64,000 nt of DNA from Microthyrium microscopicum (taxonomy: Eukaryota; Ascomycota; Dothideomycetes; Microthyriales; Microthyriaceae). The stretch covers positions 2,114,070 through 2,178,069 of the forward strand of contig MU004236.1 in assembly GCA_010405405.1 (NCBI GenBank). The letters are read 5' to 3'. The position numbers were made by a program, and so were the translations under genes. This document shows positions 1-64,000 of this stretch, in pieces. The stretch's first letter is position 1. The number at the start of each line of letters is the position of its first letter. Below the pieces are notes generated by a model. It did not search any database, was not told the origin of the DNA, and saw only the letters and a program-made list of their open reading frames with translations.

Positions 1-3000
1 TATAATACTATTTATTACTATTAATAAATAAGCTAAGTAAAGAGCTAGGTATTCCTTAATTAGGAAAATAGCTATAAATATACTACTTAGGAACTTTAGA
101 ATTAAGAGTATATATTCTTCTTTAAACTTTATTATTATATAACGTTAATTTTACTCTTTATTAATTACTATATTTACTTAATTATCCTCTAAATAAACTT
201 TAATCCTCTCTACTAAAACTACTACTCTTAAGAATATTTCTACTACTATAATTAAAATACTTTTAAATAGTTAACTAGTAGAAGTAGTTACTTAGACTAA
301 AGAAGATATATTAAATATAGGCTCTACGTCCTTTTAACCTTCTTTTTATAAAAATATTAAGATTTATAATAATATTATTATAGAGAATAGCTAAGAAACT
401 TTAGGCTTTACGTCTATTATTTTAGCTACTACCTATATATTTAGTACTAAAGGTTTAGGCGTAATACTCTAAATATAACTTCCTAGTAGTTAAATAACTA
501 CTATATTACTATTAAGTATTATTAAGAATATATTTAATAATAAGCATTTCTAAGTAAATTAAGGCTAGGCTATTATAAATTCTAAAGAGAAAAAAGTAGT
601 AAAAAAAGTAGCTAATAAGCTATAATACTAAAAAAATTATAATAAGAAAGTAAGGAAGGTAATAAAAGCTATACTTTAGGGTAAAAAACCCTTTAAACTA
701 TATAAGAAGTATTAGTCTCTTAAGTATTAGATAATAAGATATACCTTACTTAAGCTTAGTTATAAAGAGAGGAACGTTTATTATATTATATATAAGGCGT
801 TAAAAAAGAAGAGGAAGGCTACTATCTTATTATAAAGAGTTTTAAAAAAGGCTTCTAACTTAAAAGAAGCCCTAGTATAAGCTAGAGCTAAAAAAAAAAG
901 ATTATTTTAGAATCTTATAAGGGCTTATATAGCTAGAAGTTAATATAACTTCTAAAGCCTATTAAAATAGACTTTTAGACTACTTAGTAAGGTATCCTTA
1001 GATATATCTTAAGACTTAAGATAGATAAAGATAGATAAAAGCTATTTTTTCCTATAGCTAGTTATTATATAAATAATAATATTAAAAAAGTAATACTTAA
1101 AATAGGTAAGGTTATTACTAAAGAAGTTAACTAAGTCTTCTACTTTAATAGGCTAAAGAATTTAGTTATTAACCTAAATTTAAAGGCTATAATTAATTAC
1201 CTTATAACGTTAGAGCTACTTATTTCTCTAGATTTAGGTAGTAAATTATTTTTAGTCTATTCTTAGATTTTTAAAATAAATAACCTAGTTATATTCTTTA
1301 CTACTACTATTTATAGCTTTAAGGTAGTAGCTCTTATAGCTAGTTTTATAAAATTTAAAGTCTTCTAAGAATAGAGCCTTAGGTTTTAGCTTAGATATAA
1401 GTATACTATAATAATTAAAGGAAATTATTATATTATTATTTTTAATAAAGCGCTAAGAGTTTCTAAATTTTTGTTTAGTATTAATATTTTTAGAAAAAAT
1501 AAGAAAAAGCTTTTATTTAGGATAGAAAATAATAAGCTTACTTAATATCTAGTATATTATACTATAAAGAAAATAGATAATTATTATCTTATAGCGTATA
1601 GAAATCTAATATTAGTATCTATTCTTTAAAGTAATATCTCTAACTTAGGTAAGCTTACTTAGTATAAGTCTAATATTAATATCTTATATATAACTAGTTA
1701 TTTAAATAAATAGTTTTAATATAAGTATTCTTAATATATCTTCTATAACTAATTCTACTTATTAAGATAATTTATATATATATATAATAACTAAAAAGAT
1801 TAATATTATACTATTATAAGAAACTTAGCTTACTCCTAAAGTAATTAATAAGTTTTATATAAAGTTCCTTCTATTTAGGATTAAGGGCTTAAAGCTTAAT
1901 AGAGTAAATAGTAGAATTACTATTATAATAAATACTTATATATATACCTAGTCTCTAGACCTAGATACTATAATATTTAATAAGTTAGCTAAAAACCTTT
2001 ATAGTACTCTTTATATTATTTATATAAATAATAATATAAGAATACTATATTATATAATTAAGTATAAAGAGACTATAATAAGAATTAGTTATATATACCT
2101 ATTATTATAAGCTATCTAGTAAAAACCTTAGCTAACCTAATAGACTAAAAAGATTAAGGCTCTTTTAAACTATTTCTTATATAATATTATCGCTAAGGAT
2201 TAGAATAATGTCTTAGATCTAAGAGATTCTACTTCTATAAAGACTATAATATTAAGGCTAACTAATAAATTAAGAAGCTTTATACATATCTTAATAAAAG
2301 ACTACCTAATAGTTAATAAGTAGAGAGAAACTTACCCTAACTTAATTACTTATTTATAGTAGTAATTTAAAACTTAGATTACTTAAAGTAAGGCTACTAA
2401 TAATACTAATAATAACTAAACTAATACTAAAGATAACTCTTTATAACTAAGGGTCCTTAATTAGTTATAAATTAATAAAATTTATATTAGAGATAATTAG
2501 ATATTTTTATTATCTAGCTAGGATATATAGAAGAAGGTAATTAGAACTAACTACTATATTATTTCTTTCTAACTTAAGTTTCTATTCTAAAGAATATAAA
2601 GGCCTAAGTAGTTTAGAATTAATATAAACTTACTAAAATTATATAAAGTAAATTAACTACCTTTTAAATAAATTAAAGCTTTAAAAGAGCTATCTTAAAA
2701 AGATCTTTTTAAGTTATAATAAGGCTTTAAAAAGTTTATAGAAATTATATATAAGGAAGCTAAGATAAAGTCTATAAAGTCTAGAAATAAGCTTTATAGA
2801 ACTCTAAAGTCTAGAAGAGATAATATATATAGAAAAAAAGGAAACTATATTAATAAGGACTAAGACCTATAAAAGTAATTAGAATTTATTATTATAAGAA
2901 AGAGAGCTTTAAATAAATACTAGTAGTAATACTACTTATATAACGTTTTTATAAAATATATACTATTAAATAAAAAGCTAAATTAATAGTTTTATATAAA

Positions 3001-4965
3001 AATAAAAGCGTAGTAAGATATAAATATTATTATCTTAAGAGATACTAAGAGAATTATCTATAAGAATAAAGAAAATTTACTTTCTATTATATATAAGTTC
3101 TATATAAAGCTATTTAGTATAAAGATTAGTAATAAGAATACTATAAAGACTCTTCTAAAATACTATATAAAGAAGATTAAATATAAGTATAGAAGTACTT
3201 TAGTATAAAGAATCTTAAGACATAATATTTAGACTTTAATTAATTAGTTAGCCTTAGGTAAGTTACTTAGATTAGATAGTCTTATATTAAAGTTTTATAA
3301 GTTACTTTAGAAGTAAATTAAAAACTATAAAGATAGAAAGAATACTACTTTAGTCTTTTACCTTTTAGAAAGAGTTTATAAGAAAATTTAAACCTAGAAA
3401 GTACTATTAAAAGACTTTACTAAAGGTATATTAGCCTTTCTATATAAGAAGGGTAATAAGTTAGATATTAGGAATTATAAACTATTTTCTATTATAAATA
3501 TAGACTATAAGATATTTATAAATATACTTATATATTATCTTAATAAGGTATTNNNNNNNNNNNNNNNNNNNNNNNNNNNNNNNNNNNNNNNNNNNNNNNN
3601 NNNNNNNNNNNNNNNNNNNNNNNNNNNNNNNNNNNNNNNNNNNNNNNNNNNNNNNNNNNNNNNNNNNNNNNNNNNNNNNNNNNNNNNNNNNNNNNNNNNN
3701 NNNNNNNNNNNNNNNNNNNNNNNNNNNNNNNNNNNNNNNNNNNNNNNNNNNNNNNNNNNNNNNNNNNNNNNNNNNNNNNNNNNNNNNNNNNNNNNNNNNN
3801 NNNNNNNNNNNNNNNNNNNNNNNNNNNNNNNNNNNNNNNNNNNNNNNNNNNNNNNNNNNNNNNNNNNNNNNNNNNNNNNNNNNNNNNNNNNNNNNNNNNN
3901 NNNNNNNNNNNNNNNNNNNNNNNNNNNNNNNNNNNNNNNNNNNNNNNNNNNNNNNNNNNNNNNNNNNNNNNNNNNNNNNNNNNNNNNNNNNNNNNNNNNN
4001 NNNNNNNNNNNNNNNNNNNNNNNNNNNNNNNNNNNNNNNNNNNNNNNNNNNNNNNNNNNNNNNNNNNNNNNNNNNNNNNNNNNNNNNNNNNNNNNNNNNN
4101 NNNNNNNNNNNNNNNNNNNNNNNNNNNNNNNNNNNNNNNNNNNNNNNNNNNNNNNNNNNNNNNNNNNNNNNNNNNNNNNNNNNNNNNNNNNNNNNNNNNN
4201 NNNNNNNNNNNNNNNNNCTACTCTTTAATTTAAGGTAATAAAAGAGCTACTATTAGAGATTTATAAGTATACTATAAGAAGTAAAGAGAAAAAGCTAGTA
4301 CCTTTAATATAGTAACTATTATTAGTTTGTCCTATTTAATAGCTATTATTAAAAGTATTAACTTCCTTAAATTACTCTAAGTATAACTTATATAGAGTAT
4401 TAAGATATAATATATAGATATTAAAACTAAGATAGATTCTATAAGGATATATAATCCCTAGATAATAAGAATAGTAAAATCTTTTAAAGAACTCCTTAAA
4501 GTAATAAAAAAGTAAGAAGTATTATAAAAGAAATAGTTTAGTATAAATAAGTCTATAAACTTATTCTATATTAAATAACCTATTACTATAAATAAGATAT
4601 TATCTATTCTTTTCTAGTTCTATTTCTAAATTATAAGTATAAGAAATAGTAGAGCTAATACTTATAGCTTTAAGTCTTTTAATTAGCTATAGTATAATAA
4701 GGTAAAGACTATTAGAAATATTTAAAACCTAGTTTAATAAAAAGTTATTATATTTAATAACTATTCTTAAAGATAGGTTAACTTTATACTATTAGTAATA
4801 AAAAGATTCTATAAATAATTTCTACTATAGTAGAGAAACTTATTAAAATAAAGAGAATTAGGGAACTTAATACTTTTTACTTATAATTAATATTTTCTAA
4901 AGTTTTATAATAGTAATATAATTTATCCTTTAGCTATTATTAACTTTAAGAAACTATACTAAATA
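1..4965 (+). mobile_element. LINE-like (non-LTR) retrotransposon remnant, RIP-degraded
   Basis: The stretch is extremely AT-rich and poor in CA/TG dinucleotides, as expected after RIP. Read on the plus strand with TAA/TAG taken as former Gln/Trp codons, about 1801-1851 gives an endonuclease-like motif (N-I-I-L-L-x-E-T) and 2160-2390 resembles the later part of an APE-type endonuclease. Bases 3418-3552 read like the start of a LINE reverse transcriptase (KKG-N-K-x-D-I-R-NY, then a N-I-D-Y-K-I segment). An ORF1-like basic region lies at about 600-1000. The run of N hides the RT core. The bases after it (4218-4960) plausibly continue the RT C-terminal part. No end repeats or tail were located, so the limits are those of the window and of the LTR element inserted at 4966. 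Confidence 0.6.
3553..4217. other. assembly gap (665 N)
   Basis: This is a continuous run of undetermined bases inside the LINE-like remnant. It falls where the reverse transcriptase core of that element would be, and its true length may differ from the run of N. Confidence 0.99.
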
Positions 4966-5325
4966 TATTAGAGATTAGAGTTATAGAGTAGGTAAGAAGG
5001 TTATAAGATACTTAATAGATTAAGTATATAGAAATAGGGATAGGAGTAATTACTAAGGAACTATAAGGAGATTCCTTAGCCTCTATCTTATTACCTAGGA
5101 ACCTCTAAGGTTTCTCTCTAAGCTAGAGTAGTCTATCTATAAGCTAAGGTACCTTAGAGGTACGCTTAGCTACTAATTATAATAGTTAGGAACCTATTAG
5201 TTCTCTTAATTATAGAATATACTAAAGCTAAAGAAGTAGCTCTACTAGCTTCTAATAGCTATTAGGCTAAAGTACTTAGGCTATAATACCTATCTTAGGG
5301 AGTCTATTAGGTTTAATTCCTAATA
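4966..5325 (-). repeat. LTR of outer Gypsy element (3' LTR in element orientation)
   Basis: This 360-bp repeat matches 21068-21427 along its whole length, with differences that look like transitions. Its ends read TATTAG...CTAATA, a RIP-like form of the usual TG...CA ends. The flanking AAATA target copy lies directly to the left. Confidence 0.88.
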
Positions 5326-8300
5326 TTATCCTCTTAATAAGGACCTAAACGTCCTTATAGGTTTCTAAAGGGTTAACTACGTCTTAATAGTACTAATATA
5401 CTTTAGAATATATTATATTATAATAGTATAAACTACTTAGCTACTATCTAGCTAGCTAGATAATAATCTTAGTAAATCTTAGTAAACTTATTATTAGTTT
5501 TAAATATTACTTAAAGGAGTACTCCTTAAATAACAATTTATAAAGCTAAACGTTACTATTAGGTACTTATTTAGGTTTATCTAGGTTTATTAAGAACTTA
5601 GGCGTTTTTAAGTTTCCTTAGGCTATTATCTTAAGCCTACCTAATCTATAGGTTATTACTTACTAAAAGTAACTTCCTTCTTTAGAATCTTTACTTATAG
5701 TAAGGATTAATATTAAAGCTTTCCTTAATAGGAAGTACTTAATAAAGTAAGTATTTACTCTCTACTAACCTAATTAGATAGGAGGGTATTAAATAAGGTA
5801 TATTTAATCTTATAATTATATACTTCTTCTAATTCTTCTTTATCCTACTTTTATAGAATTAAAGTATATACCTAAGTAAACCCTAGCTAACTAAGTAAAG
5901 CTAACCTTTATAAATAGGGCTATAGTATAAGAATAAGTCTTAGCTAGTAGTCCTAATATTTTACTAGTAGCTTCCTTATAAATCTACTTAGTATACTTTA
6001 TACTCTTTTATACCTATTCTTTCTAATAGTTACTATAAAAAATAAAGTAAAAGCTAATAAGGCTCTAAATAAACTTAGTCTATCTTTATCTAACGTCTCT
6101 AAGGTTTCTAAGGATACCTCTAAGGTCTTTAAGAATACTATTACTTTATTAAAGACTCTAATTACTAGTATTATAAAATTAGCTAATCCTACTAATACTA
6201 ATACTACTAAAAAGGTAACTAATAAGGTTAAATTCATTAATAGTATCTAAATTAATGCTAATAATAACTATATTAAACTATTAAGTTTAGGCTACTCCTC
6301 TTTAGAGCCTTCTAAATCTAAGAAGATTAAAAAGGATACTACCTAGGCTAAGAAAAAGAGAAAAGCTCCTAAATATAACTATAATAGCAAATCTAAATCT
6401 TCTTAGCCTAATGCAAAGTAAATATATAATAATAGTATTATATATACTAATAAGGCTTAGGCTTAGTTTAAATTATACTAGACTTTTTTTATTTATAACG
6501 TATTAATTAATTATAGTTAGTTAGGTAGCAAACGTCTTCTATATAACTCTAATAATAATAAGATAGAATTATCTAATATAGATAAGTCTATTCTATATAA
6601 GAATAAGGCTAAGTTAATTATTAAATAGTTTCTTATACTTAATTTATATTAGTAATATACTAAAGTATACGCTAAGATCTTCCTATATACTAATCTAAAG
6701 AATTAGTACTATATAGCTTCTAAGGACTATATATTAGCCTTTAAGGTTTAAAATAATTACTACTATATAATCTATAAAACTACTAAGTCTTATTAGTAGT
6801 ATCTTAAGATAAGTTATTCCTAATTAATTTAATTTAAATTTAATTATTACTAATCGTTTCTTAGGTTATCTTTTATAAGAAGAGTATTACTAAAGACCTC
6901 CTTTAGAAGCGTTATAACGTAATAAAGATTTATATACTTTATTAGTAAACTTATAATAGTAATTTAAATAAGTATAATATAAGTTAGCTCCTTTATACTA
7001 AAAAGGTAGTTTATATTACTAATAAGGACGTTATAAAAGCTATCTAGACGTAAGTAAACTCTCTTATTATACTTAGGTTTAAATTAATATAAATAGATAT
7101 ATTTATATTAACGCTATAAATAATACCTTCTCTCTATATTCTAGTATTACTAAGAGTAAATATAATAGTATCTATATAATATTAGTATATTATAAAAATA
7201 GCAAAAAAGTTCTTATAACTAAGAAGGCTATCTATTACTCTAAAGTAGCTCTACTTAGAGCTATTATTAGTATTACTTATATTAAGCGCTATAATAACCT
7301 CTACGCTTATCGTTATAAATTTAAACTACTTATAAATAGTAGCTAAAAAGGTATAAGTACTTCTAATTATATTACTTAGATTCTAATTAACTCTATTTTA
7401 GATTATAAGTACTTTATTACGTTAAATTAATAATCTTACTAACGTTATAAAAATACTTACTTCTTAGTAGGCTAATAGTGCTAAAAAGAAGAAGAAGGCT
7501 TTTAATATAAGTTAGTTTATAACTCTTTAGAGCTAGATTAATAAATATAAGCTTAGAATAAATAAGTAGATAGTTCTTTATTACTATCTAGTTATAATAG
7601 GTTAAATTAATTCTAAAGATAATAATTTAGAGTCTAAAGAATTTAAAGAGTCTAAAAAGTAAATATAGTATCTAGTAGATATATCTAGTATTAGGTTAAT
7701 ATGTCTAGTATTTAATAGATAAAGTTAGTTATATTTTAGGTTTATTATAAGCTATTTATTAGTGCTTAGTAGCTATTAGGTTTTATTTAAACTAATTTAT
7801 ATAAATAATATAAGATAGTTTCTTCTAATAAAATACTTTCTTAAATTTCTAAGTCCTCTCTTATAAACCTAAATAGTACTTAGGGATATATTCCTATAAA
7901 CCTAAAATTATTATTTTAAGGTATTTAAAGAATACCCTTTTAAGGATTAATAAGTAAAGCTAAAGTAATACTAATAGTTTTAGGTTTAGGTTTAAAATTA
8001 GTTCTATATCTAGTTCTAAATTTTCTCTAAGTCTTTTCTATTTAGACTATATTTATATATATATTTATAGGAACCTATTTATTCTAAGGTATTATAATAG
8101 TATTATCTAGGTACTATTTAGTTTTATTTAAATAGGCTTATCTTAATTATAAGTAAAGTAAATTATTATTATACGTCTATATACGCTATAGAGTAACTAT
8201 ACTTTTATACTTATCTTTCCTATAAAAAAAGGCTTATTCTAAGTCTTATTATAACTATTTTAGTCTACCTAGCCTTTTCTTAGCTAATATAGGTTTAGTA
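5326..8300. other. unassigned RIP-degraded tail inside the outer LTR element
   Basis: This lies between the recognisable integrase region and the LTR of the outer element. I could not assign it to gag-pol. Part of it, about 6.0-7.6 kb, has codon structure that reads better on the plus strand, opposite to the element. That could mark an extra antisense frame, a captured sequence or a further insertion. No boundaries or terminal repeats were found. Confidence 0.4.
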
Positions 8301-11300
8301 AGTACTAAAAGCTTTTTTAAACGTCTCCTTAGCTTCTTAAGCTCTAGATAAAGTTTATTTAAGTTAAGTTATTCTAATTTATATTTAGTTACTCCTATTA
8401 GAGCTAATTTAGCTAGGGAAATACCTTTTTTCTTTAACTTCTCTTAGTAGCACTTTAGCGTAATTAAGAAGAAGTTACTAGTAAGTTCTTAGCTTATTTT
8501 AGATATAGAGTAGTTTTTCTACTTTACTTTATAGTAATAAGTATTATCTTTATTAACCTTATATTTAATTATATCTTTAACCTTATAGTAATTAGTCTCT
8601 TTAAGGTCTAAGGTTTCTTAAAGTAAGACTATTTATTATAGGAAGTATATATTAAATATATATTATTATAATAAAGAGATATAGAAGACGTTATAAACTA
8701 AAGCGTCCTTAAGTAAATTAATATAGTACGTATTATAGTTAATAACCTTTATTACTTTAAAGGAGCTTATATACTTAATATCTAGTTTTTTTTTAGACTT
8801 AGCTATTCTAATATTCTTTATATTAAGTAGAACTTAGTTATTTACCTTTAAGGTAACGTCCTTATAGCCTTTATTATAATATTTAGCTTATAGAGTTTAA
8901 ATATTCTTTAGATAAGCCTAAAAGGCTCTCTAAAAGAATAGAATATATTCTACTAATTTCTTTACGTTAAAAGTAGTACTTATTAGATACTCTTTAGATA
9001 CTTTTAGTACGTATAGGTATCTATCTATATATACTATAAATAAAGTAATACTAGTTAAGCTATATATACTATTATTATATATAAACTTAGTAAGATTAAG
9101 CTTTTTAGCTTAATTATCCTACTCTTAGCTATAGTAAATATATAGATAGTACTTAATCTCTTAGTTTTAATGCTCTATTTACCTATCTATTTAGGGTTAG
9201 AACGTAGTAGATAGCTTCTATTAGATCTCTAAGTAGTAGAGAAATATATTCTAGAACTTAGAAATAAATATAAAGCCTTTATTAGATATAGTTATATTTA
9301 GTACGCTATAAAGTTATACTACCTTATATAAGAAGAGCTTAGTAAAATTATTTACGTCTATATTTTTATAATAAAGTACGTAATAAGCTATTTTAGTTAG
9401 TTTATAGATAACTACTATAATAGAGTTATATAGCTACCCTTAAAAGACGCTTAGAGGTAAGTTAGTAATAAAATTAACTATAATATCTTCCTAGGGGGCT
9501 ATTAGTACTAATAGGGGCAAAAAGAGCCTATTTTAGCCTTATTTAATAGACGTATTTTATTTATACTCTAAATAAGCTATATAGTACTCTTAAATATCCT
9601 TATTAATATTATTCTAAGTATAATAATATTAAATCTTTTCTAATATTTTACGTTAGCCTCTATAGCCTCCTTCTAAGGAGTTATTATAGAAATATTAAAA
9701 GACTTAGACTTTACTATTTTCTATAGTAACCTCTATTTATAGATAGGTCTATTTATTTTCTATTAGCTTAGTAAGGGAGCTATTAAGTACGTCTAGCATA
9801 GTAATAATATCTACTTCTTAAGAATTATTTCTTAGGTACTATAATAAGGTACTAATAAATATAACTAAGGCGTTAATAAACTTAACTAGGTCTTTATTAG
9901 GCTTAGAGGCCTTAAATAGTTATAGTTTATCTTAGATAAGGTTTAATAAAGTATTTATAGTTCTTTTCTATTTTATATTATCTAAGGAGATATAGTTTAG
10001 TCTCTATAAGAGTCTATTCGTAGAGTTTATCTTCCCTAAATGATACTTAATATTAAACTTAAACTTAGTAAGAAAGTCTACCTATCTTATATATATAGTA
10101 GAGATATTTTAGAATATATTAAGTAAATAAAAGTTTATATAATCTATTAGGACTAAGAACTTTAAAATACTATATAGGTACTTATAAAAGACTCTTATAG
10201 AGTTAATAATAACTAGGAACTCCTACTATAAGGTCTTATAGTAACTCTTAGATCCTAATAGCTTCCTTAAGTAGAACGCTATAGGTTACTATTAGCCTTC
10301 TTAGCCTAGCTTAGTTTACTTCTAGCTTAAAATACTATAGATTACTTACTTAGAGGTATCTATCTCTAAATAAGTCTCTAATATAGGATTATAATAAATA
10401 AGAATTAGTACGTACGTAAAGGTAGCCTTTAGGTTATTAAAGGATTAAATAGCTTTAAAAAGAAGGTTAATTAGAACTAATTCCTTATTACGTAGCTATT
10501 AGCCTTTTAAGGCCTATCTTAGAAGCTTCTTAGTTAAAGAGTTTAATAGAAAAGTAATATAAGAGAAGTTAGTAATAAAACATTAATAGTAGTTTATAAA
10601 GCTAATAAACTCTTTTACTTAGTATATATTACGTAGTATTAGCTAATCTATAATTATTATAATTTATTCTAGTTCTACTATAGTACTATCTAGAATTATA
10701 ACGTACTTAAAGTACTTAGTTTAGTCTATATAAAAGCTATACTTTAATAGCTTAGTATATAACTTAAACTTAATAAGTCTTTTAAGTACCTCCTTTATAT
10801 ATTTAATATAATCTTCTTTATTCTTAGAGAAGATAAGAATATTATTAAGGTAGATAATATAAGTTACGTTAATAAGGCTATATAAAGCTTAGTTAATATA
10901 CGCTTAAAAAGTAGTAGAAGTATTAGTAAGCCTAAAGAGTATTACTTAGTACTTAAAGGATCTATATTTAGTTTAGAACGCTATCTTCTACTTATTACTA
11001 GTATAAATATAAATATAATAGTATACTTTATAAAAGTTTAGGCTTATAAAGAGCTTAGCTTTTAATAGTTAGTTTAATAACTCTTTAATTAATAGTAGAG
11101 TATAATAGTCCTTAACTATAATATTATTTAAGCCTTTATAGTCTACGTATAGACGTAAGGTATTATCCTTTTTCTTTATAAAAATAATTAGGGCTCTAGT
11201 AGAAGACTAAGATTTATAGATAAATCTTTTCTTAAGATCTCTCTTAAGGTATTTATATAGAATAACTAGTTCTACTTTTAATAGGCTATAAATAAGCTAA

Positions 11301-13273
11301 TAAAGTATACTTATACCTAGCTTAAAGTTAATAGCTAGGTCCTATAGACTATATTCTACTAAATTCTATACTTTATTCTTACTAAAGGCCTTTATAAGCT
11401 CCTTATAGTAATATAGTAAGTCTTATAGACTAATATAGTCTAATAAACCTACTAAATACTTAAAGAGCTAAGTAGATTTATTTTAACCTAATTAGAGTAA
11501 CTCTTCTAAGAAGATAGAGCTAATTTTACTATAGTAGTTATCTTCTAGATAAATAAAGGATAAAGTCTTAGCCTTAAAGTCTAGTAAAGGGTTTTAGTCC
11601 TTAAGCTAAGGTATTTCTATAATAATTATATAGTATAGTAAGTCTATAATATAAAATAATACCTTATTAGTCTTTAGAATCCTATTAGAGTTAATTACTA
11701 TAACTTTAGTAGTTACTACTTTATAGATAGCTATAAGCGTATTATTTAGGTACTTAACTAACTTTTTTAAAAGATAATATATCTCTAATTAAAGCTTCTT
11801 AACTAAGGCGTAGTTTATAATATTAAAATAGGCCTTATTATTTATTATTACGCTTTATAGTGTATAATCTTAGCCTACTTAATTCTAAGTAGTCTCTTAT
11901 AAAATAATTTAGCGTAATTTCTTTAATTAGTATACCTCTTTATTTAGAATCTTTTTATTTCTTACTACCTCTAGGACCTAAGTAATAATAACTTTATAGA
12001 AGTTACTAAGGAGGTTAAGAACTAGATTATTTATAATAAAAGCTATAAGATATTAATTAGCTACCTTATAGCTTAGTCTTTTTCCTTAATTTCCTTTAGC
12101 TTTAGGTTAGGATAGTTATAAGCTATATAGCCTATCTTAGTATAGTTCTAGTACTTATTTTTACTAGGATTACTAAAGAATAGCTATTTAACTTTAGACG
12201 TTACGTTACTCTTTAGTTTATCTAGCTTTAAAGCCCTATTAAAAAGGCTTAGTTTAGACTTCTTTAACTTATCTTTCTAAGAACCTTATTAAGTCTTATC
12301 CTCTAGATTTATAAATATTAAATACTATTTAGAGGATTTACTATTTCTAGTATCTTTCTTAAAAGTAGTTAGTATCTTCTAGTTACTAATAAGTCTTAAG
12401 TGCTTTAAAATATATTAAGATAAGGCTTCTTTAGCTATTTTAACTATATAGTCTAGGTTAAAGATTATATTATTTCTAAGGTAAGTAGATAGTCTATTAC
12501 TAAAGAATAATAGGTAAATTAATACGTTATTAATTTTATACTTATAAAAGAGAGGTATGAGCTTATTAAAGTATTCTTAGGAGGTCTTATCTTCTATTAT
12601 AGTAGTTAAGAGGCTCTAAAAGGCTTTATAATATCTCTTAATAGATAGACTAAAGAGTTTAAGGGCTTATTATTTTATAAGAGCTTATATAGGTTTATAT
12701 TAATCTAGTTTAGCTAACTAGGTCTAGAAATTAATATAATTATCCTAAGTAGGTTACATAACCTCCTTATTAAGGTAATTATAGGCTTAGAGAACTACTA
12801 AGTATAAGTTCTCCTTATATTTCTTTATAGTAAGTATATTAGTTATATTAAAGACCTAATCCTTATATTCTTATAGACTTTTAGCTTTATATATCTATAG
12901 TTTATTACTACTATAAGCTAATTTAGAGCTATTATATTTAATATAGGCTAAAATAGCTAGGCTAGCATTGTATTAATCCTATTTATTAATCTATTTAACT
13001 AAGTAGAGTTCTCTACATTTATAAGCTACTTTTATTACTTTAAGTTATTTAATCTTAAGTATATTACGTATTTATTATATTTTAGCTTATAACTATTCTA
13101 ACGTCTCTTTTATATTTATTACTAGTTCTAGATAAGCTTATTCTATATTAGTAGGGTTGCCTATAGCGCTACTTAGTCTTACTAGGGTTAGTATAGCTAT
13201 ATTTAGTATAACTAGATTTAGTCTAGCTAGTTTTACTCTAGGGGCCTTATCCTTAGGTTTTATTAGTTCATTA

Positions 13274-13497
13274 TGTAAGGAATCCTTACAGGTTTAGTAT
13301 TATAGTGTTTAGATGCCAAGATCTAATCCTATAGATAAGATCTCTTTATCCCGTTTAGGGTTAGTATATCTAAAAATATCTTAGGCCCCTACTTCTTTAT
13401 ATCTATAGCTATATTTCTAGATCTCTTCTCTCTATACTTAGATTCTATAATACTAGCTACTTTCTACTTACCTAATTGTGCCCATTAGCTCTTTATA
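13274..13497 (+). repeat. 5' LTR of inner Gypsy element
   Basis: This 224-bp repeat is paired with 20770-20993 at equal length. By eye the two copies differ at roughly two dozen positions, all transitions, as expected if each copy was mutated separately by RIP. Confidence 0.9.
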
Positions 13498-16400
13498 TAA
13501 TCTAAGTACCTCTATATTAATTTTATACTCTACGTATACTTACGTATCGTTAATAAACGCATAGAGGCGTTTAGCAATTCTCGTCGTAATTACTATAGTT
13601 ATGCTATAGATTTAGCTAATTAGTATTTAGTAATACTATTCTTAATTAGGTTTAGCGCTTGCTAAAGGTACTAGTAAATTTATAAATACTAACTAGAGCA
13701 ATGCAAATTTAGTATCGTTTACTAGAATAAAGACTACTTAGAGGCCTAAGCTTTGCCTTATAGTGTTCTTCTTAGATTCGTAAAGGTATTTATACTACTT
13801 TTTCTTTATTAACTATAAAATATACTTACTTTATTCCTTATTAAATCTATATCTATTAATCTATTAAATTAGTTCTAATTTATTAAGAAATACTATATTA
13901 TTTAGCTACGTATTACTATAAGTAAGGCGCTGCTTATTCCTAGTCTTAAATTAGTATCCTTAAGTAACTCTTATATTGCCTATAAACGTAGTAGCGTTAG
14001 TATTTAAAGTTACTTAGTTTTACCCTATTGTAATAAAGATAGCTATTTCGCTAAGAAGCTAGTTGTCCTAGATATAGAAATTAATTAATAGTCTACTATT
14101 ATATTAATATTATAGTAAGAGAGTATCTTGGTAGTTAAATCTATTAAAAAGTTACCTCTATTGCCTAAAGCAGCTTTAGACGATAAAGATAAAGAATTCT
14201 TTTGTTAAAATACTTAAGTTAGTATTAATATTTAATAACCTTGCAAGATCGTTACTAGACTATTAACTATAGTACCTATTACGTTAGTAAGCATAATAAA
14301 AGAGCTAGGATTAAAAGATAAAGAGGTATTAACTTTTAATATTATTATTAGTAGTCTACTAGATAAAGGCGCGTTAAAAGTAAGATTGCCTATTAATATC
14401 TACTATTAGCTAGAATTACTAATACGCAAAAAAGAACCTTATAATATTCCTATGTCGTTTCTATCCTATCTACCCTTAGAACTAGTAGACCTTAATAGTA
14501 AAGTCACATTACTTACTAGTATAAAGCCTTTATTTATATAGGTATTATATAGAGTTAGACTAGAGGTAAAGAAATAGATATTAGCAGTTCTTTAGAATAA
14601 TTTTAATAATTCTACTATTCTTTAGAAATATTATGCATTAATGTTTAATAGTAAGTATCTAGATTAATATATTAAGTTTATAGAAGAAGATTAATTCTTT
14701 AAATAACTATATACTACGTTAATAATTAATTAAACTATAGTATTACGTTATTAGTCTACTTAAAAACTTTAAGATTAGCTAGTAGGAGAACTTATAGACG
14801 CTAATATAAAAGTAGGTTAACTAGGTAAATTAGTAGAAGTACTATAGGAAGAGGTAGCTATCTATTAGTAGATAATAATAAATCTTAAAGCGCTTATTAG
14901 CTAAATTTACTATAACTATAAGTTAGTACTAACTACTACTCGTTTAAATAAATAAGCAGCTCTTACTAAATTAGCAAAGAAGTATAACACTAATTTATAA
15001 TATTATAAGTTAATTATTAACCTTTGCTACTAAATCTAAGAGCTTAAGAATAGACTTTAAGTAAATGCAAATTAAGCCTAAGTTAACCTAGAAGATTTAG
15101 AAGATAACCTTTTATTAAGTTGCTCTATACTATAAGTAATATATCTAGTAGTTTTATACCTTTAGCTCTAAGCCTAAGGAATATATTATATCTTGCTATT
15201 ATTAGTAGCTAATAGTAGCTCCCTAGTAATACTTACGAAGTTTAAAGAACTTAGTAATTTTAAAGGTAAACTTGCGTACTATAAATAGTAGAAGGAGAAA
15301 ATATTAAATATACTTCTTAATAAGAATATATATCTTTATATCCTTACTAAAAAGAAGAAGATTAAGTTTATCTATATTTAATGTACTAGCCTAGCTTATG
15401 GCATTATAGTTATATAAAGAGGTTATAAGTTAAAGGACCCTTACTATACTATAGAAGAGATATAGATAGACTTAGATAAATACTATTGCTCTAAGAATGC
15501 TTTTAAAGATGCTAAAGTATAGTTAAAGTCTTTAGATACTAAGATAAAAGATATAGAAGGTCTCTAGGCCTTTATTAGTTGCTTCTTAATAAATTTAGTA
15601 AATATAGAACTATTAGAGCGTAAGAAGATTATTAAATTACAAGATCTTATTAATTATAAGTTTATAAACTTACTAGTAGGCTAGTATTTTAGTAGTTTTA
15701 CTATATTTTGTACTTAACTTTACCTTATCGCGCGCTAAATTAATTATAAGCTTGTTGCTATAAATAATAACTCTTATAGCTATAATAATAATTAGTCTAC
15801 TAATAAAGGGGCCTAAAATAATAAAAATAGTAATGTTAACTAGCCTATAGACGTCTTTAACGCCTTAAAGATAAATAAACATTACGTTTATTATAAATAA
15901 AAGGATTACTACTACTTTAATAAGACTACGCTGTATAAAGATTAGGAACCCTTATTTAATAATAAGATTAAAGCCTTAGTTATATCTTTAGTAGTAATGT
16001 TTACAAAAGTTTAAAAAGAATAGTAACCCTCTATAAAGGATGCTACTAAGGATGATAACTATTAGTCTTTAAACTAGACGCTTCTTTACTAAGCTATAAA
16101 AAGGAGCTAAATAAGACTAAAGCGCATAATAAAAGAAAGAAATGCGCCTTTAACGCTATAACTAAGCGCGCAAAGGAAATATTCTATTAATATAATGAGG
16201 AATAGCGCTAAAATACTAAGAAAGCTAAGGAGATATTTTATTAAGTAGAAGAAGACTATAAGAATATTAAAGAAAAAGCTTAAGAGAAGACTAAGAAGAT
16301 ACTTAGTTACCTTTACTAGTATATTTAACGCCTTAAGCATAAAGATGCTATTTATAAAGGACGCATCTCCTTAGTATACTTATACGTTATCTATATCTTG

Positions 16401-19400
16401 CTAGCCTTTATTATATTAGTAGTATAGCCTTAGAATATTAAAAAGAAAGATCCTATTATTAGATTATAATAAACTACTATTAGCTTAATATTTATACTAT
16501 AGCGTTTAACTTACTTTAATGCTAGCATTTTAATTAATACTAGTAGTGGTATAATAGGAATTATTAATCCTTATTATCTTTAGTAATATAGTATTCTAAC
16601 GTTTTAATTAGCTTATCTATACTTAGTAATACTTGCTAATAGTAAGTTAGTATCTATAGTTAATAAAGCTACTATCCTTAACCTATGTATTAGATACTAT
16701 ATTAAGTAAATTAGTTATTTTATTATAAAAGTAGTCTCTTACGATCTAATTCTAGGAGTATCTTAACTAGATTAATATAAAGTTAATTTATACGGAGGAT
16801 TAAGAACATTAATCTTTTATAGTATAAGATATATTATAAATTATATTATATCGCGACGCCTAATTACTATAAACCTAAAAGGATAATCTATAAACTTAAA
16901 ATTACTTAAGGAATTAGATATTACTTTTATATTCGTAGCGACGTTTAAAAAACTAATAAAGCGTAAAGATGTTGTAGTTAATATATTTTAGCCTAAAGAT
17001 TTTAATAATAAGAAAGAGAAGAAACCTCTTAATAATAAGGATAATAATAATAGGTTTGCTATAAATCTTATAGCATATGCTATATTAGAAGAGAATTATC
17101 TTAAATAGTAAGACAAATAAGACCGCCCTTACCTATTAAAGGAAGAGATTTTAAAACTTATTCTAGAATATTTCTACTAATATTTTGAAGTCTTTAATCT
17201 AAAGCGTTTAGATATCCTTATACTATATTGTGGTAAATATAACTACGCTATTAATCTTATTCCTAATGCTAAAATTCTAAAACGCTAACCTATATTGATG
17301 TTACTAAAGTAAGCGTTAGTTATTAAGTAATATATTAAGAGTTTACTCTAGCGTAGTTTTACTATAGGTTCTAAATCTTAATATACTATACCTATGCTTT
17401 ACGTAAGTAAACTAAGAGGAGGTATCTACGTCTATATTAACTACTATAAATTAAATAATATTACTATTAAAAATAGTAACGTTCTACTACTTCTTAGCGA
17501 GACGCTTATATGCTTTATAAAGGCAAAATATTACTCTAAGTTTAATATTATTACTGCCTTTAAACGTATCTATATTAAACCTAGAGATAAATATAAAATA
17601 GCATTTTTAACACGCTATAGCCTATTTAAGTTTAAAGTGCTACTCTTTAGCTTTATAGGGGGACTAGGGATATTCTAAGTGTATATTAATTATGCGCTAA
17701 TATAGTTTTTAGATAATTTTGCAACTATCTATTTAGATAATATTTTAGTATTTAGCAAAACACTAGAAGAATATAACGCCTACGTATATTTAGTACTAGA
17801 CGTATTAAAACGTATAGGCTTATTTCTTAATATTAAGAAGTTAGAGTTCGCTATTTAAGAGGTGAAATACCTTAGTCTAATTATTACTATAGAAAGTATT
17901 AAAATAGACTCTTCTAAGGTTAATGCCATAGTTAATTAAGAATAACTAAGTTATTTTAAAGATATATAGGCGTTCCTTAGATTTGCGAACTTCTATTAAC
18001 GGTTTATTTTTGATTACTTTACTATAGTAGCACCCTTAACGAATCTTACTTAGAAGGATGCTTTAGCTATATTCCCTTGGGATCTTGATAGGCCTAAAGA
18101 ATAAGCTTTTAAGAAGCTAAAAGTGGACTTTACTAGCGCGCTAATACTTTAACACTTTGACTATACTAAGGAAACTTAAATAGAGACGAACGTATTAGAT
18201 TAAGCTTATGCTGCTATATTGTTATAGAAAGATATAAATAGTAATCTAAGACTAGTTGTCTTCCTCTCTAAAAAGATATTACTAGCGAAATATAATTACA
18301 ATATTTATAATAAGGAATTACTTACTATTATCTACGCTTTTAAGGAATAAGAGCCTAAGTTATTTAGTACTAAAGATGTTATAAAGGTATTCTTAGATTA
18401 TTAAAATCTTTAAACCTTTATAAAGACTAAGAAGCTTATACGCTATTAAATGCGCTAAGCTAAATTTCTATTATAGTTTTACTTCTTAATTAAGTATTGC
18501 CCTAGTAAAGATAATAGTAAAGCTAACGCTTTAACCTAAAGATTATAAGACGTACCTTAGAGTGATAAAGACCTATAGGTTAAGCAATAGTATTAACTAC
18601 TCCTATTCCTATATTAATTTAGTACTAAACGAGCTATTAAGCTAGCTATAATTCTTATTAACCCTATTACCTTATCCTTTATATAGATAGCTATGCTTAC
18701 GTTAGATAAGCTAAATATTACTATAGTAGGGGAGTCTAATTTAGAACTTATTATAAAGAGCTCTTAGAATAGAGCTCTAGCTAGTTTGGATAATTTACTA
18801 CTAGTTAATACTAAATCCTTAGATTTTAACCTTAAGTAGTTTATATAGAAAGTAATAAAAGTGAGTAAAGAAGATGAGTTACTTATTGTAATCTAACTAG
18901 TAAAGATATAAAAAGATTATTTCTTACCCTTTAGTATACTAGATTAGAATTAAATTAAATTAATAGATTATAAGGCTCTACTAAATAGTATCGTCCTCTA
19001 TTAATAAAAGTTATTTATACTAACAACGTATTTACGAAATAAAGTAATAAAATAAGCGTATTAATATAAAGTTATAAGTTATAAAGGAACTATAACAACC
19101 TACTACTACCTTTAACGAGATTATTAGTAGCTAAGAATGTTAGAATATGTTAAAAAATATATTAAAGGTTATTACTATATCTTTATAAAACTAGTACGCT
19201 AAAAGAAGTAAGGGCTTCTTTATTTATTCTCTTTGCTAGATTAGGCTTAGTCTAATATTTTTATAGACTTTACTATTTTATTACTACATTATATATACTA
19301 AGGTATAGTTTATTAGTATATTATAGTTATTATTAATTGTTTGACGTAATTATAATAATTTATTACCCTTCTAAGCCTTTTAGTAGAAATAATAGTTATA

Positions 19401-20769
19401 GTATTTATTAATTAAGTATAGAAGCTATATAGTTAGCTAGATTTAATCCTCTTAGATTAAGGAACTTAATTTATATTTGCCTTTTAGGATTACCTATATA
19501 AACAAATAGACATTATGCTAAGATTAAGCATTATATAGTATCTAGAGTCTAATAGTATTACTAAAATAACTATTACCACTTTAAAATAATATCTTAGATC
19601 CTTTATTAATTAAGATTAAAATAATTAGGTAGCTTTATTATTATTTGCTAAGTTTATAATAAATTCTACTATAAGTACTACTACTAGTTTCGTACCTTTT
19701 AAGGTATAAAATAGTTTTTTACTAAAATTAAGACTTAAATTTACTTATTACCTACTACTAAAAGCGTCCTATGCTTCTATTGTAGCGCGTAAGGAAGTTA
19801 TTACTATAAATTAAGTTTAGGATAGTTATAAGAAGCTTTACAAATTCCTAAAGGAGTAATTAGTTTAGGCTTAAGCTTAGTAAAAGCTCTACGCTAATAA
19901 ATATCATTATCTAGTACTAGATCTCTATCCTAGAGACTAGGTAAGACTTAACGTATATAATTATAATACTACTTATCCTTCTAAGATACTTAATAATAAG
20001 AGTACTAGTTCCTTTAAGGTATTACGTAAAATTAATAAAGTAATCTATAAATTAGATCTTCTTAAATTAATAAAGATGCACTTAGTATTCTACGCCTAGC
20101 TACTATATTTAATTAACAATAATATATACTTATTATAAGAGTTAAATTCTTCCCTAGTAGTTGTTAGTAAGAAGAAAGGTAAAGAAGAATAGCTAGTTAA
20201 TACTATTATTAATAGTAAATAAGATAGTAGGAGTAAGAATAAGGTGCTTAAATATAAAATTAAATAAATAAGATTTTATAACAAAACTTAGTAGCCCTAG
20301 AAAGATGTTATTAACGTACCTAATACTATATTAGAATTCTATAAGCTTTATCCTTAGAAGCCTAGTCTATACCTTTCTTAGTCCCTACTAGTAAATTAAA
20401 TTAAAGAAGAAGATTATGATACTAATAAACTACCTACGAATTAGGATTATATAGTATAAAAAGTGTTATATTTATTTTATTTTTACTAATAGCTTTATAC
20501 CCTTAGTTTAGTTTTTTAATTTATGCTACTAAAGGAATTATAAGATACTACGAACTAGCTTAAATAGATATCCTCTTCTTTATTAAATAGATTTAGATAG
20601 TGCTAAGGTAAGTAGATAGTATATTACTACATCCCTTAGTAGTAATATATATAAAGGAGTTTTGTATTTATATAGACTAGCCTAGCCTAGCCTAGACTAG
20701 CTTAGATTAGACTAGAATAGATTAGATTAAGATATAGCCTATAAGGTTTATTTTTAAGGAGGGGAGTTA

Positions 20770-20993
20770 TATAAGGAATCCTTATAGGTTTAGTATTGTG
20801 GTATTTAAATGCTAAGATCTAATCCTATAGATAAGATCTCTTTATTTCGTTTAGGGTTAGTATGTCTAAGGATATCCTAGGCCTCTACTTCTTTACATTC
20901 ATAGCTATATCTCTAGATCTCTTCTCTCTATACTTAGATCCTATAATACTAGCTACTTTCTACTCGCCTAATCGTGCCCGTTAGCTCCTTACA
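20770..20993 (+). repeat. 3' LTR of inner Gypsy element
   Basis: This is the partner of 13274-13497. It follows a purine-rich tract (AAGGAGGGGAG) that fits a polypurine primer site. It ends in CCTTACA, followed by the target copy CGTTA. Confidence 0.9.
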
Positions 20994-21067
20994 CGTTACT
21001 TATAACTAATTATAGTATTTTAAAGAAAAAACTTTATAGGTACTCTATTAGTAAGAAGTAATTATAA

Positions 21068-21427
21068 TATTAGAGATTAAAATTATAGAGTAGGTAAGAA
21101 GATTATAAGATACTTAATAGATTAAATATATAAAAATAGAGATAAGAGTAATTATTAAGGAACTATAAGGAAATTCCTTAGCCTCTATCTTATTACCTAA
21201 GAACCTTTAAGGTTCCTCTCTAAGCTAGAGTAGTTTATCTACAAGCTAAGGTACCTTAGAGGTATGCTTAGCTACTAATTATAATAGTTAGGAATCTATT
21301 AGTTTTCTTAACTATAGAATATACTAAAGCTAAAGAAGCAGCTCTACTAGCTTCTAATAGCTATTAGGCTAAGGTACTTAGGCTATAATACCTATCTTAG
21401 GAAGTCTATTAGGTTTAATTCCTAATA
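21068..21427 (-). repeat. LTR of outer Gypsy element (5' LTR in element orientation)
   Basis: This 360-bp partner of 4966-5325 is followed directly by AAATA, matching the left flank. It is separated from the nested element by about 70 bases of outer-element sequence. Confidence 0.88.
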
Positions 21428-21432
21428 AAATA

Positions 21433-22500
21433 ATATTTTTAGAAAAGATTTAGAACGAAATACTTAATAAGTATAACTTTAAAGTACTACTTATAATTAT
21501 AGTATACTATACTAGGATAAGAAGAACTATTTTAGTACTATAGATATAGTAATACGCCTAAATCTTTATTAATACTTTAAAGTCTAGTAACTTTATATAA
21601 AGAATACTTTATATAAGAATTATAATAAGTTAAAAACTTAATTAGATTTAACTACTTAAGTTATAGAGCTATAATATATACTATATTAATAATATATATT
21701 ACTATATATAGATTAAATATATAATAGTATAAAAAGTTTAGAAAGAGGCTACTACTATTTAGTACTATTTAACTCTTAAAGAGCTATAATATATACTTCT
21801 TAAGAATATTTATAAAATAGTTACATTTATATATATAGATATTATTAGCTAAGCTTTAGAACTAAAGTAGTAATTTAATATAATTTATAGAACTACTACT
21901 TAGGCTATTTAGAAAGTATATAGAATATACTTATAAAACTATATAATATACTATAAAATACTAAGAGTTATTAGCCTTTATTATATTACTTTAATATAGA
22001 ATAAGATTATAAATAAAAGATCTCTAGTAATAAATAAGTACTATTATAGTATAGTCTATAATCCTATAAACTTTATAAAAAGATAAAAGAAAAGGCTTTT
22101 AAGTATAAAAGTAAAGTATAGCCTAAAATGCCTTACTAGAATAAGTTCTATAAGTTTTATAATAGGAGTACTAATAAGTATAGAGATAGGTAATAAAGAT
22201 AATTTACTTACTAATAAGATTAACCTATTATCTAATAAGTTATAAGAGTAGTTTAAATTAGTTTATATATTATATAAACAAAAGAGTATTAATTTTACTA
22301 ATAAAAGAGATAATAATAGAATAAGATAAGGATTTTATTAATAAGAATAATAGTTATAAAGGTACTTATAGCTATATCTTAATATTCTACTATAGCTCTA
22401 ATAGAAACTAATAATTAAATATAAAGAGGATACTTAAGTTATTATTAGAGTTTAATTCTTCTAGTTTTAGGCTATGTCTATAGTTAGGCTATAATATAAA
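21433..22500 (+). mobile_element. RIP-degraded retroelement sequence, possibly the 3' continuation of the LINE-like remnant
   Basis: This is AT-rich and RIP-like. It lies directly right of the target duplication of the outer LTR element, so it should be what that element was inserted into. A plus-strand pseudo-frame with former Gln codons can be followed for several hundred bases, which fits the C-terminal part of a LINE ORF2, but no motif proves the link. The AT-rich composition stops at about 22,500. Confidence 0.4.
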
Positions 22501-23917
22501 ATTATACCATCCTAATTGGTGCTTAGTTAACTATATACTAATCAAAAACAAAACCATTTACCTCCAAATGCTTAAAGACAAGCCACAAGCAAGATCGTCC
22601 ATGCAGGACCACTGCACATTCTTAGCTACTTTGGGCATATCCACCTGCCTGTAATAATTAGCAAAAGTCGACAAGGGCTGCTTGTGTAGTATGTGTACAT
22701 GCTATATTAAAAAAAAGCCCGCTCCTTGCGTACCTGCGTGAAACCTACCTCGACACGGAACGCGGAGAAGCCTCCCGCTGAACAAGGCTCATGTGCATTG
22801 GTGCAGACTAAAAGCAACAGTTCGATAGTCTACCAAACATTTCTTCTTTGTTGCCAGGCCAATCGAGTCTAGCATTCATTTATCGTATTCATACCTCAAT
22901 AGATCGATTGTAGCTAGGTAGTTATCTCATAGACCACTTCAAAGAATAAGGAATAAGAAGTTCATCGTAAGATAAACTGCATGATCGAGTTATTCTCATT
23001 ACGCTGTAAATATGCTGCTCGACTCGTCCCAAAAGAAGGAACTAATCCCACAATCCCCCCTCCCATTCCCACAGTCTACCAACCACCTGAAAATAATCGG
23101 AAACCAGCATTCCCTTCTTGCCGCAAACTGTTTCACGTTTCGCCTCGCCCCCAGTCCACAAATGGCAGGAAGGTTTTGCTAGTCCTCGATGCAACCAATC
23201 ACCAATGCAGCTTCACAGATTCTTCGGTATTTCCATCGTATCAATGCGCCCAGCGGGGACCTAGGTATGCATTTTTGGTCGTCCTAGCTTTAATGGTCTA
23301 TGATGTCTATATTTGTGCACTTTGCTCGTTTGGTTTGTTGGTGAATTTGAGTTGGTGCGGTCCAGTAAGGGAGGCTGGGAGGGCCAGGGATACGAATGGA
23401 TTGAACGATCGTTACAAACTCAGCCTTGCGCCCAGCCTGAGAGAGGCCCGCTAGTGCGCCTTGGGCGAATGAGGCGTGCGCCCTGAGTGGAGGGCGAGTG
23501 CACTGTGGAGAGGCATAAAATCGATATCACTTCATTGTTGTTACTGTGCAGTTGGTGCAAAAGTTCGCAAACCTTACAATTGAATCAGCCTCGAGGGTAA
23601 AAGACTTGACTCAATGTTCCAGTTCATCACAAGCACAGCGTAACAAAGCATGAGAGCAAACTGAAAGCTATTTCATCATTTCATTCCACGCACCACAAAA
23701 GGCCTGCTAAGAAAGTAGTTATTTTTGAAAAACCATAGGAAAACAATGCCCACTGCAGTTATTCAAATTTCCTGGCTATGAGCAGAACCAAAAACTACCG
23801 CGCAGTGTAATTGCGCAGATCAATATGTGACGCCTTTCGCTAATGCAAATCCGCTGCCCAAGATGCCCATGGCTAAGAATGAACGGGGTCCCCTTTTCGT
23901 GTCCGATTCGCTTGTAC
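22501..23917. other. boundary of AT-rich block and downstream flank of the E2 gene; no supported gene
   Basis: Composition changes within a few tens of bases from RIP-like AT-rich to balanced. One open frame of 157 codons lies on the plus strand at 22981-23454. It has no recognisable domain, an uneven composition and no intron signals, so I do not call it a gene. The right end holds the 3' flank of the minus-strand E2 gene. Confidence 0.5.
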
Positions 23918-24583
23918 CTATGCAGAGTTGTTGAGTTCGTCCTCGGATAGGTCGCGGTGGCGGGCTAGGACAAGGCGTTGGTACTCGACGGGGTCTTTGT
24001 CCCAAAGCTCGGCGGCTTGACCGTTGAGTGGGCTTGCACTGTTGTAGCACGTTAGTTGTAGGTTTTGTGAGATGAGGTGGGGGAAGGTTACTTATTGGGT
24101 TCTCCGAGAAGGCTTTGCAGACTGAGAAGCACGCTCTGAACGTTGTAGATAGCGCTCCACTTATCCTTGAGGATGTCTAGACAGATACGGCCCGAGAAGT
24201 CAATGTTGGGGTGGTAGATTGGCGTCTTGAAGAGCACTGTTGGCGCAGAGTATGGGTAGTTTGCTGGGAAGTCGAAGGAAAGCTTGAAGTTGAGGCCGGC
24301 GTATGGGGTATCTGCCGGGCCAACGATGGTGGCGGTCCAAAGGAGGAGGTTACCGTCGTTTGGAAAGGCGCTGATGCCTGGCGTCGACGACATCATTAGC
24401 GACATCAATTCTGATTGTAGCCTGTGGGTCTGTTAGTTTCCTCTGCTAAGCAGAAGGTGTATCGTGGGTTTCTAACCGCTTGGTGACATTAGCTGTGCCA
24501 TTGGTATTGCGGGCAGGACTCGATGTCTTTGTCATGGTGGAATTGGTTGTGGTGGTAGATGCCTGGTTGAGTAACGAGTCCAT
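23918..24583 (-). CDS. ubc11: ubiquitin-conjugating enzyme E2, UBE2C/Ubc11 type (185 aa, 3 exons)
   Basis: Exons run 24583-24477, 24421-24092 and 24038-23918, with introns of 55 and 53 bp and a continuous frame. The product has a short Thr/Ser/Asn-rich N-terminal extension of about 33 residues, then a full UBC fold with the L-M-S-L-M-M start, the PANYPY segment, YHPN and the catalytic Cys116 in ICLDILK, followed by [12 protein letters not shown]. The C-terminal helix contains AAELW. The order and spacing match UBE2C (UbcH10) and S. pombe Ubc11, the E2 that works with the anaphase-promoting complex to ubiquitinate cyclin B and securin at mitotic exit. The family length is about 175-180 residues. 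The start is the first ATG of a frame that splices cleanly into the conserved domain. No APC-specific site was tested. Confidence 0.92.
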
Positions 24584-25316
24584 GGAGAGATGTAGTCCTA
24601 GTAGCAGACACGAATAGGTAGAGCGATATTTATGGGCGCGAAGCTAAGCGTAATGCCAGCAACTAGCTTTGATATAAGATTGATGAGGTTCCGACAGGAT
24701 GTAGGGCGCTGCAAGTGTAGGTTCTTTGTTGTAGGAAGTCGAGCTAGGTGAGAGTGGTGGATAAAGAAAGAGATAATGGAGAGAGTCACGATTGGCAAAG
24801 TGAAGGAAGTGAAGATGATTTATTTTAGCAAGTGGTGATTGATCGCTGTTGGTGTTTCTCCAGCCTTGCGCGCGGGTTGCATGGAGCAACAACGAGCACG
24901 GCCAATCGCTGCTTCTGCTTACGCGACATTTTCGCGATCTCGAAACTTCTCCCATTCAATTAACCACCAAATAAAGAAACATACTATTTTATGATTGATT
25001 TCTTATCACCTCGCCTTAAAACTAAAACACTCAACAATTCTCCCATTCACTGGTAATTGTCCATACTGCATTACTACCTATCGTTTCACAAACCAAAAAA
25101 CTCCATGACGCATTAGATGGGTTAGTTCATCAAGCATATGACGATAGGCGAGACTTATTGCATGTTATGTCAATCTAGTATTTTGCAGCAGAAAGGTCCT
25201 AAAGGATATCAGATGTGGTCGCTGCCGAGCCATGCCTTCCAATGGCTTTATTAGTTACACAAAAGGACAAATGATGAAATATTATACAAGTTGATAAGAA
25301 CATTTGATGTGTTGCT
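24584..25316. other. intergenic, E2 promoter and lipase 3' flank
   Basis: This holds the upstream region of the minus-strand E2 gene and the downstream flank of the minus-strand lipase gene. Two overlapping minus-strand open frames (24598-24955) show no domain or splice logic and look fortuitous. I see no RNA gene. Confidence 0.5.
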
Positions 25317-26759
25317 TCAAAGCCCTTGCTTAGCAAGCATGTCTGGAGGGTCAGTATTGTACGGAGTGGCAAGGAGCTTAGTACATACCAGCAATATGAA
25401 GATAGAGCGCGGTTCCATCAAAACTACATAACATGTTAGCACAGCTCAAATCGGTCCTTTGTTTTCGACAGACTTACTGAGCGGGTGTCCCAGTCAGTAC
25501 TCGAAACCAGTGCTTTACTCGGCTTGTCCAATTGATCAAATCAAGGTGGCTGACGCCGGTTATAGTTCCTTTGTACTCTCCCCATTTACTACTGGGAACG
25601 CTTGAACAGTCGTTAGTATCGTAACGAAGAGAGCAGCAATGCATCACCAACCTAACAAGCCCATCGTTGGGTGCGTTTTCGAGGCGCTTAATAATGTCGT
25701 GAGAAGCTCGAAATACCGAGAAATGAGCAGGCTCTAAAGAAGCTCCATAGGAGTAGTATCTCGGCCGGATCAGCTTCTGTGCGAACTTGTAAGTAGAGAT
25801 ACATACCGAACGCTATCAAGATCTGGTGTTTTGGGGTTGAAAGTTTTAGTCATGTACTTTCGCGTTAGCTGAGTGAATGCACCAGTCTCCAAGCCAACCG
25901 ATTCCATGGCTTTGAAAATCCGAGGGGCATGCTGAGCTGAGTTTAATCAATATATTATTCATGATGTTTGTGGTTCAGAACCTACGTCCAATTGTGTCGA
26001 ACACATAGTCGGCAAACCCAGAGCCACGATGCGGAGTTGCAATCGTTGTCAATGACATTACCTTCACACTCGACGGCTTCAGCTGACTGATCATATATCG
26101 TGAATCGAGGCCGCTGGAAATGGTTGATTAGCGATATGCTCCTCGAATGATTGATATTACACAATACATACCCCTAAGAGAAGTTAGCATGGATAAAGCT
26201 CTCATCAAATAAGAGTCATACCATGCTGTGTCTGCAATAAGTCAGTAATGGCCCGCCATGCTTCCAGAAAGCAACTCACGCAATAATATTGACACTCCGA
26301 CCTCCTGCTTTCTCCTCAATACTTTCAGCAAGTCTAGCCGCACGCGCTTCAATGGATCCAGATGGAGGCACTGAAGTGACGATAACTTCAATCTTTTTGA
26401 GCTGCAAAGCTTCTCGAATACCTCTCCAGTATTCGACGCCTGGCAAAAGATTTCCTGCAAGGCGGAACTCATCGAATCCGAAGAGCCCATGGGCGAGAAC
26501 GATTGGATTGTGCGGTGTTTCTAGGAGCGCAATTAGCTCTGGATATAGCCATCATTTCTGTGAGAAGATGTGATAAAAGTAAATGATAGAGCATGTACTG
26601 ACCGTAAGTATCTCGAAGCTTGCTGAAATCGGTTTTCTGTATCTTTTCTGGCTCTTGTATCTTGGCCTTCTCCATGCAACGCGTCATCGTTGAGAAAGGT
26701 CGCTGGACGCAGACAATCTTGCCGGCGCCGCCCATCCCTCTTCGTAATAAGAGAGACAT
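25317..26759 (-). CDS. tgl2: Tgl2-like triacylglycerol lipase, alpha/beta hydrolase (325 aa, 10 exons)
   Basis: Exons inferred from family fit are 26759-26603, 26538-26280, 26231-26222, 26173-26172, 26113-25986, 25936-25807, 25759-25652, 25600-25478, 25423-25389 and 25342-25317. They sum to 978 nt. Introns are 46-64 bp with GT/AG ends. The product begins with a basic, possibly mitochondrial N-terminus, then NPIVLAHGLFGFDE (oxyanion strand), VPPSGSIEARA, the nucleophile elbow A-H-S141-M-G-G, the LTTIATPHRGS loop, and a late G-V-S-H-L-D-L segment likely to carry the catalytic His. It ends in IADMLAKQGL. The length equals that of yeast Tgl2 (326), a mitochondrial lipase of short and long chain acylglycerols. 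The elbow is built from exons of 10 and 2 nt. The 51-bp intron at 25651-25601 is a multiple of three and could be retained. Confidence 0.85.
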
Positions 26760-27140
26760 TTTTTAGATAACTTTATCATAGTTCCAAAGGATGAAGACTG
26801 GGTCAAGATATCATCTGTATGATGGAGGTGGGATGGAAGTTGCTGCCGTTGGAGATTGTTGGCGCAATCAATCAAGAAGGGTCGACCTAGAGTTTCTCGT
26901 TTTTCAACCCACCAAAACTACTTCTTGCTGTAGAGGTTATAGATATAAGCTTTTGAAAATATATACACTTTTGAATTATGAGAAGACTGCGAACAGTCTT
27001 CGGCTCTATCATGACATGATTACTGAATAATAAAATTTGCGTCGATTGTGATGTTATCAAAAGTATTAAGGAGTAAAAGCATTACCTACCGGTACCTATC
27101 TATCGTACCTACTAGTACTGATACTAGAAATACTAAAATG
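26760..27140. other. intergenic, upstream of the lipase
   Basis: About 380 bases lie between the lipase start and the end of the retropepsin-like remains. I see no gene. They probably hold the lipase promoter. Confidence 0.5.
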
Positions 27141-27980
27141 TTATTGAATGAACGACCAGATTCGATACCACAATCGCCGAGTCCTTGACGGCTGGCCATC
27201 TCCACCAGCAGCTGGAGTAGGCTGAAGCTGCGCAGTTTGATTTGCGAGTTGTATGTGATTCCGCCGCAGCAAGAACTGCGCTCTCCGAACTTCTTCTAAT
27301 CTCCAAGCTTCACTCCGGTCAGCCTGATATAGGTTCTCAATCTCGTCACGGATATCTTGTCTCAGGCTCATTTCTGAATCCATCATGCTGTGCTCGCTCA
27401 CACCCGACGAATCGCTGGCTTCATACTTGTTAGTTTGCTATTTGGCGAAAAACTGGTAACCACTCACTATTTCGTAGAAATCGCGTGTAGAGCTTTCTCA
27501 GATTCTCACTGAAATCGCCAACATTCCTGATCAATCCAAGCTCTAGATATTTCTCGTTCGCCTCCACCCCTTCAAACATGGACTCATAGCGATTGAACGC
27601 ATCCGCATACAATAGGTCATTTCCCAAGACCACTTCGAATGGAAGGTGTTTGAGAACATAAAACTTCTGCCACTTAACGGGGCCATTGTCGCCGGAATTC
27701 CAGAGGATGTTCTTGATTACGCCCTGTGTAGTTTTTCGTGAACCATCAATGAGCTCAAGTTCGGTCTGACGATGTTTTCTGCGGTCAAAAAGCGGCCCAT
27801 ACTTTTTGGCGTATCAGCATGGTTCGAGATTGACATCAGAACTTATCAGGTACGGTATTCGCCGCTTTTGCACCCAATGTGCCTCCAACTCTGAGTTGTT
27901 TCGATCCCACTCATCGTACGCGCAGCCGGTGAGGTAGCAACCTGAACACTGTGATCAATGCTGTGCGCCAATGATGCCTC
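27141..27980 (-). pseudogene. retropepsin-like fungal gene, broken, 5' end missing
   Basis: On the minus strand a protein trace runs from about 27,930 to 27,141. It includes an A-Y-D-E-W-D segment, a Y-A-K-K-Y-G-P-L-F-D segment and a core with FEVVLGNDLLY followed by an acidic, Arg-rich tail. This resembles fungal genes of unknown role whose middle part looks like the C-terminal half of an aspartic (retropepsin-type) protease fold. The frame is not continuous, the N-terminal active-site half is not visible, and the copy abuts the 5' end of a DUF6594 gene. It looks like a decayed remnant. Whether it derives from an LTR element or a host gene family cannot be told here. Confidence 0.45.
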
Positions 27981-28039
27981 TAGCCGGATCCGAGAACTAA
28001 ATCATCAGTTGATTCTGATAACACAGCGCATACAATGAT

Positions 28040-28972
28040 GTGAGGGGTGTTATCCCCGGAGAAGATCCAGACAGATCTGTTGATTCTAGAAGCAGAGCTC
28101 AAAAAGCTCGACAAAGAAACGTGGAATCCAAGCGATCCCCGGATCATTTGAATCTGAAAGATGCACAAAAGGACTGGAGAGAACTCGTTCGGCAAAGTGG
28201 GCTGGGAAATGAGAGGTATAAAAGAAGGATGGAAGTTGTGAAGGAGCTGCGAGAAAAGATTAAAGAATACCGTAAGTATGTAAGTAGAACATTCCACTGT
28301 CCCCACCTCTGATCGTGTTGGGTCCAGATGAAGCCTTGCTGCTGCAAAGACAAATCTGCGATCTAGACAGGCCGCAAAAGAGAACAGTCGAAGCATACAG
28401 AACCTGGTTCGACGGGGAAGAAAGGACGACGACGACTAGAGATGGCGAAACAAAAGCAACGCTGGTACCAGTCCTTGGTGGACCGGCGCGGTCTATGTTA
28501 GATGAACAGATTGAGCCTGATCTCGTGGCTCTTCGACCACCTTCGGACAGGGATGCTCTATCAACGTTTCTGATGAACAACTGGCCTGCAAGAGTTACCT
28601 ACATTACCTCCACAGGCCAGCGCATTGCATACTATAAAGAGCGAAGTATCGCTATCACCGTGGGAGTTGTAAGCACTTTGATGGCCGCGATGCTCCTTGT
28701 AGGATCCGTCGCTGCGTTCTTTTACGTCAAACGTCAGGGTGTCCAATTGGGTATGCTCGGAGGGTTTACGGCTGCGTTCGCCTTGAGCGTGGCGCTTTTG
28801 ACGAATGCAAGGAGAGTGGAGTTGTTTGCTGCTACTGCTGCGTAGGTTTTTCATTCCAAGCAACTGGGAAGATGGATAAGCTGATTAAAGATATAGTTAC
28901 GCTGCGGTCCTGGTGGTTTTCTTGAGCAACAATGCGAGTATTGGAGCAAACTGTGACTGTGTGAATGGGTAG
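28040..28972 (+). pseudogene. DUF6594 membrane protein gene, 5'-damaged
   Basis: Exons at about 28040-28271, 28328-28841 and 28897-28972 join in frame across introns of 56 and 55 bp. The C-terminal part is a good DUF6594 protein: a coiled region (WRELVRQSG...KELREKIKEY), a loop with YYKERSIAITVG, two or three hydrophobic segments, then ARRVELFAATAAYAAVLVVFLSNN and a Cys-containing end. The first conserved helix, E-K-I-Q-T-D-L-L-I-L-E-A-E-L-K-K-L-D, is present at about 28055-28130 but in another frame from the rest, and the usual N-terminal F-R-R-F segment is absent. The gene is therefore frameshifted and 5'-truncated, or translated from the ATG at 28040 with a changed N-terminus. DUF6594 proteins are fungal and of unknown role. 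Confidence 0.6.
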
Positions 28973-29047
28973 AATTGGAGTGTCTCGATCGCAAAGTCGC
29001 CCAAATATAAGCAGTTGATATTATTTGCCGCAATTATCTCGATAAGC

Positions 29048-29635
29048 CTAGTGGCTTGGTGGTTCTGGAGTGACATTGACAACGGCATTCAGCAAGTCAT
29101 CCACGACCTTGGATCCTTTGGCTTTGCCCTCTTTCTTGATCTCGTCCAGCTTTCCGTCCGTCTCTTTGCTCGCATCGTCCTCCATCTTCTTGTTCCCGCT
29201 CGAGTGCTAAAGTCTGTTATCAGCGTCGGTCTAACTCTTTCGTGAGGATCACCGACCTCCTTCTCGAAAGCTTTGAATTCCTTTTCCTTTTGTTCTTTGT
29301 ACTCGTCTATTTCTTTTTGAGCTTCTGTTCTGGCATCCTTTACTCGCTTTGTACGGTCTGGAAGGTTAGGGAGGGAATTGTGTGGTGGGATTTGGAGACG
29401 GACATTCGCGAGCTATGATACCGGTTAGCAGGCAAGCCGGAGGTGTACAAGGGTCAACATGCCTTTCTGGACGATCTTTTGAGCTTCTCGCTCGGCCTAC
29501 TTATGTTAGTCTATGTCACCGATAGCATGATCTATCATTACATCGAGAAGAGTTTGTATGCCAACGGAGTTTTGCGCAGACTAGACAGCGATTAGTCGGG
29601 CCTTCTTCTAGCTTGGAGACTCTCAGCTATACCAT
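29048..29635 (-). CDS. vma10: V-type H+-ATPase subunit G (114 aa, 6 exons)
   Basis: Inferred exons are 29635-29633 (only ATG), 29580-29542, 29496-29463, 29412-29404 (9 nt), 29357-29257 and 29206-29048, together 345 nt. The product starts MSAQNSVGIQTLLDAEREAQ, continues K-I-V-Q-K-A-R-E-Y-R-T-K-R-V-K-D-A-R and a Lys/Glu-rich helix, then HSSGNKK and a C-terminal helix with KVVDDLLNAV. This is the peripheral stalk subunit G of the V1 sector, which holds the catalytic head still during proton pumping at the vacuole. Length equals yeast Vma10 (114). Introns are 45-52 bp. The intron at 29462-29413 starts with GC (GCATGT), a GC-AG type. The start codon is split from the rest by an intron beginning right after ATG. 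It is divergent from pet117 with about 270 bp between starts. Confidence 0.88.
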
Positions 29636-29905
29636 GATTGCGGGAAAAGAGGGACAGGTTGGCTCTGGGTATGATGCAAGCTGCGCGACTGAAGATAGAG
29701 AAGAGAGGTTATCTCTTGAGTAAGGTAGTTGCACGATCACGGAGGCTGAAGGTGGGCTTCGGAGTTAGCTTAAGCGTGGGGAGGTTTCCAGTGCTGGCCC
29801 AAGCTCCAAACTCTACAATTTATTTAGATTGACTTATTCCACATCCATTGAATATATCCATCTCAGTCCAACCTCACTTGATCCGTACTTTTGCGGTTCT
29901 TCATC

Positions 29906-30196
29906 ATGTCGGCAGCTTCAAAGGCTACTTTGGCTGCTACTACGGTATCGGCCATTGCTATGATCTTATACGTTCATCGGTCGCAAAAGGTCGACCAGTC
30001 GGTATGTTTTATCTTGCCTCCCAGACGCTTGAAGCTTCGCTAAACGAGACAGGCTATGCACGAGGGTGTACTTCGCGATATGGAGTCACAACGATTACGA
30101 CAGGAGCGACAGTTGGACTTTGATGTACAAAAGGCCTTGGAGGAGGAATATCGAAAGGTGCAGACGGTTGATGATGGACGAGGAGGCAAATCCTGA
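29906..30196 (+). CDS. pet117: cytochrome c oxidase assembly factor Pet117 (79 aa, 2 exons)
   Basis: Exons 29906-30001 and 30053-30196 are joined across a 51-bp intron with a CTAAAC branch point. The protein has a short hydrophobic N-terminal segment (residues about 8-22), then H-R-S-Q-K, and the conserved M-H-E-G-V-L-R-D-M-E-S-Q-R block followed by R-Q-L-D-F-D-V and a Glu-rich helix ending in V-Q-T-V. This is the Pet117 pattern and the usual length (about 75-110 residues). Pet117 is a mitochondrial inner-membrane factor needed for assembly of complex IV, linked in yeast to heme a synthase. It shares a short divergent promoter region with vma10. Confidence 0.88.
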
Positions 30197-31217
30197 GGAA
30201 GCAAAGTTATCTTTGCGTACAATCATCAAACATACAATTGCATCGAATGCGACAATTGCTTTGGACAAGCAAGACTATCAACGTCAAGCACGAGCTGTCG
30301 TCCCAAGCGCCAATTGAGAATTGTCAGCAGGAGTGGCTATGATGTCTCCTGGTCGACCTGGGTCCCGGACATTCTTGAGGCGGAATGCTGCCGGGCGGAG
30401 ACGCAGATGCTTGAAGCATCCCATGAAAGAGTTGTGACTTCCAAAGTTCGGGGCTTGGCGCTTCTAGGCGTGGAATACTACGCAAGTTGATTTCTTGGTA
30501 TTGGAAATCGGCTACGATGGAGAATTTGATGACATGACAGATAGTAGATCTCTTATGCCTATCGTCAAAACTTCTATGCAGATACGATGTTTATATTCCA
30601 AATGTACACAATTTGAGCGAGGCATAATTGACCAGTGAAACTAAGCCTGAAAGAGTTGGTTGAACCGCTGCACGAATGATCAGCCTGTCGGCCAGAATCT
30701 TGGGGGAGCGGGGCGCAGCAACCAGCGATCGTGTTCGCCGCCAAAAATCTCATGTTCATCTCGTTTACGAGATACGCCGTAAAAGGGATGCAAAGGCATT
30801 TGGGCACAGCTATTCCACTTGTGAGCTTGATGGAGCAAGGAAACCTCCATATTTTCGGGCAAGTGCAGGGCGCAGTAAAGTATCAACAAGTCACGACTCG
30901 CAACTCATAAAATCAACCACAAATCCCCCCGTCGAAGATTCCAAAACGTCAATCTGCGCTTACTCACAAACATCCAGACAAGCCGGTACTGCAACTGAGA
31001 CGTGAAGAAACGGCGTCCCTTGGCTCTTGGCATCGATCAACCTCGACATCATAAATATACCGCCACCTCTTCCGTTTGACTGGCCTGCGATTCACGTCTA
31101 TCATCGTCATTGATACTTCACCCTGCATCCTCACACGATCATATAATTGTGTGGTGTCAGACATCTGAGATACATCAACATTCAACTCCATTCTCCACTT
31201 CTCCATAAACACACAAT
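30197..31217. other. intergenic; no supported gene
   Basis: About 1 kb lies between pet117 and the secreted protein gene. Open frames on both strands here (for example 30676-31005) are short, overlap each other and carry no domain. The last 200 bases probably hold the promoter of the next gene, with an ATAAATATA box near 31,050. Confidence 0.5.
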
Positions 31218-32076
31218 ATGCGTCTACTCGCCTTATGTTTACTAGCCATCTTTGGCTACATCGCTTCCTCTAGCGTCATTTCTGGCCGTTTGGATATCTC
31301 CAAACGCGCCATCAACTCCCACTACGAACGCGATGTCAACTCCATAACTCTCGAAAAGCGCAAAGGTGGCGGCGGCGGTAAAGGTAATTACACTCATTCT
31401 ACATACCACATGATATTAGACTAATTATTTCTCAGGCGGAGGTAGCAGCTCCTCCGGTGGTAAGACCGGTAGTTCAGGTTCTTCAGGTAGTTCCTCCGGC
31501 TCCTCTTCATCGAGCGGAACTAAAGGTTCAGGTTCATCCACCTCATCCAGCGCAGGCGGCACATCTCGCGGCGGCTCCGGCGTAACCCCCTCCTACGGCG
31601 GCGGACGATACTACGGCGGTGGAGCATCAGTTCCATATGCCGCAGGCGCACGCTCATCGCGTGGACTCGCACCGGTTGGCCTCCTAGGTGTTGGCGCGCT
31701 CGCCTTCTTCCCTGGTCTTTGGCTATATGGCGCATATCTGTATCCTTACAGCAGCCCATATAGCTTCCACAACCGCACAAGCAACAACAATGAGACGAAG
31801 CCAGTTGAGTGTTTGTGCCAGGAATACAGCGTCTGTGGATGTGATGAGAATAGCGATTCCACGTATTTGGATAGTGTTATTGGGGATGGAAATACGACCA
31901 GCTTCAATCAGTCGCTCGTTCGCGTGGCCGACGTCAATGGTACTTCAACGATTGTCCTCAATGGCACGCTGCCAAATGGAACGACGGCAAACTTCGCTAC
32001 TTCGATCAGGGGCCATTCATCACTGGGCTTGGTCATGATCGCCTCATCGTTCGCTTGCGCATTTCTTTTGATTTAA
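31218..32076 (+). CDS. Gly/Ser-rich secreted, probably GPI-anchored protein, DUF7732-like (268 aa)
   Basis: Exons 31218-31384 and 31437-32076 are joined across a 52-bp intron. The product has a signal peptide (residues about 1-20), a short region with two Lys-Arg pairs, then a long Gly/Ser low-complexity stretch (residues about 55-125). A conserved part follows: a hydrophobic FFPGLWLYGAYLYPYSSPY segment, a Cys motif (E-C-L-C-Q-E-Y-S-V-C-G-C) and several N-x-T sites (NGTST, NGTLPNGTT). A hydrophobic C-terminus, LGLVMIASSFACAFLLI, fits a GPI-anchor signal. This is the layout of a conserved fungal family that I believe is DUF7732. The biochemical role is unknown. Placement at the cell surface or wall is inferred. 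Confidence 0.8.
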
Positions 32077-32480
32077 GAGCGTATATTTGCGCCGGTCAAA
32101 CAAGGCGTTTTCGGGGATGTTTTCCTATGGCAACCAGATATTTTTCTGCGATTGCACTGCTTGACAAGATTGTTAGCAAGCTCGGCTTGAACTGTACGAT
32201 ATAGTGCGAGAAAGCCTTTAGAGCAAATGACTTGTAAAGAATTACCATGAACGTTTAGTGTATAGTTAATAGAAATCATCATTTCATTTTGTCGCCATGT
32301 TGGAGTTCTTTGTGAGACGTTTCTTGCCACATGATTGCGCACGCGGAAGAAGCCAAATGTACTCTAGGCCACGAGGAAGAAGGACTCATTTGTTAATTCT
32401 AATTGATGTCTGACGTCGAACTGGACCGTAATATGCAATGATATAGTACACACATCATTTCAGCGCCTACAGCACATCGC
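32077..32480. other. short convergent intergenic region
   Basis: This 404-bp gap lies between the stop codons of two convergent genes. Nothing beyond 3' flanks is seen. Confidence 0.5.
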
Positions 32481-35136
32481 CTATGCATCACCAGTAGTCT
32501 CCTGCGACAGCAACGACATCTGAGAGTCCTCAAGTAGAGTACTAGCCTCAACCTGTGCCTCCTCTCTCGCTTCAGCATCAGTAGCCGGTTCCGCGTCTTC
32601 GATCGACCTCTCAGCATCTTGCTCTTGCACGTCAACATATGAGGGAGACACCAACTCATCTCCTCCCTCCACCCAAACCTTATTCAACTCATCATCAATT
32701 TCCTTTCTCCGCCTCTTCCACTCATCTACCTTGGACAGCTGCTCGCGCAGTTCAGCAAGTTCTTTAGCAACGGAGGTCTTTTCGGCTGTGGTGCCGATTT
32801 GGTGAAAGTCCCACTCGTCACCGGACTCGCCCATGCCTAGGGTGAGAGTGAAGGAGTGGTATTTCTTCAGTGATGCTCTTGTTGATATTGTGATTAATGC
32901 TATGATACGTCAGAAAATAATCGAGGATGGGGGATAGTAGTTAGGACTTACTGATATCTTTGGCTTTGCATCGCTCGTACAAGAGACCCTCAACGTCACT
33001 GCTAACAGCACTAGTACCCTCATCAATGACCGCATATCGCGGCTCATGATATAGAAGGCGGGCAATGCCCATACGCTGCTTTTCACCACCACTGAGCACA
33101 TCTTTCCAATCTTTCCGCGTGTCCCAGCCACCCTCTCTATCAGGTAGGTAACCGAGCTTTGCCTCCTCTAGCACTTGTAGAAGCTGCGAGTCTCTATGAC
33201 CCGCCTCTTTCATATCCATTGCTGTATGTGGATATATGACTTGATCCCGCAGCGTTCCAGTGCTAAGATACGGTCGTTGTGGTATGAACATGATTCCATC
33301 CTGTCCAGTAATTCGCGGACGACTAACGAGGCCGCGGTAGACGGGCCAAAGACCGGCGACGATACGTGAGATGGCGCTCTTGCCTACTCCGTTTGGTCCA
33401 GTGATTAGGAGATGTTCACCGGAATGGACGATGAATGAGAGCGATTCGATGAGCTCGTCACCGCCCATTGGAAATAATGCTGGTGCGACGATTGGCACGT
33501 TTTCTAGGCGGACGCCATCGAAGCCTTTGTGGACTGTGCCTTGTACATCTGATAAAGAGTACAGCTCTGGTCTTGCTCCGTAGGGTGGGTAGTAGGCGTC
33601 TGCGTGCGTTCGGTGTAGTGTGCTGATAAGGGTATAAACCCGTGATGTATAGCCCGCCAGTTCGGAGAGATCTTTCATAGAGTACATCATCCGACCACCA
33701 GCATCCGCAAGTGATAGCATGAGGCGCTTGTTTGTGATGAAGTCCTGCATCCTAGACCGCTCGCGCTTGCCGCTGGCCGAGACAGACATTTCAGCCATGC
33801 CACCGAGTCCACCCCATGCTGGAAAGAAGACCGGTAAACTGGTAATAAGATATCCATATGCCGACCAGGAGTACTTGAGTACAAAGTCTTCGAGCATGTT
33901 GTAACGAATTTTGAGGTTGTAGATATCTTCCATCCAGTGCTTGAGCTCCTTGAAGCCTTTGTCCAGGAACGTTTTCTCCATTGCTTCTCCGCCATAGAAA
34001 GCGACTTCTTCTGCATTCGCTATCAGTCTCGAGTGCAAGGCTCTGAAATCGCCCTCTTTTCGTCCTTCGACGGCCTTTAGTTTTCCAAATGGTGGGGCCA
34101 GTGCCTTGAGAAGCCACGCGGTGAACAAATAATTTGACATTAGAGCGCCAAATGCCAATGGTCCTAAGGATTTATAGAGCTGGTAATTGAATACTCCTAG
34201 ATCGACTAACGGTTTACCAATTGATGAGTATAGTGACGCCGCCGACTGGCAGAATTGTGTGAGATCTATCGAATATCAGTGAAAGTCATTGATCATATGT
34301 GTAGAGAGCTTACCTTGAGTTATAAACTGGTCAGCTTGCAGGCCTACTCCGCCATCGGTTGTAACAAGCTTGTAATAGTTGAGATTGTCGTTTAGATACA
34401 GATCATGGATATATCGAGTAAGTCTAGTTCGAAAGGCTATCGCAACCTTGGACTGTAGGTATTTGATCATCGCATTGACGTAGGAAGCAACTGTTCCAAT
34501 GCCAATCCATTTAGCAATACCCAAGAGGAAAGCCTTACCATTTCCAGCCACAAGATCTCGCACAATCTCTCCGTCCAACCTTGCAACAACCAGAGACATG
34601 TATGTTCTGAGAACGAGAAACAAGCCATGGCTAAGTAAAAGACCTGTTTCTTTGCTTCTCGGTCTTGGTATCATAATGCTCACCAACGCGAGGAATTGAT
34701 GTAGAAAAGCGAGATTGAGGCCCGGTTTCGTCTGTGGAGGCGGCACTTGTGGATGGTCTCCATCTGACATCCCAGTGATGCGTGGAGGTTGGAGAAAGAG
34801 ACGGCGATGCGCTTCAAAGGTGGTGATCTTTGTGGGATGTATGGTAACTTTGGAGGTCGAGTCTTTGTACGGTACGTATATGGTTCGCGAGCCATCTTTG
34901 CCTTTCAGTCCAGAGTTGCGTCTAAGAAGGCTACGGCCTTTCTCGCGTTCTGACTTGCGCCGATGCGACCATCGATATCCGCCATAGCCTGCGGTGATTA
35001 TGGAGAGAGCTAGGCCAACGGTCGCGATGAGTTTTGTGTTCTTTGGAGTTTTCTCCAAGCGCTCTCGCACAACGGCAGTGTATTTGTTAACGAGAAGTAG
35101 CAATGGATCTTGTTGCAGCTTGGATTGAGCTGCCAT
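32481..35136 (-). CDS. peroxisomal ABCD-type half transporter for long-chain acyl-CoA (851 aa, Pxa1/Pxa2 family)
   Basis: Exons 35136-34314, 34265-32952 and 32899-32481 are joined across introns of 48 and 52 bp. The N-terminal part has a membrane segment near residue 40 and a basic R-R-K-S-E-R-E-K stretch. The ABC membrane domain carries the EEVAFYGGE (EAA-like) motif typical of ABCD proteins. The nucleotide-binding domain has Walker A GPNGVGKS (about residue 564), a Q-loop in FIPQRPYL, the signature LSGGEKQR and Walker B YAVIDE, then S-T-R-A-S in place of the H-loop. The C-terminus is an acidic coiled tail. ABCD half transporters pair (Pxa1 with Pxa2 in yeast, 870 and 853 aa) to bring long-chain acyl-CoA into peroxisomes for beta-oxidation. 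I cannot tell which of the two this is. No partner lies in the window. Confidence 0.9.
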
Positions 35137-38100
35137 CTTCGCGCGAGTTGTGGGTTCGATGAGGGGTGACGTAGCGCGCGCGGTTTCAACAGTGGATCAT
35201 GGTGGAGTGGCAGGCACGAAGAAGTTGTCGTGACTATCAGAGCCGATGATGGTAATATCGAGTATAATGGAATATTGAAGTGATAGAAAGGGCAATGGAA
35301 GCAGTGATGATTGACCTCGGACTGACAATGAAGCATGTCGCCCCACGATGTTTGGTTGGGGCTCTGTCAGATGTCACAAGACAGATCAAATGAGATCCCT
35401 GTGATCTTTTGACATGTGAATCCATTGCCCCTTTTCAACTTTCTTAGCATTTTGGTTTGGCTGGCTGCTGGCACGAGGATTGAAAATTAACAACAAAGTC
35501 ATAATTTCTTGGGGTTCCTACGGGCAGTTACCGTGATTGTCGCTTAACGACGCTCCCACCAAGGCTTTATTCTATACTAGGAGTGCGGTCTTCTTCGCGA
35601 GATCAAACAAGATCATTCATGTCTCTGACTTCTTTTTTCAAAGCTGAGTTTTAGTGCTCGAAAGTTTTGAGATCATTGTTCAAATGATTTACGAAAAGCT
35701 CAAGAATCGTCGTGCTTCATAAGGAAAGGTTGGCGACTAGAGTAGTTGATACGCATCGTCAGTTGACAACTGCATGTAAAGTACAGTAAGTTCTACATGG
35801 GAGGACAATTGATCTTCCCTAAGCAAAATATGGTTATTTCAGAAGCGATTGAAACTATCAAATCCCGTAGGTCAAAATGTAAGAGTAAGGTACGGTACCG
35901 TATGAAGCATGTGGGTGTGGATCTCCTCAAGTAAAATCACACTTACCAATTCTCGTGTAAATAGGGCCACGGGAGAGTAGAAGCAGAAACACTTTTGAAG
36001 ACCTTCAAACGATTGCAGTCGTTCTAAGCAACTGAAATTAATACCAAAAAACCATTGGCTCATTCATTAAATTCATTGCGGCTCTGCTCCCAATATAACT
36101 TCGGTAACAAATAAGCCTATCAAAAAGAAGCCACCTTAGCTCTTTATATTGGAATCTAGCCCAACGTCAGAAATGTCAATATGCAGATCATTTAAACAAT
36201 AATAACAACGGGCTTGCTAGTGTTCTTTTCGGGATCAATATCATATCAAAATCAATAGCTTACTCCCGACATGGGATTTTCGTGATCAACAAAACCTTGT
36301 CAATTCTAGTGCTTGAATCCTGGAATATGCTGCGGTATTTTACCGTCTTCTCAACGGCTAGCTAGCAGGCAGTGGCCGTTGGGGAGGCATGATTTTATGT
36401 CCCGAACGTTGGCTGGGATGAAGGATGATGGCAGGGGGTATGGCGATGTCCACATTGATCTTCGACGTTGAGGTCCTGGTTCAATTGGAAGCGCTAAATT
36501 CGGATTGATACTGGTAACTAGGTAAACTGGGATTGAAGCTCCCCATTCGTTGGTGATCATTGATGTCACAAATGGCGTGTTCTGCCTGTGAACGCTTGCT
36601 CTGGCAGCACTGATAAGGTCGTCTTGAGTCCTGTGTTTACTGAAACTGCAGAGTGATGCCGAGCACGACGATTTAATTGTAACTCCGAAATCGTGTGAAA
36701 GGCCATATATTGTTTGCTGGGAAAAGCAAGCTAGATATAGAAATGGTAACACCAGACCGAAGCTTGATCCTTACAAAAATGCTTAGATAGAAAGTACTTA
36801 CACAGGTACGGATTGTACGGAGTAGGAGGTAGCTCGGACAAACAGATTGTAAGTAACGCAAAAGCGTACAGTATTCGCAGTTGTGAGATGTACTTGGGTA
36901 ATACCCTATTCTACGAAGGCAAGTCGAAGATGCGGGTGCAATACGGGCTCACCAAAACGGAGAAGAGTCTCGGCCAAGTCATACAAAAGTATATGCAGTG
37001 CGCTGTTCAATCGTATTGAATCAGTCTAGTAGTTCGTGATGTTTATTCTCGTTACAAGGTCCATGCCTCTGGGTCACTTTGGACATATCCCTGGTTTAAT
37101 TAGAGTCGAATAAGGTTATATTGAACATTCTTATTCCTTATCGCGAGGAACATGGTATTCGAATGCGGAATAACCAACCAGTAGCAACTAGGAATTGCAG
37201 TTGACCGAAAGCGCCAGGCTTCCAACATTCTGACAAGAGAAGTTGGACTTTCCCGAGACATGCAGGAGTTCGTGCAGTAAAGATCGAGCTAGATCTAAGC
37301 AAGCGCCTTCTCAATTATGCGATGTTGGCGGTAAACTCGTTCAGGCTTAAAGATGTTTTGTCAATCTGCGAATTGAATGCTGCTGGGTGGCTGGATTTGA
37401 AGGATTTGATAAGAGAGGCTTGTTCTTGAAGCGACGGCGCAGTTGCTTCGTGCTCGATAATGGAGAAAGCAGAGCTCGATCTGTGCAGACACTCAGGCAG
37501 GCGGTTGTATATAACGCGCTAACAGTGAGCACGAGTCGGAAAAGCCATTACTATAAGCACGCGAGCTATGTTCCTGTGGTAATTTGGAGGCATAAAGTAG
37601 CAGGGCCAATACTGGAAAGGCAGTTGGTACAACCATCCCAGCTCCCACGCTCGGTTTTGACACGTTGTATCTGCAGCGAACAAGGAAGGCTTGAAAGGTT
37701 TGGAAGAAGTTGGCAGGCTAGAGTATTGGTACCGAGTGACTAAGGACGTCGGAAACGCGGAGTAGGGGATGAAATACTTGGTGGTAACTTGGTAACTTGG
37801 TAACTTGGTAACTTGGTACATGATGGATGTAGGTAGGAGATAATTGTGCAAAAATATTTTGATGAAGAGTGCTTGGTTCGGCTGTCGCGGAAGCTTGACC
37901 TTGACTGGGGGAACGATAGCTTGATCTTCTTCTCCATACTAGTAGCTATTCCTTATGTCTGTAATCTGTTTAGCCAATGACTTGTAGTTGGTACATAAAT
38001 CCAAGCGACCAGACTTTTTGGTGGAGTATGAGCGGCGAGATAGATAGGATTATTCCGACCAACGGGACCAGCGAACCAACGTTGAACGATCAACGATATT

Positions 38101-38370
38101 GCCACATAGACTGTGCCAAAGTTTGAATTGTAGACCACACAGCCCAAGTCGAAACGGAAGCTGCGCACTGACACCCCCTTCCCAATTCGGCATCGTTCCA
38201 TCGCGACCCCCAGCCAACCCATCTTTGCTAGTATCTTTTGCTACCTCTAAGGTAATACGGAAGGGGATTCGAGTCTTTTGCCCACCTTACTTGATCCTCC
38301 TTCTCCCCCTCTACCGCTGCCATAATCCTGCCCATTGTCTTCGAACTGGTCCTCAGCGGGACAATTTTAA
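35137..38370. other. 3.2-kb intergenic region without a supported gene
   Basis: This lies between two divergently transcribed genes, the ABCD transporter and bst1. The open frames (35872-36063, 36351-36752, 37387-37743, 37519-37851) are isolated, lack recognisable domains and do not join through convincing introns. A small tandem repeat lies at 37783-37814. Transcribed non-coding RNA cannot be excluded. Confidence 0.5.
37783..37814. repeat. short tandem repeat, GGTAACTT x 4
   Basis: Four perfect copies of the 8-mer GGTAACTT stand head to tail, with a partial copy on the right and related bases on the left. This is a typical slippage array in non-coding DNA. Confidence 0.95.
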
Positions 38371-41300
38371 ATGCGAAGACGACCTTCCGCGTCCACCACC
38401 GATGAGGAGGACGATAGCCCTTCCACCGCGAATACCTCAAAATCCTCCGTCTCTCCTCCATCTACCTCTCCCGATAGACCTGCGAAAAATACTAGATCCA
38501 AGCAATACCTTAATCCTACACCTCCTCCTGCTTCAGCCAAGCGGAAACAAAGTCGGCGGGCCGACTCTTCAAAGCAGAACTGGAAGGCTTCGACGATAGC
38601 ATCTTCAGATGGGCTCTCTCTTTCCGAACGCGACCTGACCTCATCACATATGGCGCAATTCAGCGGTATGGCTAAAAGAGCCAGGTTACGAAACCCTTGG
38701 GCCATGTCATGGCTGTCATTGGGCACTTTGGTCACTGCCGTGACCTTGGTACTGTGCCTATACCAGTCCTTTACTTTGCGCCAATTGGATCCAAAGGGAG
38801 GCAGCATGTCATACATGGCCAGCTCATTTGTGAACTTTGGCGATTTTGATACAGAACACACGCGCTTTGCGACCAAGTACTCGTTACATTTATACCGCGA
38901 ACTTGGAGTGGACGAAGATCCTCGAGTAAGACCTACAGGCGCATTGGAAAGTATTGGCAACTAACTCTTTTTAGGTCAAAGGTGTTCCAGTTCTGTTCAT
39001 ACCAGGAAATGCTGGCAGCTACAAGCAGGTTCGATCACTTGCCGCCGAAGCCGAATATTATTTTGATCAAGAAATTCGACACGATTCAAGCGCTCTGGAT
39101 GCTGGAAAACGCGCTTTGGATTTCTTTACCGTTGACTTCAATGAGGATTTTACAGCCTTTCATGGTCAAACGCTACTTGACCAAGCCGAATATCTAAATG
39201 ATGCGATTGCTTATATACTATCGCTATATCACAACCCCGAGAAATCGAGAAAGGACCCAAAGTTACCCGATCCGAGTTCCGTAATCCTCGTTGGACATTC
39301 AATGGGTGGTATCGTTGCTCGTACCATGCTCACGATGCCAAATTACCAAACAAATTCCGTTAATACCATAATTACATTATCCGCGCCTCACGCAAGACCT
39401 CCCGTCACCTTTGACTCCCAGATGGTACAAACATACAAAACAATCAACGACTACTGGAGGCGATCGCATTCGAAAGAATGGGGCATGGATAATCCTCTAT
39501 GGCACGTCACGCTAATCTCAATCGCTGGTGGAGGATTAGACACCATTGTACCGTCTGATTATGCTAGCGTTTCTTCCCTAGTTCCAGAAACCCATGGATT
39601 CACGGTTTTCACGTCGTCGATACCCAATGTCTGGACTGGCATGGATCATCTTGCTATCACATGGTGTGACGAATTCCGTAAAACAGTAATCAGGGCAATA
39701 TTTGACGTATTGGACGTTGCTCGTCCAGCCCAAACGAAACCTCGCGGGGAACGAATGAGGGCCTTTAAAACGTGGTTTTTGACTGGCTTGGAAGATATTG
39801 CGGAGAAAAGTCTACCGCACACTGGTAAGGCTGATAAGCGCCATGTATTTCATATTTCTAACCATATTACAGAGCCCAAAACTCTTCTCACACTCGAGGA
39901 CGGAGGAAATACCATGCTCGCGCAAGGCGAAAGACTAGTCATCCGCGCTCTTGGCCATCAAAGTGGCACCAAGGCCTATTTTCTACCCGTTCCCCCTCAA
40001 GGCACTTCAGAAGGACGAAAGTTTACTATGCTTACAAGCGCGCATGTCGATCATCAAGGGCACAGTGATCAGATCGAGATTCTATTCTGCAGTGTGTTTC
40101 CTCTCCAAGCTGGACACTCGGAAAGTTTGTTCTCCATGAACCTGGATCTTTCTGGCGATGCACATGGATCCGGATCCACTCGATTGGCGTGCAAAAATGG
40201 TGGTATGGATGCAATTGCTCTACCTGCATCAACATCGCATTCGCAATTCCCGTTCGAGAAGACTCGTCCTTATACGTACTTCCAATACGACCTGGAAACC
40301 CTCGCCGAGCATCAGTTCATTGCGATTGTCGACAAGGCTGAAACTGTCAGCTATGACTTTTTGATCGCCGAGTTCAGCGCACGATCTGAGTCTCGAGTAT
40401 TCTCCAATGTGGATACTCAACAACTCTTGAGCTCAGGCGTGCATTGGACACTTCCCGCAAATCGTCCTATGCTGATGGATATCAACCTCCCTGCCTTGGA
40501 GTCCAGCCTTTTCTCCTTCCATCTTTCCATCTCGCCAAACAACTGTGGCGCCGAAACTTTGTTTCGACCATTGGTTCGACAATACATATCTGATGTTTTC
40601 GAGTCCAAATTTTTCGTCAACGTTGAAGAAGTAGATGTGAACCTGCACGGTGTTGCGCCATATATGCCACCATCAATGAGAGCCAAGGACAAACAGCATG
40701 GACTATCATTCCAACTTTGGTCTGATCCTACGTGTGCAACACCTCTCAATGTTTCTCTTACTTTAGACATTCCCGGAAGTTTCGGAAAACTCTGGATGCG
40801 CTACAGAACTCTATTTGCTACTTTCCCGTTGGTGATGGTCGCATTAGTACTGTCCCAGCAATTCCGAGTTTATGACGAATCTGGACTGTTCATGAGCTTT
40901 GCTGAAGGTTTGAACTTGAGTCTTCAGCGTGAAATTCCAGCTCTCCTAACATTCATAATCTTTATAATTGCGGTCATGTCAAAATCATCGACAACCTTGG
41001 AGCAGAATGGCGAATTGATGGATTGGTTTGCTCAATACCGCAGCAATGCCACCGAGTCAATGTCCGACTACACTATGAACAACCTTCTCTTTGGCTCCCA
41101 TGACCCCTTTTTCTGGTTCCTTGTCCCGGTTTTCGGCGTAATATGCACTGGCCTTTGCATTGCCATTAATTATGCTATCCTCATTGTCACCTATCTCTTC
41201 ACATTACTGCTTGCTCAATTGATGTCCCAGAGTAAAACCGAGGACTCAAGGTACGTCAGATTTACCGTTCTTAAAAAACATTGCTAATAACATAACAGAA

Positions 41301-41908
41301 AGCAAGCTAACCCCTCTTTTGCCATCACATCAACAAAGCAACGAGTGATCACAACTAGTCTATTACTGGCTCTCGTTGCAACCGTTCTACCCTACCAATT
41401 CGCCTATCTCGTGCTCTGTATAGTCCAAATCGTCACGACGATCCGGGCGTGGAGACTATTACGAGAAAACCGGACTGACTACACCTATAATTTTTACAAC
41501 TACTCGCACTCCCTCTTAGTCCTAATGATATGGATCCTACCAATCAACCTTCCCGTCCTCGTGGTTTGGGTTCGCAATCTTGCCGTCCAGTGGCTTACAC
41601 CTTTTTCCTCTCATCATAACATCCTCTCAATTGTACCATTCATCTTTCTTGTGGAAACAGCAGCTACTGGCAAACTAGTGCCACAAGTCTCCTCGCGGCT
41701 ACGATATGTCACCCTGACAACTCTTCTCGTGTTGGCATTCTACGCTGCCGCCTATGGCGTGAGCTATGCTTACACTCTTCATCACGTCGCCAACCTCTTC
41801 TGCGCCTGGCTGGTTCTAGTCCTCTGGTTCTCTGGAAAACTGGAGATCGAGAAGACCATTGATAACGTAGTTTCCGGACACGACGAGAAGAGCAAAAAAC
41901 GACCATGA
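38371..41908 (+). CDS. bst1: GPI inositol-deacylase, PGAP1/Bst1 family (1146 aa, 3 exons)
   Basis: Exons 38371-38925, 38975-41250 and 41299-41908 are joined across introns of 49 and 48 bp, phases consistent. The N-terminus is a Ser/Pro/Arg-rich cytosolic tail of about 110 residues, then a membrane segment (residues about 113-130). The luminal PGAP1 domain starts with VPVLFIPGNAGSYKQ and carries the lipase elbow VGHS294MGG, later D-T-I-V-P-S-D and G-M-D-H-L (candidate acid and His). A long luminal region and a C-terminal block of several membrane helices follow. The enzyme removes the acyl chain from the inositol of GPI-anchored proteins in the ER, aiding quality control and ER exit. Fungal homologues have similar length (yeast 1029). 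A long minus-strand open frame over the first exon is its shadow. Confidence 0.93.
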
Positions 41909-43655
41909 GCCAGCCACTCACATCAGTCACATGGTATCCGAAGGACACATCACAAACCATGGCAAAAGGTCTTCTCAAAAAGGGTAAAAAGGGTCACGCC
42001 GTGCCGTCAGCACAACCCAAAGAAGACAAACCAGAATGCCAAACAGAAGCAGATGGCACTCAACCACCACCCAAATCCACCTGCCACACCACCACAACCA
42101 CTGCATCCATTCATACTAGTAACGATTGATACCGACTCTTCGCACTCAGTTCTTCGTAATTACCTCTCGCGCACATATACCCCGTTTATAATCATTTATT
42201 TTCTTTCAATTGTAAATGTACATATCATTCGTATCAAACCGTTCTATATTTCTTCTTCTTCCGCGCTAGCTCTCGCGCCCCCCTTTTTTATCACTGTTTA
42301 CTTTCTTCTTTGGCTGTGCTGCATCAGCGGGTTTCTTTAGCATGGTGGGATTGTAGCGTGCTGCGCAAACTTTGGGTCGTTTGTTGAATGTAATGACCGC
42401 GCTGGCTGTATAGGGAGGCAGGGTTGATGTTTGGTGGGTGGATTGGGTGAGTAGATGATTAGATGGTGTGTGGTGCGCAGATAATGTATATAGAGGACTT
42501 TGAAACACTACATTTCAGCATTGTTACATGTGTTATTGGTGTGAGGGTGTGATGGCGTCTGGTGATGTGTGCTAATGATTTGTTTGGGCGAAGGTTTGCT
42601 TGTTTGTTGGGATGTATTGGAATGGCTTCAGGTATTTATGCTGCTCTGATCTCGGATTTGGAATGTGCTGACAAGCTTACATAGGCATTCTCATACTTGC
42701 CGTTACCCAAGGCTATGGTCCTGTATTCTGGCTTGATGGTTTACCTTTGAACTTTCTGAAGGGAGTCGTGGGAGCATATCTCGAATGAATAGGACTCCTT
42801 GATATGACCTATCTATGGAGGCATATCTAGCCTCATTTGCCGACTTGACTGTTTATTTTCGACGATGCGCTTTTCAAGCTCTGTCGTCTTCGACCCTCCT
42901 GAAAACAAACAAACAACTATAAATACAAGCACAAACTCTTCGAGGGTCCAGAACTCGAAGCCCGAAGCAATGATGAAAAGCCAGTCAACTGCAAACTGAA
43001 TTTTGAAACCTTTTGTAGAAGGATCTTCGGTCTAGTTTCCAACATCCATCTGGCTTTCAGAGATCACTTACCTCTTCGAAGGTTATATAACCTATTTAAT
43101 TTTTGCCCCTTCCCGGCTTACGAAGGCTCTAGACAGTCAACGAACCCTGACTTTTAGACGATGGAAGCAATTTCAAAATTTGGCAACCGGTTCAATCGTC
43201 CCAAAAGTCTGGTCCTTACCAAGCTCACTCACGCCAAATTACCCCATCTTCAGCGTATTCAAAGTTTCGAACCAGTCGAGCAATGACATGGCATTACAGC
43301 ATATATACTCTGGATCCTGGCCTCTGAACCAACAATAACCTGAAGCCAAGGCACGGCTGCCCATATTCGACTATTTGCGTGAGTTTGACACTGGTATATA
43401 CCTGGGACAGCTTCACACAAGCAATTCCAAATGGTACGTTACTACCCTAATATATACCTGGGAGCACCTATCACTAATGTCATCCCTAGTATCTAATGAC
43501 ATCGCCAGATTACTATCTCAGAGCTCGCGCCGGGATGGTGACTCAAAGGTAATGGAAACGATCGATATCCACCCAGTTTTTCATCTTCAGGCCACCAGGC
43601 TCCTATGACGACAAAGGTCGTCGCGATTCCAACTTTTGGACACCAAACATGAAGC
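41909..43655. other. intergenic; two weak small-ORF candidates only
   Basis: About 1.7 kb lies between bst1 and the degraded tandem copy. A plus-strand frame overlapping the bst1 stop (41905-42129, Lys-rich) and a minus-strand frame at 42266-42508 (80 codons, ending in a Lys-rich tail) are the only candidates, and neither has a recognised domain. The right part may hold decayed upstream sequence of the tandem gene family. Confidence 0.4.
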
Positions 43656-45200
43656 GTGTGCGCGTACAACGACATCTCGGCCGGAAACGCACTGGCATCC
43701 TCCTCTGGAGAGTCAATTCCGCAGCGGCAAGGGTCACTATGGCAGCGACGGTTTAGTAACGATGGTTTTATGTGTTTTCCTTCTATACATTCGATTTGGC
43801 ATCATGCCAGTGAACGGTCCATGCCTCGAGAAGCCTGGTTCCAGTTCTCGAACCTCACCAGGAACATCGGCCCCAGGGAAGCCAGTAAACCATGTCGCAG
43901 CTTCGATGAGTTTTATGAGCTACCCTCTATCTCAACCTTCTGGGGTTATAGCGATGTGGACGGACTGGAAGAGTCCATAATCTTCGACGATGAAGTCGTT
44001 TCCACGAAGAACTCCATGAAAACAATAACAAATAGTATGTTGCCATCTCACTGCGTAACTCGGAACTTTCAGCACTAACATTGTTTCTAGTACACGAAGG
44101 CATGCTCCACCGCGGTTCTTCATTACTAGAACCTGAACGGCAACTTCGATTTGAGACTATCGAAAACGCATACAGAAGATAATGAGCAAACTAATGTCCA
44201 ATGTTGGACATATTTCTCGCTGTATGGAAATGCTGCACTCTTTGTATATCCCACCAAGCGAGCAACCAGAAGCGCTTAACTTACTTCGTCAATATTATGC
44301 AAGCTTGTTCCACCACTTTATTAATCACTCTTGGTCAAGATTCAGTGACCAAACCAGGCAACCTAGTCAAAACGATTGGCTTGACGAACCCTGGCCTCGG
44401 TTTATGCTGAGGACAGCAATCTTCGGAGCCAAAAGTTCTAGGTGAGGCGGGCCGATTTATTTCCTTGGAGGGCGTCCGCAAATTGGAAAGACATGACACC
44501 TTCACGATTCTCGGACATCGACCGACTTCCTTGCGATTGGGACGCTGCCGTTCGGCCTGTGATTGCGAAGTTGTTCAACTCTTCGACAAATCGGCCTTCA
44601 TACACGGCATTAGTAGACCTACCGTGTCCGACTGCTTGAGGACAAGCGGTAGTCTTCTAAGCTACAGGTTTATCTGGTGCCGACATGTATGTCGACTTTG
44701 CGTATAGACATGATGTCAAGACGACGATTTGATCCGCAATCACGTCCTCCGCATTTGCCACGGCCAAGCTCTTCGAATTAGCAAATATAGGGGCCAAATT
44801 CACCGTTCTAAGAATCTGGAGCTGCCAATATGCCTGGCCTGCTCTGTTAGACTCTAACGGCGATGCAAATCACTGCTATGCCTTTTCGGACACTTCAAAG
44901 CGAACCTGGGAATTCAATTTCCTACCCAAGAGCAGACCAATAGTTGTTGATATATTGTATCAGGAAGTCAACAACCCGCTCCATGATGAATTCGGTCCGA
45001 GGCAAAACGCGGGCGGTGCCGTGGCAGTGTTCGCTGACGTAGTTCTTGTTATGGCGAAGGACGAGTTCCATTGTCTGAAGCTGATTGCGTATGCAGCCTT
45101 TGCTCTACAATATCACACTTTGTACAAGGTCGATGGGACTGTAAGACAGAGTGGCGTGCTTTCTTTGCTTGTCTGTCTTTGTTCTTGGCCATGTTGATGC
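43656..45200 (+). pseudogene. degraded copy of the unrecognised tandem family (first of three)
   Basis: Pieces in different frames match the intact copy downstream. At 43780-44030 the segment S-I-W-H-H-A-S-E-R-S-M matches S-I-W-N-H-A-S-E-R-S-M of the 1406-residue protein, with the following E-L and acidic parts. At 44182-44350 it matches the Y-A-S region. Near 44540 D-A-A-V-R-P-V-I-A matches D-A-V-V-R-P-V-V-A. At 44790-45060 the stretch has F-T-V-L-R-I-W-S, R-T-W-E-F-N-F-L-P-K and D-V-V-L-V-M-A. The middle of the parent protein (about 400 residues) is missing and the frame changes several times, so this is a non-functional copy. The first open piece could still be expressed. Confidence 0.65.
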
Positions 45201-46211
45201 TATTTTTTGTACTTCTTCAAACACCAAGGAGGGATTGTTTTTACAGATTGTGAGTCTTCCTTTACTATTTCGATACGAAATCGCTCTAATCAGCCTCGTA
45301 AGCAAAGATGCTAGTACTGACTCCTTGCTATCCGGAAATCACAATCCAGGCAAGTTTGCGAAGCCGGACAACAAGGTCGATGACAGTCACATTCCGAGAA
45401 AGTAGCCTTTGCTATCTTGCTTCAACATACATCCAGCTCTCTAGACACTACATATTCTCTTCGTGTCTGACTCCCTGCGACTCTTCATTCAGGAGGACTT
45501 GAATTTTGATAGATTGCAAGACGTCAAGTTCGATACCGACTGACTCCCTATATCGTGAGCGCAAACGCAGAGCAGGATGATAAGCTGCCATGGCATTCAG
45601 TCGAGTACTGGGCGGTTCCAGTAGGATAAAGCTCCAACACATTCGATGCTGGAATTCTTGGTTGCTCAGGCATAGCTACACATCTCCCAGGGCGAGATAC
45701 ATATCTCTCGATACAACTTGGGGAAAGAAATTCTTGATCGTCCATAACTAGACATGTTGTTCAGTGCGGAAGCTTTCCAAAACGTCCTATAACATGGCCT
45801 ATCATGAGAGTGCCCGTCTCTTCACCTGGGAGGTATCGGGACGATTTGGTGAGGTGAGCTTCAGTCACTGCGGCGTCTCCAACGAGATGCTCTCACAACC
45901 ACCTCGAATATGCCTGGTAATGGAGTCCGAGCGTCTTCGTAAGGTTGCTGTTAATATGATCTAGCGTGTTCATGAGGTCGATGTTGCTCTACCTTCCCGC
46001 ACTCGCTTGCTGTTGTTCTACTAGCAACTCTCTCGCTGTTGTTCTGCTTTCCCACACGCTCATTTCCCATCGTTGCGACTTGGTTAAAGAACGCCGCGCT
46101 CTCCACTACGCTTACCATTTGCTCATTATATCCATCCTTTATCAATCTGCTTCTCCCATCGCCATTCCGCCAAAGTAGACTATAAGCTCCCATCCTACGG
46201 TCACTGTCGCT
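45201..46211. other. intergenic, upstream of the large tandem-family gene
   Basis: This lies between the degraded copy and the ATG of the intact one. The open frames here are short and mutually overlapping and have no domain. It probably contains the promoter of the 46212 gene. Confidence 0.45.
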
Positions 46212-49200
46212 ATGGAGCAGTGTCAGGCTCTCAACCACCGCTTAGAGCCATGTACCTCACTAGTGGCAGCAGCGGACAAAAAGTTTTGCCCCAAGCACTA
46301 CAAAGTGTGCTATGGTAAGTTGTCAAGGCAAGTAAACCATATGAATAATCTGCTAACCGATCCCTCAAGACACGTACATTAGTTACAAGCGATCTAATGC
46401 CGAACTCGATTCCTTGCGGAACAATTTGCCATCGTATTTCAATCCTCCCATAATCACCATTGAGAATGGTAACTATCATGGCCTCAAGCTCAACGACTTA
46501 AATGTGATCCATGAGTACCTTCATCGTCGACACGCCCTTCTGGACAAAGTGATCCGAGCCCGAATGCTCCACTCCACTCGGTTTTTTTCTTGGACTCTGC
46601 ATGACCAGTCCACAGAGCCTGATGGTCATGCGAAATACGTCGAATATTTGAAGACCGACAAGAACTCAACTCTGCGAGCTTTACAAAATCTCCTTGCTAG
46701 AATTGACGAGGTGACGTGGGAAAACGAACAGTGGTATGCATGGGTTAAGGAGCAGCAGCAACTTGAAGCTGTCTTAGAAGACGAGGAACTTCGGAAAGTG
46801 AAGGACGAAAACAAGTTATACCAACAGCACCTGAAGGCTGTGAAGATATTTCTGTCTAAGAGTCACCGAAAGCAAGAGGAGAGAAAGAACGAGGACATCG
46901 AGGAGATTTGGGAAATGACCATGACGACGCGTTTTGGCAGTAACAAGGAGACTTGGGATCTGGTTGAAGCTGCCCTCGCTGAAGAGCGAGCCGATTGTAT
47001 CGAAATGATCAAGCTCTTTCTCTGGTTGGCGGATGAAGATCAGAATCCTAAGCCACTGGTAGTGCCACCGGTCAATCTCCTCGAACATTTCCATCTATCG
47101 AGTACCGCAGCTTCTCAGAAAGACGAAGTATCCCAGAGGGACGAGACCTCCCGAAAAGAACACACCGACCAACAGGAAGAGGCTGCCCAGGAAGGGAAGA
47201 AAAACAATCCAAGAGGAAAGAAGGCAGGCGAGAAGTCTGCATCAAAGGAGCCTCATCTCGTCGCCTCATGTAGCAAGTCCGACTCCAAGGGCCATAGCAA
47301 CCTACCTGGTAAAGACGATCCCGCCAAATCAGCCGTTCCGATTCCCAAAGACAGCATAGAATCCCGCCACGATATGCAGAAGCGTTTAGAAAGCGGTGTC
47401 CGATCTCATTGCGGCTATAAGGACGTACCACCAATGAGACCTGATCAAGTTGAGGAAGAACTGGCCAATGTCCAGCAGATAAAGAAGCTGCTCTTTTGTC
47501 GGCACCTCCTTTCCCACGGCTCTTTGTTTCGCATTGCAGTGAAAGCCATGAGCATCGAAGAGTTCCTGGCAAACAAAGATCTGGAGGTCTCAGAGCTTCA
47601 AAGTCTTTGCCTCCGTTTGGTTAATCCTTCATTTGAGGAAATACGGGATGCCTGCGCAGACTTTCATCGCGTCAACGATTCAGCTCCAAGCGGCGCTGAG
47701 AACCAGCTCGATTCCACAGGGAAAGATGTGACTACTAAAGTCTCTCATGGTCGCAAGGATTCGAATGCGCTAAATGTCCCAATGAAGTCTCCCAGCCTCA
47801 GCCAAAAGCAAGCGGCCCAGAAGGCCAAGCCAAAATCAGCAGGAGCAAAGACGCAGCTCACGGTTGTTGGCTTCTCAATCTGGAACCACGCGAGCGAGCG
47901 ATCGATGTCGAGAAAAGCATGGCTACAGTTCTCAATCTTGACCACAAACTGCGACTTCTACACTGCTATCGGGCTGTGCCGAAGCTGGGACGAATTTTCT
48001 GAGCTAAGCGTACTCTGTACTTCCGACTATTTTTTGAGCCCAACTTGGTGGCTGTGGTCTGCTCATGAATGGAACCTTGGATTTGGAAACTGGCGCAAAC
48101 TTGGGTTCATTGTGTTTGATGCAGAAAAAAATGCCCATGAACGCTGTTTCGATACCGAAAAGGACCAGAAACAGAAGAAGAAAAACAAACAGCAACAGGG
48201 TTATTGGATTCTACAGACGCGATCTTACATTGCTGCCTATGTCAAACGTGACGATCCATATACTCAGCGATTGATCGAATATCTTCGATTACAGCCCTCG
48301 CTCACTCAACTCCTGGTTCGTGATGCTGCCGACGGCAAGATCATAATATCTCCAATTCCGGATCAACTATGGCTAAGCCGGGAGAAGAAAGGTAGTGGCT
48401 TATCGTCCAAGCAAGACTGGAAAGTTTCGAAAAGTCTTGGGCCAGAGTTCTTCGCTCTGCAGGCTAGCAAACGAAAATGGAAGTTCAACTTCCACGAGTA
48501 CTATGAGGTTTACGTTCTGGATCCAATTCCTGGTCGAGATCTAAAATGCGAAGGCGGCCTTGAAGCCATGATTGGACGGGTATGTTATCAATCATTTTTT
48601 CTGGTGGTCATCACTAACCACTATGTAGGCGCTTGTCCATGCCTACCGCATCCGCAGCAATCTTGATTATATAAATTCTGACAAGAAAATCCTGGAGACA
48701 CTGTATCGAGACTCAACAACAGGACGTGCCATGGACAAAATCACCGCCGGCTGCGAAATATCTCTTTGGGATGAATCGCTCGAGTTCAAGGGGAAGCAAA
48801 CGGCATTCTTCGAGTCAGCTTATCTAAAAGAACTTGATAAGCAAAGACAGGACGGCAATGGCATATTGTGCCTTTCGCCCTGGTTCACCGAAACTGATGC
48901 TGAGGAGGAGTCCATTCTTTCGCAGCACAAACTGGACTCGCAACACACTTGGCCTGTTTTCCCCATACAAAACGACGCCGAATTTCTGCAAGCTTTGTCT
49001 CTATCCCAGCGAGACTCACAAATGCTTCAGAGCCGCGTCGCCGGGTATTTTGAATCATTTTCCAAATCGCAAAACCCAACTTTCTTAGCAGCTGTTGCAA
49101 CAGAAGGCTTTGATACAGCAATGAAAGTTTTGAGTTGCTGGAAAAGAATTGGCACAGACCAAGAGACTTACAATTGCTGCATCCGAGTTCTTCATCAGCT

Positions 49201-50536
49201 CCGAGACAAATATACTGACAGTATGATTATCATGCAATATATGCTCTCCGTGGTGAAGACTGCCAAAAGTCGCGATCTTGAAGCCAAGGTCTTTTGGGCA
49301 CTTGCAAACTACTTGATGGAATTTGGACAGCAGGCCTTGGGTCTAGTACTCCATGTGTGGACACAGATCAAGTTTGAAAATTCCATCGAACGCGAGGCAA
49401 AAGTGCTCACGTCAAACAAAATACGAGCTGTGAATTCTGTCTATAAATTCCAGTTACACCGCGCAGCGACTCTTCTCGACAAATCAAACCAAGAACGATT
49501 TGAGGCAATGCAAGCTCGCGTTCAGCTTTGGACTCGAAAAATCATCCCAATTTCAGGCCATATGGTCTATTGTATCGAGCTGCTCGAGAGACTGACGATT
49601 CGACCTCTCATGGACGCCTCTCGTATTCGTCTGGTCTGCGAGTGTTATGCTTCAATGATTCGATTCTTTCACGGCCCTTGTTGGGCAAGCTTTAGCAACG
49701 ACTATAGAATCCCACTGGAGAAAACCTACAAAGATAAGGCAGCAGATAACAAGCTCCGAACTGAGCAGCGTGAGCGAAGTCTCAAGCACCCTGTACAGAG
49801 AACAGGGTACGTCCCCGAGAACGCAATCAAAGCTCGTGAATTATATACGGATCCCCTGAACCAGATATACGTTGAACGAAAAGATTCCCCAGCAGCAGAT
49901 GCTGTAGTTCGACCTGTCGTTGCTACTCTATACGCAACAGGTTTGATTCGACCTTCCCAAAAATACTGGGATCGCGGAATTGGAGATGTATTTGGGTGCG
50001 CGGTCTCTCTGACCGAACCTGGACTGTCGTCGGACTTTGCCATAGACTATAGCGTCGAACATACCGAGCCAGTGCTTTGCGATCTTCTACAATCCGCCCG
50101 AGATTTCGCCAAGGAGTATCCAAAGGCTCGATTTACTATTCTGCGAGTGTGGTCAATGGCATACCTCTATCCGGTAGCAATGGCTCTCGACATCTCTGAA
50201 AAGGTCGTCTTTGCGGACTATCAAGACCGAACCTGGGCTTTTGAACTTCTGCCGAAAGGACCATCTTTTGTGATGGGGCTACTTGACGATAATGTCGGTT
50301 TCTTGGCAAAACACCTTGTGAGCCGTCTTGGTCCGGACGCAGGCAAGATCGTCAACCGAGGAGATGTTGTACTTGTCATGGCAGAAGATGATGGCAAGTG
50401 CCTAGTCAACAGTGTGGTCACCTCTATCTCGCTTCAGTATTCCGGCTTTTTGGAAGTGGATCTGGACAACTCATTCATAAACGTCAACCTGGACTTCTTG
50501 ATTGACATGGATCCGAAATACCTTGGTGTGAATTAG
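46212..50536 (+). CDS. large protein of unknown function, full-length member of a local tandem family (1406 aa)
   Basis: Exons 46212-46314, 46370-48579 and 48629-50536 are joined across introns of 55 and 49 bp, giving 4221 coding bases. The start is chosen upstream of the long open frame because the first exon splices in phase and adds a Cys/His cluster: C4, C14, C26, H29 and C33 (M-E-Q-C ... F-C-P-K-H-Y-K-V-C), possibly a small zinc site. A helical region follows (residues 50-270), then a Lys/Glu/Gln-rich low-complexity stretch (about 280-370), an S-I-W-N-H-A-S-E-R-S-M segment near 535, and a C-terminal domain (about 1108-1406) shared with the neighbouring copies: A-V-V-R-P-V-V-A, F-T-I-L-R-V-W-S, R-T-W-A-F-E-L-L-P-K, D-V-V-L-V-M-A-E. 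I recognise no named domain. No signal peptide or membrane segment is seen, so a soluble intracellular protein is likely. Confidence 0.8.
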
Positions 50537-50631
50537 AGACAGATGAATCGTCGAAGGACTCGGCATGTACATACAGCAAGCGGTGGAGCAATCGAGTACA
50601 TTATTATATACAAAAACACAATTCTTCTAAA

Positions 50632-51582
50632 ATGTCTGGTTTCGAGCCCCCTGACGACATATTTTCTATAGGTATGGCGTGTCAAACATGCGCCGCGATG
50701 ATACTCCATTTCTCGGGTTCTTGCTGGGCTGAAGTAAGTGCAGAGTATACGCTCAAACTTGAAAAGTGTCCCGACGATGAAGCTGTTGGTCTCGCACTTC
50801 GGAAAGATCAGCTGGGCAGAAGCCAGAATCATCCCTTGGAGAGATCGGAGGAGGTTCCAGAGAACGCTGTGACAAGTCTGGGCGAATATTCGCAACCAGA
50901 TGTTCAGGTTTTCATGGAAAGTCGGAACTCAAGATTGGCAGACAGGACAACCCGTCCAGTCATTGCCCACTTGTATAAGGAAGGCCTTATCAAGTCTTCG
51001 TATGATCCCGCTCCTCCCCAAGAAACCAATCCGGCAATTGGAGTGGCGATTGCTTTAACCGAGCCAGGCCGATCGCCTGCCTTCGCCATCTCCTACAACT
51101 TCTCTGTTGTGAAGGAGAACCCCAACAATCTAGTTGAAGAAGCCAAGGCGTTTCTCAAACAGAATCCAGGGGCCCGCTTCTCTATTCTACGTCCTTGGTC
51201 GTTTTCCATGTTCTTCCCAGCTAAATTCGGCGAGGCGCTTCGCAAAAAAAGCACATTCGTCGACATGCCAGGACGAACGTGGGAGTGTGAATTCCTGCCT
51301 AAGGAATCGCCATACTCTGACTGGTACATGAAACAGAATGTGGAACAGGAGATCGAGCGCTACACGATACTACTGCCACAGGAACGTAGCAAGGTTCTCC
51401 ACCGACGCGATGTCATTCTAGTCATGGCAGAGAACGAGATAGATTGTCTGCGTGATACCATGAAGACTGCTTGTGCTCTTCAGAGTAGCCGCCTCTTTGA
51501 GCTCGATGTGAACAAGAGCTTCTTCAACGTTGATGCCGAGTTCCTGGAGAGGATGGATGCGCGGTACCTCGGAGTGGTTTGA
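50632..51582 (+). CDS. C-terminal-only paralogue of the tandem family, unknown function (316 aa)
   Basis: This single open frame lies 95 bases after the stop of the large copy. From residue about 18 it aligns with residues about 1108-1406 of that protein: G-S-C-W-A-E-V-S, T-R-P-V-I-A-H-L-Y, F-S-I-L-R-P-W-S, R-T-W-E-C-E-F-L-P-K, D-V-I-L-V-M-A-E-N-E and the ending M-D-A-R-Y-L-G-V-V (M-D-P-K-Y-L-G-V-N in the large copy). The frame is intact with host-like codon use. It is either a short functional paralogue made of the C-terminal domain or a recent partial duplication not yet decayed. The small spacing suggests it may depend on its neighbour's transcription. Confidence 0.7.
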   Translation: MSGFEPPDDIFSIGMACQTCAAMILHFSGSCWAEVSAEYTLKLEKCPDDEAVGLALRKDQLGRSQNHPLERSEEVPENAVTSLGEYSQPDVQVFMESRNSRLADRTTRPVIAHLYKEGLIKSSYDPAPPQETNPAIGVAIALTEPGRSPAFAISYNFSVVKENPNNLVEEAKAFLKQNPGARFSILRPWSFSMFFPAKFGEALRKKSTFVDMPGRTWECEFLPKESPYSDWYMKQNVEQEIERYTILLPQERSKVLHRRDVILVMAENEIDCLRDTMKTACALQSSRLFELDVNKSFFNVDAEFLERMDARYLGVV

Positions 51583-51982
51583 AATGACGAAGTTGAGGGC
51601 AAGATAATGAATTGAGGGCGATATATGTACAGGTTTCAAAGGCGTTCAATAGACTCTAGAGTATACCAGAATCAGAATTGATACAGCATTTTTGAGTTCA
51701 AACTCCACTATGATTACTGACACTGAGTTCCTGATAATAGTTGGTAGTATATATAACTACCGTTGCTTTCGCAATATCCACCAGATCGTGCGTATTAGCA
51801 TTCGTGATTCCACGGCCACTCTTTGCTCTAGTTGCGATTCATTGTTTTCAAGGGATTAAGATTTGTGCCAAACATAGCAAGTACAAGAGTCACAAAATCG
51901 ACCACGAGAAACAACAATACCCCAAACGCCGTACTTAACAAGCAATCCGGCAAAATCAGCGGCTCCCGCGAATTGAAGTTAC
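51583..51982. other. convergent intergenic region
   Basis: These 400 bases lie between convergent stop codons and show no gene. Short open frames here overlap the 3' end of the minus-strand gene. Confidence 0.5.
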
Positions 51983-52786
51983 CTACTTCATCTTCTCATC
52001 TTGCAACTGCACACTTTTCCTTTTCCCAGACCCAAGTCCAAAAACCTGCCCAAAATAATCACCAACTTCCTCTCTGCTTACATGCGGTGAGCGTGCCCTG
52101 CTCTGCACCGGAGACATTCGGAATATCTGGCTCTGTGCCGTCAAACTACGACTATGTCTCTTCGGCCGCGGCGTGCTCACGCCTGGCGATACAGCTGGCA
52201 ACACCAGGCGAGAATTGATATTCGTCCACCGGGCCTCATCTGCTATTGCATCTTCGTCGGCGGCCAGATCGCGCCATCCACCCACACCTTCGTAATCTCG
52301 ATCTGGCAGACCAGCACCAACTAGTGAAGCGAACGAGTCTGAACGAGTAGGCGCATCGGCCGGACTGCCGGGGATAGATGTGAGCGAGGTTGAAGAGCGG
52401 ACGCTGGGGGTAGTGCTGCTAAATCGCCGTGGACCGCCAGCTAACGGTGTGATGAATGAGTTTTCGGGGGACAACCGAGTAGTAGATCGGATAACTGTAT
52501 GTCGCGAGTCGGAGCTGCCATTGCTGCCATTGGTAGAAGAGGAGTGTCGTCTAGGTTTGGCGTAGGATGATTTGGTCGTCGATTTGGGTGGAATGATGTA
52601 CAGTGAGCTGCGAACGAGGGCTAGACCGACATCGAAATAGACGATGCAGACGCGTAGAAAGAGAGTGAAGGCAGCGACAATGGTAGTTAGAGCAGCGAAT
52701 ATGGCTAGAGGAAGTGAGAGGAGAACGATGCAAATTGGCAAAAGATAGCGAAGAACCATTATGGTGTCATAACATGGTGATCGCAA
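51983..52786 (-). CDS. small membrane protein of unknown function (267 aa)
   Basis: This is a single-exon frame. Residues about 10-60 form one long or two adjacent hydrophobic segments (LRYLLPICIVLLSLPLAIFA and on to VYFDVGLALV). The rest is a Ser/Thr/Arg-rich, probably cytosolic tail with clusters typical of phosphorylated disordered regions, and a short conserved-looking end with R-E-E-V-G-D-Y-F-G-Q-V-F-G-L-G. The start could also be the Met at 52759 (residue 10), directly before the hydrophobic stretch. No named domain is recognised. The arrangement is seen in many fungal hypothetical proteins. It is divergent from the TatD-type gene. Confidence 0.65.
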   Translation of the reverse strand: MRSPCYDTIMVLRYLLPICIVLLSLPLAIFAALTTIVAAFTLFLRVCIVYFDVGLALVRSSLYIIPPKSTTKSSYAKPRRHSSSTNGSNGSSDSRHTVIRSTTRLSPENSFITPLAGGPRRFSSTTPSVRSSTSLTSIPGSPADAPTRSDSFASLVGAGLPDRDYEGVGGWRDLAADEDAIADEARWTNINSRLVLPAVSPGVSTPRPKRHSRSLTAQSQIFRMSPVQSRARSPHVSREEVGDYFGQVFGLGSGKRKSVQLQDEKMK

Positions 52787-53348
52787 ACGTTTTTCAACGA
52801 AACCCCAAATTGGAAAACTAAGATTCCCAAGAAGTTTGAAGGACGATAAGAGGTGAAGTTGATGATAGGAGCTAGGATAGAAATATCTTTATGGCCCTAT
52901 CTACATGTAGTGCGCCATGCCGGCTATCCGCCCTCCGCCTCAATGGTGGCCAGGGTGCTGGTAGTAGTTTCTATTATTAAGAGCTCATGATCCACGAGTA
53001 ATGCATCTAATGGCATGTGGCATTAGTGGGATCGAACATAATCTTTTGCAACAACAACAATCGAAGTCTTGATTTTTCAACTCAAGACGACTCTGGGCAG
53101 ACATTGCCAACTTAATATTCATGACGTTTCCCCGCACTCTACGTCAGCCTTGTGACCAGCCTGATCCGCAAAAAGCAACCACCAATCATTTTCCACGACC
53201 AGTCATCGACCCAAACAGTTTGATGCAAATGGCAAAGACCTTTCTCCATGATTGTTAGCAAACTCGATGAATGTGGCGAATTCTTCCGGGGATAGTGACC
53301 TTCTAGCTCTTTCGCAAGGCAGGTCCATCTACTCCGTCATCTATCACT
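52787..53348. other. divergent intergenic region
   Basis: This 562-bp region lies between two divergent starts and should contain both promoters. No gene is seen. Confidence 0.5.
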
Positions 53349-54554
53349 ATGGGGGACAATAAAGATGCGGATGCCTTTCCATGGCATCTAGGCGTATTCG
53401 ATGCTCATTGCCACCCAACTGACATCAATGCTTCTATCGCAAAAATTCCAGACATGAAGGCTCAAACATTGGCTCTCATGGCAACACGTGGGGAAGATCA
53501 AGAAATGGTTCACGAAGCAGCTCAGAATCTCGGTCCCAAAGGCACCACCCTCGACAAGAACGTTCGAGTACTGCCATCATTTGGCTGGCATCCTTGGATG
53601 GCTCACTTACTATTTGATGATACTCAATTTGATGGTCGAACGACACTCACTCAGGATGAAAGGAGAAAGCACTTTGACTCTGTGCTCACGCCTGCTCCAT
53701 CAGATGACTCGTTTGTCAAGGCACCCGAGGAACTGGTCGCGCTCTCAACATATCTCGGCCAGCAACGCGAGTATCTACTTCAACACCCCCTCGCCATGGT
53801 TGGCGAAGTAGGAATCGACAGGAGATTCCGCATACCCACACCGTGGACAGCAGAAGAGTTCCAGAAGCGAACAATGCTACGAACTGGCGGCTCAAGAGAA
53901 GGTCGCGGGCTGTCTCCTCAAAGTGTATCCATGGAGCATCAACTCAAAGTTCTAGAAGCCCAAGTACGTCTGGCTGGTGAACTGGAGAGACCTGTAAGTG
54001 TCCATGGAGTACAAGCTCACGGGGCATTGTTCGACTTCTTCAACAAACTATGGAAAGGGCACGAGATAGAGAGCAAAACCAAAGCAAAACGAAGAAGAGC
54101 AGAAGCTCTAGAAGCCAAAAACGTCGCTGCTCAAAAGGACGATGATTCACCCCCAGCGACTGAAGAGACTAAGGCGGATACTCAAACTACTACAAAGCCG
54201 TTTCCACCACGGATATGTCTTCACTCCTACTCAGGACCAGCCACGAATCTGAAACAATATTTCAAATACACAGTTCCCAGCAAAGTCTATGTCTCCTTCT
54301 GTATGGAAATCAACTTTGCTACAAATGGTGGAGTATCGAAGGCAGAAGAATGTATAAAGTTTCTGCCGGCCGATAGAATCTTGATAGAAAGTGATTTGCA
54401 TAGAGCTGGACCAGAGATGGATCAGAAGCTAGAAGAAATAGCGCGAAAGATCTGTGACCTGAGAGGTTGGAGCCTTGAAGAGGGCGTCAAAATTCTCGGC
54501 GAGAATTGGAAAAGCTTTGTATTAGGATCGACAGATAAACAACAGGAGAAGTAA
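53349..54554 (+). CDS. scn1: TatD-family metal-dependent hydrolase, Scn1-like (401 aa)
   Basis: This is a single-exon gene. FDAHCHP near residue 18 gives the first metal ligands, then FGWHPW, MVGEVGID (Glu ligand) near 155, PVSVHGVQAHG (His ligand) near 220, ICLHSYSG (His ligand) near 297 and a late LIESDLH (Asp). This order is the TatD barrel. The F-D-A-H-C-H-P start and the long spacing resemble the fungal Scn1 (Cut9-interacting protein) branch rather than the DNase Tat-D proper. A Lys/Glu-rich insertion of about 50 residues (about 238-285) sits between two ligand motifs and is probably a disordered loop. The function is a phosphodiesterase-type hydrolase of uncertain substrate. Confidence 0.85.
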   Translation: MGDNKDADAFPWHLGVFDAHCHPTDINASIAKIPDMKAQTLALMATRGEDQEMVHEAAQNLGPKGTTLDKNVRVLPSFGWHPWMAHLLFDDTQFDGRTTLTQDERRKHFDSVLTPAPSDDSFVKAPEELVALSTYLGQQREYLLQHPLAMVGEVGIDRRFRIPTPWTAEEFQKRTMLRTGGSREGRGLSPQSVSMEHQLKVLEAQVRLAGELERPVSVHGVQAHGALFDFFNKLWKGHEIESKTKAKRRRAEALEAKNVAAQKDDDSPPATEETKADTQTTTKPFPPRICLHSYSGPATNLKQYFKYTVPSKVYVSFCMEINFATNGGVSKAEECIKFLPADRILIESDLHRAGPEMDQKLEEIARKICDLRGWSLEEGVKILGENWKSFVLGSTDKQQEK

Positions 54555-55258
54555 TACAAAAAGCTTCCTGTGGTATTCTGTGATATTGTTTCAAGGCCAT
54601 TGATAGCGTACGAATGTTCTTAACAGAGCGTATTATGCAAACACGCCACTGGTCAGTGTCCTTGTAGTTTGTCAAGCTCTGTATCATGGAATTTCTGGAA
54701 AACGAACCTTGAAAGAATGGGCAAATGAGATCTGTGATAGTAAGGACAATGTAAACAAGACTGTTCTATCCAATGAGGAGGTATTCTAAAATTGCTTTTC
54801 CAGGGGATATTCTGCAACACCATTTGCATCACGAAGTGGGTCTACCAAAAACAGATGACGATAAAACCTGGCTTGCATAATGATCTACCCGTACGCACGA
54901 GCTGCATATTTTTCTTATTGGTAAGATGCTATCCATAGAGCTTTATCCTGTCACGCTTGTCAAGCCGAATGTTTACATAACTGACACTGATGGTTCTAGA
55001 AAAGGAACAATGCGCTGAACATTTTCGATTCAGATGACTTCTGATCTCAGGGCCCGTGATGAAACATTGCAAGAGAGTGCTCTGAGGTTGTAATGGCGCT
55101 TGCAATGTAACTCCCAGAGGTCATAAAAGTCAGATATCCAGCCAGCGTGTGAAGGCTTGATTCTTACCGTGTCTTTACGATATCATATTCTACTCTTTAC
55201 TTTCTTGTTCATATAGAGCGTAGCTCATTTACTTCTTGTATTTACTACCATTTTCAAT
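54555..55258. other. intergenic, upstream of the repeat-peptide gene
   Basis: About 700 bases lie between the TatD-type gene and the secreted repeat-peptide gene. No gene is seen. A CATATAGAG stretch near 55,210 may be the core promoter of the downstream gene. Confidence 0.5.
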
Positions 55259-56159
55259 ATGAGATTCCAAACATTTGTATCTATTGCGCTTGCCGCTGGC
55301 TTCGTTGCTGCTCTGCCTACTCCTCAGGAGGATGTGAACTCCATCCTCGCAGCTCTCGAGGCAAACAGGTAAGCTCTAAGACTCGAGTATTTGCGACCAT
55401 CTACTTACATGTGTAGCCCCGAGGATGCCAGTGCCGCACGTGGTGGTCCGAACAAGCGTCAAGACGACATCGCTTCTGTCCTTGCAGCTCTTAAGGCCAA
55501 CAGGTACATATCAAACCACCCATGATCCGGGGAAAGCAAGATAGCTGACAGACTGTAGCCCCGAAGATGCCAGCGCCGCTCGTGGTGGCCTAAACAAGCG
55601 TCAAGGTACGCAAGCACTCAGAAATACAAGTTCAACATCTGACAGAGTGATAGATCTCAGTGATATCACATCACTTCTCGGGGGCGGAGCCGCCGGAGGC
55701 GCTGGAGGTGCTGCTAATGCGGATCCTCTTGATGCCATCACTGGCCTCATCACTAAGCGTCAAGACGACGTTGCTTCCATTCTCGATGACCTTGAGAAGA
55801 ACAAGTGAGTACAACTAAGCAATACGTCTCTTTGCATTGCTGACATGTGGCAGCCCAGATGATGCCAAAGCCGCCCGTGGTGGCTTGAACAAGCGTCAAG
55901 ATGACATTGCCTCTGTTCTCGCTGACCTCGAGAAGAACAAGTGAGTATGGAAGAGCAGTACAAGATCGCATTGCTGACATTAAGTAGCCCAGATGATGCT
56001 CAAGCCGCCCGTGGTGGTTTGAACAAACGCCAGGACGACGTTGCCTCCATTCTCGATGATCTTGAGAAGAACAAGTAAGTTGACTCGAGCCAAAAAATGT
56101 TTACATTTCTGACATGCATCAGCCCAGATGATGCCAAAGCCGCCCGCGGGGGATTGTAA
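55259..56159 (+). CDS. secreted repeat-peptide precursor with Kex2 sites (201 aa, 7 exons)
   Basis: Inferred exons are 55259-55368, 55417-55503, 55559-55605, 55654-55804, 55854-55940, 55988-56074 and 56123-56159, together 606 nt. Exons 2, 5 and 6 are each exactly 87 nt and all inner introns of this type share phase 2, so the array grew by exon duplication without breaking the frame. The protein begins with a signal peptide (MRFQTFVSIALAAGFVAA), then repeated units of the form Q-D-D-I/V-A-S-V/I-L-x-x-L-x-x-N-S/N-P-E/D-D-A-x-A-A-R-G-G-L-N-K-R. Each unit ends in Lys-Arg, a Kex2 cleavage site, and the next starts with Gln, which could form pyroglutamate. Exon 4 carries a different unit with a Gly/Ala-rich core. 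The last unit stops before its K-R. Predicted products are four or five peptides of about 25-30 residues. No aromatic or Cys residues occur in the repeats. Role unknown. Confidence 0.8.
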
Positions 56160-56808
56160 AGGCTAGAGAAGGTGTTTAAGTCCTCGCTATCCTTGAGAAA
56201 ACAAGTAAGTAGATGCCCTGTACATTGGCAGCTGAGATCTAGAGCTAATGGTCTTAGTCCTACTGATTTTGCTATCGTTGGCTCGATTTAGATGGAGAGG
56301 ATGGGAGCATTAGATATTGGTGAATGATTATTCGCACAGATACCTAGCAGTCTGCAATATATAGGCCAGAAACGATAGCCTTGACTTTGGAACTCAATCA
56401 AAGAATGGTCATGTGAAAGTGATATGCCCCTTTTCATCAGATCAAGGACGCGACTGACTACCAATGGCAATCGATGAAGGTATGTAGTTACAAGTAAGAG
56501 CCTGTTCAATAGGCATACGACTGATGCCAAAATGAGTATGAAAAGTGAATGGACAGCTCGCAGAGCTAGTCTGGTCGAATTCGTGGAATGAAGTATCGTG
56601 AAAAGGAACGTTTAAACTGTCCTTGGTATTGATTGGCCAAAGGCTTCATCAGACAGAGACCCTGTAAAATGCACATCGGAAGCTGCAACTTTTTTGCCAT
56701 CACCAAAAAGATCTTTTGAATCTTTTCCTATCCAGCCCACAAGCAGAAGATTATCTCTGTTCCGCACTACTTCTACCATATCCAGAATTCCAGCAACTCT
56801 TTATAGCC
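56160..56808. other. downstream of the repeat-peptide gene, with a decayed further repeat
   Basis: Bases 56160-56215 still resemble the second half of a repeat exon followed by a donor site (CTTGAGAAAACAAGTAAGT), and bases near 56256-56275 resemble the start of a next exon after an AG acceptor. The remaining region shows no gene and contains the promoter of pam18. Confidence 0.5.
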
Positions 56809-57248
56809 ATGGCCTCCGCCGTGGCCATCGGATTCGGCATTGCCGCAGCCGCCTTCTTCGTGAGTCCACCATCTCAATACATTCAACCGGCATATACTAA
56901 CATCCCCAGGGCCGAGCCGGTCTTGTCGCCATGCGCAGATGGCGCGGTGGCACTGGTGTACTCGCGCGCGGATACTATAAAGGCGGCTTCGAGCCCAAGA
57001 TCAACCGACGAGAGGCAGCGCTCATCCTCGAACTTCCGTACGTCCCTACCCATCGCAGTGCGCAGATCTATGGCGCAAACAATTGGAGAGGATACTGACG
57101 GGTAAATAGTGAACGGGGTATCAATAAAGATCTATTGCGCAAGAAGCATCGCCAGCTCATGCTGCTGAACCATCCGGATCGCGGCGGTAGTCCATATCTT
57201 GCTAGCAAGATCAACGAGGCCAAGGAGTTTCTAGATAAGGCGACGTGA
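56809..57248 (+). CDS. pam18: mitochondrial import motor J-protein Pam18/Tim14 (105 aa, 3 exons)
   Basis: Exons 56809-56859, 56910-57037 and 57110-57248 are joined across introns of 50 and 72 bp. The protein has a hydrophobic N-terminal segment ([13 protein letters not shown]), a G-R-A-G-L linker, the [16 protein letters not shown] segment typical of Pam18, and a J-domain with NHPDRGGS and K-I-N-E-A-K-E-F-L. Pam18 is the inner-membrane co-chaperone that stimulates mitochondrial Hsp70 ATPase activity at the TIM23 channel. The length fits the short fungal form without the extra N-terminal tail of yeast. Confidence 0.92.
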
Positions 57249-57793
57249 AATACGGCGGAAAGAAAAGCTGTACGATCATGTCGGATGTATGGTTGATTTG
57301 GATTGTCGTTAGATGCATAGCGTGGTGTTTGGTGGGTTTTATTGCATAGCATGGCAACTTTGCTATATTACAAACTCTGCTCTGTGAATGGGATATGTCA
57401 TTGAACACATCATATTGTATTCGGCATTTGATAATGTCGAGATTTTACTATTTCCCTGTTGTGGGTTCTCGCATTGTGACAGCAAACAACTTCTTGCGAC
57501 CATACGACTCTATAAAAATGTGAACCAAGTGCTACTTTACAAGCTCCATGCTTGCTTTTGATTTCCATGAAGACCTTTTCATATATTTGTTCCCTCAGAG
57601 GTATCAATGTTGGAACATTTAGTAGAAGGAGTGACAGTATTTTTGTTGGCGCATCTTGGTGGAAATGGAGGCAGTTGCATCATGCGGCAGCTTCACTGCA
57701 CGCGCGATGTTCTTGAGTACGCGCCGCCAACCTTTTTCTTCTCTGCGCAACATTCCTCAGATCTTCAAAGCTGCCCCATACTTCGCTCGCGCA
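57249..57793. other. intergenic
   Basis: About 545 bases lie between pam18 and the Psy4-like gene. Open frames 57607-57807 and 57656-57856 run through the start of that gene; an alternative upstream start at 57713 would add a basic N-terminus that the family does not need. Confidence 0.45.
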
Positions 57794-59175
57794 ATGCAAT
57801 CGGGTAAGTCTTCTACTCCTACGTCTTCTTCATCACATACTAATGTGGTATCGTAGTTGAAGAAATCCTAGAGCAGGCTGCAGGTGGCGGCTCAATCCAG
57901 AGGTACACCGTACACTTTTACGACTCGATGCGCTTTGTACTAACAGATGCAGCGATGACTGGTCTCGAGTCCGCGACTTTATCTTAAACAGAATAGAAAC
58001 AGCAGGTGCTCTGCAAGACTCATCCTTGATTTGATCACTGACAGCAACAGCTTGTATCCGACGAATTTCCTTCACCTCCGTCTTCCCTAACCTCACCACC
58101 ACAACCGCCAGCGCAAGCGATATCCTCCTCCGAGACGGACCTCAACAGCTCGCCAACGATAACTAGAAGCTCTCGCGTGACGCCAACACAAGAATTAGAG
58201 TCAACGGATAAGGAAAATGCCCCTCCGCAGGTCACCTCAAATGCAACCTTGGATTTCTTCGGACAAGCTCAGTCGAAGCCATCACCATTAGATATTGCCA
58301 AAGGCCTTCAAGCCGACATTCGAGATAGCTTGTCTAGAGGGTTTCCTACATACCCTCCCCATACCATCCAGCGACTTTCAGAATTAATACTCTGGCCGAA
58401 GCGAGAATATCGGTACCTTCCCGCTTATCTACAAGCCCTCAATCGCGTTGTGAGCGTAACAAGCAATACATCGATATTTCCTTTACCACATCACACGGCT
58501 CCTCAGTCAGCGACAGCTGGCTTATTAGTCAATGGAAATATTGACTCGGCATTAGGAAGCGATGAAAGCCTAGGTGGTGCTCTTCTCACTCCAATTCCAT
58601 GGCTGACAGCAAATTCGCCGTCAACAGATGCAGATCGCGACCTACAGGATACGGCCCAGCGACTACATGACCAGCACGCCATCGATACACCGAGCTCTAG
58701 CGATACTGTGATGTCAAATGGCGAAATTACACCTGAGAGCTCGACCGACGAACCTGGATCGCCTTCTAGCGTAGAGGCCGCTCTACGGGCTGAAGGTGCT
58801 GTCACACAAGGTGAGCTATTGCGCCTAGAGCAAGAGGCCGGTGTGGTGCCTGTTCCTTCAAGACATGGAATCATGGATGATGATTTGAACATTATGGACA
58901 CGGCTGACGACGATGCGTCAGATGGACATGCACCACCGACTACTACCGCTGCAGCAGAAGAGTCTGAAGAGATTCCTCATGCGCGAGGCCCGGAGGAGAT
59001 TGGGGTTGAAGATATGGGGCCTCAATCCGGCGCCCCGGGTGGCGTGGAAGGGATTTTGCGAGAACACCAAGCTCATGAGCCGACGCAAGGGCAGACAGCG
59101 GAACAGGAGAGTGATACGGGCATGGACGTGGACACTAAGGCAGAGGAGACAGCGAAGGAAGCGGACACATCTTAA
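57794..59175 (+). CDS. psy4: PP4 regulatory subunit 2 (PPP4R2/Psy4-like, about 411 aa)
   Basis: Inferred exons are 57794-57803, 57857-57902, 57953-58001 and 58045-59175, together 1236 nt. The start M-Q-S-V-E-E-I-L-E-Q-A-A-G-G-G-S leads into D-D-W-S-R-V-R-D-F-I-L-N-R-I-E, then Q-Q-L-V-S-D-E-F-P-S-P-P and a conserved block F-P-T-Y-P-P-H-T-I-Q-R-L-S-E-L with Y-R-Y-L-P-A-Y-L-Q-A-L-N-R-V. The C-terminal half is acidic and disordered (D-T-A-D-D-D-A-S-D and more), as in PPP4R2 proteins, which regulate protein phosphatase 4 in DNA damage recovery and splicing. The third intron keeps the frame only if it begins with GC at 58002 (GC-AG) and ends at 58044. The obvious GT donor at 58006 would shift it. 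A frame error in the assembly is the other explanation. Confidence 0.75.
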
Positions 59176-60544
59176 AGTGTTTAGCTTGGATAGGCTCTCT
59201 TATTTGTAGGCTAGTATTTGATATGCCTATGCAGTAGGGGGTTGATTCCAATCAACGAATTAATGAATTGATACCAAAAATGCTACTAGTAGTTTAAGTG
59301 ACTTGCTTTTTACAAAGGTTCCCTGCATCAAGCAGACCCTCTCTACGCTCGATATTCGGGGTGACCAGAAAAAGGCAAAAGCGTTGCAACGGCCTCATCG
59401 GAATTGATCCGATGGCTCGTTGAAAACCCCATTAGGCAACCGCTATTGGTGCGCATCGCAATACAAAAGGTGGACTAGGCTCAAGAGCTTGATGCAAGGC
59501 GCCACATGAGCAGGGATTGATAAATTGCTCTGGTGAGACCAGCCCAGCCTTGCTTGGACTTGATTCCAATGCGAAAGCTTACAAGGTAGAGCTCTGCCGG
59601 TTCCTGGACACGAAAAAACGGGACCTTTGGGATAGAGGATCATCGCTGCTTGGTCTGCCGACCCTGCCTCTGACTCTTTGCAAGCACGACATGATACAAG
59701 TAAAGAGTAGCCTGGTTAGGCGGCGGTCGAGCTCGTCACCTACATGTACCCCCATTGCTTCGTGGCCTACAATTGGATCGTGATGCAAAGCATTGGGACA
59801 CATCATTTTACAATGTCTTGAAAAAAGTCTGCAATACAAGGTATATAGCTCTTGCCAGGCTGAGCTTGGTAGGACTCATTAATTCAATCGGAAAATGGGG
59901 ATGGAAGATCATGGATTCTGCTATCAGCCTGGTGAGACAAGCGCAAGCACAGGCCGCCCCTGCATCAAAACCCCTAGACAAGCGAGTTGCACTAGTCCCG
60001 ATACAGGTTTAATGAGTGCCCAGATCCCGTGAAACCGCGCGACTTTCCTGTCATGAGCAACGCGTGATTGGACGTCTGTCCGGCAAAGTCGCGTTTTCTC
60101 CCCGGGACTCACCATTTTGCCCATAGCAGGCATCACTCAACAAGCTATCCCGCGCCTTTGTACGCCTCTTAACGGGCTGAAAGTATCTTTCTCGCTTCTC
60201 CTATCGGGCCTCTGACCAGGCTGTGTTTCCTCTACGTTTCTGCTGGTATATAACTATCAAAGGCTTGCCTCGTAATGCTCCGTCTTTTCACTTCCTGCAT
60301 CTTTGACTCGTCCGCCTTGTCTCCCACGTCCCTAGTAGTAAGTTCCCTCGCAGGCTTCCCATTTCAAAGCCTCTTGGATTTTTATTCGTAGTAAATACAT
60401 ACCCTTGTAAGGAGGTGTTGTCTAGTTATTGTTTTGGTACTTAAGTACCTCTTCCCTCCCCTTTTTGTCACCCTCTTGTTCGGCCCTCATCCCGTTCCTT
60501 TCCGTACTATCAACCTTCCATCCATACATCCATCCCCAGCCACC
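59176..60544. other. intergenic, with pyrimidine-rich leader of the BTB gene
   Basis: About 1.4 kb has no supported gene. Open frames 59443-60012 are shadows of each other and carry no domain. The last 150 bases before 60545 are strongly C/T-rich and end in CCACCATG, a usual fungal leader. A TATATAACTATC stretch near 60,245 is a possible core promoter. Confidence 0.5.
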
Positions 60545-61516
60545 ATGTTTTCCACCGGCCGTCGACAGGAAAGTTTCTCAACAAAGAATCGAGCTGCTAA
60601 AGCCTCGTTCTCGAAAAAACGATCATCATTCAAAGCCGGATCATCTCGGCGTTATGAACAAGTAGCTCAGGAACAACTTGCACAAGCTGAATCAGCGAAT
60701 GCTCCTCAAGTATCTCCGTATGTTTCACCCTGATTTTCTGATTCGATTCATCTCTAACAAATATCAGATCTCTCACAAGTGCCATCATTACACTCTCAGT
60801 CGGAGCAGAACAACGACTTTTCGCCGCCCATGAAGAAGTTATCTCAAACTCCCCATTCTTCGCCCAACTCTGCCAACAGAAGTTCTACGAATCCAACAAA
60901 CGCATCGATCTCCCCAACGAAGAACCAGAGATATTCTCCTGTGTGCTTGAATACCTGTACAAAGGAGACTACTATCCACGCCTAGAATTCAACAAACGCC
61001 GCAACAGCTGGGCTCTCCAAGATGCTGCCGACGCAGCAGCCCGAGCCGGCACCACAGAAGTGACCATGTATGACAACGGAACGCCAGTTCGTATTCTCAG
61101 AGATACCGTCATCTACGTAAGTCTTCTCCCTTTCAGCGGGTTGGGCGAAATCTAATACCTCCAAGTGTCTGGCCGACAAATACGGTCTTCCTGAACTACA
61201 GCATCTAGCTCTGAAGAAACAAGGTCTCCAGTCCGGAATCTCATGTGCTACAATCCTCAACTCAGGACGTTTCGCCTACGCCCACACGCCCGACAGCGAT
61301 AGCCGTCTGCGAGCTCACTATCTCGCACTCATAATCCGCAGCCGCGCTACATTCAAGCGCTCCGGCACAATGCAGATGGAGATGGAGCGAGGAGGTCGTC
61401 TATTCTTCGACCTTTTCGTCGCCATGGTCAATCACATGGTAAGCACACTCACCCACCACATAATCCTCACCGATTCCTAACATTTCCCACAGGATGACTT
61501 GACCAAAAGTCCCTAG
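60545..61516 (+). CDS. BTB/POZ domain protein (272 aa, 4 exons)
   Basis: Exons 60545-60717, 60768-61116, 61166-61438 and 61493-61516 are joined across introns of 50, 49 and 54 bp, in phase (819 nt). After a Ser/Arg/Lys-rich N-terminus of about 57 residues comes a BTB fold: V-G-A-E-Q-R-L-F-A-A-H-E-E-V-I-S-N-S-P-F-F, R-I-D-L-P-N-E-E-P-E-I-F-S-C-V-L-E-Y-L-Y-K-G-D-Y. A C-terminal helical part follows with ADKYGLPELQHLALKK. The pattern is that of fungal BTB proteins without Kelch or MATH partners, thought to be protein-protein adaptors, some with Cullin 3. The last exon codes for only seven residues. Confidence 0.88.
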
Positions 61517-62789
61517 ATGAAGCTTTCTTAGATAGAAACGCTTGATATACACACCACTCTCCATCTCCCTGGTAGCTCCCCTACCAGTCTCCTCTTCTTC
61601 TCTTCAACTGTAAATATTATATACCCCTTAGAGCTGCTCCACCGCGCCATCACAGCACCAGCACGCCAAAATCATTCTCTTCAATTCTGTACACTACCGC
61701 CAGATCACATGGCGAAACCACTTAACGACAACTCCTCGCTTCCCAGCACGGCGAGTTTGAGTTTTATTTGACGACTTTCTAACTTTTCTCGACGGTCTTT
61801 GCCCGTTCACCAAATTTTGTAGCAGCTTAGGTGTTTTCATAAAAGATAAAGCGACAAAAGAGTACCGCTTCGCTATTTTGTTGGAATGAGATTGGATTCG
61901 GTATATTTATCCGACAGATATACTTCGCGGAACTGTGGAATTGGGCACGATTGGGATTTATCGAGTGTCAAATTGCTGGGTCGCTGAGGGCGCTGGAATA
62001 TCTGCTACGCGCAAAATTGGCATCTTTCACTGGTGAAAGACCGCTGTTATGCAGCTTAATGTTGCTGTTTCTTGAGATTTACAAGTAATAGCAGTCTCCT
62101 TGTATGGGGTACTTTGTCACATTTTAGAAAGCAGAAAATCTACAAATGATGAAATCGCTTGACTTTTGCAATTGTCTGAATTGTTTGTATAGTTTTGTGA
62201 TGCGCCATGATACTCGAGACTGAATGCATCAGCCGCAGCAGAACAGGATGGGCTGGTGGCAAAAGAAGGGGGCCCGGAATCAAAAACTCTTCAGGAGAGG
62301 AGTCCATAGGGTATAGCTTTGCCTCACTATTTCCTAATCAGGTAGAAAAGCCCAAACCCCATCATCAGAGCGTTCTTGGCTTGTGGTCGAGTGAGAGGCA
62401 AAACGTTAATAATCCAAGATGAATGGTTGGTCAGACTACCTAGTGAGTCAGACCGTCCCGATACCTCCTGGGATATGCCATGTTGAGTATATGCTCAAAG
62501 AGCAAGGAAAATGACTGCAAAATGCTCCGCGGGCTGCCAACTATGGTGCCCAAAGCGTGAGCTTACTTGGTCTAGACGATGAAGCTGAGATATGCAAGGC
62601 TGGCCTTTCATGGATGGATCGGCGAGATATGGTCTTTGTTAGCAGAATGGATAGTGGTCCTTGAGCATGCACATGCAGTAGTCGGATCTTCAGGGGGCAC
62701 GGGTATCCATGTACGACTCATGGAGGCCGCGCTGGTCTGTTTTGTGGAATGGTATGCTTTGATGGTGTGAAGGTTGACGGGTAGCGGCC
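61517..62789. other. convergent intergenic region
   Basis: About 1.3 kb lies between the BTB gene and the Csn12-like gene stop. Short open frames (62207-62422, 62579-62770) have no domain. No RNA gene was recognised. Confidence 0.5.
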
Positions 62790-64000
62790 TCAAGTTTTTG
62801 TTCCAGGGAAGGGCTGGTTCTTGCTTAGGACGACGATCCCACGCTCTCGGTGGATATAACCTTTCATGAGATCCTACGGAACCTGTTAGCTGGATCATGT
62901 TGTGATTGGGTTGGCGCGGCTCATGTGACTCCTCTGCCTAGCCAGGCACCGGCCGCTGGCGATGAGGTCTTGATATGAAACCAAGCATAGAAGACCACGT
63001 CGAATATAGAGAGCATTCGACTTACCTTGTACATCATATTGGCCAATAAGCACTCTACCTCGTCTCGGTCGATGGTCTCCCCAGAGTTGGAGGCTTTGGA
63101 GCTCAGGCGAACAGCAGCCACGAATTCGGTAATAGGAATTCGTGTTCTTCTCTTGCGATCGGCTTCCGTTTGGCCCTCCAGGAGTGGCTCGTACCCGCCA
63201 GTGACAAAGACTTTTCGTAATAGGTTGCGCAGTGCAATGTCCCTTGCGCGTTCCAGGGTCAAGTAAATGCGACGTTTGACAAAGTATGGCTCGCCGGCCT
63301 GCAAGGCTGCATCAAACTCGGCCAGTGAAGCGTGTTTGATAGCCGCAGCCAATGGCAGAAATAGTGAAGCTAATTGTGGGAACGGTGCCAAAAGTTGTGG
63401 GGTTGGAAGTTGATGTGAGGTGAGAATATGACATGGAATAAGATATGTCAAGATTAGTCTGCAACTTGTCAGTTATGTCTGCCTGCTCTGTTCTTGTGCG
63501 AAATACTCCTGGTTTTTGGTTGCTTGGGGATGACATTTTTCAAATGCTTCTTTTAGAAATTCTTCAGCCTGGAGAATCATGAGTACAACGTTTTAGTAAT
63601 GTCGATCTGCGCCATACTTTACTATAATCCTCCTCAATAAAACTCATTACGCCAGAATAGTAGTTGAATGTAACCTGATGTGATAATGGATATTGATTAA
63701 GGGGCGGCAGCTCAGTTACACTCACTGAGCGAATTAGACTTTTGCAAAGATTGAGAGAATTGAGCTATCACGAGTTAGCAAGTCACATCTCAACCAGGCA
63801 GTGATCTGACAATACCTGAAAGTAGATTTTGAAGCACAAGTTGGCCATGTTGTATATTCCCCATTTTCGAGATTGTTCTATTGGAGCACTGCTCTGTGGT
63901 TAGTATACTATATTGTAATAAATCGTGTCCACTTGCCGATCATTTGCACAAGAACCAAAGACAGAGTTCATGACCCTTGCAGCATCTTCTAACTTTTCCA
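62790..64000 (-). CDS. csn12: Csn12/PCID2-like PCI-domain protein, N-terminus beyond the window
   Basis: The visible exons, from the right edge, are about 64000-63940, about 63890-63816, 63764-63618, 63568-63507, 63458-63026 and 62873-62790. Key segments are [57 protein letters not shown] and, in the PCI domain, [17 protein letters not shown] and [12 protein letters not shown]. The end is [14 protein letters not shown]. This is the Csn12 / Thp1 / PCID2 family, linked to the COP9 signalosome and to TREX-2 mRNA export. The last intron is 152 bp, three times the local norm. The donor near 63940 may be GC (GCAAGT) or a weaker GT three codon positions on; both keep the frame. Confidence 0.88.

Follow-up and report, generated by a model that had tools for sequence, protein, structure and literature searches.

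The gene described here lies in a 64,000-nt stretch of Microthyrium microscopicum DNA (the window) and is best explained as a secreted KEX2-processed repeat protein (KEP) that would give rise to two kinds of peptides, five copies of an acidic unit (B) and one copy of a different unit (A). The A unit would have been gained via recombination between repeated KRQ codons, which encode the Kex2 sites of the precursor, and a related unit was found in a second precursor gene on another contig of the same genome. The two genes are called here the C7 gene and the C9 gene after their contigs. To this explanation as a whole we give a probability of roughly 0.8.

The initial annotation had proposed a secreted multi-copy precursor with Kex2 sites and duplicated 87-nt exons at this locus, and both the proposal and the location are supported by the sequence. 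One reading frame of seven exons fits, with a start at 55259 and a stop at 56156-56158; spliced lengths of 110, 87, 47, 151, 87, 87 and 36 nt give a precursor of 201 aa with a TAA stop and without inner stop (Table 1). Each of the six introns has GT at its start and AG at its end, measures 47-55 nt and displays, by eye, a CTNAC motif close to the 3' end, a motif that is often found at fungal branch points. Exons of exactly 87 nt with identical intron phase had been described. This holds for three of the seven exons (2, 5 and 6) and for introns 1, 2, 4, 5 and 6, which are all in phase 2, but the other four exons differ in length and intron 3 is, from the exon lengths, in phase 1. Retention of intron 3 (48 nt) would introduce neither a stop nor a frame shift and would result in a longer A peptide, while retention of any of the other five introns would lead to a stop, at once in four of them and after a few codons for intron 2.

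Table 1. Features of the C7 gene and of genes in its surroundings, in window coordinates
Feature	Position	Strand	Basis
PGAP1	38975-41287		Pfam match
TatD DNase	53349-54554		Pfam match
Exon 1: signal-peptide-like start, LPTP spacer, B1 first half (QEDVNSILAALEAN)	55259-55368	+	splice model, hydropathy
Intron 1: 48 nt, phase 2, GTAAG...TAG	55369-55416	+	splice model
Exon 2: 87 nt; B1 end, KRQ, B2 start	55417-55503	+	splice model, dibasic sites
Intron 2: 55 nt, phase 2	55504-55558	+	splice model
Exon 3: 47 nt; B2 end and KRQ; left portion of the interrupted 87-nt B exon	55559-55605	+	splice model, empty-site reconstruction
A cassette, putatively inserted: 159 nt, intron 3 plus 111 coding nt	55606-55764	+	homologous to the C9 gene
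Intron 3: 48 nt, phase 1	55606-55653	+	splice model
Exon 4: 151 nt; A unit LSDITSLLGGGAAGGAGGAANADPLDAITGLIT-KR, then B3 first half	55654-55804	+	splice model
Right-hand 40 nt of the B exon interrupted by the A cassette; with the 47 nt of exon 3, 87 nt in frame	55765-55804	+	empty-site reconstruction
Intron 4: 49 nt, phase 2	55805-55853	+	splice model
Exon 5: 87 nt; B3 end, KRQ, B4 start	55854-55940	+	splice model, dibasic sites
Intron 5: 47 nt, phase 2	55941-55987	+	splice model
Exon 6: 87 nt; B4 end, KRQ, B5 start	55988-56074	+	splice model, dibasic sites
Intron 6: 48 nt, phase 2	56075-56122	+	splice model
Exon 7: 36 nt; B5 end (ARGGL), TAA stop	56123-56158	+	splice model
Decayed further B unit, directly behind the stop codon, donor-like GTAAGT at its end	56159-56213	+	alignment
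PPP4R2	58042-59175		Pfam match

Cutting the precursor at KR gives six fragments: the signal-peptide-like start together with B1, then B2, A, B3, B4 and B5. B1 reads QEDVNSILAALEANSPEDASAARGGPN, B2 QDDIASVLAALKANSPEDASAARGGLN and A QDLSDITSLLGGGAAGGAGGAANADPLDAITGLIT, and B3, B4 and B5 are of the QDDVASILDDLEKNNPDDAKAARGGL[N] type. The units had been regarded as near-identical, most of them ending in N-K-R and followed by Q-D-D. Such a description fits the five B copies, which are acidic and 26-27 aa long, but it left unseparated the different 35-aa unit A of exon 4; in addition, NKR is present at four of the five borders (the remaining one is TKR) and QDD also at four of five (the remaining one is QDL). 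The precursor contains five dibasic sites, every one of which is a KR followed by Q and is located at a unit border, A/B junctions included, and the last B copy ends at the stop codon without KR. When the sequence behind residue 18 was shuffled, at least five KR were obtained in 1 of 20000 shuffles and at least five KRQ in none of 20000. In parallel, Tandem Repeats Finder placed the array (55755-56146, period 134, score 425) at the top of its 25 rows for the window. Of these rows, 23 fall in positions 1-22000, mostly with AT-rich units; this part of the window has no ORF of at least 150 aa and looks like a mutated repeat region. Elsewhere, 4.6 perfect copies of TGGTAACT were observed at 37782-37818.

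The array appears to have been longer in the past, since a decayed B unit lies behind the stop codon. Alignment of 56183-56213 to a unit end plus splice donor gave a score of 37, which none of 500 shuffles reached, and the portion before 56183 comes from a separate alignment only. Compared in pairs, the three 87-nt exons are identical at 60 to 74 of 87 nt, and introns 1, 2, 4, 5 and 6 are 47 to 63% identical over their ten pairs, as would be expected from the duplication of an exon together with its intron. Between copies, silent changes far exceed amino-acid changes, which shows selection on the peptide sequences. For instance, all 6 changes between B3 and B5 are silent, dS is 1.16 and dN 0.12 between B1 and B2, and pS is higher than pN in all ten B pairs, silent sites being saturated in two of them. 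This is the pattern that a conserved peptide product would leave among copies. Moreover, the near-absence of amino-acid change weakly suggests that the peptides have a specific partner to bind, as a signal or on a target, rather than forming a bulk coat.

The B peptides carry a net charge of -2 to -4 with Eisenberg hydrophobicity means of -0.22 to 0.02. They had also been qualified as probably helical, a view that is not supported: for B1 to B4, 681 to 3957 of 5000 shuffles attain as high a hydrophobic moment. One tentative possibility, which we hold to be unlikely on balance, is a surface role on hyphae resembling that of Rep1 of Ustilago maydis, with assembly of the released peptides on the wall altering wettability or attachment. 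The A peptide would suit this role, as it has 35 aa, is rich in Gly and Ala and is mildly hydrophobic (Eisenberg mean 0.34), and Rep1 peptides are Kex2-released, 35-53 aa long and form surface fibrils (PMC4617103). On the contrary, the B peptides are charged rather than hydrophobic, their amino-acid near-identity exceeds what a coat would seem to need, and no Pfam family reaches the cut-off.

The surroundings of the gene were also considered. Nearby ORFs were scanned with Pfam; three of nine have a match, namely TatD DNase, PPP4R2 and PGAP1, and six have none. In addition, a gene at about 56810, the first part of which is without Pfam match, is presumably a Tim14/Pam18. No oxidase gene is present among the Pfam matches of the nine nearby ORFs scanned. 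The earlier statement that no UstYa-type gene is nearby was borne out as well: PF11807 has 23 matches genome-wide when each exon is counted separately, and the one on C7 that lies nearest to the gene ends at 755632, at a distance of about 1.4 Mb. Four adjacent UstYa (PF11807) matches were observed at C9:1831997-1834222, at a distance of about 62 kb from the precursor gene of that contig, and these possibly form a separate dikaritin-type cluster. A further hypothesis, slightly less credible than action at the hyphal surface, is that the peptides target another organism, a host or a competitor, in an effector-like or antimicrobial manner. It draws on a study of Coprinopsis in which kep knockouts had no detectable phenotype and whose authors suggest a role in biotic interactions (PMC9769878). 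Against it, the neighbours of the C7 gene give no pointer in this direction, those with a Pfam match being all housekeeping-like.

Regarding release, the product of the C7 gene would enter the secretory pathway as a KEP, kexin would cleave behind each KR, and a Kex1-like S10 carboxypeptidase would then trim K and R. Thereby, a 35-aa A peptide would be liberated along with five B peptides, which would be linear, acidic and 26-27 aa long; the N-terminal residue would be Gln, which may cyclize to pyroglutamate. Were signal peptide cleavage to take place ahead of LPTP, a Ste13-type X-P dipeptidyl peptidase could strip LP and TP so that the first copy would be Gln-headed too. No tailoring enzyme would be expected. 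The genome encodes a kexin on C1, which is its sole PF01483 match and whose ORF has Kexin 2id4 as best PDB match (E 4e-174), and it contains 25 matches to the S10 family and three to DPPIV_N; for glutaminyl cyclase, the family searched, PF05096, has no match in the genome. In Coprinopsis, measurements have revealed KEP peptides that are linear and headed by pyroglutamate (PMC9769878). Alternatively, the C7 protein may stay uncut and act whole, for example in the cell wall, its KR being incidental. We consider this improbable, given the location of all dibasic sites at unit borders and the presence of a kexin gene.

The A unit turned up elsewhere when the genome was searched with the C7 precursor, as three matches at C9 1769309-1769665 with 70, 88 and 93% identity. 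The corresponding C9 gene (L009 1361-2604) has a signal-peptide-like start, a KRQ, a 47-nt phase-1 intron, two amino-acid-identical A units, a diverged third A unit and a further KRQ. It ends either at a stop or, via a 312-nt intron, with a Gly-rich tail, in which case the spliced product has 294 aa. All four of its dibasic sites are KRQ at unit borders, and its units 1 and 2 differ by 15 silent and 0 amino-acid changes (0, 0 and 15 by codon position).

The A unit of the C7 gene and unit 1 of the C9 gene are identical at 92 of 111 nt, with 15 silent and 4 other changes, and the homology extends to the intron: intron 3 of the C7 gene and intron 1 of the C9 gene are identical in 33 of 48 aligned columns, a score reached by none of 400 shuffles. 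The best local alignment between the two genes, 55595-55765 against L009 1453-1622, has KRQ codons at both ends. On the other hand, their promoter stretches are unalike (score reached by 30 of 200 shuffles) and so are their first exons (95 of 200). By alignment, the A cassette is thus identified as the homologue of intron 1 plus unit 1 of the C9 gene, own intron included. Within the C7 gene, the cassette occupies the interior of a B exon. Its excision restores an exon of 87 nt, in frame, which is identical at 66 to 73 of 87 nt to the three intact 87-nt exons. Moreover, the 10-nt sequence AAGCGTCAAG is found twice, immediately left of the cassette and at the cassette's own right end.

From these data we infer, as the plain reading, that the A cassette was inserted into the B array via recombination between KRQ codons, the intron being carried along and the frame kept; the direction of transfer, into the C7 gene, is read from the empty site alone, and both direction and recombination mechanism are read from one event. 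The insertion does not seem recent, since the silent distance between the A unit of the C7 gene and unit 1 of the C9 gene (15) equals that between units 1 and 2 of the C9 gene (15). Could the A unit instead be a diverged B unit that arose without any cassette transfer? Both kinds share D-I-x-S-x-L near the start and a KR end. However, the alignment scores are little above those of shuffles, and homology between A and B units, which was considered as a candidate relationship, was not supported. The score of the C7 A unit against the B2 to B4 cores was reached by 127 to 274 of 2000 shuffles, and that of the C9 units against the same cores by 161 to 725 of 2000. Together with the nucleotide identity to unit 1 of the C9 gene and the intron in common, this makes an origin of A by divergence from B very improbable.

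With the entry of the A unit, one C7 transcript would now yield both peptides, and the C9 gene would yield A-type peptides without B. The same KRQ codons at both ends of the cassette suggest how an intron-bearing unit could enter another precursor in frame and be at once spliced and processed. As homology is bounded by KRQ codons and the promoter and first exon are unrelated, the Kex2-site codons seem to be joints of module exchange. That such codons serve more broadly as joints at which precursor genes with no other relationship swap entire peptide cassettes is a proposition that we put at even odds. For the majority of peptides derived from KEPs no function is known, and the origin of differences between their repertoires is an open question for which the pair of genes provides a concrete case: one genome contains the cassette with its defined borders, the exact empty site and a gene that resembles a donor. 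If the same exchange were to be found in orthologues, Kex2 sites would be recombination joints besides cutting sites and fungi could thereby alter the mix of secreted peptides from one transcript. In addition, the co-release of two peptides would lend itself to testing whether KEP peptides act jointly.

Relatives of the two genes were sought in several collections. Within the genome, the A unit has a paralogue in the C9 gene; for B, all matches among the best candidates scored (5/5 and 5/5) fall within the C7 gene or immediately behind it. In the same genome, 5.8S rRNA was not found, and an opsin has PDB entry 7bmh as its best match. A match on contig C3 (E 2.48) corresponds to a small secreted-looking protein (L014 1501-1680, reverse strand) in which a short propeptide precedes the one LNKRQ; inspection by eye showed no repeats and it was rejected as a repeat precursor. 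No Pfam family scores above the cut-off, the strongest being HSBP1 (E 0.00017, 21.8 bits where the cut-off is 28.6). In the same way, PatX of NCBIfam (E 0.0016) is below cut-off, and the B array has no PDB match with an E of 0.1 or below. Scans of a viral contig collection found no relative among the pattern matches obtained with the C7 precursor (3), the C9 A array (406) and the A-unit alignment (143). A scan of genome contigs gave 70 pattern matches and from them one locus, in a Spirochaetes MAG, with 27% identity over query residues 114-199, which was judged to be due to chance. As these collections comprise viruses and prokaryotes, their silence is uninformative about fungi. A full-text literature search with peptide strings returned matches via 'AARGGL' alone, unrelated by title.

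The gene had been presented as a candidate new Kex2-processed repeat protein from a family that looked undescribed. A new kind of precursor is not supported, KEPs being a defined class of which thousands have been catalogued, with 1193 in 226 species in one study (PMC6339444) and 7878 in 1345 of 1461 strains in another (PMC7329392). The first study asks for at least four KR/RR fragments, at least three of which are alike, and for repeats that make up at least 15% of the protein (PMC6339444). The C7 precursor gives six fragments, five of them with a B unit (five and four alike when the last fragment is left out), and has five 26-27-aa units in 201 aa. The second study asks for at least three tandem repeats of 8-100 aa between Kex2 sites (PMC7329392), which are found here from the KR fragments. 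The first one also requires a signal peptide and no transmembrane segment (PMC6339444); the N-terminal hydrophobic stretch of the precursor reaches a 12-residue Kyte-Doolittle mean of 2.36 and, behind residue 25, no 19-residue hydropathy mean is above 0.79. By these published sequence criteria the C7 gene is a predicted KEP, its signal peptide being judged from hydropathy only. Moreover, precursors with two motif types are already known, 77 of 1193 KEPs having two and two KEPs having three (PMC6339444), so that the C7 gene would belong to a known class. In the main texts of both studies, the words 'intron' and 'exon' do not occur, and the only KEP mention found in PMC8329847 is a citation of Umemura. 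In the open-licence literature searched, no account was found of exon-per-repeat KEPs or of cassette exchange, nor was a putative intron-bearing cassette common to a second gene and bounded by Kex2 codons found described.

Several known systems resemble the C7 gene. Dikaritin precursors (ustiloxin, phomopsin, asperipin) share its predicted layout of a signal peptide and repeated Kex2-cut cores, but the C7 gene has no UstYa (DUF3328) gene nearby and its core units contain no Tyr; indeed, the earlier remark on Trp, Cys and Tyr could be confirmed, the whole 201-aa precursor being devoid of all three. A peptide of 27 aa is also long for a pheromone. An alpha-type mating pheromone is therefore the least credible identity for the C7 peptide, even though the layout is that of ascomycete alpha-pheromone precursors and possible X-P (Ste13-type) dipeptides, LP-TP, stand ahead of the first copy, since Trp and Cys are lacking and the Dothideomycetes core PYG[LM]P[IV]G (PMC6339444), the sole core tested, is absent from the precursor.

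Type G-9 of Umemura (type #16), with 48 KEPs in 14 genera of which 0/48 are near DUF3328 (PMC7329392), is a possible home of the C7 gene, the two being compared by description only. Both lack a UstYa gene nearby, and T2SSM_b, one of three Pfam models listed for G-9, matches the C7 gene weakly (E 0.021, below cut-off). On the contrary, CARD_2 and DUF3953, the other two, are absent from the C7 matches, and G-9 is not named among the several-Asp types in the text of PMC7329392. In Rep1, Hum3 and Rsp1 of Ustilago maydis, too, repeats of 18-55 aa are separated by Kex2 motifs (PMC4617103); these proteins are likened here by description rather than by sequence, and differ from the C7 gene in that its B units are acidic. 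The C7 gene also resembles KEPs at large in layout (Le Marquer 2019, Umemura 2020), in which a signal-peptide-like start is followed by at least three similar units between KR sites that account for most of the protein. The C7 gene differs from them in that its units are split over 87-nt exons with phase-2 introns and in that its second unit type would be an intron-bearing cassette common to a gene on another contig.
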